Notes under the pieces: generated by a model | What the model saw: the letters and a program-made list of their open reading frames with translations, nothing else | Database searches by the model: none | Told to the model about the DNA's origin: nothing | Program-made: the position numbers and the translations under genes | Source of the DNA: a virus | Virus record (IMG/VR): IMGVR_UViG_3300042898_000090 | Coordinates: 1-36,924 of that record | Direction: 5' to 3' (one strand) | Length of the DNA: 36,924 nucleotides | Shown here: in pieces, positions 1 to 36,924 of the stretch | Layout of the letters: every line of letters starts with the position of its first letter | Numbering within the stretch: the stretch's first letter is position 1

Positions 1-36
1 CTTTCAAACCGTTCCAAAATATTTAAGTCTTTAGTA

Positions 37-771
37 TTAATAACCGCTTTGTAACTCTTGAATCCACTCAATTGCGTTGTGCAAATCAATTTTATCTTCC
101 CTGTAACTTAGATATATTTCTTTGGCTTGCAAATACTTAGCATGGGCATCTTCTTGACTATCAAAGTACCCTATTTTAATGCGCTTACCGTTAACACAAA
201 TTTGGCTTTCCCACTTGTTATATCTGCGATACCAATTAACGCCCGTATAACCTGATTTGTTACGGCTATCCAGTTTTCTATCTGATGTAAATGGCTTTGG
301 CTTACTTGCTTTGCGTTGTGCTAATGCCTTTCTATCTAGCATTACGCGTTCAGCGTTCCACCAACGGTCGGCGGCTTTAGTAGGGTTATCTATCCAGTAT
401 TTAACCCAACGCCTACCGTTTGCTATCCCACCCATCATGGTATCAACGGGCATACCGCCACGGGCTATGTTCCAACCTATGCGGTTAGTAGGTCTTAACA
501 ATGCTTCAATTTGTTCACAATATTCACGGGTATCGGCTACTAAAACTACCTCATATATTAAGTTGGAATGTTTACGAATAGCGCGATTAACAACGGCACA
601 TTTAGTATCAGGGCTACGGCGTGATGCGGCTTGATGGTCTATCCATCTATCCCTAACCATGCTTTGCGTAATACCTACATAGCCTTGTTTGGTAATGTCG
701 GTATGTTCGGGCTTGTGTATCCAATAAACAACACTTGCCCCATTGGGTTGATGTTCAGTTCCTATTTGCAT
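37..771 (-). CDS. GIY-YIG endonuclease with C-terminal AP2 DNA-binding domain (homing-type)
   Basis: The 244-residue protein begins with a GIY-YIG-like nuclease core: VYWI at residues 15-18, GYVGIT at 30-35, a following Arg42 in RDRW, and an EALLRP segment that supplies the likely catalytic Glu, ending in a GWNIARGG motif. The C-terminal part (about 172-220) has an AP2/ERF-type fold signature: SGYTGV, then W and KWES, then GKRIKIGYFDSQEDA. AP2 domains fused to nucleases are typical of phage homing endonucleases. The gene overlaps the HNH gene upstream and would sit just before the small terminase on a closed circle. It is probably a selfish nuclease, though a role in packaging-end cleavage cannot be excluded. 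Confidence 0.82.
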   Translation of the reverse strand: MQIGTEHQPNGASVVYWIHKPEHTDITKQGYVGITQSMVRDRWIDHQAASRRSPDTKCAVVNRAIRKHSNLIYEVVLVADTREYCEQIEALLRPTNRIGWNIARGGMPVDTMMGGIANGRRWVKYWIDNPTKAADRWWNAERVMLDRKALAQRKASKPKPFTSDRKLDSRNKSGYTGVNWYRRYNKWESQICVNGKRIKIGYFDSQEDAHAKYLQAKEIYLSYREDKIDLHNAIEWIQELQSGY

Positions 772-1186
772 TTGTCACCATATATGCATAATCGTTCTTT
801 GTGTAGTCTTTTGCACCATCTTGGGCATAGTGCCTGTAGATTCCCTGCTTTTCTAGCCCTGATTTTTGGCTATGGCAATTGTGGCAAAGGGATTGGAATA
901 TGTTGCGGCTGAACGCATGGCTACCTATGTGCTTCCATGCAAAGAGATGGTCTATATGCTTTGCTGATGCCACTATGTTGCGTGATAAACACCCTTGGCA
1001 TAGGGGTTGTTTGCTTATCTGTACCGCCCTAATGCTTTTCCATAATGGCGTTTGGTATGCGCTATCTGTATCCCGCCTTGCCATGTTGTCGATACCACCA
1101 TGTTCTAAGCAGTAGGTGTTCAACTTACTTCTAGGGTTCTTACACCCTAATGATGAACACTTACTGTTAGTTGGTACTGATGGCAT
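755..1186 (-). CDS. HNH endonuclease, packaging-associated type
   Basis: The 143-residue protein has a clear HNH core: Cys63-x2-Cys66, then HIDH at 77-80, then Cys101-x2-Cys104-His105, with an Asn-rich stretch between. The N-terminus carries an extra Cys/His pattern (Cys10, Cys15, Cys26, His29) that may bind a second zinc. HNH proteins of this size commonly lie next to the terminase in HK97-type cos phages and help terminase cut the packaging site. Here only the GIY-YIG gene would separate it from the small terminase if the genome closes. It overlaps the 1186-1584 gene by one base. The nuclease call is firm; the packaging role is inferred from context. Confidence 0.85.
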   Translation of the reverse strand: MPSVPTNSKCSSLGCKNPRSKLNTYCLEHGGIDNMARRDTDSAYQTPLWKSIRAVQISKQPLCQGCLSRNIVASAKHIDHLFAWKHIGSHAFSRNIFQSLCHNCHSQKSGLEKQGIYRHYAQDGAKDYTKNDYAYMVTNANRN

Positions 1187-1584
1187 TAGGCTAGGAATCG
1201 CAGTTTGTATAGCGTACTGTTAATCAGGTTAGCAATGGTATCCACTTCGTTCTGTAGTTCGCTATCCTGTGGAAATCCTGATGCGCGGCGCAATGTTGCC
1301 ACTTCATCTTTAAGGTAGATAAAGTAATCGATAGGGTTACTTGCGGGTAATTGGTAGTCGGCTTGGTATCTTGTAAGCAAACCGTACTTACCTTGGAACG
1401 CTTCTACGAATCCATCTACTAGGTCGCTTACTTCATCGTAATAAGTACCCAATGCCATGTGTTCGGAATAACTTGGGGTATTGAAATGCAAGATATGCGC
1501 GTTGGTTACGCTATGCAATAGGCACATAACAAACTGCATCACGGGGTCGCCTTGGGCGGCTTCAGCACGAAATTTAACCATCAT
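1186..1584 (-). CDS. DUF5856-like helical protein (Dps/ferritin-like appearance)
   Basis: The 132-residue, mostly helical protein contains a stretch around residues 20-70 with HSVTNAHILHFNTPSYSEHM and later GFVEAFQGKYG. I recall this pattern from a phage family annotated DUF5856, in which a helix pair resembles Dps/ferritin-like proteins. Its function is not established. The start gives MMVKF, with the first ATG overlapping the TGA of the upstream nuclease gene (ATGA), so the two are translationally coupled. No metal-ligand set is complete enough to claim ferroxidase activity. Confidence 0.6.
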   Translation of the reverse strand: MMVKFRAEAAQGDPVMQFVMCLLHSVTNAHILHFNTPSYSEHMALGTYYDEVSDLVDGFVEAFQGKYGLLTRYQADYQLPASNPIDYFIYLKDEVATLRRASGFPQDSELQNEVDTIANLINSTLYKLRFLA

Positions 1585-1907
1585 AATCCTTCGGGTAGTG
1601 GAACATCGTTAGGCCAAAGCCCATATAACTGTAATTTTCGCACCGTTTCCTTATGTGCGTAAAGCCAAATCTTTTGGCGTTCTTCTTTGGTCAATCCTTT
1701 GCCTTGGTCTATTTCCATGTGGCATTGATTGCATAGGCTTGCAATTAGGTTGTCATCGGCTTTTATGCCCCTGCCCTTGCCGCCTTGCCAATTGGTGTGC
1801 GCCGCTACTACCGTTCCATCATCAGAACCGCAATATTGGCACGGTATTTCGCGGGCGTTGCGTAATAGGTTGGGGCTACGAATATATTGGTGTTTGGGGA
1901 ATCTCAT
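1581..1907 (-). CDS. YbcO/DUF1364-like HNH-superfamily nuclease
   Basis: The 108-residue protein carries Cys23-x2-Cys26 and His37 in AAHTNW, then Cys59-x2-CysHis (62-63) followed by Glu64 and Asp67 in CHMEIDQG. This arrangement matches the DUF1364 family of small phage nucleases such as YbcO of E. coli prophage DLP12, which sits among recombination and junction-processing genes. It may process replication or recombination intermediates. It overlaps genes on both sides by ATGA. It is distinct from the HNH gene at 755-1186, so the block has two unrelated Cys/His nucleases. Confidence 0.7.
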   Translation of the reverse strand: MRFPKHQYIRSPNLLRNAREIPCQYCGSDDGTVVAAHTNWQGGKGRGIKADDNLIASLCNQCHMEIDQGKGLTKEERQKIWLYAHKETVRKLQLYGLWPNDVPLPEGL

Positions 1908-2362
1908 TCAATTTCTACCACTAAGTTACCGTTTGATTTTATGTAATTTCGGGTTTTCTGAACATAGCGTTCAAATTCTGCACGGGTGATGCTTCCCTGT
2001 TGCAAATCGGCATATTCCAGTAAATCCCGCAACGCCTGTATGCCAACCCCATCCAATCCCATACGCATCGTGCTTTGGTAGCGTAAGGCGGCTTTGTGTA
2101 GGCTTTCTTGGGCTAACTCGCATACGGGCAGAACTTCAGGCCCTACCCCGTTTTTAGCCATCATTTCCGCTAGGTTTAGTACATCTACCAAGGTACGCCA
2201 ATCCTGTACCGTGCCATTACCCTTGATAATTGATTCAAGTGCGGCATATTCGGTTAGCCGCAATTTGTCTAACAAATGTCTAGGCGTGTAACTAGCCCCA
2301 ACAATGCCATGCGCGATTGGGTCTAACAATGCCCAAAATTTGCGTTTAGTGCGTTTACGCAT
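1904..2362 (-). CDS. Conserved phage protein of unknown function
   Basis: The 152-residue protein starts with a basic segment (MRKRTKRKF) followed by a helical domain with LRLTEYAALESI, VQDWRTLVDVLNLAEMM and later ALRDLLEYADLQ. I recall this architecture as a recurrent hypothetical protein in Burkholderiales-type phages, without a known function. The basic N-terminus could contact nucleic acid, which is inference. It overlaps the small Cys-rich gene upstream by 8 bases and the YbcO-like gene downstream by ATGA, so it belongs to the early operon. Confidence 0.6.
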   Translation of the reverse strand: MRKRTKRKFWALLDPIAHGIVGASYTPRHLLDKLRLTEYAALESIIKGNGTVQDWRTLVDVLNLAEMMAKNGVGPEVLPVCELAQESLHKAALRYQSTMRMGLDGVGIQALRDLLEYADLQQGSITRAEFERYVQKTRNYIKSNGNLVVEIE

Positions 2363-2540
2363 TTTTTGCTTGGTTTTGTCTTAGGTATTTGCCTGTAATA
2401 CGCTTGTTCCAACATTGTTGGCAAATCCACTTAATGCCCATTTCTATGCCGCCTTCGGGCGGTTTGCTTATGTCGCATTTGGTGCAAAGTTTAAACTTGT
2501 GATTGGCAAACCTTGCGCCAATGTCTATTTGCGGCATCAT
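2355..2540 (-). CDS. Small Cys4 zinc-ribbon protein
   Basis: The 61-residue protein (MMPQIDIGARF...) has two CxxC pairs, CTKC and CQQC, about 20 residues apart, a small zinc-ribbon pattern. I chose the ATG at 2540 rather than the alternative start at 2597 because it overlaps the TGA of the upstream gene as ATGA and has an AGGGAC ribosome site a few bases before it. The longer frame would overlap the neighbouring gene by 60 bases. Function unknown; a nucleic-acid or protein adaptor is plausible. Confidence 0.6.
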   Translation of the reverse strand: MMPQIDIGARFANHKFKLCTKCDISKPPEGGIEMGIKWICQQCWNKRITGKYLRQNQAKNA

Positions 2541-2731
2541 GCTTGTCCCTTTTTTACCCACGCAACAAAGTCTGTGCATCGTTTTTTCCAACCCCAATTA
2601 CTTGTGTGGGCTTGAGACATCGTTAGTGGTCTATAAAATCTTGGTTTGTGCTTTAACCTGCAAACATCCATTGGGTAGTCTTGGGTTGCCGTGTAGTTAG
2701 TGCAATTGTGGCAATAGCGGGTTGCACTCAT
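2537..2731 (-). CDS. Small Cys-rich phage protein
   Basis: The 64-residue protein has CHNC near the N-terminus, Cys24 after a DYPMDV segment, and a later KKRCTDF with Cys52. This is a Cys4-type pattern typical of tiny phage proteins with a bound zinc. An AAGGAAA ribosome site precedes the ATG at 2731. The stop overlaps the start of the next small zinc gene. Function unknown. Confidence 0.6.
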   Translation of the reverse strand: MSATRYCHNCTNYTATQDYPMDVCRLKHKPRFYRPLTMSQAHTSNWGWKKRCTDFVAWVKKGQA

Positions 2732-2952
2732 GCTTGTTTCCTTATGTTAATGGCCTTCAAAACGCGATCACGCAATGTTATATCTGCGCCAAGCAATGCA
2801 ATATCTGCTCTTGCAACACAACGCTCACGTTCGGCAGAAACGACAAGGGCGGCAAAGCGTTCAAGTTTGTCAAGATATGTAATTTCACCTGTGCGCCAGT
2901 AAAACGGCATTTGTGCCTCTTGTGCCATGCGAATAATCTCTTGTTTTGTCAT
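2728..2952 (-). CDS. Small conserved phage protein with ERFAALV motif
   Basis: From the ATG at 2952 the protein is 74 residues, beginning [13 protein letters not shown] and continuing LDKLERFAALVVSAERERC. The pattern of an ERFAAL helix followed by an AERE-Cys helix is one I recall in many phage hypothetical proteins near replication genes. The ATG at 2952 overlaps the TGA of a 27-residue gene (ATGA), which favours it over the longer reading from 3021. That longer reading would add residues encoded by the small gene in another frame. Function unknown. Confidence 0.6.
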   Translation of the reverse strand: MTKQEIIRMAQEAQMPFYWRTGEITYLDKLERFAALVVSAERERCVARADIALLGADITLRDRVLKAINIRKQA

Positions 2953-3032
2953 ACGCCGCCGTTTAATATAAAAATAACCCAACCCCAAAAGGCAATCAGA
3001 AATAAAAATATCAATCCCCATTGTTTACTCAT
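2949..3032 (-). CDS. 27-residue single-pass membrane protein
   Basis: An ATG at 3032 opens a 27-codon frame: MSKQWGLIF, a hydrophobic stretch [14 protein letters not shown], then NGGV and a TGA. The start overlaps the stop of the 81-residue gene upstream (ATGA) and the stop overlaps the next start (ATGA). The two junctions give exact, in-phase coupling. The core is long enough for one membrane span. Function unknown. Confidence 0.6.
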
Positions 3033-3274
3033 GGTTCTTGCGCCCTGTCTTTTTCTTCTGCAAGATGTTGCCGCAATTTGTTAACGCCAACCATTTCTAG
3101 TTCGGCAAATTGTTCATCAGTTAGAACTCCCATAATGCTAATGCCCTCATAGGTTACATCTTCAATGTTTTCAAAAAATGTGCCGTGTTCATCCCGTTCG
3201 TATGACATTTTGCAAGTAACGGTTACACCGCCCGCGCCAGTTGTGGCGTTAAAGGTAAATTCGTAATCTCTCAT
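3029..3274 (-). CDS. Hypothetical small acidic protein
   Basis: The 81-residue protein starts [13 protein letters not shown] and has alternating polar strands, then an acidic helix ([26 protein letters not shown]). I do not recognise a family. The start overlaps the TGA of the 236-residue gene upstream and the stop overlaps the 27-residue membrane gene downstream, so it is a full member of the coupled chain. The beta-rich first half and helical second half suggest a compact alpha/beta domain. Confidence 0.6.
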
Positions 3275-3981
3275 ATTTGTCCTTTTTGAATTACATAGTC
3301 GTGAAAAACAACACCTTTGGTTATATCGCCAACTTTGTGCGCTTTAACCCAACAAGTTTTACCCGTTTTAAGACGCCTTAAATGACCCCTGCGGTCGTGT
3401 AATCTAGGGCTTGCGTGTGTACCCCCTTGATGTTCATTTTTAGGCGTAGCAGGTTCAACAATTACCGTAGTCCAATCGTAAGTAGGAATTTTTCCTTCTT
3501 TAATTTTTCGTTGATTAGTAAATGTAGATTTTGTAAAAGGTTGATGCGCTTGTACTGATTGCGTTAACGATTCAAGCCAAATACCGCAAAAAGAAAGCAT
3601 TGTTTCTGCCATTTTTTTAGATATTTCTTTGCCATCGTCTATTGGCCCGTAACGCAACATATTGCCATCAACCACATAAACCATAGGCGGGAATTTAGTT
3701 GGCATACGCCCTGTTACACCTTTCCATGTAGATACCACAATGCCTTCTTCAGGGTTAGTACCAACCACCATAAAAATAGTGTCATAAGACGCATGAGTTT
3801 TGGTTTTACCGCGCCAAACCACAATGTTTTTTTCAAACGGCGGGCGATACTTCATCAATGGTTCGGTAACGGCATGGCTTCTATCGTCAACATAACCCGA
3901 CAAATCAAACCATTGCATTTCAGTAGGGTCAATGCCACCGTCAAAAGCCATTTTGATAGTTTCACGAATTAACGGGGTCAT
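3271..3981 (-). CDS. Conserved phage protein with HASPR-RRGHLRR C-terminal motif
   Basis: The 236-residue protein has a beta-rich central part ([27 protein letters not shown]) and a C-terminal segment [18 protein letters not shown] followed by [13 protein letters not shown] and KGVVFHDY. I recall the HASPR-x-RRGH segment as a conserved tail in many phage hypothetical proteins of unknown role. The His/Arg-rich patch could bind nucleic acid or metal, which is speculation. It starts with ATG overlapping the TGA of a 30-residue gene. Confidence 0.6.
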
Positions 3982-4070
3982 AAAGGCGAATCTTCAAAGT
4001 TTTCGGGGTTGAACTTAGGAATTTTGTTACCCTTGTCTTTAGGGTTTGGAAATGGGGGAAAAGGCCACAT
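3978..4070 (-). CDS. 30-residue proline-rich micropeptide
   Basis: From the ATG at 4070 the frame reads MWPFPPFPNPKDKG and ends ENFEDSPL, then TGA. Its stop overlaps the next gene's ATG as TTATGA, the same coupling seen throughout this operon. The N-terminus is rich in Pro and aromatics and the rest is charged and probably disordered. The ribosome site is weak (GAAAG). Real coding is likely but unproven. Confidence 0.5.
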   Translation of the reverse strand: MWPFPPFPNPKDKGNKIPKFNPENFEDSPL

Positions 4071-4134
4071 TTGCTACTTTCTTTAAGACCGTGATGTAAC
4101 GGCATGGTTTGATTATAAATTCACTAATACTCAT
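4039..4134 (-). CDS. Possible 31-residue small ORF
   Basis: An ATG at 4134 opens a 31-codon frame (MSISEFIIKPCRYITVLKK, then VANVAFSPISKP) that overlaps the 30-residue gene by 32 bases. It would fill the otherwise empty gap after the 110-residue gene. No good ribosome site is visible and I recognise no family. It may be real or chance. This gap holds nothing else I can support. Confidence 0.25.
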   Translation of the reverse strand: MSISEFIIKPCRYITVLKKVANVAFSPISKP

Positions 4135-4149
4135 TTTTCAACAAATTGT

Positions 4150-4482
4150 TTACTCTGTTGCTTTTATGCCATTGCGTTCGTTAGCCGATTCGGTACGCCA
4201 TATTTCCCCCTTAATTGTCGCCGCGGTTAATTTCCATTTCAGCGTTTCTTCTTCTTCGATTGCTTCTGCTAAACCTTTTAACAAAACTTGATAGTCAGGG
4301 TGCGCGTAGGCTTCGCGTTCTTGTGCCGCCGCGCTTTCGTAGCCCGCTTCCATTGCCACTTTCATAAGCAATGCTTTTTTGGTCTTACGGAATTCTTCAA
4401 GGTAGATGCGTTCGGCTTTAGCCTTGGCATATCTTGGTGCGTTTTCCAAAATGAAATCTACTGTTTTGTAAGGCGCGTTCAT
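4150..4482 (-). CDS. Conserved helical phage protein near recombination nuclease
   Basis: The 110-residue protein is almost entirely helical and charged: YKTVDFILENAPRYAKAKAE, then EFRKTKKALLM, AQEREAYAHPDY, and EEEETLKWKLTAA. I recall this pattern (TVD-x-I-x-ENAP and AQEREAYAH) as a recurrent phage protein next to recombination and nuclease genes. Its function is unknown. It starts at an ATGA overlap with the VRR-NUC-like gene, so the two are probably made together and could interact. Confidence 0.6.
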   Translation of the reverse strand: MNAPYKTVDFILENAPRYAKAKAERIYLEEFRKTKKALLMKVAMEAGYESAAAQEREAYAHPDYQVLLKGLAEAIEEEETLKWKLTAATIKGEIWRTESANERNGIKATE

Positions 4483-4745
4483 TTAATTACCTTAATCATC
4501 CGTAATGCGGCTTCAGGGCTATCAACGCGGCATAAGGTACTTCCACCCCAATTTTCAAAGAAGTCGGCTTGTAGGGGCGTTAAACGCCCTTTAACCGTGC
4601 TTTTTAATTCCATCAGAAAGGTATGCCCGCGGTAGCCAACCAAAAGGTCAACGGGTAGCCCAATAATCCAAACATAAGCACCCGCGGCGCGTAGTGCGCT
4701 AACAATTTGCGTTTGGTTAACATCAATCCTAGCGGCGTATCGCAT
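4479..4745 (-). CDS. VRR-NUC-like PD-(D/E)xK nuclease
   Basis: The 88-residue protein fits the minimal VRR-NUC fold: an N-terminal helix (NQTQIVSALRAAGA), Asp33 in VDLLVGYRG, then Glu46-x-Lys48 in FLMELKS, and LTPLQ at 55-59. The D-ExK triplet and LTPxQ follow the phage VRR-NUC family, whose members resolve or cut branched DNA. The small size is normal for phage versions. It lies between the 110-residue helical gene and the 4729-4935 gene and overlaps both. Confidence 0.75.
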   Translation of the reverse strand: MRYAARIDVNQTQIVSALRAAGAYVWIIGLPVDLLVGYRGHTFLMELKSTVKGRLTPLQADFFENWGGSTLCRVDSPEAALRMIKVIK

Positions 4746-4935
4746 TTAAATCCTTTTGTTCATTCATTCTTTGCTTTAAATCATCAGCGGCTTTTTGTCC
4801 GCGCTTGGCGGCAATTTCTTTGATGGTTTTGTTCCACCATTCGATTGCTTCGCCCCTACCTTCTTCCAATTGCTTTTTACGGTATCGGGCAACCCATTCC
4901 CGCGCTTCGCAATCCTTAAAGTGTTCCATGTCCAT
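4729..4935 (-). CDS. Small helical phage protein
   Basis: The protein is about 68 residues: MDMEHFKDCEAREWVARYRKK, then GRGEAIEWWNKTIKEIAAKRGQKAADDLKQRM. It is basic and helical. Starts possible in this frame are TTG at 4938, ATG at 4935 and ATG at 4929; I chose the ATG at 4935. The pattern of a KKRG-like turn followed by AADDLKQRM resembles small phage proteins I recall around replication genes. Function unknown. It overlaps the 40-residue gene upstream and the VRR-NUC-like gene downstream. Confidence 0.55.
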   Translation of the reverse strand: MDMEHFKDCEAREWVARYRKKQLEEGRGEAIEWWNKTIKEIAAKRGQKAADDLKQRMNEQKDLNAIRR

Positions 4936-5038
4936 CAATATCGCCAGTTAGTTCCAAGGCTTTGCGTATCACCCATTGCGGGTAACTAACCCCATCCCGC
5001 ACCCTGTCCAATATTCGCATCGCTATTTCGTAGGTCAT
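4916..5038 (-). CDS. 40-residue conserved phage micropeptide
   Basis: The ATG at 5038 overlaps the TGA of the DUF6475 gene (ATGA). The frame reads MTYEIAMRILDRVRDGVSYP, then QWVIRKALELTGDI and ends GHGTL. A short helical domain with the ILDRVRDG-x-SYP and ALELTGDI pattern is one I recall among phage hypothetical proteins. Exact coupling at the upstream end and length consistent with the neighbours argue that it is real. Function unknown. Confidence 0.6.
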   Translation of the reverse strand: MTYEIAMRILDRVRDGVSYPQWVIRKALELTGDIDGHGTL

Positions 5039-5625
5039 TTGTAGCCCAATGCTTGCGTAATTTGAGTATGCAATTCAAGGGGCTTGCTTGGGTTGCCCCC
5101 TGCTATCAATCTAGGTTTTGGCAAAGCCAACCCTTTTTTAATAAACATTTCGTCAGGCGACCTATCACCCATTAAGGCGGGTACATGGCTTGTTTGCCCA
5201 TCGTGCGCTTTGTAAAGTTCGCAAAACCTATGTTGTAAATAACTTAATTCCTTTGTTTCGGTGCGGCAAAACTTTGACCATCCACCCATATCCCGAATAC
5301 TTGCATGGGTTGCGCTATCGCCAAAATCAACATCGGTATAAGCCCCAACCGAACTCATGGCTTCATACACCCGCCCCCATTCACGCAAAGAACGGTCGGT
5401 TTTAGTGCCGCCCAAGATACGCACAATATCGGCAACCTTTGGCGCAAAGTGTCCTTTGTCGGGGTCGGTCGCATGGTTGCTTAGTGCCTGTACCACTTGT
5501 TCAAACTCAAATGCTTGGCAACCGTTCCACCAAACATTTAAAGTAAATTCGCTTACATCTTGCTTCCAGTAACCAAGCGCATCGCCAACTAATTTGTAAA
5601 AATTGGCTTTTTGATTTGCGTTCAT
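5035..5625 (-). CDS. DUF6475 protein, candidate replicative helicase loader
   Basis: The 196-residue protein has the DUF6475 pattern: an N-terminal helix, NVWWNGCQAFEFEQVVQAL near 30-48, then DPDKGHFAPKVADIVRIL, and later DMGGWSKFC. The WW, short helix and KPADIV-like segments resemble small phage helicase-loader domains such as g39P. The loader function is inferred from that resemblance and from its place directly after the DUF1376 initiator. It overlaps the initiator gene by 4 bases. Acting in replication initiation is likely; the precise role is not shown. Confidence 0.7.
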   Translation of the reverse strand: MNANQKANFYKLVGDALGYWKQDVSEFTLNVWWNGCQAFEFEQVVQALSNHATDPDKGHFAPKVADIVRILGGTKTDRSLREWGRVYEAMSSVGAYTDVDFGDSATHASIRDMGGWSKFCRTETKELSYLQHRFCELYKAHDGQTSHVPALMGDRSPDEMFIKKGLALPKPRLIAGGNPSKPLELHTQITQALGYK

Positions 5626-6344
5626 ACAAAACCTTCTTTCTTCAATAGTTTTTCAACAACGGCGCGGTTTGATGCTTCCAATGATTCTTGTTTGTTAAGT
5701 TTGGGTTTTATGCCATCAGGCGGTAAAGCCTTGGCTAACCATTCCAAAGGTTGAATAGGTTTTGCCCTAATGCAATCGCGCAGGGTGTTCACCAATGTTT
5801 CATCGCCGTGCGCTTTTCTTAGGCTACCAAGAAATGACCGTGCGCTTTTATCGGTTGTACCCGCATTGGTTAACAATGGAACACCATAACCAAAAATAAT
5901 TTCATCAGGCGTTAGGGGCGGTTTAACGCCCGTATCTTTAGATACGGAATTGTGTTCTGTGTTCTGTGTTCTGTGTACTGTGTCTTGTGTAGCATTGCTA
6001 TCGGATTGCGTTCGCAATGCGTTCGCATCCTTCTTGTTCCATCTAGCCTTTGCAGATGCACTAGCCTTTTCACTTTTTTCGCCTGTTTTAGCAATTTCTT
6101 TGTTTGCACGATGATGAACCCATCCATCTATTGTGCGTTCGAAATACTCTTGCAATACGGATGCAATGCAATCGCTATGCGTTCGCATACGAATCTGTCT
6201 TGCAACTTCGGTTATTTCAAGTGGAATAGGTAATTCGTGTAGATAGTACCAATCAAGCAAACGCCTATAGGCTAAATCTTCCATATCGGAAAGATGCGAT
6301 GTGTGACTTTGATAGTCACCAATATTGAACTGGTAATAGTGCAT
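5622..6344 (-). CDS. DUF1376 (YdaU-like) replication initiator
   Basis: From the ATG at 6344 the protein is 240 residues. The N-terminus is a DUF1376 domain: MHYYQFNIGDYQSHT, LSDMEDLAYRRLLDWYY and LHELPIP. Such proteins act as phage origin-binding initiators with a wing-helix-like first domain. A basic Ser/Ala-rich segment follows, then a low-complexity linker whose DNA is tandem repeats (5951-5992), and a C-terminal helical domain. The longer reading starts with GTG at 6368 and adds an unsupported 8 residues. It is followed by the candidate loader. The tandem repeats inside the gene parallel the lambda O gene, which holds the origin. Confidence 0.8.
   Translation of the reverse strand: MHYYQFNIGDYQSHTSHLSDMEDLAYRRLLDWYYLHELPIPLEITEVARQIRMRTHSDCIASVLQEYFERTIDGWVHHRANKEIAKTGEKSEKASASAKARWNKKDANALRTQSDSNATQDTVHRTQNTEHNSVSKDTGVKPPLTPDEIIFGYGVPLLTNAGTTDKSARSFLGSLRKAHGDETLVNTLRDCIRAKPIQPLEWLAKALPPDGIKPKLNKQESLEASNRAVVEKLLKKEGFV
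5951..5992. repeat. Six tandem heptamers inside initiator gene (candidate iterons)
   Basis: Six consecutive 7-bp units are present: TGTGTTC three times, then TGTGTAC, TGTGTCT and TGTGTAG. They occupy 42 bp in the linker part of the DUF1376 gene, which on the coding strand gives His/Thr/Asn/Gln-rich codons. The run is unusually regular for coding DNA. In lambda-type phages the initiator binds repeats inside its own gene, so this may be part of the origin. Confidence 0.7.
6007..6187. repeat. Repeats of TGCGTTCGCA near the candidate origin
   Basis: Three exact copies of the near-palindrome TGCGTTCGCA are at 6007-6016, 6018-6027 and 6178-6187, with a partial copy TGCGTTCGAA at 6134-6143. The first two are adjacent. 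They lie next to the heptamer run at 5951-5992 within the initiator gene. Together the two repeat classes look like a composite binding region, possibly the replication origin. Coding constraint is an alternative explanation. Confidence 0.5.
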
Positions 6345-6410
6345 TTTTTTCCACTTTAAAAAAACCACTTAAAAGAAACGGCGGCAGGGAAAAAAGTGGG
6401 AATCCTTTTC

Positions 6411-6431
6411 GGTTGGGTAATTAGTCCAACC
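6411..6431 (-). promoter_or_regulatory. Hairpin between the 65-residue gene and initiator gene
   Basis: GGTTGG at 6411-6416 pairs with CCAACC at 6426-6431 across a 9-base loop. No U-run follows on either strand, so a classical terminator is not supported. It could be an attenuator or operator acting on the initiator gene just downstream on the minus strand. The rest of the gap between 6345 and 6454 shows no convincing gene. Confidence 0.4.
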
Positions 6432-6454
6432 TAGCCGTGTTTCAAAAAATTGTA

Positions 6455-6652
6455 TCAAAGAATCATCAATGTATGCAAAATTTCGCGTTCATTGTGCAAC
6501 ATAGCAAAATATTCTGTTTGTGCCGCATCTTTAAAAAGATGATAGCAAATCAAGTGATACAAAGAATCTTGCATTGATTGATTGGCAACCGCAAATGCTA
6601 AATGTTCGGTCATCATTGATTTGTAGTGAAAGTATTTTTCTAATTTAGTCAT
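6455..6652 (-). CDS. Hypothetical small helical protein
   Basis: The 65-residue protein starts MTKLEKYFHYKSMMTEHLAF and is largely helical with many aromatic and His residues (YHLICYHLFK). I do not recognise a family. The ATG at 6652 overlaps the end of the regulator gene by 8 bases, so both are in one early unit. It separates the regulator from the initiator and could be a replication or anti-host accessory, which is not shown. Confidence 0.5.
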   Translation of the reverse strand: MTKLEKYFHYKSMMTEHLAFAVANQSMQDSLYHLICYHLFKDAAQTEYFAMLHNEREILHTLMIL

Positions 6653-6839
6653 TTTTTTGTAACCTTTTGTTTAAGAAAACTTTAGGATGCAACAACTTAA
6701 CTGATGCGGGTATTCCCCTAGTTAACCAGTTGTGAACACGTTGCGGTGAATTGATGCCTATGCGCTTTGCTACCGCGGTAGTACCGCCCAATAAGGCTAT
6801 CAATTGCTTGTCGGCTTGAATTTGGTCTTGTTTGGTCAT
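6645..6839 (-). CDS. Cro/YdaS-like helix-turn-helix regulator
   Basis: The 64-residue protein has a Cro/YdaS-type HTH between residues 11 and 50: KQLIALLGGTTAVAKRIGI, then SPQRVHNWLTRGIPASVKL. The layout of a first helix, AVAKRIGI turn and RVHNWL recognition helix is typical of short phage Cro proteins. It would bind operators between the two divergent operons. A perfect 15-bp palindrome (6860-6874) and a 5-bp inverted repeat lie directly upstream of its start. No CI-like partner is visible in the window, so it may be a single early regulator rather than part of a lysogeny switch. Confidence 0.75.
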   Translation of the reverse strand: MTKQDQIQADKQLIALLGGTTAVAKRIGINSPQRVHNWLTRGIPASVKLLHPKVFLNKRLQKND

Positions 6840-6840
6840 A

Positions 6841-6874
6841 GTTGCATCTTAGCAACAAATTTAAATTATTTAAA
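6841..6874. promoter_or_regulatory. Operator-like palindromes between divergent operons
   Basis: TTTAAAT-T-ATTTAAA at 6860-6874 is a perfect 15-bp dyad with one centre base. GTTGC (6841-6845) and GCAAC (6852-6856) form a second inverted repeat immediately upstream of the regulator ATG. A half-site with TTTTAAA occurs near 6890. The stretch is AT-rich and lies between divergent genes, which suits an operator for the Cro-like protein and a minus-strand promoter. Confidence 0.6.
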
Positions 6875-6903
6875 CAAATTGTGAAAATATTTTAAACATG
6901 GTG

Positions 6904-6930
6904 TTGAAAAGCCAAATTTGCGATTAGAAT
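6904..6930 (+). promoter_or_regulatory. Candidate sigma70 promoter for the plus-strand block
   Basis: TTGAAA at 6904-6909 and TAGAAT at 6925-6930 form a sigma70-like pair with a 15-base spacer, slightly short of the usual 17. It lies just before the plus-strand genes and overlaps the operator region. A small CCCC/GGGG hairpin (6940-6956) lies in the leader. The match is imperfect. Confidence 0.45.
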
Positions 6931-6975
6931 TTGTCCATGCCCCGAACTTCTTGGGGACTACTAGGAGAAAAAGCA

Positions 6976-7173
6976 ATGCGCGTTACTCACTTAAACAAAG
7001 GCGGCTATGGGATGGCTTCCAAAACTGCTTGCGGTCGCAACATCTTGCGTACCCCAATTTCTGTTAATTGGTCTGAATTCAAAACCGAACCTACTGAATA
7101 CCGTTGCGTTAAATGCGTAACAAGCAAACAGTTTGAATTTAACAACCGCCAAGATTCCAAAAAAGCAATTTAA
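6976..7173 (+). CDS. Small Cys-containing hypothetical protein
   Basis: From the ATG at 6976 the protein is 65 residues (MRVTHLNKGGYGMASKTACG and on), with an RCVKCV pair near the end and Cys in KTACGRN, so a small zinc site is possible. An AGGAG ribosome site at 6963-6967 has ideal spacing, which fixes this start over the upstream TTG and ATG choices. A terminator-like hairpin follows it. I do not recognise a family. Confidence 0.65.
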   Translation: MRVTHLNKGGYGMASKTACGRNILRTPISVNWSEFKTEPTEYRCVKCVTSKQFEFNNRQDSKKAI

Positions 7174-7179
7174 CCTTTG

Positions 7180-7199
7180 CCCCGCTTCAGGGGTCTTTT
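7180..7199 (+). terminator. Weak intrinsic terminator or attenuator
   Basis: CCCC at 7180-7183 pairs with GGGG at 7190-7193 across GCTTCA, followed by TCTTTT (7194-7199). The stem is only 4 bp, so it may be partial and act as an attenuator between the first and second plus-strand genes rather than a full stop. Confidence 0.45.
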
Positions 7200-7213
7200 A
7201 GAAAGAAACCAAA

Positions 7214-7435
7214 ATGACAAATTTATTTAAAGCAGATTGTTACTTTAAAGCAGAACAATACAACCCCCGCATCCGCGCTACTGTACCGCCCGCTTGGGTT
7301 GTTGAATTTGATTGCGCTTTGCCCAATACAAATGTGCCGCCCGTGTTTTTTGGTAACACCCGCAAAGAAGCAATCCAAAACGCAATTGATTGTTTGCAAT
7401 CATTCGGTTTAACTGGTCGTTTAATTCTTAACTAA
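7214..7435 (+). CDS. Hypothetical small protein
   Basis: The 73-residue protein starts MTNLFKADCYFKAEQYNP and has a beta-rich core (AWVVEFDCALP) with a C-terminal helix (RKEAIQNAIDCLQSFG). I recognise no family. The ribosome site (GAAAG about 10 bases upstream) is weak. Its AT-rich composition matches its neighbours. Confidence 0.55.
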   Translation: MTNLFKADCYFKAEQYNPRIRATVPPAWVVEFDCALPNTNVPPVFFGNTRKEAIQNAIDCLQSFGLTGRLILN

Positions 7436-7441
7436 AAAAAA

Positions 7442-7457
7442 CGGGGGCTTAGTCCCC
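7442..7457. promoter_or_regulatory. GGGGG/CCCCC hairpin after the 73-residue gene
   Basis: GGGGG pairs with CCCCC across CTTAGT, with eight adenines on the plus side before it. On the minus strand that reads as a stem followed by a U-run, an intrinsic terminator shape, but little minus-strand transcription is expected here. On the plus strand it could be a processing or attenuation hairpin just before a 30-residue membrane gene. Confidence 0.4.
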
Positions 7458-7472
7458 CATGAAAGACAAAAC

Positions 7473-7565
7473 ATGAAACACAAAATCATTACTACTTTAA
7501 TTGAATGTACTTTGGCAATCGTCATCTTTGGCGGTATCGGTGTACTACTGGCATGGCGGGGGTAG
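7473..7565 (+). CDS. 30-residue single-pass membrane protein
   Basis: The ATG at 7473 opens MKHKIITTLIEC, then TLAIVIFGGIGVLLAW and RG, stop TAG. A hydrophobic stretch of about 18 residues with flanking charges predicts one membrane span. It precedes the 52-residue basic gene, whose ATG lies two bases after its stop. Function unknown. Confidence 0.5.
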   Translation: MKHKIITTLIECTLAIVIFGGIGVLLAWRG

Positions 7566-7567
7566 GC

Positions 7568-7726
7568 ATGAACACACGATTCTTAAAACGCGTTCGCGCT
7601 ATGTTTGCATCCTACGATGCACCACCTGAAGTTATCCGTTCCTATCAACGCCAATGGGTGCGTAGCGTTCGTAAATTAGGCGACAAATGGTTAATTGCTA
7701 AACAAATAGAAAGAATTGAACAATGA
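7568..7726 (+). CDS. Small basic hypothetical protein
   Basis: From the ATG at 7568 the protein is 52 residues and strongly basic: MNTRFLKRVRAMFASYDAPP, then EVIRSYQRQWVRSVRKLGDKW. The upstream ATG at 7505 in the same frame would run through the membrane gene. A GGGGG run just upstream can serve as ribosome site. The stop overlaps the ERF gene start as ATGA, so it is coupled to recombination. It could bind DNA, which is inference. Confidence 0.55.
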   Translation: MNTRFLKRVRAMFASYDAPPEVIRSYQRQWVRSVRKLGDKWLIAKQIERIEQ

Positions 7727-8271
7727 AACAAATTGCCACGGCATTGGTGCAAGCACAAAAAGCATTTGCACCCGCTTTAAAGAACGCCTACAACCCGCAT
7801 TTTAAAAACAAGTACGCTGACCTTGCCGCTTGCGTTGAAGCGGTTATAGACGCGTTAAACAATAACGGCATTGCCCTTGTGCAAAAGTCTTACGATTGCG
7901 TTGGCGGCATTATGGTTGAAACTGTATTTGTTCACGAATCGGGCGAAATGCTTGAATGTGGCATCTTGCAATTTCCTGTAGTCAAAAATGACCCGCCCGC
8001 TTATATGTCGGCATTGACCTACGCCCGCCGCGGTTCGCTGATGGCGGCTTGTGGCATAGCCCCTGAAGATGATGATGGCGCGTTAGCAACCATCCCTGCA
8101 AAGAATGTTAATGAAACTGCCCTTATAGACCACTTAGCCGCTATTGAGGCATCAACCGACCAAGATAGTTTAAAGAACGCCTACAAAGCCGCATACACCG
8201 CTTGTAATGGCAATGCTGATTGGCAAAAGAAAGTGATTGCCGCCAAAGATAAAGTTAAAGCAAAACTGTAA
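7723..8271 (+). CDS. ERF-family single-strand annealing protein
   Basis: The 182-residue protein has the ERF pattern: HFKNKYADLAACVEAV near 27-42, GIALVQKSYD, then ALTYARRGSLMAACGI (97-112) followed by APEDDDGA. The ARR-x-L-x3-GI-x3-DDD motif defines phage ERF proteins, which anneal complementary single strands and partner with a 5-3 exonuclease. Such a partner, the YqaJ-type exonuclease, is three genes downstream. The start overlaps the previous stop (ATGA). Confidence 0.85.
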   Translation: MKQIATALVQAQKAFAPALKNAYNPHFKNKYADLAACVEAVIDALNNNGIALVQKSYDCVGGIMVETVFVHESGEMLECGILQFPVVKNDPPAYMSALTYARRGSLMAACGIAPEDDDGALATIPAKNVNETALIDHLAAIEASTDQDSLKNAYKAAYTACNGNADWQKKVIAAKDKVKAKL

Positions 8272-8507
8272 TGTGGCGCAAAAGGGAAATTCTTATGATT
8301 GAAAAAGTTGATTACAAAGCATTGTGGGAACAAATGTGTCAACGATGCGATGAATTGGATAAAAAGTTAGCGCAACGCACATGGGTTGGTTTAACGGATG
8401 ATGAACTTTTTGATTGTTGGGAAAGTGCAATGAATGGAAATGTTTACACAAAAATGAGAGTCTATAACGCCATTGAATCAAAATTAAGGAGTAAGAACAA
8501 TGGATGA
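8271..8507 (+). CDS. Small phage protein with WVGLTDDEL motif
   Basis: The frame gives 78 residues from the ATG at 8271, which overlaps the ERF stop (TAATG). A second candidate start, ATG at 8295 (MIEKVDYKALWEQ), has a GGGA ribosome site upstream and is equally plausible. The body contains LDKKLAQRTWVGLTDDELFDCW and a C-terminal NAIESKLR. I recall WVGLTD-x-E in many phage hypothetical proteins; function unknown. It sits between ERF and the exonuclease pair. Confidence 0.55.
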   Translation: MWRKREILMIEKVDYKALWEQMCQRCDELDKKLAQRTWVGLTDDELFDCWESAMNGNVYTKMRVYNAIESKLRSKNNG

Positions 8508-8739
8508 ACAACCAACTATCGGAACAATCCGTTTTGATAATGACATTTACAAAGCAAAGGGTGAATATAAATTTTATGTACCTGAATTTTCTGATTGGGC
8601 TTGCTATATGTTTGGCAATAAACCTGAAACAAATTACGGAATGAAATACATCCCAAGAAAAGGGGATGAACCTAATTGGTTTGTTCGTTGGATGATGAAA
8701 GTTTGTTTTGATTGCACATGGGTTAAGGAAAAAAAATGA
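8500..8739 (+). CDS. Hypothetical small protein
   Basis: The 79-residue protein starts MDEQPTIGTIRFDNDIYKAK and is rich in Trp, Tyr and Phe (WFVRWMMKVCFDCTW). It may fold as a small beta domain. A strong AAGGAG precedes its ATG. The stop overlaps the exonuclease start (ATGA). No family recognised. Confidence 0.6.
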   Translation: MDEQPTIGTIRFDNDIYKAKGEYKFYVPEFSDWACYMFGNKPETNYGMKYIPRKGDEPNWFVRWMMKVCFDCTWVKEKK

Positions 8740-9368
8740 TTGAAAAAGTTGAACAAGGTACGCCCGAATGGTTTGCCGCACGATTGGGTAATGTCACGGC
8801 ATCCCGCGTTGCTGATGTAATTGCCAAAACCAAAAGTGGTTATTCAGCATCACGCGAAAACTACATGGCGCAATTGATTTGCGAACGCATGACAAACACG
8901 GTTGCAGAATCGTACACAAATGCGGCTATGCAATGGGGTACGGAAACCGAACCACTTGCCCGCGCCGCCTATGAATCCGTAGCCGATGTTTTGGTTGATG
9001 AAGTAGGGTATGTTCAGCACCCACGCATTGAACGCGCAGGGGCATCGCCTGATGGCTTGATAGGCTTGTTTGGGTTACTTGAAATTAAATGCCCTAACAC
9101 CGCTACCCATATCGACACATTGATTAGCGAACAAGTACCGACAAAGTACATAACCCAAATGCAATGGCAAATGGTTTGTACGGGTCGGGCTTGGTGCGAT
9201 TTCGTATCGTTTGACCCACGGTTGCCAAACGGGTTACAAGTGTTTGTTAAGCGCGTTGAATTTGATACGGAATATGCGGCAACGCTAGAAATAGAAGTGG
9301 TTAAGTTCTTAGCCGAACTAGATACCAAAATTAGTAAACTGAATGAAAGATTAAACCATGTCAACTAA
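8736..9368 (+). CDS. YqaJ-like viral recombinase exonuclease
   Basis: The 210-residue protein has the YqaJ/lambda-exonuclease pattern: an N-terminal QGTPEWFAARLGNVTASRV, a WGTETEPLARAAYE block (67-80), Asp106 in SPDGL, and Glu116-x-Lys118 in LLEIKCP, then a Gln-rich helix with YITQMQWQM. These are the PD-(D/E)xK metal and catalytic residues. It would chew one strand from double-strand ends, leaving single strands for ERF to anneal. It overlaps the previous and next genes by 4 and 11 bases. Confidence 0.85.
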   Translation: MIEKVEQGTPEWFAARLGNVTASRVADVIAKTKSGYSASRENYMAQLICERMTNTVAESYTNAAMQWGTETEPLARAAYESVADVLVDEVGYVQHPRIERAGASPDGLIGLFGLLEIKCPNTATHIDTLISEQVPTKYITQMQWQMVCTGRAWCDFVSFDPRLPNGLQVFVKRVEFDTEYAATLEIEVVKFLAELDTKISKLNERLNHVN

Positions 9369-9597
9369 ATTAGATTTAATCGCCGTAGTGGGCGAATACA
9401 CCGATGCCCAAGGCAACAATAAAAAAAGGTTTGCCAAAGTGGGAACGCTATGGGATAAAGGGCAGGGCATCAGTTTAAAGATTGACAATGTGCCGCTTAA
9501 TTGGGATGGTTGGTTAAGTGCTAAACCGCCGCTAGAACCTAAATCAGCACCACGCCAAGCCGCGCCAGTATTTGATGATATGGATGCGCCCTTCTAA
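9358..9597 (+). CDS. Small SSB-tail protein (candidate single-strand binding factor)
   Basis: The 79-residue protein starts STKLDLIAVVGEYTDAQG, with a beta-rich core (GTLWDKGQGISLKIDNVP) and a Pro/Lys linker. It ends DDMDAPF, which resembles the acidic C-terminal tip of bacterial SSB (DDDIPF), the peptide that recruits SSB partners. Small phage proteins of this layout are often adjacent to YqaJ/ERF pairs. The binding function is inferred from the tail and context, not from an OB fold I could prove. Confidence 0.65.
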   Translation: MSTKLDLIAVVGEYTDAQGNNKKRFAKVGTLWDKGQGISLKIDNVPLNWDGWLSAKPPLEPKSAPRQAAPVFDDMDAPF

Positions 9598-9604
9598 GTA
9601 ACAC

Positions 9605-9649
9605 GGGGGGAAAACGCGACAATTCTGTCGGGCGAACGCCAGTACCCCC
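9605..9649 (+). promoter_or_regulatory. Structured leader with nested hairpins
   Basis: GGGGGG at 9605-9610 can pair with CCCCC at 9645-9649, enclosing a perfect inner hairpin CGACA-ATTC-TGTCG (9617-9630). The stretch lies between the SSB-tail gene and the 164-residue gene. No ORF fills it. It may be a leader or attenuator RNA. Confidence 0.45.
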
Positions 9650-9669
9650 ACCTTATAGGACACTACAAA

Positions 9670-10164
9670 ATGAACGATTTGTTTGAAGAAGAATATTTGG
9701 CAAAGATTAGCGCAGATTATTTAAAAGTTCTGCAAAACGATGGCGGTAATTGTCCATGTTGTAAACGCTTTGGCAAGTACAACGGGTTCACCATCACGCA
9801 TAAGAACGCCCAAGCCTTGATTTGGATTTACAAAAGTGCCGCAATTGATGGTTGGGTAAACACGGCTAAAAATGCACCACGCGAATTTATGCGGGCTAAA
9901 ACTTTTACCAATATGCGCTATTGGGGATTGATTGAAGCACACCCAAACGATAGCAAAGAAGTTCGCGGGTCGGGTTATTGGCGCATCACTCAAAAGGGCA
10001 TCAATTACATTAACGGGCAAATGCGGTTGCCAAAGAAAGTATTTGTTTACAACCGCAAGTTAGTTGGCTACGGTGAACAACAACTTTACTTTAAAGAATG
10101 TTTTAAAGAATACTTTAATCTTGAAGAAGCAATGAATTCAAACTTTAATTTGGAATCAACTTAG
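9670..10164 (+). CDS. Zinc/winged-helix DNA-binding-like phage protein
   Basis: The 164-residue protein has a CPCCKRFGKY segment near residue 28, a tryptophan-containing helix (IYKSAAIDGWVNTA), then MRYWGLIEAHP, SGYWRITQKGINYINGQ and a C-terminal YNRKLVGYG block. I recall this set (Cys pair, YWGLIE, GxWR-x-T-x-KG) as a widespread phage protein with a winged-helix-like centre. A role in transcription or DNA binding is likely but unproven. It is the last gene of the plus block and converges with the endolysin, overlapping its end by 9 bases with no terminator between. Confidence 0.6.
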   Translation: MNDLFEEEYLAKISADYLKVLQNDGGNCPCCKRFGKYNGFTITHKNAQALIWIYKSAAIDGWVNTAKNAPREFMRAKTFTNMRYWGLIEAHPNDSKEVRGSGYWRITQKGINYINGQMRLPKKVFVYNRKLVGYGEQQLYFKECFKEYFNLEEAMNSNFNLEST

Positions 10165-10659
10165 AAACAAAGCGCGTTCGGCTTGTCTGCGTTTGACTAA
10201 ACCTTTTACTTCTTTACCGCCCGCTTTTGTCCATGACATAAACGCAGTAGCCGCGTCATCCCATTCACCGCGGTTTACTTTCATGCGAATGGTAGAACGC
10301 TGATAGTTTCCAAGTCCCGCGTTGTATGCAAAAGAAACAATAGAGTCGAATTTGCTTTGATGACCAACCAAATTAGGGCTAAGTCTAAGAACACCACGTT
10401 CAAAAATATCAATGTCCATTTTGAACAAATCGACCAATTCCGATTTTTCCCACGCACGGTTATCCCCTTCTTTTAGTTGATAGTCGCCACGGATTAAACC
10501 CGTGTAGCCTTCTTTACGAATGTTTGGCAAGGCTAGTTGGTCGCTATACATTGCGTGACCGTAGCCTACTGTCCAAATCGCGGCACTACACCGATACGGG
10601 CGCGTTCTGTAGCCCTCAAAGAAGTGCATTAAATGTTCGCCTTCTTTGCTGATTTTCAT
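10156..10659 (-). CDS. GH24 (T4-lysozyme-type) endolysin
   Basis: From the ATG at 10659 the protein is 167 residues (the longer reading starts at a TTG). It has the GH24 spacing: Glu15 in FFEGYR, Cys24 in PYRCSA and Thr30 in IWTVGYGH. These correspond to T4 Glu11, Asp20 and Thr26 at offsets of 9 and 6 residues. Cys in place of Asp is common in phage lysozymes and tolerated by T4 lysozyme. No signal peptide is evident, so export would need the holin. The start overlaps the holin gene stop (ATGA). Confidence 0.85.
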   Translation of the reverse strand: MKISKEGEHLMHFFEGYRTRPYRCSAAIWTVGYGHAMYSDQLALPNIRKEGYTGLIRGDYQLKEGDNRAWEKSELVDLFKMDIDIFERGVLRLSPNLVGHQSKFDSIVSFAYNAGLGNYQRSTIRMKVNRGEWDDAATAFMSWTKAGGKEVKGLVKRRQAERALFLS

Positions 10660-11159
10660 TTCTTGTTCCACCCGCGTGAACCAAACCAAAAACCAATGAT
10701 GCCGCCAAGCATAGCCATTTCATCCGAACTAAAAATAATGTCGGACAAACGAATTAAATCATCCATGTTTTGCACAAGGCTAGGGCGCGTATAGATGTAG
10801 TACGCAATCCAAGCATTGATAGCACAAAGTTCAAAAACAAAAATGTAGGTAACAGTTGGGCGAACCGTGCCAACGTAATTAGCAACCCAAGTAGAAGCGC
10901 GTTCTAAAACCTTTTCATCATGCTTTAGTGCCGCTTCCGTCATTTGTGCTTCTGTTTCCATTGCAATTTGGTCGGTGCGGATTTCTTCAATACGCGCTTG
11001 TGCGGCAAACCCTGCGGCGGCTAACTGTAGTTCGCGTTCTGTTTGCATTTTAGCCAAAGCAAGTTCATGCGCTTGGTCGGCTTTGTTTTGAAAGTAATCA
11101 AGTAGTTTAGGCAAACCCGAAATGAGTAAACCGCCAAGTGTAGAAAATAGTGAAAGCAT
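10656..11159 (-). CDS. 3-TM holin (GTA_holin_3TM type)
   Basis: The 167-residue protein has an N-terminal segment with LFSTLGGLLISGLPKLL, a long charged helical middle (KADQAHELALAKMQTERE and HDEKVLERAS), then hydrophobic segments YIFVFELCAINAWIAYY and a C-terminal MLGGIIGFWFGSRGW. The layout, including the PKLLDYF start and GFWFGSRG end, matches the GTA-type three-segment holin family. It lies right upstream of the endolysin on the same strand. Timing of lysis would depend on it. Confidence 0.75.
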   Translation of the reverse strand: MLSLFSTLGGLLISGLPKLLDYFQNKADQAHELALAKMQTERELQLAAAGFAAQARIEEIRTDQIAMETEAQMTEAALKHDEKVLERASTWVANYVGTVRPTVTYIFVFELCAINAWIAYYIYTRPSLVQNMDDLIRLSDIIFSSDEMAMLGGIIGFWFGSRGWNKK

Positions 11160-11308
11160 TACAGTCCAATCATTCCAAGAAGTTTATTAACAATCTTATC
11201 TGCTAAAGCATCGGGAATGAACTTCAGCAAACCAAGCACCCATATAGCAATACATAGCCTAACAAATACTTTACAAAATAGTTCAAATTGTTTTTGGTAC
11301 TCATTCAC
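11159..11308 (-). CDS. Small single-pass membrane protein of lysis block
   Basis: I propose GTG at 11308 as start: it overlaps the TGA of the upstream gene (GTGA) and has an AAGGTG ribosome site. The product is about 49 residues: an N-terminal VNEYQKQFELFCKVF, then a hydrophobic segment RLCIAIWVLGLLKFIP and a helical end. An ATG at 11332 in the same frame is the alternative. It overlaps the holin gene by one base. It could be an anti-holin or spanin-like helper; that is speculation. Confidence 0.45.
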   Translation of the reverse strand: MNEYQKQFELFCKVFVRLCIAIWVLGLLKFIPDALADKIVNKLLGMIGL

Positions 11309-11799
11309 CGCCCGCACCTTGTCGTAGCGCATAGTTCGGCAATTTGTGTAAGCCCCCAACCTACCGCGCCAACCAACATAACAAGAACAACAATTGCAAC
11401 CGCCCATTGCATTTGTTCTGCTTCTAAATCCTTTTGGCGTTGTTCTTCTTCTTTGGCTTTACGGGCGGCTATGGCATCATCTCTATCCATTTCAGCGGCG
11501 CGGGCTTTAATCTTGTTCCAAACGTCAATATTGCCCGTCTGCATATAAAGCAATTGAAGTTGGGATTCCAACTTAGCGGTTTCCATCAACGCATTTTCTA
11601 TTTGCATTGCAACGCTAAAGTTGGATTTGTTGCCCGACCTTTTGGCTTCAACCATCGCCTTGGTCGCTTGGCTACGCGCATCAAATAGTTTGCCAACAAC
11701 GCCCGCTAAACCGCCTAAATCGTTTGCAATCTTGGCGGCTTTACGAACTACTGCTATGGCACTCTGTAGCCCTTCTAATGCGGTTATGGGGTCTATCAT
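11305..11799 (-). CDS. Coiled-coil protein with C-terminal membrane anchor
   Basis: From the ATG at 11799 (overlapping the previous TGA) the protein begins MIDPITALEGLQSAIAVV and contains a glycine-containing segment, long charged helices (KAKEEEQRQKDLEAEQ) and a hydrophobic end WAVAIVVLVMLVGAVGWGL. The start pattern resembles phage proteins of the lysis and assembly region that I recall as uncharacterised. A single C-terminal membrane span with a cytoplasmic helix fits a lysis-accessory role, not shown. The 11820 start is less likely because it would overlap the 48-residue gene. Confidence 0.55.
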   Translation of the reverse strand: MIDPITALEGLQSAIAVVRKAAKIANDLGGLAGVVGKLFDARSQATKAMVEAKRSGNKSNFSVAMQIENALMETAKLESQLQLLYMQTGNIDVWNKIKARAAEMDRDDAIAARKAKEEEQRQKDLEAEQMQWAVAIVVLVMLVGAVGWGLTQIAELCATTRCGR

Positions 11800-11942
11800 T
11801 TGCGTACAACTTTCACCCATTCAAGGCAAACAACCTTTCGGTTATAAACATCACCCGACCATGCCCATCGGATACAACGATATTCTGTCTTATCAGATGC
11901 CGCTTGTGATGCTGATAGAAAAACCACAAGCAACCAACGCAT
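11796..11942 (-). CDS. 48-residue secreted Cys-containing lysis-region protein
   Basis: The ATG at 11942 opens MRWLLVVFLSASQAASDK, a classic signal-peptide-like start with a cleavage-like Ala-Ala, followed by TEYRCIRWAW and VVCLEWVKVVRK. The mature part has two Cys (23 and 39) that could pair in the periplasm. The stop overlaps the next ATG (ATGA). I recall small phage proteins with a C-x-RW and CxEW pattern in lysis blocks, without known function. A spanin-like or regulatory role is only a guess. Confidence 0.55.
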   Translation of the reverse strand: MRWLLVVFLSASQAASDKTEYRCIRWAWSGDVYNRKVVCLEWVKVVRK

Positions 11943-11945
11943 TTA

Positions 11946-12038
11946 CTACCACCCTGCCCATACAATGATGTATGTGCAAAAAATAACAAATGCCGTAATG
12001 CAAACCGCCGCTACAAATGCAACGGCGTAATCTTTCAT
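11946..12038 (-). CDS. 30-residue single-pass membrane protein
   Basis: The frame from ATG 12038 reads MKDYAVAFVAAVCIT, then AFVIFCTYIIVWAGW and TAG. Nearly all residues are hydrophobic, giving one span. The start overlaps the stop of the 58-residue gene (ATGA). It is a candidate small holin or anti-holin; no activity is shown. Confidence 0.55.
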   Translation of the reverse strand: MKDYAVAFVAAVCITAFVIFCTYIIVWAGW

Positions 12039-12211
12039 TTCAAATGCACAAGCGATGAATACACAACGCCCGCCATGCCAATAAGCATAGCCCCGCAAGC
12101 CTTGATTAAAATTCCTTCTAGCCGTTTAAGCCTTGCACAAAGCATTTCATAACGCAATGTGCAAATGGCTTCATGGCTATCTAATCTTGATTCAACATCA
12201 TTGGATGGCAT
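12035..12211 (-). CDS. XhlA/holin-like coiled-coil plus TM protein
   Basis: The 58-residue protein has a coiled-coil-like N-terminal helix (ESRLDSHEAICTLRYEML) followed by a hydrophobic segment (GAMLIGMAGVVYSSLV). This soluble-helix-plus-anchor layout is typical of XhlA-like holin partners. The start overlaps the 52-residue gene by 14 bases and the stop overlaps the next gene by ATGA. It likely assists membrane lesion formation. Confidence 0.6.
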   Translation of the reverse strand: MPSNDVESRLDSHEAICTLRYEMLCARLKRLEGILIKACGAMLIGMAGVVYSSLVHLK

Positions 12212-12356
12212 CTTCAGGTGCTTTCATTTGCGCATCGGCTTGCCCCTTAATCTTTACGACCAAGTTCCATGCGCCCGTTTTGGTAGGCAAATCGCCTAAC
12301 ACTTGCAAAATTGCGTTTGTTTCTTCAACGGTCAAAGTTAGTGTAATGTCTTGCAT
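12198..12356 (-). CDS. 52-residue conserved phage protein of lysis block
   Basis: The protein reads MQDITLTLTVEETNAILQVL, then GDLPTKTGAWNLVVKIKGQA and a Lys/Glu-rich end. I recall this small family (LSVEEVNGILQALG-like) as a very common phage hypothetical protein near the end of tail regions. An AGGAAAC ribosome site precedes the ATG at 12356 and overlaps the end of the terminator U-run upstream. Function unknown. Confidence 0.65.
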   Translation of the reverse strand: MQDITLTLTVEETNAILQVLGDLPTKTGAWNLVVKIKGQADAQMKAPEDAIQ

Positions 12357-12367
12357 TTTTGTTTCCT

Positions 12368-12395
12368 AAAAAAAGCCCGCCATTAAGGTTGGCGG
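12368..12395 (-). terminator. Strong intrinsic terminator between tail and lysis genes
   Basis: On the minus strand CCGCCA (12390-12395) pairs with TGGCGG (12377-12382) across a 7-base loop, then GC and a run of seven U (12368-12374). It ends the tail operon about 12 bases before the lysis block begins, so lysis genes are read by leakage, antitermination or a promoter not seen here. Confidence 0.75.
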
Positions 12396-12409
12396 TTTAC
12401 CCATAAATA

Positions 12410-12724
12410 TTATGCCCAAGGCAAAGCAGTATTTGCAGGGCTAACGGGCGGTGTAATTAAAGAATCAATTTGACCTTGAACGCAAGCCTGTGCGCTTGTC
12501 ATTTGTTGTTCAGGAATCCAACCAATCACAATTGCTTCAGTCAATTCGTTGTAGGGAATAAATGTTTCTGATTGCTGAGAATCAAATTGTGTATTACCAC
12601 CGATAGAGGCAGTGTTAGTGCCATCTACGCCAGTGACTTCCCACAAAGCATTGACCACATAGTTAGGGTCAGGCTGTTGCAGGGTGTACATTGCTGTGAT
12701 GCGGGTTGAAAACGTTGTTGCCAT
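12410..12724 (-). CDS. Tail-fibre-associated protein (DUF7936-like)
   Basis: The 104-residue protein starts MATTFSTRITAMYTLQQPDP and has a beta-rich body with an ELTEAIVIGWI helix and a C-terminal Pro-rich end (PPVSPANTALPW). I recall this pattern (DNLTQEIVVGW-like and terminal LPW) as a family near tail fibres in aquatic phages. It lies directly downstream of the tail genes and just before the terminator. It may be a fibre accessory or assembly factor. Confidence 0.6.
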   Translation of the reverse strand: MATTFSTRITAMYTLQQPDPNYVVNALWEVTGVDGTNTASIGGNTQFDSQQSETFIPYNELTEAIVIGWIPEQQMTSAQACVQGQIDSLITPPVSPANTALPWA

Positions 12725-12725
12725 G

Positions 12726-12983
12726 TTAGGCTCCTTGGTTACGTTGAGATGCTATTTGGGCTTGATAAGCCGCAATCACTTCAGCAGTCCAGACTGTATT
12801 GCAAATAGCAACAACATTAGCGGGAACGCCTGTCAGGTCTTGTGCGGGAGTGAGGCTTGAACGATGGTAGGTTTTACTTAATTCTTTGCCATCTTCCATA
12901 ATGCGAGTTGCCTCACGATACAGAACGATGCCGTTTTCGGTTACTGTGATTTGGTCAACAGTTGTGGTTTTGGTAAGTGACAT
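12726..12983 (-). CDS. Small tail-fibre accessory protein
   Basis: The 85-residue protein has an N-terminal beta segment (TVDQITVTENGIVLYREA), a charged centre (MEDGKELSKTYHRSSLTP), and a C-terminal helix (WTAEVIAAYQAQIA). The TVDQI-x-V/EDG-x-LS/HR pattern recurs downstream of tail fibres in phages I recall. It may be a fibre chaperone or structural add-on. It precedes the DUF7936-like gene by one base. Confidence 0.6.
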   Translation of the reverse strand: MSLTKTTTVDQITVTENGIVLYREATRIMEDGKELSKTYHRSSLTPAQDLTGVPANVVAICNTVWTAEVIAAYQAQIASQRNQGA

Positions 12984-13006
12984 GATTTTCCTTTGGTTAG
13001 TGTCCG

Positions 13007-13026
13007 ACCTGATAATCCAATCAGGT
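13007..13026 (-). promoter_or_regulatory. Hairpin downstream of the tail fibre gene
   Basis: ACCTGAT at 13007-13013 pairs with ATCAGGT at 13020-13026 across 6 bases. It lies between the fibre stop and the 85-residue gene. No U-run follows, so it is more likely an RNA-stability or processing hairpin than a terminator. Confidence 0.45.
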
Positions 13027-13041
13027 TAATAAACTTTGTGG

Positions 13042-16000
13042 TTAAGCGGCAATGTAGTTAAATGAAACATAAAACTGGTCGCCTGTAGCAAGGGTGCTTG
13101 CGTCTATAACGACCTCTACTACATTTTGGTTTTCATATATATTTACTGCCCTTACTGCGGCTTTTACACTAAATGCTGTTCCACCACGACCAGCGTATTC
13201 ATCTAAATCAGCGGTTGTAAAGGGTAAATTTCCAATTTGAACAGCAGTGCCAACAGCACTGGCAACGCTTGCTACTTCTAAAAGACCTTGCACATAAACA
13301 ACCCTTCCAATTTTTGTGTATGCAAGCCTATCTACAACAGAATATAAAGTGATTGTTCCTGATGTCGATGGGGCAACCGTTGCTGTAAACAACCCCTCCT
13401 CATAGTCATCCAGCACGTTAGCGTCTGATGATGCTGATTGAGTTGCGGGGAATTGAATGCCTGCACCGCTTGCCGTAGGGGTAGCACCACCTACAGACAT
13501 TACGCCATTTGCACCAAAGATATATGGGGTGTAATAGCCACCACTATACATCCGTATAGCCAATCCTGCACCGCCACTATCCATTGCAAGAACGCCATAA
13601 GATGTTGACAGGCCAAATCCGTCACCAGTTCCAAGGGTAAGACTAGTAGCCGAACCATTTTTTTGAAAGCCTGCGCCAACTGTGGGAATTATAAAAGTAC
13701 CGCTTGGATTAAAATAGCCCATTGGAGTCCCATCCCCATCAGACAGCACAATGTAGTTGCTCAATGTGCGAATGTCTAGGCCACCTTGGTTGCCGCTATA
13801 ACGACCAAGAATCGTATTTTTGGAGCCTGTGGTCACATCATAGCCAGCACTAGTACCGATAAATGTGTTGTAAATACCAGTTTGACTTATACCCGCATTG
13901 GCTAAAGAAAAACCCGCCGCATAGCCAATAAAAGTATTTCCATAATCAGCAGTATTTGCGCCTGTACTACTGAAACCAGCGTATGTACCAACATAAGTAT
14001 TGATCCCGCTTGTGCCACTAAAATAGTACCCCGCCTGATACCCAACAGCAGTGTTGCTAGGTGCTGACCTGTTGCTATACAACGCTTGATTGCCTAAGGC
14101 GGTGTTGTAGTTTCCAGTAGATAAAGTGTTTGTACCCTGTAACGCTTCGTTACCAACTGCTACGTTACTTGTACCTGTGACGTTAATTGCCGCTGAATAG
14201 CCAACTGCTGTGTTGTATGAAGTTGTATTGTAGAAAAGCGCATACATTCCAACCGCAGTGCTTTGATTACCTGTCTGATTGCTGTAGTTTGTATACGCGC
14301 CTAACGCAGTGTTATTTGCACCTGTGTTAGTTAAGTATCCCGCTTGGTAACCAACGGCTGTGTTTGTAGAGCCAGAAGTTGCCGAGAAAAGTGCTTGAGG
14401 GCCAACTGCTGTATTGTAGTTACCTGTTGATGTACCAAGCGCACCTCTTAATGCTTGATAGCCGACAGCAACATGAACACTACCTGTTTGGTAAAATCCT
14501 GCGTCATATCCTAACAAGGAAAGTTGTGTAGAGGATGCGGCATAGAATCCTGCAAAAGAACCAACTGCTGTGTTGTAAGAAGCACCATCGCTTCTGTTTG
14601 AAGTGTAAAGTGAATGATAACCAACTGAAGTGTTGTAAGTTCCTACTTGATTTGTGTACTGGGATTGATAACCGACAGCAGTGTTGGCGGATGCTGTTAA
14701 ATTATTGAAAAGTGCATCCGTTCCAATTGCGGTATTGTTTCCACCCGATGTGTTTAACAGTAAAGTTGCTCTACCAAAACCCACGTTGTTTGAGCCTGAA
14801 TCTGTAGAAGTTAATGCACTTGTTCCAAAAGCCGAATTCTGCGCCCCAGTTGTTAAAGAGGACATAGCCCCTGAACCAACTCGCGTATTGTATAAACCCG
14901 AACCACCACCTTTGCCGACATTTACGCCATTGATAGTTGCGTCTGCTGTGCTTGATAGTGTTCCTGTGACTGCAAATCCAGTGGATGAAAGATTTGCACG
15001 AACCGCACCACCTATAAAAAATTGCATCTGCCCCGCAAGAGTAGGGTGTGACGAACCATTAAATTGAATAAGGTTTGTAGAATCGCTATTGCCTACATAA
15101 CAATACCCTGTAGTTGTCCCACCAGTAAGAGCAGTGTTTGCGCCTGTAAGTACCACATACGAACCAAGCGTAGAAGTCCCCGTAGCACTAAGCGTTGTAA
15201 ATGCACCCGCACCGTTGTATGCGGATAAATCAAGCGCACCGCCTAGCGTTAAATTGCCTGATGTAGTAACAGTACCCGACAATGAAATGCCGCTAACTGT
15301 GCCTGTACCGCCAACGCTAGTTACTGTACCCAATGGGTTTGATGCCCAAGATGTATCCGTACCATCGGTTGTTAAATACTTGCCGCTATTACCCGTTTGG
15401 CTAGGTGCAAGCGCATTAAACGCCGCATTAGCAGTTGTTTGCCCTGTACCGCCATTAAGAATAGGCAATGTACCCGTTACGCCTGTTGTTAAAGGCAAAC
15501 CAGTTGCGTTAGTTAGAACACCCGATGTAGGCGTACCAAGTAAAGGCGTAACCAATGTTGGGCTTGTAGATAGAACTACCGAACCAGTACCCGTAGAAGT
15601 TGTAACGCCCGTACCGCCGTTTGCAACGGGTAATGTTCCGTTAACGCCCGCAGTTAATGAAACGGTATTGTTAACCCATAAATCGGTGCTTGCGTTGTAA
15701 ACAAGCGTTTGTCCTGTTACGGGTGTAACAATTGATACATCGTGTATTTCATCAAGTTCATATCCGTTCTGAACCTTGACCAACAACTTACCTTGCGTTG
15801 GGTGCGCGTATTCAACAACGGCAACATAAACCAAGTGGATAGGTGCAGATGGTTTTGTAGCCGTTACCGCGCCCGCTACCGTACCGCTTAAATAAAGTTG
15901 TGCGCCATCGGTGTATGCCGATGTATCCATGTTTTCTAGCAAACCAAAAACGGTTACATATCCGTTTGTATTGTTTGCTAGGTTGCTTGTCATCATGCCC

Positions 16001-18240
16001 AAGGTTTGCGCGGATGTTGAATCACCCGATGCAATGGCTTTTGCTACGGTTGAAATCTGACCCGTAGCACCTGAGATATAAACAACAGTACCCTTAGTTA
16101 AAGTTGCGCCCGTAGTGTTACGAACTTGCGTTAACAAAGTAGAAGCGGGGGATGCCTCCGATACCGCCAAGTTAACCGTTGTTCCTGATGGCGTTACAAC
16201 AATTGAACCATCCGTAGATGTAATAGAACCAATCGCACCAAGATTAGTTAATGCACCGCCCGCCGTACTCGCACCCGTACCTCCATCAGCAATAGCCAAA
16301 TCTGTAATGCCCGTGATGCTACCGCCTGTGATGGCAACGCTATTTGCGTTTTGGGTTGACATTGTGCCAAGCCCTGAAACTTGCGTGTTCGTAATCGCAA
16401 TGGTTACATCGGATGCCGCGGTCAGTTGACCTTGACCATTCACCGTGAATGTAGGAACTGCGCTTGCCGTGCCGTAAGGGGCGGCGGTAACGGTTGTATT
16501 AGCGATTGAAAGGGTGCGGTTGGCGGCTAGGCTACCACCACCAGTTAAACCCGTTCCCGCGCTGATTGTTAGGCTTGTTGGAGGCGCGCCAACATCGGTG
16601 TTAGATAGAACAACAACGCCTGTATAACCGTTAACGCTTGCCACTTGGTCGGTGTTATCTATCTTTTCCCATGCCGTACCGTTGTAGATTGCCCAATCGC
16701 CTACCAACCAATCGGTTACACCGTTAAGGTTTGTATTGCCCGCAACGGAAACAACATAATAGAAACCTTTGCTACCAACGCTAGATACAAGCGTAGGCGT
16801 ATTGGTTGATGCGTTCCATGCGCCTTGATAACTTACACCGCCTTGAATTGAAGCGGGGATTTGCGACAAAGGAACTGTACCGCCCGCATCTAGCGTAGCA
16901 ACGCCTAGGGCAACGCCCGCGTTCAATACTGCCGCACTACCCAAGCCAAGATTAGAACGCGCATCAGCGGCGTTAGATGCCCCTGTACCGCCATCAGCAA
17001 TGGCTAGGTCGGTAATGCCTGTGATACTTCCACCCGTAATTGTTACGGCATTGGAATTTTGCGTTGACATCGTACCCAAGCCTGAAACCTGAGTGTTTGC
17101 AATCGCAATCGGTGTCGCCGCCAATGCGGTTAACTGACCTTGTGCATTTACTGTAGCCGTAAGGGTGTTAGATGCAGAACCAAATGCGCCCGCAGTTACC
17201 GTTGTATTTGCAATGTCGATTGTGCGGTTAGCAGATAAATCACCGCCGCCCGAAAGCCCTGTACCCGCGGTAATGGTTGTTGCTTGGTTAGCCGCATTAA
17301 GGTTAGTCCGTGCGCCCGCCGCATCGCTTGCGCCCGTGCCGCCATCGGCTACCGCCAAATCTGTAATGCCAGTAATTGAACCGCCAGTAATTGCAACCGC
17401 ATTAGCGTTTTGCGTTGACATAGTACCCAAACCTGAAATTTGAGTATTGGCAATAGCAATAGGCGTATCGGCTAAAACTGTTAATTGACCTTGTGCATTA
17501 ACCGTTGCCGTTAGCGTTTTAGATGCCGCACCATAAGCCGCCGCAGTAACGCCCGTATTTGTGATGCTGAAACTACGATTAGTGGTAAGGTCGCCGCCGC
17601 CTGATAAACCAGTTCCCGCGGTCAGCGTTAAGGCTTGGTCAGCGGCGTTTAGATTGGTACGCGCACCCGAGGCAGTAGATGCACCAGTACCACCATCAGC
17701 AACGGCAAGGTCGGTGATTCCTGTAATAGTGCCGCCCGTGATAGCAACGCTACTTGCATCTTGTGTAGCAATAGTGCCTAAACCTAAGTTAGTACGCGCA
17801 CCGCTTGCAGTTGATGATGCAGTACCGCCATTGGCAAGTGGTAACACGCCAGTAATGTCGGCGGTAGAAATGTCTAACAAATCCCAAGCGGAATTAGTGC
17901 CATCGGTTTTAAGGTACTTGCCTGAATTGCCTGTTTGCGTAGGTGCAAGGGCGTTAAAACCCGCGTTGGCGGTAACTTGACCCGTACCCCCTAGGTTAAC
18001 GGGAACGGTGCTTAAACTAATGGTTGAACCAGTTACGACAATTGGGGCTTGTCCTATGTATTGAATTGTTCCAACTGGCCCAACCGTTTCCGTAGTGCCA
18101 TCAGAAAAAGTAAAAACAAGATACAAAGAACCATCAATTTCAACGGGTTCAACATCGGTTACGCCCCGACCCGCAACGCCGCGGTCAATGCGAACTATAA
18201 GGTTGTTACCATCAACTACGACAACTTTAGAAATAGCCAT
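13042..18240 (-). CDS. Giant tail fibre with modular repeats
   Basis: The 1732-residue protein begins [20 protein letters not shown] and shows a mosaic of fibre modules. Residues about 160-660 carry four related blocks of [20 protein letters not shown] type with [11 protein letters not shown] pieces. An inserted [28 protein letters not shown] module interrupts them. The middle holds GGTG-type fibre segments. About residues 1100-1480 are NTAVGY-type repeats, and the C-terminal part ([14 protein letters not shown] and [15 protein letters not shown]) resembles a receptor-binding tip. Trimeric beta fold is expected. It would contact the host surface. Recombination between repeats could change host range. 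Confidence 0.8.
13800..14930 (-). repeat. NTAVGY-type repeat region of the tail fibre
   Basis: This stretch encodes many tandem imperfect units with the pattern NTAVG or NTALG or NTAIG followed by Y/S-x-A and a spacer, spanning about 380 residues. Units differ in spacer length, which suggests a beta-roll-like or trimeric beta fold. Borders are approximate. Confidence 0.7.
16260..17760 (-). repeat. Tandem ~350-360 bp modules in the fibre gene
   Basis: Four copies of the [12 protein letters not shown]-(V/I)ADGGTGA block are encoded near 16287, 16999, 17352 and 17711. The first three gaps are about 355-360 bases, and the one spanning 16287-16999 is doubled by an inserted module. Nucleotide identity is imperfect, so they are diverged duplications. 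Borders are approximate. Confidence 0.65.
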
Positions 18241-18252
18241 TTTTCAATCCCC

Positions 18253-18738
18253 TTAAAGTACAGTAACACCATCCGAACGAACCAAGAACATCAAAAATAT
18301 GATGTTATCTTCGGCGGGCGTTGGGGAGTTAGCGGCAAATGCAATCTTAATTTTTCCCGTAAAGCAAACGGGGTTTTGTTCATCAATTTTTAGTTGAGGG
18401 TCAGAGTTAATTAGACCCCAAGCGGTGTCATCAATTACCAATGTAAAAGAACCCGCGGCGTTAACCTTGTTGCTAATTGTTAGGTTAATAGCGGCAGGGG
18501 GGGGCGTGTAGTTGGCTACATCAAAAGATAGCCCATTTCGGGTATCAATAAGGTTAGATACTTGCCTACGCGCAATATCCGCGGTAATGGTTGCCGTAGA
18601 TAGGTTAACTGGCAAACCCGCAGAATCAAGAATCGTTAGATTCCAATACCATCGTTGGTTATAGACCAATTCGCCCGTAATTAGGGGGTTGTCAAATCCG
18701 CTTACTTGCGTGATTACATTCTTAGAAAATAAAGCCAT
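18253..18738 (-). CDS. Tail protein, baseplate-upper-like
   Basis: The 161-residue protein starts MALFSKNVITQVSGFDNPL and has a beta-rich domain: WYWNLTILDSAGLPVNLSTA, then ITADIARRQV and later LTISNKVNAAGSFTLVID. This resembles the N-terminal domain of phage baseplate upper proteins that join fibres to the tail tip. It precedes the giant fibre and follows the hub protein. An AGGGAA site precedes the ATG. Confidence 0.55.
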   Translation of the reverse strand: MALFSKNVITQVSGFDNPLITGELVYNQRWYWNLTILDSAGLPVNLSTATITADIARRQVSNLIDTRNGLSFDVANYTPPPAAINLTISNKVNAAGSFTLVIDDTAWGLINSDPQLKIDEQNPVCFTGKIKIAFAANSPTPAEDNIIFLMFLVRSDGVTVL

Positions 18739-18740
18739 GT

Positions 18741-18857
18741 TTAGCGTTCCCTATACATAGGTCGAACATCCGCGTACCCGCGGGCGATGGTGTCTTGTCG
18801 TATTGTTATTTTAATGCTTAATTTAAATCTTTGGAATCTGTTTTTTAAGTTCTTCAA
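18741..18857 (-). CDS. Small ORF ending ARGYADVRPMYRER, start uncertain
   Basis: Between the hub gene and the 161-residue gene, one frame ends RQDTIARGYADVRPMYRER. I recall that ending as a recurrent short phage protein at tail loci. The only standard start in the frame is TTG at 18857, giving 38 residues and overlapping the hub gene end. Alternatively an ATT codon at about 18815 would give about 24 residues. No good ribosome site is visible. The final part also provides the AGGGAA site for the next gene. A CCTAT/ATAGG inverted repeat lies in its coding end. Confidence 0.4.
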   Translation of the reverse strand: MKNLKNRFQRFKLSIKITIRQDTIARGYADVRPMYRER

Positions 18858-21800
18858 CTTGAGCAGAAAGTTCTTGTATAGATTTAACCAATGGCGCAAT
18901 CAATGACATATAGTCAACGCCGCCCATGCCATCTTGATTGATGATACTTAAAGAATCATTATTGCCAGAAATCAAAGGTTGTACTTGGTCATGTATAAAA
19001 CCATGCGCTTTACGGGTTTGTCCAATCATGTTGTAAGTGACTGGAATTAAAGCCTTAATAAAATTTAGACCAAGTGTTTCAGGTTGTATGTTTTCTTTTA
19101 ATCTTCTATCTGATACTGCTTGAAGCGTTAATGTATTTGATGCACCTGAAAACTGTACGCCTGAAACTGTGCAATTAAAATTCATTCCAGAACCAGCCGC
19201 ATTTGCAGTTCCTGTATCACCTACAAAAATTCTTGCCCATGATGATGGCGCATAAGTACCAAGCGCATTTGAATCTGCCGCAGTTCCTGATGTTGAAAGC
19301 GGTGTATAACCAAGCGCAGTAGTAACCGTTGCACTTGTAATAGATACCGCGCCCCATGTACCGTTACCGCGCAATACATCTGTTACTGTTCCCGTAGGAA
19401 CGGCAAATGTGTACGTTGACCATTTAAAAGGCCCGTTACACCAAACGGCAGGGCCAGTATCCGAGATTCCATAAACCCCCGCGCCCGACCCATTTGATAA
19501 ACCAAACACGCCAACGCCCGCACTACCGTTGCCATAACCTTTAACACCTACGCCACTTGTTCCGCTTGCGTTGCCTTCAACGCCCGCAAATACACCGCTA
19601 CCAAATACACCTGTACCGCCTGAACCAAAAGATACACCCCGTACACCAAACGCATTGTTATCGCCATACCCGTAAACTGCGGCGGCTTCAATAATAGGGG
19701 CGTACGGTGCGTTATCTGCAAACGCAATCATTCCGTATTTTTGACCGTAAGTAACATTTGCCGTTATTGCGGCAGTACCCGCAATAGTTGTAACTGCACC
19801 ATTAAATTTTGCTGAACCAGTAATTTCAATGTTACTAGCACCAATCAAATTACCTCTAAAAATACCGTTGTTAAAAAATACATCGCCTGTACTTTGTTGA
19901 ATGTAATAACCAACCGTTCCGTAAGTTCCCGCTGAACCATAAACAGGCGGATTTGAGCCATTCCAATTGTCAGAACGAATATCTTGAAAGATGCTTGCCG
20001 CTACTGGCCCTGTCCATGCGGTTTTTCCCGCCGCCACGCCATCAACTGTTACCGCGTTACTGTTATACCTACCTTGTATGTACCACATTACCTGACCAAC
20101 CGATACCGCAGGGGCAGACAATGACCAACCGCTAGGTGCGGTTGCGCCCGTTGTAGGCGTTGTAAATGTAGGCGTAGCACTTGATTGGCTTTGTACTAAA
20201 TAAGCCGTTAGCGCAGTTAATCCGTTTTCACCCGCAGGGCCACTCGCGCCCGTTGGCGACCAAACAAAAGCCGCACTATTTGCGCTTCGTTGCGATGATG
20301 CAATTTCATTGCCTACCGTGTAGGTAAAGTAAAAAGTTCCCGCGGGCAATACTTGATTTGCAAATGTGTAATTTGTACTGTTTGTAACGGGCGTATTGTT
20401 GGGCGATGATGCACTATCTAAAACTTTCCACGCCAAAGAATTAGACGGGTCTATTGTGTAAAACAAAGTTCCAAAAGTTACGCGACCTGTTGCGGGAATT
20501 GAAATTTGAATATCAAAACTAGGTACTGCATCGCTTGGGCGGGATGCCGTAACCGTAGGTGCGCTTAATGCAGAAAAGAAAACTGGCGATGATAAACCGC
20601 TATTAGGCACGGGCGTAAATTGCGTTATGTCTTGGTCATCATAAACTTGCGCGTTGTATTCGGTAAGTTCTAACTTTGCACCCAATGAACCATCGGGTAA
20701 TGATGCTTCGTTAACTTTCATCACGCGGAATAATTTAGCGTTCCATCCGTAATCAGCATTGGTAACGCTAACTACATCGCCCGCATCTACTTGGATTCCG
20801 TAATAGGTTGTGCTGAAAGAAACAATTAAATCTTCGCGGGCTTGTTCAAGCAAACGATTGGCAAGGTAATTGGCTTGCACCGAATCGTTAACCATATCGT
20901 AAGTAATTGAATATTTGTTAACGGGTTCGTTGGGATACAGTAAACCGCTAGGCGTTTCAATGTTTACAAATGCGGCTTGGTCGCGGTTTTCTTTGAACGG
21001 GAATCGCGCTTCTACTTGGTTAATTGAACTTGTAATATCAGTTGCACTAACGCGAATTTCTCCAATGATGTTGTCATCATCAAACGCATACGCCGTAGAT
21101 TCGGCTTTGTTAATTACTATTGACCATTGACCCAACGCCGCGTTGTAGGTCATCCAAGAATCGCAAGCAGATACGATGCGGTCAATGTTACTTAAAACAG
21201 TTTGTCCCGCATCTAACACGCCGTTAATTCGGTAACGCGGTTGCGTAGATGGTGCGCCGCTACTGTTTGTAAATGTAATAGTTTGGTCGCCATAAGCATT
21301 TAATGCGGTTGCGCTTGTGCTATTAACAAACGCCGCATCTACCGCGCCGCCGTAAACAGAATTTGTAATGTAGTCGTACCAAACATCGCCCGCTTTGGCT
21401 ACGCCTGTTCCGTTTAGCGTATGCGCTACTTTAAATGTGATAGGTTGTAATTGTGTCGTATCAGCATCGCGGTTGTAAATTAGTTTGACAATGGCAAAGC
21501 CCAAGCCATTCATTTGCCGCGTTCCTGTCCAACGCTGACCAACGGCAATATCAGAACCGCCCATTACCGTGCTAGGTGCTGATGCGCCATTAACGGATGT
21601 AATTGTCCCGCCCGCGGTAGATGTATAAAGGCTAATGTAAAGGTTGTCGCTAATCTTTGTATCTACATTTCCCGCTTCATCGGTAAGGCTAACAACTTTG
21701 GTTAAATCTGAACCATCAAAAGTAATCTTTCTATCACCGTAGTACATATCCGCAGTATCAAAAGCAAATTGCCCGTTAGGGCTAATGCTTGAAATAGCCA

Positions 21801-22062
21801 AAACATAGTACATGGTTTTTTGGTCGGTTGTCAGAACCGCATCAACAAATGTACCGCCCATGTAGGCGTTGCCGTAAACAATAGGAATAGCGTTTACTGC
21901 GCTTGGCGGTACTTGTTGCCTTACGCCCATATCTTGTTGTGTTTCAGGGTTATCGGCAAATGCACGGGTAACAACATAAGAAATGGCAAAGTTAACGGCA
22001 AAGGTTGCCATTGCCGTTGAAAAGCCAATTATTTCTAAACCCGCAATTAAAGTTGCAACCAT
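18823..22062 (-). CDS. Tail hub/tip protein with C-terminal S74 intramolecular chaperone
   Basis: The 1079-residue protein starts MVATLIAGLEIIGFSTAMA and carries a J-like hub region: AIPIVYGNAYMGGTFVDAVL, then FFP-type segments and DSVQANYLANRLLEQA near residue 400. A beta-sandwich-like region (FDIQISIPATG, TNYTFANQVLPAG) and a short GASGPAGENG segment follow, then glycine-rich repeats and a C-terminal Peptidase S74 domain from about residue 984 (SDRRLKENIQP, AHGFIHDQVQPL) ending in a coiled coil (VKSIQELSAQVEEL). S74 domains trimerise the fibre part and self-cleave. It joins tail tip to fibre and follows the GNAT gene. Confidence 0.8.
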   Translation of the reverse strand: MVATLIAGLEIIGFSTAMATFAVNFAISYVVTRAFADNPETQQDMGVRQQVPPSAVNAIPIVYGNAYMGGTFVDAVLTTDQKTMYYVLAISSISPNGQFAFDTADMYYGDRKITFDGSDLTKVVSLTDEAGNVDTKISDNLYISLYTSTAGGTITSVNGASAPSTVMGGSDIAVGQRWTGTRQMNGLGFAIVKLIYNRDADTTQLQPITFKVAHTLNGTGVAKAGDVWYDYITNSVYGGAVDAAFVNSTSATALNAYGDQTITFTNSSGAPSTQPRYRINGVLDAGQTVLSNIDRIVSACDSWMTYNAALGQWSIVINKAESTAYAFDDDNIIGEIRVSATDITSSINQVEARFPFKENRDQAAFVNIETPSGLLYPNEPVNKYSITYDMVNDSVQANYLANRLLEQAREDLIVSFSTTYYGIQVDAGDVVSVTNADYGWNAKLFRVMKVNEASLPDGSLGAKLELTEYNAQVYDDQDITQFTPVPNSGLSSPVFFSALSAPTVTASRPSDAVPSFDIQISIPATGRVTFGTLFYTIDPSNSLAWKVLDSASSPNNTPVTNSTNYTFANQVLPAGTFYFTYTVGNEIASSQRSANSAAFVWSPTGASGPAGENGLTALTAYLVQSQSSATPTFTTPTTGATAPSGWSLSAPAVSVGQVMWYIQGRYNSNAVTVDGVAAGKTAWTGPVAASIFQDIRSDNWNGSNPPVYGSAGTYGTVGYYIQQSTGDVFFNNGIFRGNLIGASNIEITGSAKFNGAVTTIAGTAAITANVTYGQKYGMIAFADNAPYAPIIEAAAVYGYGDNNAFGVRGVSFGSGGTGVFGSGVFAGVEGNASGTSGVGVKGYGNGSAGVGVFGLSNGSGAGVYGISDTGPAVWCNGPFKWSTYTFAVPTGTVTDVLRGNGTWGAVSITSATVTTALGYTPLSTSGTAADSNALGTYAPSSWARIFVGDTGTANAAGSGMNFNCTVSGVQFSGASNTLTLQAVSDRRLKENIQPETLGLNFIKALIPVTYNMIGQTRKAHGFIHDQVQPLISGNNDSLSIINQDGMGGVDYMSLIAPLVKSIQELSAQVEELKKQIPKI

Positions 22063-22064
22063 TT

Positions 22065-22511
22065 TTATTCCCTAACGAAAGTTGCACTAAGAGATTTGTA
22101 TCCCCTGCGCGTGTAATCAATCAACGGGCCGTTAGCAGAAATTGAAGTGCAAACAAAATCTACATCGCCCGCTTTTAGCATTTCTTTTGCGCGTTCATCA
22201 AACGCTTTCCAAAGCCTACCGCCAACCGTACCATTGCGATGTTCGGGTTCTACCCACCACAATAATTCGTTTAACTCTTTTACTTTTGGCGACCAAATGT
22301 TAGAACTTTTATAAGCCACAATCGCGCCCCTGAGATGCGAATCGATATAAATGAACCCACGCCCTTGAATGATGCTAAACAATAGTTCTTCAACATAGCG
22401 GGGAAAGTGATTATGCGATTCACCAAGTTTTTTAATTGGGTTTTCATAAGCGTAAGCCTCTACAATTTCTAACAATCTAGGTATGTCGTATCTTGTCGCG
22501 GGTCTTATCAT
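22065..22511 (-). CDS. GNAT-family N-acetyltransferase
   Basis: The 148-residue protein has a GNAT fold pattern: MIRPATRYDIPRLLEIVEAY at the start, VAYKSSNIWSP with a strand following, then LLWWVEPEHRNGTVGGRLW (the acetyl-CoA loop R-N-G-x-x-G-G) and a C-terminal LIDYTRRGYKSL. It sits between tail genes, where tail-assembly modules often hold an NlpC/P60 hydrolase. The acceptor is unknown; it may modify a virion protein or a host factor. It overlaps the upstream tail gene by 4 bases. Confidence 0.75.
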   Translation of the reverse strand: MIRPATRYDIPRLLEIVEAYAYENPIKKLGESHNHFPRYVEELLFSIIQGRGFIYIDSHLRGAIVAYKSSNIWSPKVKELNELLWWVEPEHRNGTVGGRLWKAFDERAKEMLKAGDVDFVCTSISANGPLIDYTRRGYKSLSATFVRE

Positions 22512-23152
22512 GGCGTTTCAACATATCCTGTATCTGTTACTGTAGTATTGCTTGCTTGTGTATTTGTTTTTGGCGGTGAACCAAAATCAAAAAATGTATT
22601 TGAAATTTCACTTACGCGGTTCATTGATGTATCGCCGCTATAAATAAATTGCCAATTGTTTTGATTTGTTTTTACGCCCGACAATCTGTTTTCTAAAACA
22701 CGCCGCATTGATGAACAAGAAATAGAACAAGTTGCTATTCGTGTACGCGCTTCAGAATTAAAATCTTCTGTAATAGAAACGCTATTGATAATGCCTTGGT
22801 AGCGTTTAAAGAATTGGGTTGTTGGCGTAGTAATAATTTGATTGTTTGAATCAAAGAACCCGCGCCATACTTCTACCAATGAACCTTTAATATCATTGCT
22901 TAAAATTAACGCTACATTGCTTGGATTTATTCCCGTTAATTGAATAGCCATGTCATCCGATGTAGCCTTAATATCGCGCTGAACATCGCCAACGCTAAGT
23001 AGCGCACCAAGGTTTGAAAAGGTAATGCCGCCAACCGTGATAGGCGCGGCGGCGTTGCAGAACGTGTAAACAGTTCCCGCATTACCAACGGTAAGTTTTA
23101 CAAATTCCGCATGGTTGATTTGATAACCAGTTACCGCGTTAATTGTTGTCAT
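22508..23152 (-). CDS. DUF2163-like distal tail protein
   Basis: The 214-residue protein starts MTTINAVTGYQINHAEFVKL and shows beta-rich segments (TFCNAAAPITVGGITFSN, DDMAIQLTGI), then EVWRGFFDSNNQI and later SCSSMRRVLENRLSGV and MNRVSEISNTFFDFG. The order and motifs fit the distal tail family that includes DUF2163. Its position after the tape measure and before the hub suits a tip assembly role. The assignment is by motif and context only. Confidence 0.6.
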   Translation of the reverse strand: MTTINAVTGYQINHAEFVKLTVGNAGTVYTFCNAAAPITVGGITFSNLGALLSVGDVQRDIKATSDDMAIQLTGINPSNVALILSNDIKGSLVEVWRGFFDSNNQIITTPTTQFFKRYQGIINSVSITEDFNSEARTRIATCSISCSSMRRVLENRLSGVKTNQNNWQFIYSGDTSMNRVSEISNTFFDFGSPPKTNTQASNTTVTDTGYVETP

Positions 23153-23745
23153 ACGATGTATTCTCTAAAAACAAATGGCGAATCCCATTGCACAAACGCG
23201 CCATCGGTCATTGGGTTTAATGTATATGTTGGGCATGATTCTGCAACAACATTAAATGTACAAGCAGTTCCCAAGAAAACAGTTGTACCCGATGCGGGCG
23301 TACCAATCAAGGGGCGGTGTATGCCTACCGATGAACCCGCGCTATCCGCGGTAATCTTGTACACATAGCCGCTAATCATAATGAAATCGCCCGCTTTAAA
23401 TGTGCCGTTAGAAGTTAGCGCAAGTGTTTGAGTATTTGCCGCGGGTGCGCCGTTTAGGGTTGCCGCCGTAGCAGTTCCGCGCATCTTTACAAACCATTGT
23501 AGATTTGTACTTGCAAAACTAATCTGTTCGGGCAATTGCCTATCCCTGTTATCAATGGTTTGGATAATATCCCGAACTTGCGGATAGTAAAGGTAGGCAT
23601 GGGGTTGAATCGTAAACACCCAAGGCACGGCGGTTAGATATTGCGCTACGGTGATATAACCCGAACGCGCTACTTGTTGTCCAACCATACGGCGGTTGTT
23701 TACCGTCATGGATTGTTGTATATCAAAGATGGTTTGGAAACTCAT
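23149..23745 (-). CDS. Distal tail protein (DUF2460/Dit-like)
   Basis: The 198-residue protein starts MSFQTIFDIQQSMTVNNRRM and contains VGQQVARSGYITVAQYL, WVFTIQPHAYLYYPQVRDII, then a beta-rich domain (MISGYVYKITADSAGSSVG). Its place directly after the tape measure protein and before the DUF2163-like protein fits the first tip protein of many siphovirus and gene-transfer-agent tail modules. Sequence-level support is moderate. Confidence 0.6.
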   Translation of the reverse strand: MSFQTIFDIQQSMTVNNRRMVGQQVARSGYITVAQYLTAVPWVFTIQPHAYLYYPQVRDIIQTIDNRDRQLPEQISFASTNLQWFVKMRGTATAATLNGAPAANTQTLALTSNGTFKAGDFIMISGYVYKITADSAGSSVGIHRPLIGTPASGTTVFLGTACTFNVVAESCPTYTLNPMTDGAFVQWDSPFVFREYIV

Positions 23746-25748
23746 GCCCGACCCCTATTCACCGCCAACGATTTATTGGCATACTGATTTGCCGCCCAAA
23801 TCGCGTTAGAACTACCGTATAGGCGTTCTTCAAACGATTTGGTATCAATGGCGTTAATGTAGTTGTTTGTAACCATCGTAGTACCGCCCGCGCCCGCTAA
23901 AGCATGGTTCGGTATTACTGTACCTGATGAACGCGGTACAAACAGTTCAGGCCCGCGTTCCCCGACCACATAAGGCGTATTGGCATTAGCCGAACCGCCA
24001 TCGGCTAAGAACCCGCCAAGGTCAGCATTGCCAAACGCGTTGCCAGTACCAAAGCCGCCGCTTGCATACATTCCAAACAATGATTTAAACAAACCCGTTG
24101 CTGATGCCCGCAATTGAATAGCAATCAAATCTTGAATAATGCTACGCGCCAAACTCTTAAACGATAACTTTCCCGTGCGAACAAAGTTATCTAACGCGCT
24201 TTCCATGTTGCCCATTACAGAACCAAAAGCCTTTGCGCCGTTTTCTAATTCGGTTGGCAAGTCACGGAAAAACTTTGCGCCTTCTTTCATAAAGCCTTGT
24301 TCAGCAGTTCCTTCGCGTTGCGCTTTAACCGCTTGGTTTTGTGCGCGTAGATAGCGTTCGGTTGCATTGGCTAATGCGTTTTCTTGTGCAACCAAATATT
24401 CTTTTGCTTCAATGGTCAAAAGATTGTTGCGTTCAATTTCCTTAATGTTTTCTAATCTTTTTTGTTCTTCTAAATACAAATCTTTTGTTAGTTGTATATC
24501 TTCAGAACGCATATCCCTTGTCGTTCTTTCAATATCTAAAATGCCGTTCTTTATTTTTAGTGCGTATTCATCGCCTTCAATTCGTTTTAATGAATCAGTA
24601 AACGCGTTATTTTCTTTGCCCGCAACATCTAATAATATTTTGTCTAACCGTTGTAGTTCATTAAAGTATTTTTCTAATGCCCGCAATCTTGCTTTTTCTG
24701 CGGCTTCAGCATCTTTATCACGCGCCGCAGTTACGGGGCGACCGCCACCACCACTAGATTTTGATTTTAGATTATCTGTACGGCGTTCATCAACGCCACT
24801 ACGCCCGTAACTTGTCCCCATTACTTGCGATTCAAAGAAATCTAAGTTTTGGCGTTGTGATGCGCGGTAGGCATCGTATTTTTTATTCCCTGCTATTGCC
24901 GCATCAACGCCTTTGGTAACTAAAGTAACGGCGTTTTCGTAGGTATGCTGAATTTCATCAGCAATGCCTTTAAAGACAAATGCAACATTAGCACCAAGAA
25001 CCGCAACCGTTTGGAATACAACTTTAAAAATGCTACCAAGTGACACGCCGTAGTCACTCATTGTTTTTATGTAATCAATGGTTGATTTTAGGATTGGCCC
25101 TAGTTCCGTAGCCAAAACTAACATTACATCGCGGGATGTTTGCGCCAACAAATCGTATGTATCTGCCGCGGCTTTGATTGCTTTTTCTTGTTGCTCAATT
25201 AGCGGATTGGCTTGCGCCATCTTTTCCGCAAAGCCAACCATGTCAACGCCCTTGGCGGCTTTGGAGAAAATCTCCATTTGTTTTGCGCTACGGGTAATCG
25301 GGTCTTCAACTTTGGCTAGGTTGGCAACCAGTTTATTTAGCAATTCTTCTTGGGAAAGTTTGCCCAAGTCTTGCAAAGTAATGCCTAACGCTTTGGCGGT
25401 TTTCTGCGCTTCTGCTGAACCGCCCGCGGCATCATCAATAAACTTGGCAAACGCCGATAGCATCTTGCCCGCGTTGTCGGCTTTACCACCTGAATTAGCA
25501 AGGGCGTTAGATAACTGTAGAACCGTTCCTATGGCTACTTCGTTGGCTTCGGCTACATCGGCTAGGTCATCCGCGTATTTAAGTGCGGCGGCACTAGCGG
25601 CAACCAAGGCAACCGCACCAATCTTGCCAAACTTTTCGGCGGCTTCGCTAAACTTTTCTAATTTCTTTCCCGCGGCTTCAATACCTCTATTGAATTCCGC
25701 GGTATCTATGCCTAGGGCTACACCAAGGCGGGCAATCATATTAGCCAT
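23742..25748 (-). CDS. Tail tape measure protein
   Basis: The 668-residue protein starts MANMIARLGVALGIDTAEFNRG, with an AEKFGKIGAVALVAASAAA segment, long charged helices (ERTTRDMRSEDIQLT and QKRLENIKEIE), and a C-terminal part typical of tape measures: GGFLADGGSANANTPYVVGE and GPELFVPRSSGTVIP. The length suggests a tail of roughly 100 nm by the usual scaling. It follows the frameshift chaperone gene and overlaps it by 8 bases. Confidence 0.85.
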   Translation of the reverse strand: MANMIARLGVALGIDTAEFNRGIEAAGKKLEKFSEAAEKFGKIGAVALVAASAAALKYADDLADVAEANEVAIGTVLQLSNALANSGGKADNAGKMLSAFAKFIDDAAGGSAEAQKTAKALGITLQDLGKLSQEELLNKLVANLAKVEDPITRSAKQMEIFSKAAKGVDMVGFAEKMAQANPLIEQQEKAIKAAADTYDLLAQTSRDVMLVLATELGPILKSTIDYIKTMSDYGVSLGSIFKVVFQTVAVLGANVAFVFKGIADEIQHTYENAVTLVTKGVDAAIAGNKKYDAYRASQRQNLDFFESQVMGTSYGRSGVDERRTDNLKSKSSGGGGRPVTAARDKDAEAAEKARLRALEKYFNELQRLDKILLDVAGKENNAFTDSLKRIEGDEYALKIKNGILDIERTTRDMRSEDIQLTKDLYLEEQKRLENIKEIERNNLLTIEAKEYLVAQENALANATERYLRAQNQAVKAQREGTAEQGFMKEGAKFFRDLPTELENGAKAFGSVMGNMESALDNFVRTGKLSFKSLARSIIQDLIAIQLRASATGLFKSLFGMYASGGFGTGNAFGNADLGGFLADGGSANANTPYVVGERGPELFVPRSSGTVIPNHALAGAGGTTMVTNNYINAIDTKSFEERLYGSSNAIWAANQYANKSLAVNRGRA

Positions 25749-26106
25749 CTTTTACCCCAAACAATGTTTTATCAAATCCTTGCGCCTGTTGCATAAATGC
25801 TAAAAGGCTATCATTTACTGCCGCCTTTTGCTTGTCAGCAGATAAAGGCGGGTAGATGTAATCATACGCACTACCCAAAATGTTGGCTAGTTTATATGGC
25901 GGTGAATTTGCGGTTCGCATATAGTTAAATACCCCGTTTGTCAGGGTCGCTAATTGCGTAAGAACGCCGTAATTCCCAATCATTCCATCGGCATACATTG
26001 TTTGAATGTTTGCCAAGGTTACATCGTCTAATTCTTCAATTGTTTCTAGGGTATGCCCGTTGAAAATCATTGCGGCTAGGCATTGGCTTTTCAACGAGCC
26101 TATTAG
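25741..26106 (-). CDS. Tail assembly chaperone frameshift extension (GT part)
   Basis: The frame of this region opens upstream of its first standard start (TTG at 26094) and joins the chaperone frame by a -1 slip at GGGAAAC (26106-26112). After the slip it reads LIGSLKSQCLAAM and continues to the stop at 25741, adding 121 residues to the 160-residue G protein for a total of 281, close to lambda gpGT. The residues include FNGHTLETIEELDDV and FMQQAQGFDKTLF. The fused form would bind the tape measure during tail assembly. Confidence 0.75.
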   Translation of the reverse strand, partial: LIGSLKSQCLAAMIFNGHTLETIEELDDVTLANIQTMYADGMIGNYGVLTQLATLTNGVFNYMRTANSPPYKLANILGSAYDYIYPPLSADKQKAAVNDSLLAFMQQAQGFDKTLFGVKDG

Positions 26107-26585
26107 TTTCCCCGCGCTTCCCTGTAGGTTGGGCTAATTACTTCGCCAATCTTTTCCACGATTAGCATTTGCACGGCAATAGGGAATTCTTCTTCAATAT
26201 CCGCGTAAGTCAAATCTTCAAGTGTTACGCCTTCCATTTCAGGAACTAACAATTTAAAGAATTCGGTAATACGGGCTTCGGTGATGGCTTTGTTCTTGGC
26301 GGCTTCGCGCATTGAACGCCCTTCAACCAAAATATCAGTATCGGTAAATTCAAAATCTTCGTTTTGGTTGCTTTCAAACTGCCGCAATGGGGCGGTAATT
26401 TCTTGGTAGATTTTTTCTATTGTTTCTTCATCAGGGTTAGCAACCTTTTTATAGATAGCATCCGATTCAATAACCAAAGGGATGCGAACCTTAAAGGTAT
26501 GCCCATTCAATACAAACGAACGGGTTAAAAGGTCTTTTCGTTTTGCTTGGTACTTTTCACCAAATGCCGAACTTAGTTTTGTCAT
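26103..26585 (-). CDS. Tail assembly chaperone G-like protein
   Basis: The 160-residue protein starts MTKLSSAFGEKYQAKRKDLL and holds an alpha/beta chaperone-like domain: FVLNGHTFKVRIPLVIESDA, later EFTDTDILVEGRSMREAAK and ITEFFKLLVPEMEGV. It ends EARGN with a slippery GGGAAAC heptamer right before the TAA stop. Gene position between tail tube and tape measure fits the G protein. Most ribosomes would stop here and a minority would make the longer fusion. Confidence 0.75.
   Translation of the reverse strand: MTKLSSAFGEKYQAKRKDLLTRSFVLNGHTFKVRIPLVIESDAIYKKVANPDEETIEKIYQEITAPLRQFESNQNEDFEFTDTDILVEGRSMREAAKNKAITEARITEFFKLLVPEMEGVTLEDLTYADIEEEFPIAVQMLIVEKIGEVISPTYREARGN
26106..26112 (-). promoter_or_regulatory. 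-1 frameshift site GGGAAAC
   Basis: In the chaperone frame the codons read CGG GGA AAC TAA, so G-GGA-AAC fits X-XXY-YYZ exactly. Slipping back one base yields GGG AAA CTA and enters the downstream open frame. A short stem downstream (TAGGC pairing with GCCTA, or GGCT with AGCC) may assist. Confidence 0.8.
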
Positions 26586-27142
26586 TTATTTTTTATCCTG
26601 TATTTACTGATTCGCCTTGCTAAAATTTCCCCTAGCCGCTTGGCGGTTTGATTGGCTTGGGATTCCAAAGCAGGGCGTAGAAACGGTTGCGCCCCATTTC
26701 TAGCCGTGCCGAATTCTTGTGCTATTGCACGGGCATCCGATAGAACGCCAACTTGCCTTTTTCTTTCTTTTAAATTGCGGTTGTATTGCGCTTTATCTGA
26801 TTCGTACAACGCCGCATTTTGTTCGTAGAATTCTTTTTTAAGTTTCTTTGGAAATGCTTTAGTTGTTACCAAAGCAATCACCGTATCTTTTTCGGTGATG
26901 TATTTAGAACGAATGTCTTTTCTAGTTGGGCGGCGGGCTTCAATTTGCATTGTCCTAGATAAGTCGCCACTATCTTTAGGGGCGTTCATCTTAGCCATTG
27001 TTAACACGGGCTTCATTGCTTCCCGTGCCGCGGGTACTAGAATCTTGCTTCGCGCTTTCTTGTCGCCAATATCTGCGGCTAGTTCCTCAAACGCGGCTAG
27101 TACATCTTTTAAGCCTTCAATTTTGTAGGTAACGCCCGACAT
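26582..27142 (-). CDS. HK97 gp10-like tail completion/morphogenesis protein
   Basis: The 186-residue protein begins MSGVTYKIEGLKDVLAAFEE and carries the HK97-gp10 pattern: KILVPAAREAMKPVL, AKMNAPKDSGDLSRTMQI, and a C-terminal FGTARNGAQPFLRPALE. This family helps join tail to head. Here it lies after the tail tube genes rather than before them as is usual, which is a slight order anomaly. Its start is an ATGT start just downstream of the 75-residue gene. Confidence 0.75.
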   Translation of the reverse strand: MSGVTYKIEGLKDVLAAFEELAADIGDKKARSKILVPAAREAMKPVLTMAKMNAPKDSGDLSRTMQIEARRPTRKDIRSKYITEKDTVIALVTTKAFPKKLKKEFYEQNAALYESDKAQYNRNLKERKRQVGVLSDARAIAQEFGTARNGAQPFLRPALESQANQTAKRLGEILARRISKYRIKNK

Positions 27143-27144
27143 AA

Positions 27145-27372
27145 TTAACCCATTGGCTTAATAATCTTTTGGTACAACGCGTTGTTTAGCGTATGCACAT
27201 AATCAACAATTTCATCGGGCGTAAACTTATCCGCATGGTTTGCGGCAATGTCATGCGCCAAAGAAATAGCAGTTAATTTTTGTGCGGTAAACCCAAACCA
27301 ATCCTTACGCGAATCGGATTGGGCTACTAAAAAGTTCAACAAATCGTTACTGTCTTTTATTGTCGTTTGCAT
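27145..27372 (-). CDS. Hypothetical small protein in tail module
   Basis: The 75-residue protein (MQTTIKDSNDLLNFLVAQSD, then DWFGFTAQKLTAISLAHDIAANH and TPDEIVDYVHTLNNALYQ) is helical and mildly acidic. I recognise no family. Its ATG lies a few bases after the stop of the 57-residue acidic gene. It may be a tail morphogenesis helper. Confidence 0.55.
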   Translation of the reverse strand: MQTTIKDSNDLLNFLVAQSDSRKDWFGFTAQKLTAISLAHDIAANHADKFTPDEIVDYVHTLNNALYQKIIKPMG

Positions 27373-27373
27373 A

Positions 27374-27547
27374 TTATTTATTGTATTTACTTAGAACTTT
27401 TAAACATACCGCTTCTACTGAATCTGCTTCGGCGGCGGCAATGGCATCTTCTAGTTCTTCAACATCTACTACCATTCCTTGTGCAACCGCATCTAGGGAT
27501 TGGTAGGTAGTGCTTAGAACTTCTACGGCATCTTCTACGGTCATCAT
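27374..27547 (-). CDS. 57-residue acidic protein after the tail tube gene
   Basis: The ATG at 27547 overlaps the TGA of the second tail tube gene (ATGA). The frame reads MMTVEDAVEVLSTTYQSLDA, then VAQGMVVDVEELEDAIAAAE and ends VLSKYNK with TAA. It is short, acidic and helical. The start and stop fit the gaps exactly. Function unknown. Confidence 0.6.
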   Translation of the reverse strand: MMTVEDAVEVLSTTYQSLDAVAQGMVVDVEELEDAIAAAEADSVEAVCLKVLSKYNK

Positions 27548-28065
27548 GTGTTATTAGACCAACCGTATTGGTTGCCCCTCGGATGAATTGTAAAGTTGCA
27601 TTTTGCTTCTGCGCTTGGGCTTGAATCAATTGTGAATTGAGAAACGCGACCATTGAACGCATACGCAACCGTATTAGCACCATCAACCGCGGCAACCACA
27701 AAAGTGCGGTCAACCGTACCGTTGTAGGCATCAGCACGGATTTGCAATAACGCGGTGTCGCTTGGATTCCAAGCCGCGGTAATGCTTAACGATGTAGGCG
27801 CAGATTGCGTAGGAATCTTATCGCTTTGGCGTGAACCCGCCACGCCAAAAGATGCAACCGCATCATCTTGACCAAAAGCGGGTACGGCTTCCACGGGCAA
27901 CAAAACACCCGCGCCGCCAGTACCGTTAGCCGCCGTGCCTACGATGGTTGTAACTTGCCCTGTCCATACGGAAAGGTTAGCCGTTGTAAGTGGTGTAGGC
28001 GTTGCCGCGCTTTGCATATACAACGATGCGCTAAACCCTGCTAAAACTTTATTTGGTATTGCCAT
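27544..28065 (-). CDS. Major tail protein paralogue 2
   Basis: The 173-residue protein begins MAIPNKVLAGFSASLYMQSA and is a close relative of the gene at 28075-28569. The two share identical blocks such as PVEAVPAFGQDDAVASFGVA and SAEAKCNFTIHPRGN, with most differences in residues 30-60 and 105-130. Tail tube proteins have one beta-rich domain like this. It lies 9 bases after the first copy and may form a second tube species. Confidence 0.75.
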   Translation of the reverse strand: MAIPNKVLAGFSASLYMQSAATPTPLTTANLSVWTGQVTTIVGTAANGTGGAGVLLPVEAVPAFGQDDAVASFGVAGSRQSDKIPTQSAPTSLSITAAWNPSDTALLQIRADAYNGTVDRTFVVAAVDGANTVAYAFNGRVSQFTIDSSPSAEAKCNFTIHPRGNQYGWSNNT

Positions 28066-28074
28066 GATATTCCT

Positions 28075-28569
28075 TTAGGCGTTGTTAGACCAACCGTAGA
28101 GATTTCCACGGGGGTGAATGGTGAAATTGCATTTGGCTTCAGCACTAGGGCTTGAATCAATCGTAAACTGGCTTACGCGGGCGTTAAAGGCGTAATAAAC
28201 GATGTTTGACCCTTCGGTAGCACTAACTACAAAAGTACGGTCAATCAAGCCGCTATAGGCATCGCCGCGCATCAGCAAAAGCATTGTGTCGCTAGGATTC
28301 CAAGCGGCGGTAACGCTTAACGATGTAGGTGCGGATTGCGTTGGGATTTTGTCAGATTGACGCGAACCCGCTACACCGAAACTAGCAACGGCATCATCTT
28401 GCCCAAATGCGGGTACGGCTTCAACTGGAATTAGATTACCTATAACCGCAATAGGTGCAACATTTCCAAGGGTTGAAAGTTGGGTAAGGGTTAGTGCGGT
28501 CGGGGTTGCGCCTGATTGGGCATACAACGCCGCGCTAAAACCCGCCATTATTTTATTTGGTAGTGCCAT
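28075..28569 (-). CDS. Major tail protein paralogue 1
   Basis: The 164-residue protein starts MALPNKIMAGFSAALYAQSG and ends KCNFTIHPRGNLYGWSNNA. Its size and its place between the terminator/stopper genes and the chaperone genes fit a major tail tube protein. It has a closely related paralogue right downstream (27544-28065), with long identical blocks but a shorter loop near residues 35-45. Confidence 0.75.
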   Translation of the reverse strand: MALPNKIMAGFSAALYAQSGATPTALTLTQLSTLGNVAPIAVIGNLIPVEAVPAFGQDDAVASFGVAGSRQSDKIPTQSAPTSLSVTAAWNPSDTMLLLMRGDAYSGLIDRTFVVSATEGSNIVYYAFNARVSQFTIDSSPSAEAKCNFTIHPRGNLYGWSNNA

Positions 28570-28602
28570 TTTAAAAGTTCCTTCAAAAGTTGTTGAGTTG
28601 TC

Positions 28603-29022
28603 TTATGTTGGAATATCTAGGGTGCAATCAAGAAAAATTTGGGCTAACTTTTCATCATTGTCATAAGTGTTGTAAAGCCAAAAAACATCTGCTTTAGCAA
28701 TCTGAAAACCATTTGTTGCACCACCAAACAAACCGCTATAACCATGTAGCGATTGTAGTATTTGATTGGAAATAGTGAAACCATCTTCTATTACTTGCGT
28801 AAAAATACTTATCTGAAATGTTGGGCGGTCGATACCCTTAACGGATTGAACTGGCCCTGTATAAACATCTTGATGCACATTTCGTAGCATCCAAACAATG
28901 AATTTGGGTTGCGTTGCAAAGTTACGGTTAAAGGCGGCATACACGGGTACGGGCGTAACAATGCTTTGCAGTTGATACTGAATCGCTTTGCCGTACTGTA
29001 CTGGATTCTGTTGCGTTGCCAT
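28603..29022 (-). CDS. Tail terminator-like protein
   Basis: The 139-residue protein begins MATQQNPVQYGKAIQYQLQS and has a beta-alpha pattern with TPVPVYAAFNRNFATQPKF, RPTFQISIFTQVIEDGF and later AKADVFWLYNTYDNDEKL. Position between the stopper and tail tube genes fits a tail terminator (DUF3168-like). Motif support is moderate. Confidence 0.6.
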   Translation of the reverse strand: MATQQNPVQYGKAIQYQLQSIVTPVPVYAAFNRNFATQPKFIVWMLRNVHQDVYTGPVQSVKGIDRPTFQISIFTQVIEDGFTISNQILQSLHGYSGLFGGATNGFQIAKADVFWLYNTYDNDEKLAQIFLDCTLDIPT

Positions 29023-29367
29023 TTATACCGCCGTTACTGGGTCGTTTCTGTAAGCAATGATAACCACCATCATCCTATCATCGGATTCACGGATGTTATC
29101 AATACGCCAATCAAACCCATTGTAGGTAATTGAATACAAGTTTTGGTTACGCACCATTTCACGCGTATTAGGCGTGTAGTTCAAAGTGAAATTAACTACA
29201 TCTTGATAAAGGCGGTACTTTTCAGAAATCTTTAAACTGTTGGCAACGGAATGAACACGCGCACGGGTTTTAAACCAATCGGTTTGCGCGGTTGTTTGTT
29301 CGCCAAAATCAGTTTTAGCAAACGCTAGGTTTTTAACAGTAATTTGTTCAAACCGTGCAATTGCCAT
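29023..29367 (-). CDS. Head closure / stopper-like protein
   Basis: The 114-residue protein has NLAFAKTDFGEQTTAQTDW and TRARVHSVANSLKISEKYR, then a beta-rich end (NQNLYSITYNGFDWRIDNI). The order adaptor, stopper, terminator and tube is the classic siphovirus connector arrangement, and this is the second. Exact homology is inferred from position and size. Confidence 0.6.
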   Translation of the reverse strand: MAIARFEQITVKNLAFAKTDFGEQTTAQTDWFKTRARVHSVANSLKISEKYRLYQDVVNFTLNYTPNTREMVRNQNLYSITYNGFDWRIDNIRESDDRMMVVIIAYRNDPVTAV

Positions 29368-30039
29368 TTACATCACCAAAGGTTTGTATGGGCGTAGCAA
29401 TGTAGCCACGCCAAACGGAATTTCTTTTAACTGCACATCAGTTGTATTGCTACGGTTGTTATACAAGTGCGTAAACAACAACAAACCCGCTTGCTTAATA
29501 ACGGGATAAGTTTGCAACGGATTAGGTGCGGTCGTGTAATCGCAAATAATCGGCGCGGTCATTTGGCTATTGATGGTTGTAGGCAACGATTGAATAATTA
29601 CCTTGTTGCCGCTTGCATCGTAATAGTATTGGCTAGAAGAAACCGCCGTTAAAACGGGCGGTGTACTGTTATCCCAATACGCTACGCGTTCAATTGTCAC
29701 GCCTGACATATCGGGATATTGGTTTTGCGATACTTCGGGCAAATCCAAACATACGGGCGATGCGGCTAAGTTTTCAGCACCGTACCAAACACGGTAGGTA
29801 ACTGAAAAAATAGATAGACCTAAATAATCTTCAATGGCTTGGCGAACCGCAAGTTCTAATGCTTTCAAATAACCATCTTGGGATTCATCTTCAAACAAAT
29901 TTATTTGATTGGTGATTTCATCTAAGGTTAACCAAGGCGTAACTACATCACGGTCAATCTGTTCTGTTTTTACATAACTGAACGGATTGCGGGTAGATGC
30001 CCCGTAAGGCGCACCTAGTAAATCGCTATTTACTGACAT
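29368..30039 (-). CDS. Head-tail adaptor (gp6-like connector)
   Basis: The 223-residue protein has an N-terminal helical connector part (PWLTLDEITNQINLFEDESQD, then LKALELAVRQAIEDYLGLS) typical of gp6-like adaptors, followed by a beta-rich segment and a C-terminal KQAGLLLFTHLYNNRSNTT. It starts MSVNSDLLGAPYGAST and follows the second capsid gene. It should form the ring under the portal. Confidence 0.7.
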   Translation of the reverse strand: MSVNSDLLGAPYGASTRNPFSYVKTEQIDRDVVTPWLTLDEITNQINLFEDESQDGYLKALELAVRQAIEDYLGLSIFSVTYRVWYGAENLAASPVCLDLPEVSQNQYPDMSGVTIERVAYWDNSTPPVLTAVSSSQYYYDASGNKVIIQSLPTTINSQMTAPIICDYTTAPNPLQTYPVIKQAGLLLFTHLYNNRSNTTDVQLKEIPFGVATLLRPYKPLVM

Positions 30040-30051
30040 TCAAGCCCCCTT

Positions 30052-31068
30052 TTAGGCGGCAGACATACGAACGCCCGCAAATGGGTCGCGCACGGTGCTT
30101 ACCATTCTTTTTTCTGCGTACATGGTCACAAAACCCGCCTGTGTTTGTTCAAACATTTGGATACTCATTTGTTCGGTATCACCGATTGTCAAAAACCGAT
30201 TCCAGTTTGCCAAGTAGATTGGGAAATCTGCGGAAAGGTATGCGTTAGGGATAACGGGCCAACCAAAAATGTGACCAATCGCGCAACCATCTTTTTCGCC
30301 TAATTCCAAGAACAAAGGCAAACCCGCGGTATCTTTTAATTGGCGCAATGTTTGAATCATTGCGGGGCTAATGTGCCAAGCAGTTGAATCTAGCGACCAA
30401 TATTGTGGGGGCAAGGCGTTAGCCATGTTGACCACTTTGTTATAAGTTACCGTAGTGCCGCCATTACTAACCGTAGCGATAGTATGAATACCATTTGTAA
30501 TAGCCGTGCCGCTAGTACCGTAAGCACTAGAAGCACCAGTAGTATAACTATCCAAACCGCGCAAGCCGCTAGTAGCACCAGTTGATGTAGTTGTACTGCC
30601 CGCTTGGTCGCTATTAAGAACCATTGATTGCCCTTCAAGTTGTGCAAATTCAAGGGCCAAATCTTCAACAAGCGTTGCATCAAGTCCATTAACATCACTT
30701 AGCACCGCCGTTCTGATTGGCAATTGTGCAACCAATACGCGCACGGGCAATTGCCAAATAGAAGTATCGACATTAGGCGAACCGCTATTTGGCGTAAATG
30801 TGTAACCCCAAGGGTTTGTAGAATTTGCGGCGTTACCAGTTTTGGCAACGAATTGGGCATCAGAACCCGTAACCGTAATTTGGCGTGAGCCTTGACGCAA
30901 AGGGTTTGCTTGACGCAAAGCCGCAAACGCATCATCAAAAACAACATTACCACCGACACCCGAACCCGAACCAGTAATTGCGCTTGCTTCGCGCAAGTCG
31001 ATGTTTACTTTGCCGCCTTCGGTGATGGCTTGTTTGATTCCGTTCAAGATTTTTTCGGTGATTGACAT
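30052..31068 (-). CDS. Second major capsid protein (HK97 fold, no delta domain)
   Basis: The 338-residue protein aligns closely with the larger capsid protein at 31127-32473. Both share ASA(I/L)TGSG, then FAALR-x-ANP(L/M)R, TGNA, DTSIWQL or NTSIWQL, PIRTA, and a C-terminal EKR-x-x-STVRDP or TSVRDP. Only 25 residues precede REASAITG here, against 103 in the larger one, so the scaffold-like delta part is missing. It follows a strong terminator, so expression may be reduced. It may be a minor or vertex capsid protein, or an independent shell protein. Confidence 0.8.
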   Translation of the reverse strand: MSITEKILNGIKQAITEGGKVNIDLREASAITGSGSGVGGNVVFDDAFAALRQANPLRQGSRQITVTGSDAQFVAKTGNAANSTNPWGYTFTPNSGSPNVDTSIWQLPVRVLVAQLPIRTAVLSDVNGLDATLVEDLALEFAQLEGQSMVLNSDQAGSTTTSTGATSGLRGLDSYTTGASSAYGTSGTAITNGIHTIATVSNGGTTVTYNKVVNMANALPPQYWSLDSTAWHISPAMIQTLRQLKDTAGLPLFLELGEKDGCAIGHIFGWPVIPNAYLSADFPIYLANWNRFLTIGDTEQMSIQMFEQTQAGFVTMYAEKRMVSTVRDPFAGVRMSAA

Positions 31069-31083
31069 TTTGAATTCCTGTTT

Positions 31084-31112
31084 AAAAAAAGCGGGGGATT
31101 TTCGCCCCCCGC
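31084..31112 (-). terminator. Strong intrinsic terminator between the two capsid genes
   Basis: On the minus strand GCGGGGG (31106-31112) pairs with CCCCCGC (31091-31097) around a short loop, followed by seven U (31084-31090). The stem is GC-rich and the U-tract long, a strong intrinsic terminator. It lies between the 448-residue and the 338-residue capsid genes. Confidence 0.8.
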
Positions 31113-31126
31113 TAATGGCAACGCAA

Positions 31127-32473
31127 TTAAGTAGCAGTACCAGTTGAACGATAACGAATCAAGGCGTTAGGGTCACGAACTGATGTAGCCAAACGCTTTT
31201 CACCAAAGAATGTGATAAAGCCGGGGGCCGTTTGGTCGTAGCGGCGCATAATCATATTCAATCTGTCAATGATTGTGTGACCTCGTGTAAAGTCACCAAA
31301 GAACATTGGATACAAAGAACTTGTACCCGCAGAACCAGTAGTTGCTTGTGATGGATTATCGCAATACTTGTTAACGACAACATCAAAGCCCAACAAATTA
31401 CCCACGATACCTTCAACCGACAAACCTTCGTTACGATTAAAGATTGGTGCGCCGTTTGTATCACGCAATGCGCGAATAGCGTTCAACAAAATTGGGCTAA
31501 TCATAAACTTAGTGTCGGGTGTCCAATACTGTTGTGGCAAAGCATAAATAGTATTGATTACGTCAACATAAGAAATGTTGTTTGCGCCAACGGTGTTTGC
31601 GTTAGTGGTAATTTGGTCGTAAGTAGCAAGGTTATGCAAACCAGTATTAGAACCCGTACCGCTTGTTCCAAATGATGCAGTTGAGCAAGTACCACCCGCA
31701 TAGGTAGCGTTAGCACCCGCGTATTGGTCTAAACCGCGCAAGCCATTTGTACCGCCGTATGGGTTAGTGCCTGATTGTGCCGCTTGGTCGTTGTTCTGAA
31801 TCATTGACAAGGCTTCGGCTTGCGAAAACTCCATCAACATATCGTCAACTACGTTTGCTTCCAAACCATCAATGTCATCCAAAGCCGCGGTACGGATTGG
31901 GAACTGAACATTCAAGTCCTGCAAAACTAATTGCCAAATGCTTGTGTTTTCAGTTGTATCCGCGCCGTTGTTCTGAATCGCATAGCCCCATGCCGCACCT
32001 GCATTACCAGTTTTGACACGGAATTGATAAGAAGAACCATCGGTTGCTACGGTGCGTGACAAACCGCGCATGGGGTTAGCCAAACGCAAAGCGGCAAACA
32101 CGGGGTCATAAGCGGTGCGACCACCTTGGTTGTTACCTGAACCCGTCAATGCTGATGCCTCGCGCATATACGCATCGCGTTGGCTTTCGTCTGCAAAAAT
32201 TTGCAGTTCTTTTTCTACGCGGGCATTGCTTTTGTAGAAAGAAACCAATTGTTCTTTAACAGAACGGTTTACATCGCCGCGCACGGATGTAGCGGGCTTG
32301 ACGATTGCAGGGGCTTGAATAGATGCTACTTTGGCTTCCAAAGCAGAAATGGTTTCTTGCATTTCCAGTTTGATTGCTTCAACGGCGGCGGGAATTTTTG
32401 CTTCAACGGCGGCAATGCTTTCGCTTTGCTTGGCTTCGATAGCATCCAGTTTTTCAATGATTGCTTGTGACAT
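31127..32473 (-). CDS. Major capsid protein (HK97 fold, with delta domain)
   Basis: The 448-residue protein begins with a charged coiled-coil region (IEKLDAIEAKQSESIAAVEA through about residue 55), a linker, and REASALTG at 104-111, after which the HK97 capsid core starts. The N-terminal region resembles the delta scaffold domain removed by the prohead protease, which is the gene just upstream. The core shares many blocks with the second capsid gene. Processing near residue 105-115 is predicted. It should be the main shell protein. Confidence 0.85.
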   Translation of the reverse strand: MSQAIIEKLDAIEAKQSESIAAVEAKIPAAVEAIKLEMQETISALEAKVASIQAPAIVKPATSVRGDVNRSVKEQLVSFYKSNARVEKELQIFADESQRDAYMREASALTGSGNNQGGRTAYDPVFAALRLANPMRGLSRTVATDGSSYQFRVKTGNAGAAWGYAIQNNGADTTENTSIWQLVLQDLNVQFPIRTAALDDIDGLEANVVDDMLMEFSQAEALSMIQNNDQAAQSGTNPYGGTNGLRGLDQYAGANATYAGGTCSTASFGTSGTGSNTGLHNLATYDQITTNANTVGANNISYVDVINTIYALPQQYWTPDTKFMISPILLNAIRALRDTNGAPIFNRNEGLSVEGIVGNLLGFDVVVNKYCDNPSQATTGSAGTSSLYPMFFGDFTRGHTIIDRLNMIMRRYDQTAPGFITFFGEKRLATSVRDPNALIRYRSTGTAT

Positions 32474-32476
32474 GAT

Positions 32477-33256
32477 TTAACCTTTAATTTTGGTATCAAG
32501 AATTTTAAGAAGTTCACGGGTTTCTAAAGCCGCGAGAATTTCCGCTTCGGTAGCCTCCGCATCTGATTCACTCAGAATAGGCGCAATTTCAATAGGCGTT
32601 GTAACTACATCGCGCAGTTCTAACACCTTTTTGAATGTAGATGCGGCGGCTACCGCATCCTTTTTAGATAGCCCAACTTCACGCAAGGCTTGTTCTAAAA
32701 CTTTTAAATCCGCAGAACCATCGGGTCGGAAATATTCCAACTTACTAACTTCTGCTTGTGGGTTGTTTGGGTACATAACTACGGATACTTCGCGTAAGCC
32801 GCCTTTTGTGATTTGGAAATATGCTTCATCAGATTGGTCGGGTTCGCCATCAGCATTTACCATTTGGTATTCTTCAGCGTATGCACCAACGGAAACGCCA
32901 CCAAACATTTCGGGCGATTCTTGCATTACTTTGTAAAGGTCAGAACCCATCGTAGTATTGACATACAAACGCCCTTCGGCTTTCATTCCTGTATCGTCAA
33001 ACTCGAACGCATCCCATTGACCAACGGGGATTGCATCCGCATTGTGATTTACAAACATGGGTAGGGGGCGACCTGATTTAGAAAAATCTTCTGCCCATTG
33101 CATGAAGCCCTCGGGTTGATAATTAAACCGCCTACCGTCTGCGCCTTCACGCGCACCCCAAGTAGTTACGGTTGCTTCAATTTTTCCTGTGCTTTCGCCC
33201 TGCTTTTCCAAAACTAATTTGGCTTCGCAAACCATCATCAGGTTTTTTACGGTCAT
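32477..33256 (-). CDS. HK97-family prohead protease
   Basis: The 259-residue protein has the phage prohead protease pattern: His71 in FVNHNADAIPVGQW and Ser122 in FGGVSVGAYAEEY, with REVSVVMYPNNP after. The C-terminal part is an acidic helical tail (EATEAEILAALETRELL). It would cut the delta domain of the capsid precursor. It lies between portal and capsid genes, the standard order. A GAGGT ribosome site precedes the ATG. Confidence 0.85.
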   Translation of the reverse strand: MTVKNLMMVCEAKLVLEKQGESTGKIEATVTTWGAREGADGRRFNYQPEGFMQWAEDFSKSGRPLPMFVNHNADAIPVGQWDAFEFDDTGMKAEGRLYVNTTMGSDLYKVMQESPEMFGGVSVGAYAEEYQMVNADGEPDQSDEAYFQITKGGLREVSVVMYPNNPQAEVSKLEYFRPDGSADLKVLEQALREVGLSKKDAVAAASTFKKVLELRDVVTTPIEIAPILSESDAEATEAEILAALETRELLKILDTKIKG

Positions 33257-33389
33257 AGATTACCTCATCGATTTTTGTTCGGTCGATGTCATATATTGTT
33301 TTTGGGGGTCGCCCTCTTTTAGGGGGCGGTTCTGTATTTGGCTTATATGTTGCCAAGGATGCTATCACTAATTTAAAAATAGTGGACAA
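33177..33389 (-). CDS. Possible small AT-hook-like ORF before the protease
   Basis: Between portal and protease a frame encodes about 70 residues with PPPKRGRPPKTIYDID, an AT-hook-like basic motif, and a further basic end that overlaps the protease gene by 80 bases. Its first start is TTG at 33389, with GTG at 33368 also possible, and no good ribosome site is seen. The N-terminal half (up to the protease start) may be real and the overlap may be chance. Confidence 0.35.
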   Translation of the reverse strand: MSTIFKLVIASLATYKPNTEPPPKRGRPPKTIYDIDRTKIDEVIYDRKKPDDGLRSQISFGKAGRKHRKN

Positions 33390-33396
33390 TTTATTT

Positions 33397-34794
33397 TTAC
33401 TTGCCGATATTCATTTTGCGGGTTTGGTTTCCACCACCACCGCCCGTATCTTGGGGAGATGTTCCGATAATCGGCTTATCTTTCCCGCCCTTATCAATCA
33501 ATTCATCTGCCCCATCCATATTGGGCATCCCCAAGTATTCACGCGCTTCGTTGGGGGTCATAATCCCGTTTGTAACGCCCGCGGTAGCAAAATTCATTTG
33601 GTCTAACGGTGCGCCTTTTAAGAAATTGCGCGTATCAAATTCAATGCACAAATTAGGGTAGCCAACAAACAAATGTTGCTTTAATTTCTGCTGAATGTTA
33701 ATTAAAGTTGGGTACATAGTGGATTTATAGAATTCATCCATCATAGTTTGGGTATTGTTGTACTTGGAATCCCCGATACCAATCATTGCCGCGGGTACGC
33801 CAAACAAACCGCAAATCCGTTTCATGGTTTGTTCTTTTAACTTAGCCGCATCGGTATCCTGTAGGGTCAGCATATCCAACGGGGTGTACTTCATGCCTTG
33901 GTCAAGTAACATACCCTGACCCGCCTTGCTTGGGTCGCTTGGGCGGCTAGAAACCATTGCCGACCATGCTTCTTTCAAACGGGCGGCAATTTCCTTATAT
34001 TTGCCATCAGGAATAACACTTTCGGTAGTGAACATTCCGCTTGGCTTTGCGCCGTTCTGCATGATGTAGTTGGCGTAAAGGTCAATATCTTGGTCTAGCG
34101 AAACCAGTTCTGCCGCCAAAATGCCTTTGTTAAAACCCGCAGAACCTTGCCAGTTCATTTCCTTAATGTGCATCACTTGGTTAAAGTTAAGCGGTTCATC
34201 ACGGTTAAAACCGTAAGCGGGCGTACTCAAACGATACGATGGGTAACGCGCAGGGGTGATTGTTACGGCAATCAAAGTTGAATCCAAAAGGTACATTTCT
34301 AACGGGGTTTCCGTTGTACTCTTTTGGTCTTTTCTCCACCAAAGGGTAAATGCTTCGCCCGCAAGTTCGTACCACATTAGCCATTGATACCAAAATTCAT
34401 AGGTGCTTTGGAAATGGTTAGGTTGCGCCAAAAGGTTTGCCACTTGCTTGGCTTTTGCCTTATCCCGTGCGCCTACCAGTTCAGATTTAATGGCATCCAC
34501 ATAAGTACCATCTTCCGATTGGCTAACCACGCGAATAGGCAATTGGGATAGGGCGCGGGCTTTAGCCGCAACGCAAGCCATGATTGTGCTATTGCGCGTA
34601 AGCAATGACATATCCACGGGGCGACCCGCGTTATTCGTTGCGCCTGTGGTTACATAAAGAATCTGAGTATTGACATTAGGGTTCTTATTATTGCCCTGAT
34701 AAACAATGTTATTGCCTAGCGCAGATTGCCCAAACAATACATTTGATTCGTTTTTTTGGTCTTTATTACGCTTGAAAATGTCGAAAATAGCCAT
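33397..34794 (-). CDS. Portal protein (HK97 family)
   Basis: From the ATG at 34794 the protein is 465 residues (a TTG at 34806 is the longer alternative). It starts MAIFDIFKRNKDQ and includes MSLLTRNSTIMACVAAKARA, LAGEAFTLWWRKD, HIKEMNWQGSAGFNKGI and MKRICGLFGVPAAMIGIGDS with NTQTMMDEFYKSTM. These match the clip-and-crown regions of HK97-family portals. The portal forms the dodecameric ring that the terminase docks on. It sits between terminase and protease. Confidence 0.85.
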   Translation of the reverse strand: MAIFDIFKRNKDQKNESNVLFGQSALGNNIVYQGNNKNPNVNTQILYVTTGATNNAGRPVDMSLLTRNSTIMACVAAKARALSQLPIRVVSQSEDGTYVDAIKSELVGARDKAKAKQVANLLAQPNHFQSTYEFWYQWLMWYELAGEAFTLWWRKDQKSTTETPLEMYLLDSTLIAVTITPARYPSYRLSTPAYGFNRDEPLNFNQVMHIKEMNWQGSAGFNKGILAAELVSLDQDIDLYANYIMQNGAKPSGMFTTESVIPDGKYKEIAARLKEAWSAMVSSRPSDPSKAGQGMLLDQGMKYTPLDMLTLQDTDAAKLKEQTMKRICGLFGVPAAMIGIGDSKYNNTQTMMDEFYKSTMYPTLINIQQKLKQHLFVGYPNLCIEFDTRNFLKGAPLDQMNFATAGVTNGIMTPNEAREYLGMPNMDGADELIDKGGKDKPIIGTSPQDTGGGGGNQTRKMNIGK

Positions 34795-34818
34795 GTTTTT
34801 ACCCAATTTCTTGATGGT

Positions 34819-36498
34819 TTACCATTCAAAACTTCTAAACCCAAATGTATCAGAAACAAAAACATTGTCTAGATGGCAATGCAAAGCCATAATCATTGCA
34901 ATAATTCCGTCAACTTTTGCGGATGTATCGGCTTCATTCTTACGAACTTTGACATTTCCGTTTACATCCGTATAAACTTCGGCGTTGCCTAGTTGCCAAC
35001 CAACGAACGGGTTGCCATCGTGCATTATTCCTTTTTTCAAAATCAATTGTTCAGCGGTTTTAGACGGGTTAGATAGAACCGCCATACCTTGCCCAACCTT
35101 TTTTACGGGTAAACCTTCGGAATACAAATTAGCAACCAATGACGCGGCGTTGTACGGGTCGTAGCCAATTTCCTTTACATCGTACTTAATACATTGTTGC
35201 TTAATGTAGGTTTCTACTTCGTTTAGGTCGGTTACATTACCTTGCGTTAGCCGCAATATTCCGCTTTGGTGCGCCTGTGAAAAGATAGATTTATAGTGAT
35301 TTGGGATTAGGTCTAAACTTTCTTCGGGTAAGAAGAATTGGAATTCAGCATAGAACTTTTCTTCTAAAAATCGGTGCAAAGTACAAACCGCGTTTAAGTC
35401 GCGGCTATATGCCAAGTCAAACGCAATAAAAGTTGATTCAGGTTTGTCATCAGGAATAGGGCATACAGAATCATCCCAATATCGGCGGTCAACCCACGCG
35501 CTATTTGCTGAAACATAAATGTTCAGTTGCTTACAAAGAAATTCGTTAAGGCTTGCGGGCTTAGATTGCGCTTCGTGCGCCATGTGCCTAATGTGTTCTG
35601 TAGTTACCGATATGCCCAACATAGGATTGGCTTTAGCCCAAGTTTCTTCGTTTGACCATTCATCACCCGCATCGATGGAATACAGTAAACCAAACCATCG
35701 GTAGTTATCTTCTGCCGTGCCGCGTAGCACCGTTCGCAAGTGGTTTAAATCTTCATAGAACTTAGTTTCGCGGGTAAACGATGCGGTAGTTAGGTACATA
35801 CGCAAAGGGTTCTTACGCGCACCCATACCGCTATGCAGAACCTCAATAGAACTTCGTTCGGTAATCTGCGCGGCTTCGTCAATCATCGCGCACGATGGGT
35901 TTTTACCATCGCCTGTTTTTCTGTTATCACGGGATAGCGCACGGTAAGTAGAAGTGGAATCACCCGCCTTCTTTAGTTCGCTACGGTAAACAACAAACTT
36001 TTGCTGAAACTCATGCACCATATTTTCAATAATGGCTTTAGATGAATCAAAGCAAATCGATGCTTGTTCGCGGTTGGTCGCCAAAGTAAAAACTTCAGCA
36101 CCCGAATCGCCAAACTGTAATTCGTAAAGTGCAATGATTGATGCCAAAGTTGTCTTGCCTGATTTACGCGGCACAAACAAAATTACATCAGTTACCCAAC
36201 GAATCGTTTTATCTTTCCTATCCCTGAACCCGTAAATAGCGGCAAGAAACAAAACTTGAAACGGTTGCAGTTGGATAGGCTTGCCCGCATCTGCGCCTTT
36301 TACATGGCGGCAAAACTTGGCAAACTTTAAAATGTGTTCGGCTTTTTCGGGTACAAATTCATAAGGCGCATCCCGCCGTTCCACCATATCTAGGAATCGT
36401 TGGGCGGCTAACCTTACATCTTCGCAAGCGGTAATGTCGCCAAGGGTTACGCCCCTAGCATATTGAAAAGCGGGTTCAAGCAGTTGCGAATAACTCAT
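34819..36498 (-). CDS. Terminase large subunit
   Basis: The 559-residue protein has a Walker A motif PRKSGKTT at about 110-117, Walker B with Asp207-Glu208 in CAMIDEAAQ, and a following motif-III-like region (LRMYLTTAS). The C-terminal nuclease part shows Asp361 in FIAFDLAYS with Asp367, and a later KVDGIIAM aspartate near residue 530. This is the HK97-like terminase type, usually of cos phages. It overlaps the small subunit by 23 bases and precedes the portal gene. Confidence 0.9.
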   Translation of the reverse strand: MSYSQLLEPAFQYARGVTLGDITACEDVRLAAQRFLDMVERRDAPYEFVPEKAEHILKFAKFCRHVKGADAGKPIQLQPFQVLFLAAIYGFRDRKDKTIRWVTDVILFVPRKSGKTTLASIIALYELQFGDSGAEVFTLATNREQASICFDSSKAIIENMVHEFQQKFVVYRSELKKAGDSTSTYRALSRDNRKTGDGKNPSCAMIDEAAQITERSSIEVLHSGMGARKNPLRMYLTTASFTRETKFYEDLNHLRTVLRGTAEDNYRWFGLLYSIDAGDEWSNEETWAKANPMLGISVTTEHIRHMAHEAQSKPASLNEFLCKQLNIYVSANSAWVDRRYWDDSVCPIPDDKPESTFIAFDLAYSRDLNAVCTLHRFLEEKFYAEFQFFLPEESLDLIPNHYKSIFSQAHQSGILRLTQGNVTDLNEVETYIKQQCIKYDVKEIGYDPYNAASLVANLYSEGLPVKKVGQGMAVLSNPSKTAEQLILKKGIMHDGNPFVGWQLGNAEVYTDVNGNVKVRKNEADTSAKVDGIIAMIMALHCHLDNVFVSDTFGFRSFEW

Positions 36499-36847
36499 CT
36501 ACTTCGGATGCCTTGTTTTTAATCTTTGGGCGACCCCTTGCCACTAATGCTAGTTCGGCAAGAATCTTTATCGCTTTGTCCATTGATTCGGTTCTTATCT
36601 TGTAATAGGGGCTTGGTGCATCCCCCGCGTTGTAGTGGTAAATCGCGCCATTTTCCAATAATCCAATGTGCGCCTGAACCAAAGTTTCCACCACCAAAAC
36701 CAAAGAACCAATTAGCAGTTCATCAGATGCAGTTAACGCACCCGTTGAATTTTCCACTTCGTTCCTGATGGCGGTTTCAAAGGCATCTGCGTTCCAAGTG
36801 CTTGGATTACGCAAAAACGCAATAATTTGTTTGGGTGCTTTTTTCAT
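36476..36847 (-). CDS. Terminase small subunit (P27-like)
   Basis: The 123-residue protein starts MKKAPKQIIAFLRNPSTWNA, then ELLIGSLVLVVETLVQAHIG and NGAIYHYNAGDAPSPYY, and ends with ILAELALVARGRPKIKNKA. The second half, with PYYK-x-R and GRPK, fits the P27-like small terminase that reads packaging DNA. It is the first gene read on the left-going late strand. A TTATAA-like element lies upstream at about 36880, but no matching -35 is clear. Confidence 0.7.
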   Translation of the reverse strand: MKKAPKQIIAFLRNPSTWNADAFETAIRNEVENSTGALTASDELLIGSLVLVVETLVQAHIGLLENGAIYHYNAGDAPSPYYKIRTESMDKAIKILAELALVARGRPKIKNKASEVDELFATA

Positions 36848-36906
36848 TTTTTGATGTTAAACGCTTTGTTGTAGTTTAGCAACCTTATAACCCCCGCTAA
36901 CTTTGT

Positions 36907-36920
36907 CTTTCTACAGAAAG
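36907..36920. repeat. Inverted repeat at the window end
   Basis: CTTTCT-AC-AGAAAG is a perfect inverted repeat with 6-bp arms and a 2-base centre, 60 bases upstream of the small terminase. The window start CTTTC repeats the arm sequence. If the molecule is circular these are close together and could mark a packaging or regulatory site. No long terminal repeat was seen. Confidence 0.45.
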
Positions 36921-36924
36921 CCTA

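Follow-up and report, generated by a model that had tools for sequence, protein, structure and literature searches.

Short, regularly spaced repeats are embedded in the coding DNA of a phage replication gene, raising the question of whether this stretch serves the encoded protein or a function of the DNA itself, such as the replication origin that the first-pass annotation had proposed. We analyzed the whole of IMG/VR virus record IMGVR_UViG_3300042898_000090, a stretch of 36,924 nucleotides (hereafter, the window), together with its relatives.

The host gene and its neighbors

The window derives from a tailed phage, as profile searches with Pfam and PHROGs placed terminase and capsid genes at its far end. 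The repeats lie in a DUF1376 (YdaU-type) replication gene of 240 codons (5622..6344, minus strand). Its product matched PF07120 with an E value of 3e-21 and a score of 75.9 bits, above the gathering cut-off of 30.1, and thus belongs to this family. PF07120 was its sole Pfam match, a match to Phage_rep_O (the lambda O family) being absent, and the PHROGs search returned a 'primosomal protein' (2e-32). To our knowledge, DUF1376 is annotated as a domain of unknown function. The AlphaFold model of the N-terminal domain (mean pLDDT 84.6) had a winged-helix layout, and the structure-neighbor list (VIA) consisted mostly of winged-helix proteins with middling scores (best Z 7.1; Foldseek E 0.16 or worse). 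Fold searches with the full-length protein and with the N-terminal domain gave nothing at E 0.001, and a PDB sequence search gave nothing convincing. The encoded linker (residues 107–141) was predicted to be disordered, with pLDDT under 50.

The next gene downstream (5035..5625, minus strand) encodes a DUF6475 protein (PF20081, 6e-16) with a weak match to the helicase loader family phrog_2289 (7e-5), making it a candidate helicase-loader partner. When the next genes of relatives were inspected (n=71), 9 were DnaB-like, 9 encoded a P-like loader, 7 a DnaC-like loader, and 6 another loader. An Erf-type annealing protein is encoded farther from the host gene, as is a YqaJ exonuclease (Pfam/PHROGs). 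The host gene lies in an early region, with a YdaS-like regulator encoded at 6645–6839. AT-rich direct repeats with a unit of about 19–22 bp, perhaps operators, are present beside the YdaS-like gene at 6854–6898. GC skew across the window was uninformative and marked no origin.

Three repeat arrays in one gene

The host gene carries three arrays, all read here on its coding (minus) strand. The C array (5951..5992) consists of six 7-bp units with the consensus NNACACA (CTACACA, AGACACA, GTACACA, and GAACACA three times). On the plus strand, these are the six in-line TGTGTTC-type heptamers that had been noticed in the first-pass annotation (TGTGTTC at 5951, 5958, and 5965, TGTGTAC at 5972, TGTGTCT at 5979, and TGTGTAG at 5986). 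They form the top lag-7 self-match of the whole window (25/28) and exceeded every one of 100 whole-window dinucleotide shuffles, the maximum of which was 20. The B array (5995..6027) lies in the linker and comprises three 11-bp units, TGCGAACGCAT, TGCGAACGCAA, and TCCGATAGCAA. The A array (6144..6187) lies within the DUF1376 domain and comprises four, TGCGAACGCAT, AGCGATTGCAT, TGCATCCGTAT, and TGCAAGAGTAT. The top lag-11 stretch of the window starts at 5995; the second place, starting from 6143, was tied with two others (14/22).

The same annotation had listed three near-palindromes and one partial copy. The three full copies of TGCGTTCGCA were confirmed in the host gene (6007–6016, 6018–6027, and 6178–6187), but they are better described as parts of direct repeats with 11-bp units, of which the linker has three and the domain four; the second cluster, at 6144–6187, was added here. 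The partial copy, TGCGTTCGAA at 6134–6143, had to be given up because it is not conserved, with a synonymous difference of 0.39–0.46 at its F, E, and R codons in relatives. The pattern TGCG(TT/AA)CGCA occurred 4 times in the window, compared with a mean of 0.18 in shuffles. A fourth, isolated TGCGTTCGCA is located on the minus strand at 8880–8889, within the YqaJ exonuclease gene.

Selection on the DNA of the arrays

We compared 67 distinct genes of close relatives from IMG/VR by their mean pairwise synonymous difference. This value was 0.45 in the domain and 0.43 past the arrays. The arrays themselves gave lower values (A, 0.139; B, 0.023; C, 0.056), and the A array had the lowest synonymous difference within the DUF1376 domain. 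The linker DNA was almost frozen in these relatives, even though many kinds of C-terminal domain come after it. Within the heptamers, the five core positions varied by 1.7, 4.0, and 2.2% at codon positions 1, 2, and 3, respectively, and the two free positions by 35, 32, and 30%, whereas the corresponding values for the DUF1376 domain were 11, 7, and 35%. Variation of the heptamers therefore tracks heptamer position, not codon position, a pattern that neither protein selection nor slippage predicts.

The reading frame provided a second line of evidence. One relative (L217) has an additional 11-bp unit, as does the closely related L208, and this unit moves the frame: the unchanged DNA of the joint codes for AMLHKTQDT, not NATQDT, and the heptamer DNA is likewise read differently. 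The same shifted frame was found in three more distant genes (L257, L258, and L269). The usual frame is retained in seven genes that have four or five 11-bp units, indicating that unit number alone does not fix the frame. Conservation at synonymous sites and the preservation of the joint DNA across a change of frame clearly indicate, from alignments of natural genes, that A, B, and C are under selection as DNA, as had been suspected at first reading.

Recurrence of the two-array layout in the DUF1376 family

Whether related DUF1376 genes have the same pattern, a check suggested in the first-pass annotation, was examined with 90 representatives of 304 distinct genes, chosen at <80% positional identity of the N-terminal domain (insertions depress this measure, and some pairs are closer). 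The null model was the same protein encoded with random synonymous codons (p<0.05). The mean best self-match (n=90) was 0.80 at lag 7, 0.75 at lag 14, and 0.68 at lag 11, compared with 0.46–0.52 at the other lags from 4 to 20, and the lag-7 signal was above the null in 85 of the 90 representatives. Immediately upstream of C, lag 11 was the best lag in 68/80 representatives (mean 0.71, with 0.60 at lag 22 and 0.34–0.46 at other lags), and the signal there was above the null in 64/80 (p<0.05). These results indicate that the layout of an 11-bp array followed by a 7-bp array is general in the family.

The units themselves are clade-specific: TGCGAACGCAW occurs mostly with ACACANN, and GTTCAAC-type and AACCCA-type units occur with AACCANN. 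Among named records, the 7-bp array was above the null in phages of Vibrio, Acinetobacter, Pseudomonas, Moraxella, Xanthomonas, Chlorobiaceae, and Methylophilaceae and in two plasmids, and the 11-bp signal was above it in Pseudomonas, Moraxella, some Vibrio, one plasmid, and a Bordetella phage; in several distant named DUF1376 genes, the 11-bp signal was not above the null. The second array of the Bordetella phage has a period of 6 bp instead of 7, and in Vibrio phage 234P9, TGCGAACGCAT, as read from the sequence, recurs at a 21-bp spacing, or two helical turns. A plasmid search yielded only five DUF1376 records, which were distant. On average, the C array of the representatives was 66% AT (A 54%, C 30%, and G 4%), compared with 56% for the gene, and the heptamer units of the window's own clade are less AT-rich than this average.

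When viral contigs were searched for five consecutive AACCANN units, 116 of the 120 stretches among the matches listed fell in DUF1376 genes; two of the other four resemble DUF1376 genes truncated by the contig, and two (L496 and L544) are plain repeats. Among these matches, the motif thus comes close to identifying the family. All 117 B-element matches listed were in DUF1376 genes, including one cut off by a contig end, and no copy outside such genes was found among the matches listed. The ACACA-type heptamer pattern alone was dropped as a family marker because simple repeats match it too.

Repeat type and the N-terminal domain

Seven relatives (including L011–L014, L016, and L057) carry the window-type C-terminal domain behind other N-terminal domains and other repeats; judging from these genes, the host gene is modular, with a joint immediately past the heptamer array. 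Pairs of genes with the same N-terminal and an unrelated C-terminal domain agreed in iteron class in 84% of cases, whereas those with the same C-terminal and a different N-terminal domain agreed in 12% and random pairs in 34%; the pairs are not independent, and physical linkage of B and C with the N-terminal domain could partly explain the cosegregation. In the genes compared, then, iteron type goes with the N-terminal domain and not with the often-exchanged C-terminal domain.

An 18-bp palindrome, CCGTATCT-AA-AGATACGG, lies immediately past the C array (5930..5947), and its membership in the proposed origin is uncertain. It accompanies the window-type C-terminal module, including behind a non-DUF1376 N-terminal domain in L259, and one compensatory variant was seen, CCGTAGCT/AGCTACGG (TAGCT/AGCTA).

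A candidate lambda-like origin

Synonymous conservation, recurrence above the null, the frame shift, and cosegregation with the N-terminal domain all support the proposal of a candidate origin in the initiator gene. We therefore regard it as likely that the region is a lambda-like replication origin lying within the gene for the protein that would initiate from it, with binding and origin function inferred from sequence. In this model, the N-terminal domain, a predicted winged helix, would bind the 11-bp units of B, the proposed initiator binding sites, and probably also those of A, the proposed second binding cluster. With a spacing of about one helical turn, these units lie on the same side of the DNA. 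The initiator would form a nucleoprotein complex there, and this complex would open the adjoining C array, the proposed unwinding element, whose 7-bp units are rich in A and C on the coding strand and, on average across the representatives, have a higher AT content than the gene. The separate, exchangeable C-terminal domain and the product of the downstream gene would then bring in the helicase.

In Stx and other lambdoid phages, the origin lies in the middle of initiator gene O, tandem iterons stand beside an AT-rich tract, and extra iterons lengthen the protein (PMC7466680). The present region shares with them the mid-gene location and tandem candidate iterons. The tract beside these is AT-richer than the gene on average in the representatives, less so in the window's clade, and an adjoining helicase-loader gene, as in lambdoid phages, is frequent in relatives, with a weak match in the window. 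The proposed initiator is a DUF1376 protein (PF07120) and not a member of the lambda O family; the region would work like a lambdoid origin without belonging to that family. Lambda iterons are about 18–20 bp long, whereas the units here are shorter, at 11 bp. Furthermore, the AT-richer tract here is itself a 7-bp array, and another cluster of 11-bp units is found within the predicted DNA-binding domain.

The ydaU gene of the E. coli Rac prophage (L446, 10171–10977) belongs by annotation to the same DUF1376 family, and the downstream ydaV is annotated as encoding an ATP-binding protein. Its linker has several TGTTCAA-like units about 11–13 bp apart; in contrast to the window, a clear heptamer array is absent. 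The Rac prophage has an active origin, oriJ (PMC3945230). For Francisella phage KIRK, the putative origin, a prediction only, likewise combines repeats with a location inside a replication gene (PMC7924643), and it differs from the window in protein family (Phg_2220_C) and in repeat layout. A published description of such a DUF1376 origin was not found in the open-licence literature, where the titles and abstracts of papers mentioning DUF1376 were not about origins.

Alternative explanations

Selection on DNA reveals a site, not its use, and the arrays could be bound by the same protein or a neighbor for another DNA function, such as autoregulation, partition, or regulation. The early region with its YdaS-like regulator would be a suitable setting, but the mid-gene location, the primosomal-type family with adjoining helicase or loader genes, and the order of the arrays, with 11-bp sites first and an AT-richer array next, which suits an origin better than an operator, make such a role improbable. 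Less probable still, the linker DNA might be conserved as a recombination joint at which C-terminal modules are exchanged. The same linker precedes many kinds of C-terminal domain, and the 18-bp palindrome sits at the joint; however, array A, about 120 bp off within the domain, is conserved too, and distant clades, whose sequences differ, retain the periods of 11 and 7, a feature that recombinational homology would not call for.

It is very unlikely that the conserved nucleotides form an mRNA element. A 121-nt stretch of the linker folds better than shuffles (z -3.8), chiefly through the palindrome at 5930–5947, but conservation lies on direct repeats, not stems, and array A shows no folding advantage over shuffles (z -0.84); Rfam and tRNA scans gave no match. 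Replication slippage in an unconstrained linker, which predicted disorder and short tandem repeats might suggest, is scarcely credible, being already contradicted by core positions that are frozen beside two free spacer positions, by the near restriction of the arrays to one gene family among the matches listed, and by the recurrence of period 7 across 90 diverged genes.

Implications for the DUF1376 family

The origin reading might extend to a more general one, which we put forward tentatively: DUF1376/YdaU genes may form a distinct, widespread class of phage origin with a fixed two-part code, in which helically phased 11-bp duplex sites are followed by a 7-nt array read in single-stranded form by the initiator or a loader, and the origin dictates the coding sequence of the linker. 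The DUF1376 family occurs in phages of many bacteria. If the proposal is true, the origins of many DUF1376 phages would be readable directly from sequence, and the family would gain a function as origin-binding initiators. Puzzling repetitive linkers (e.g., NNQEPITNNQEP) would be explained by DNA constraint, and the gene would be a clear-cut example of a single sequence acting as both gene and origin.
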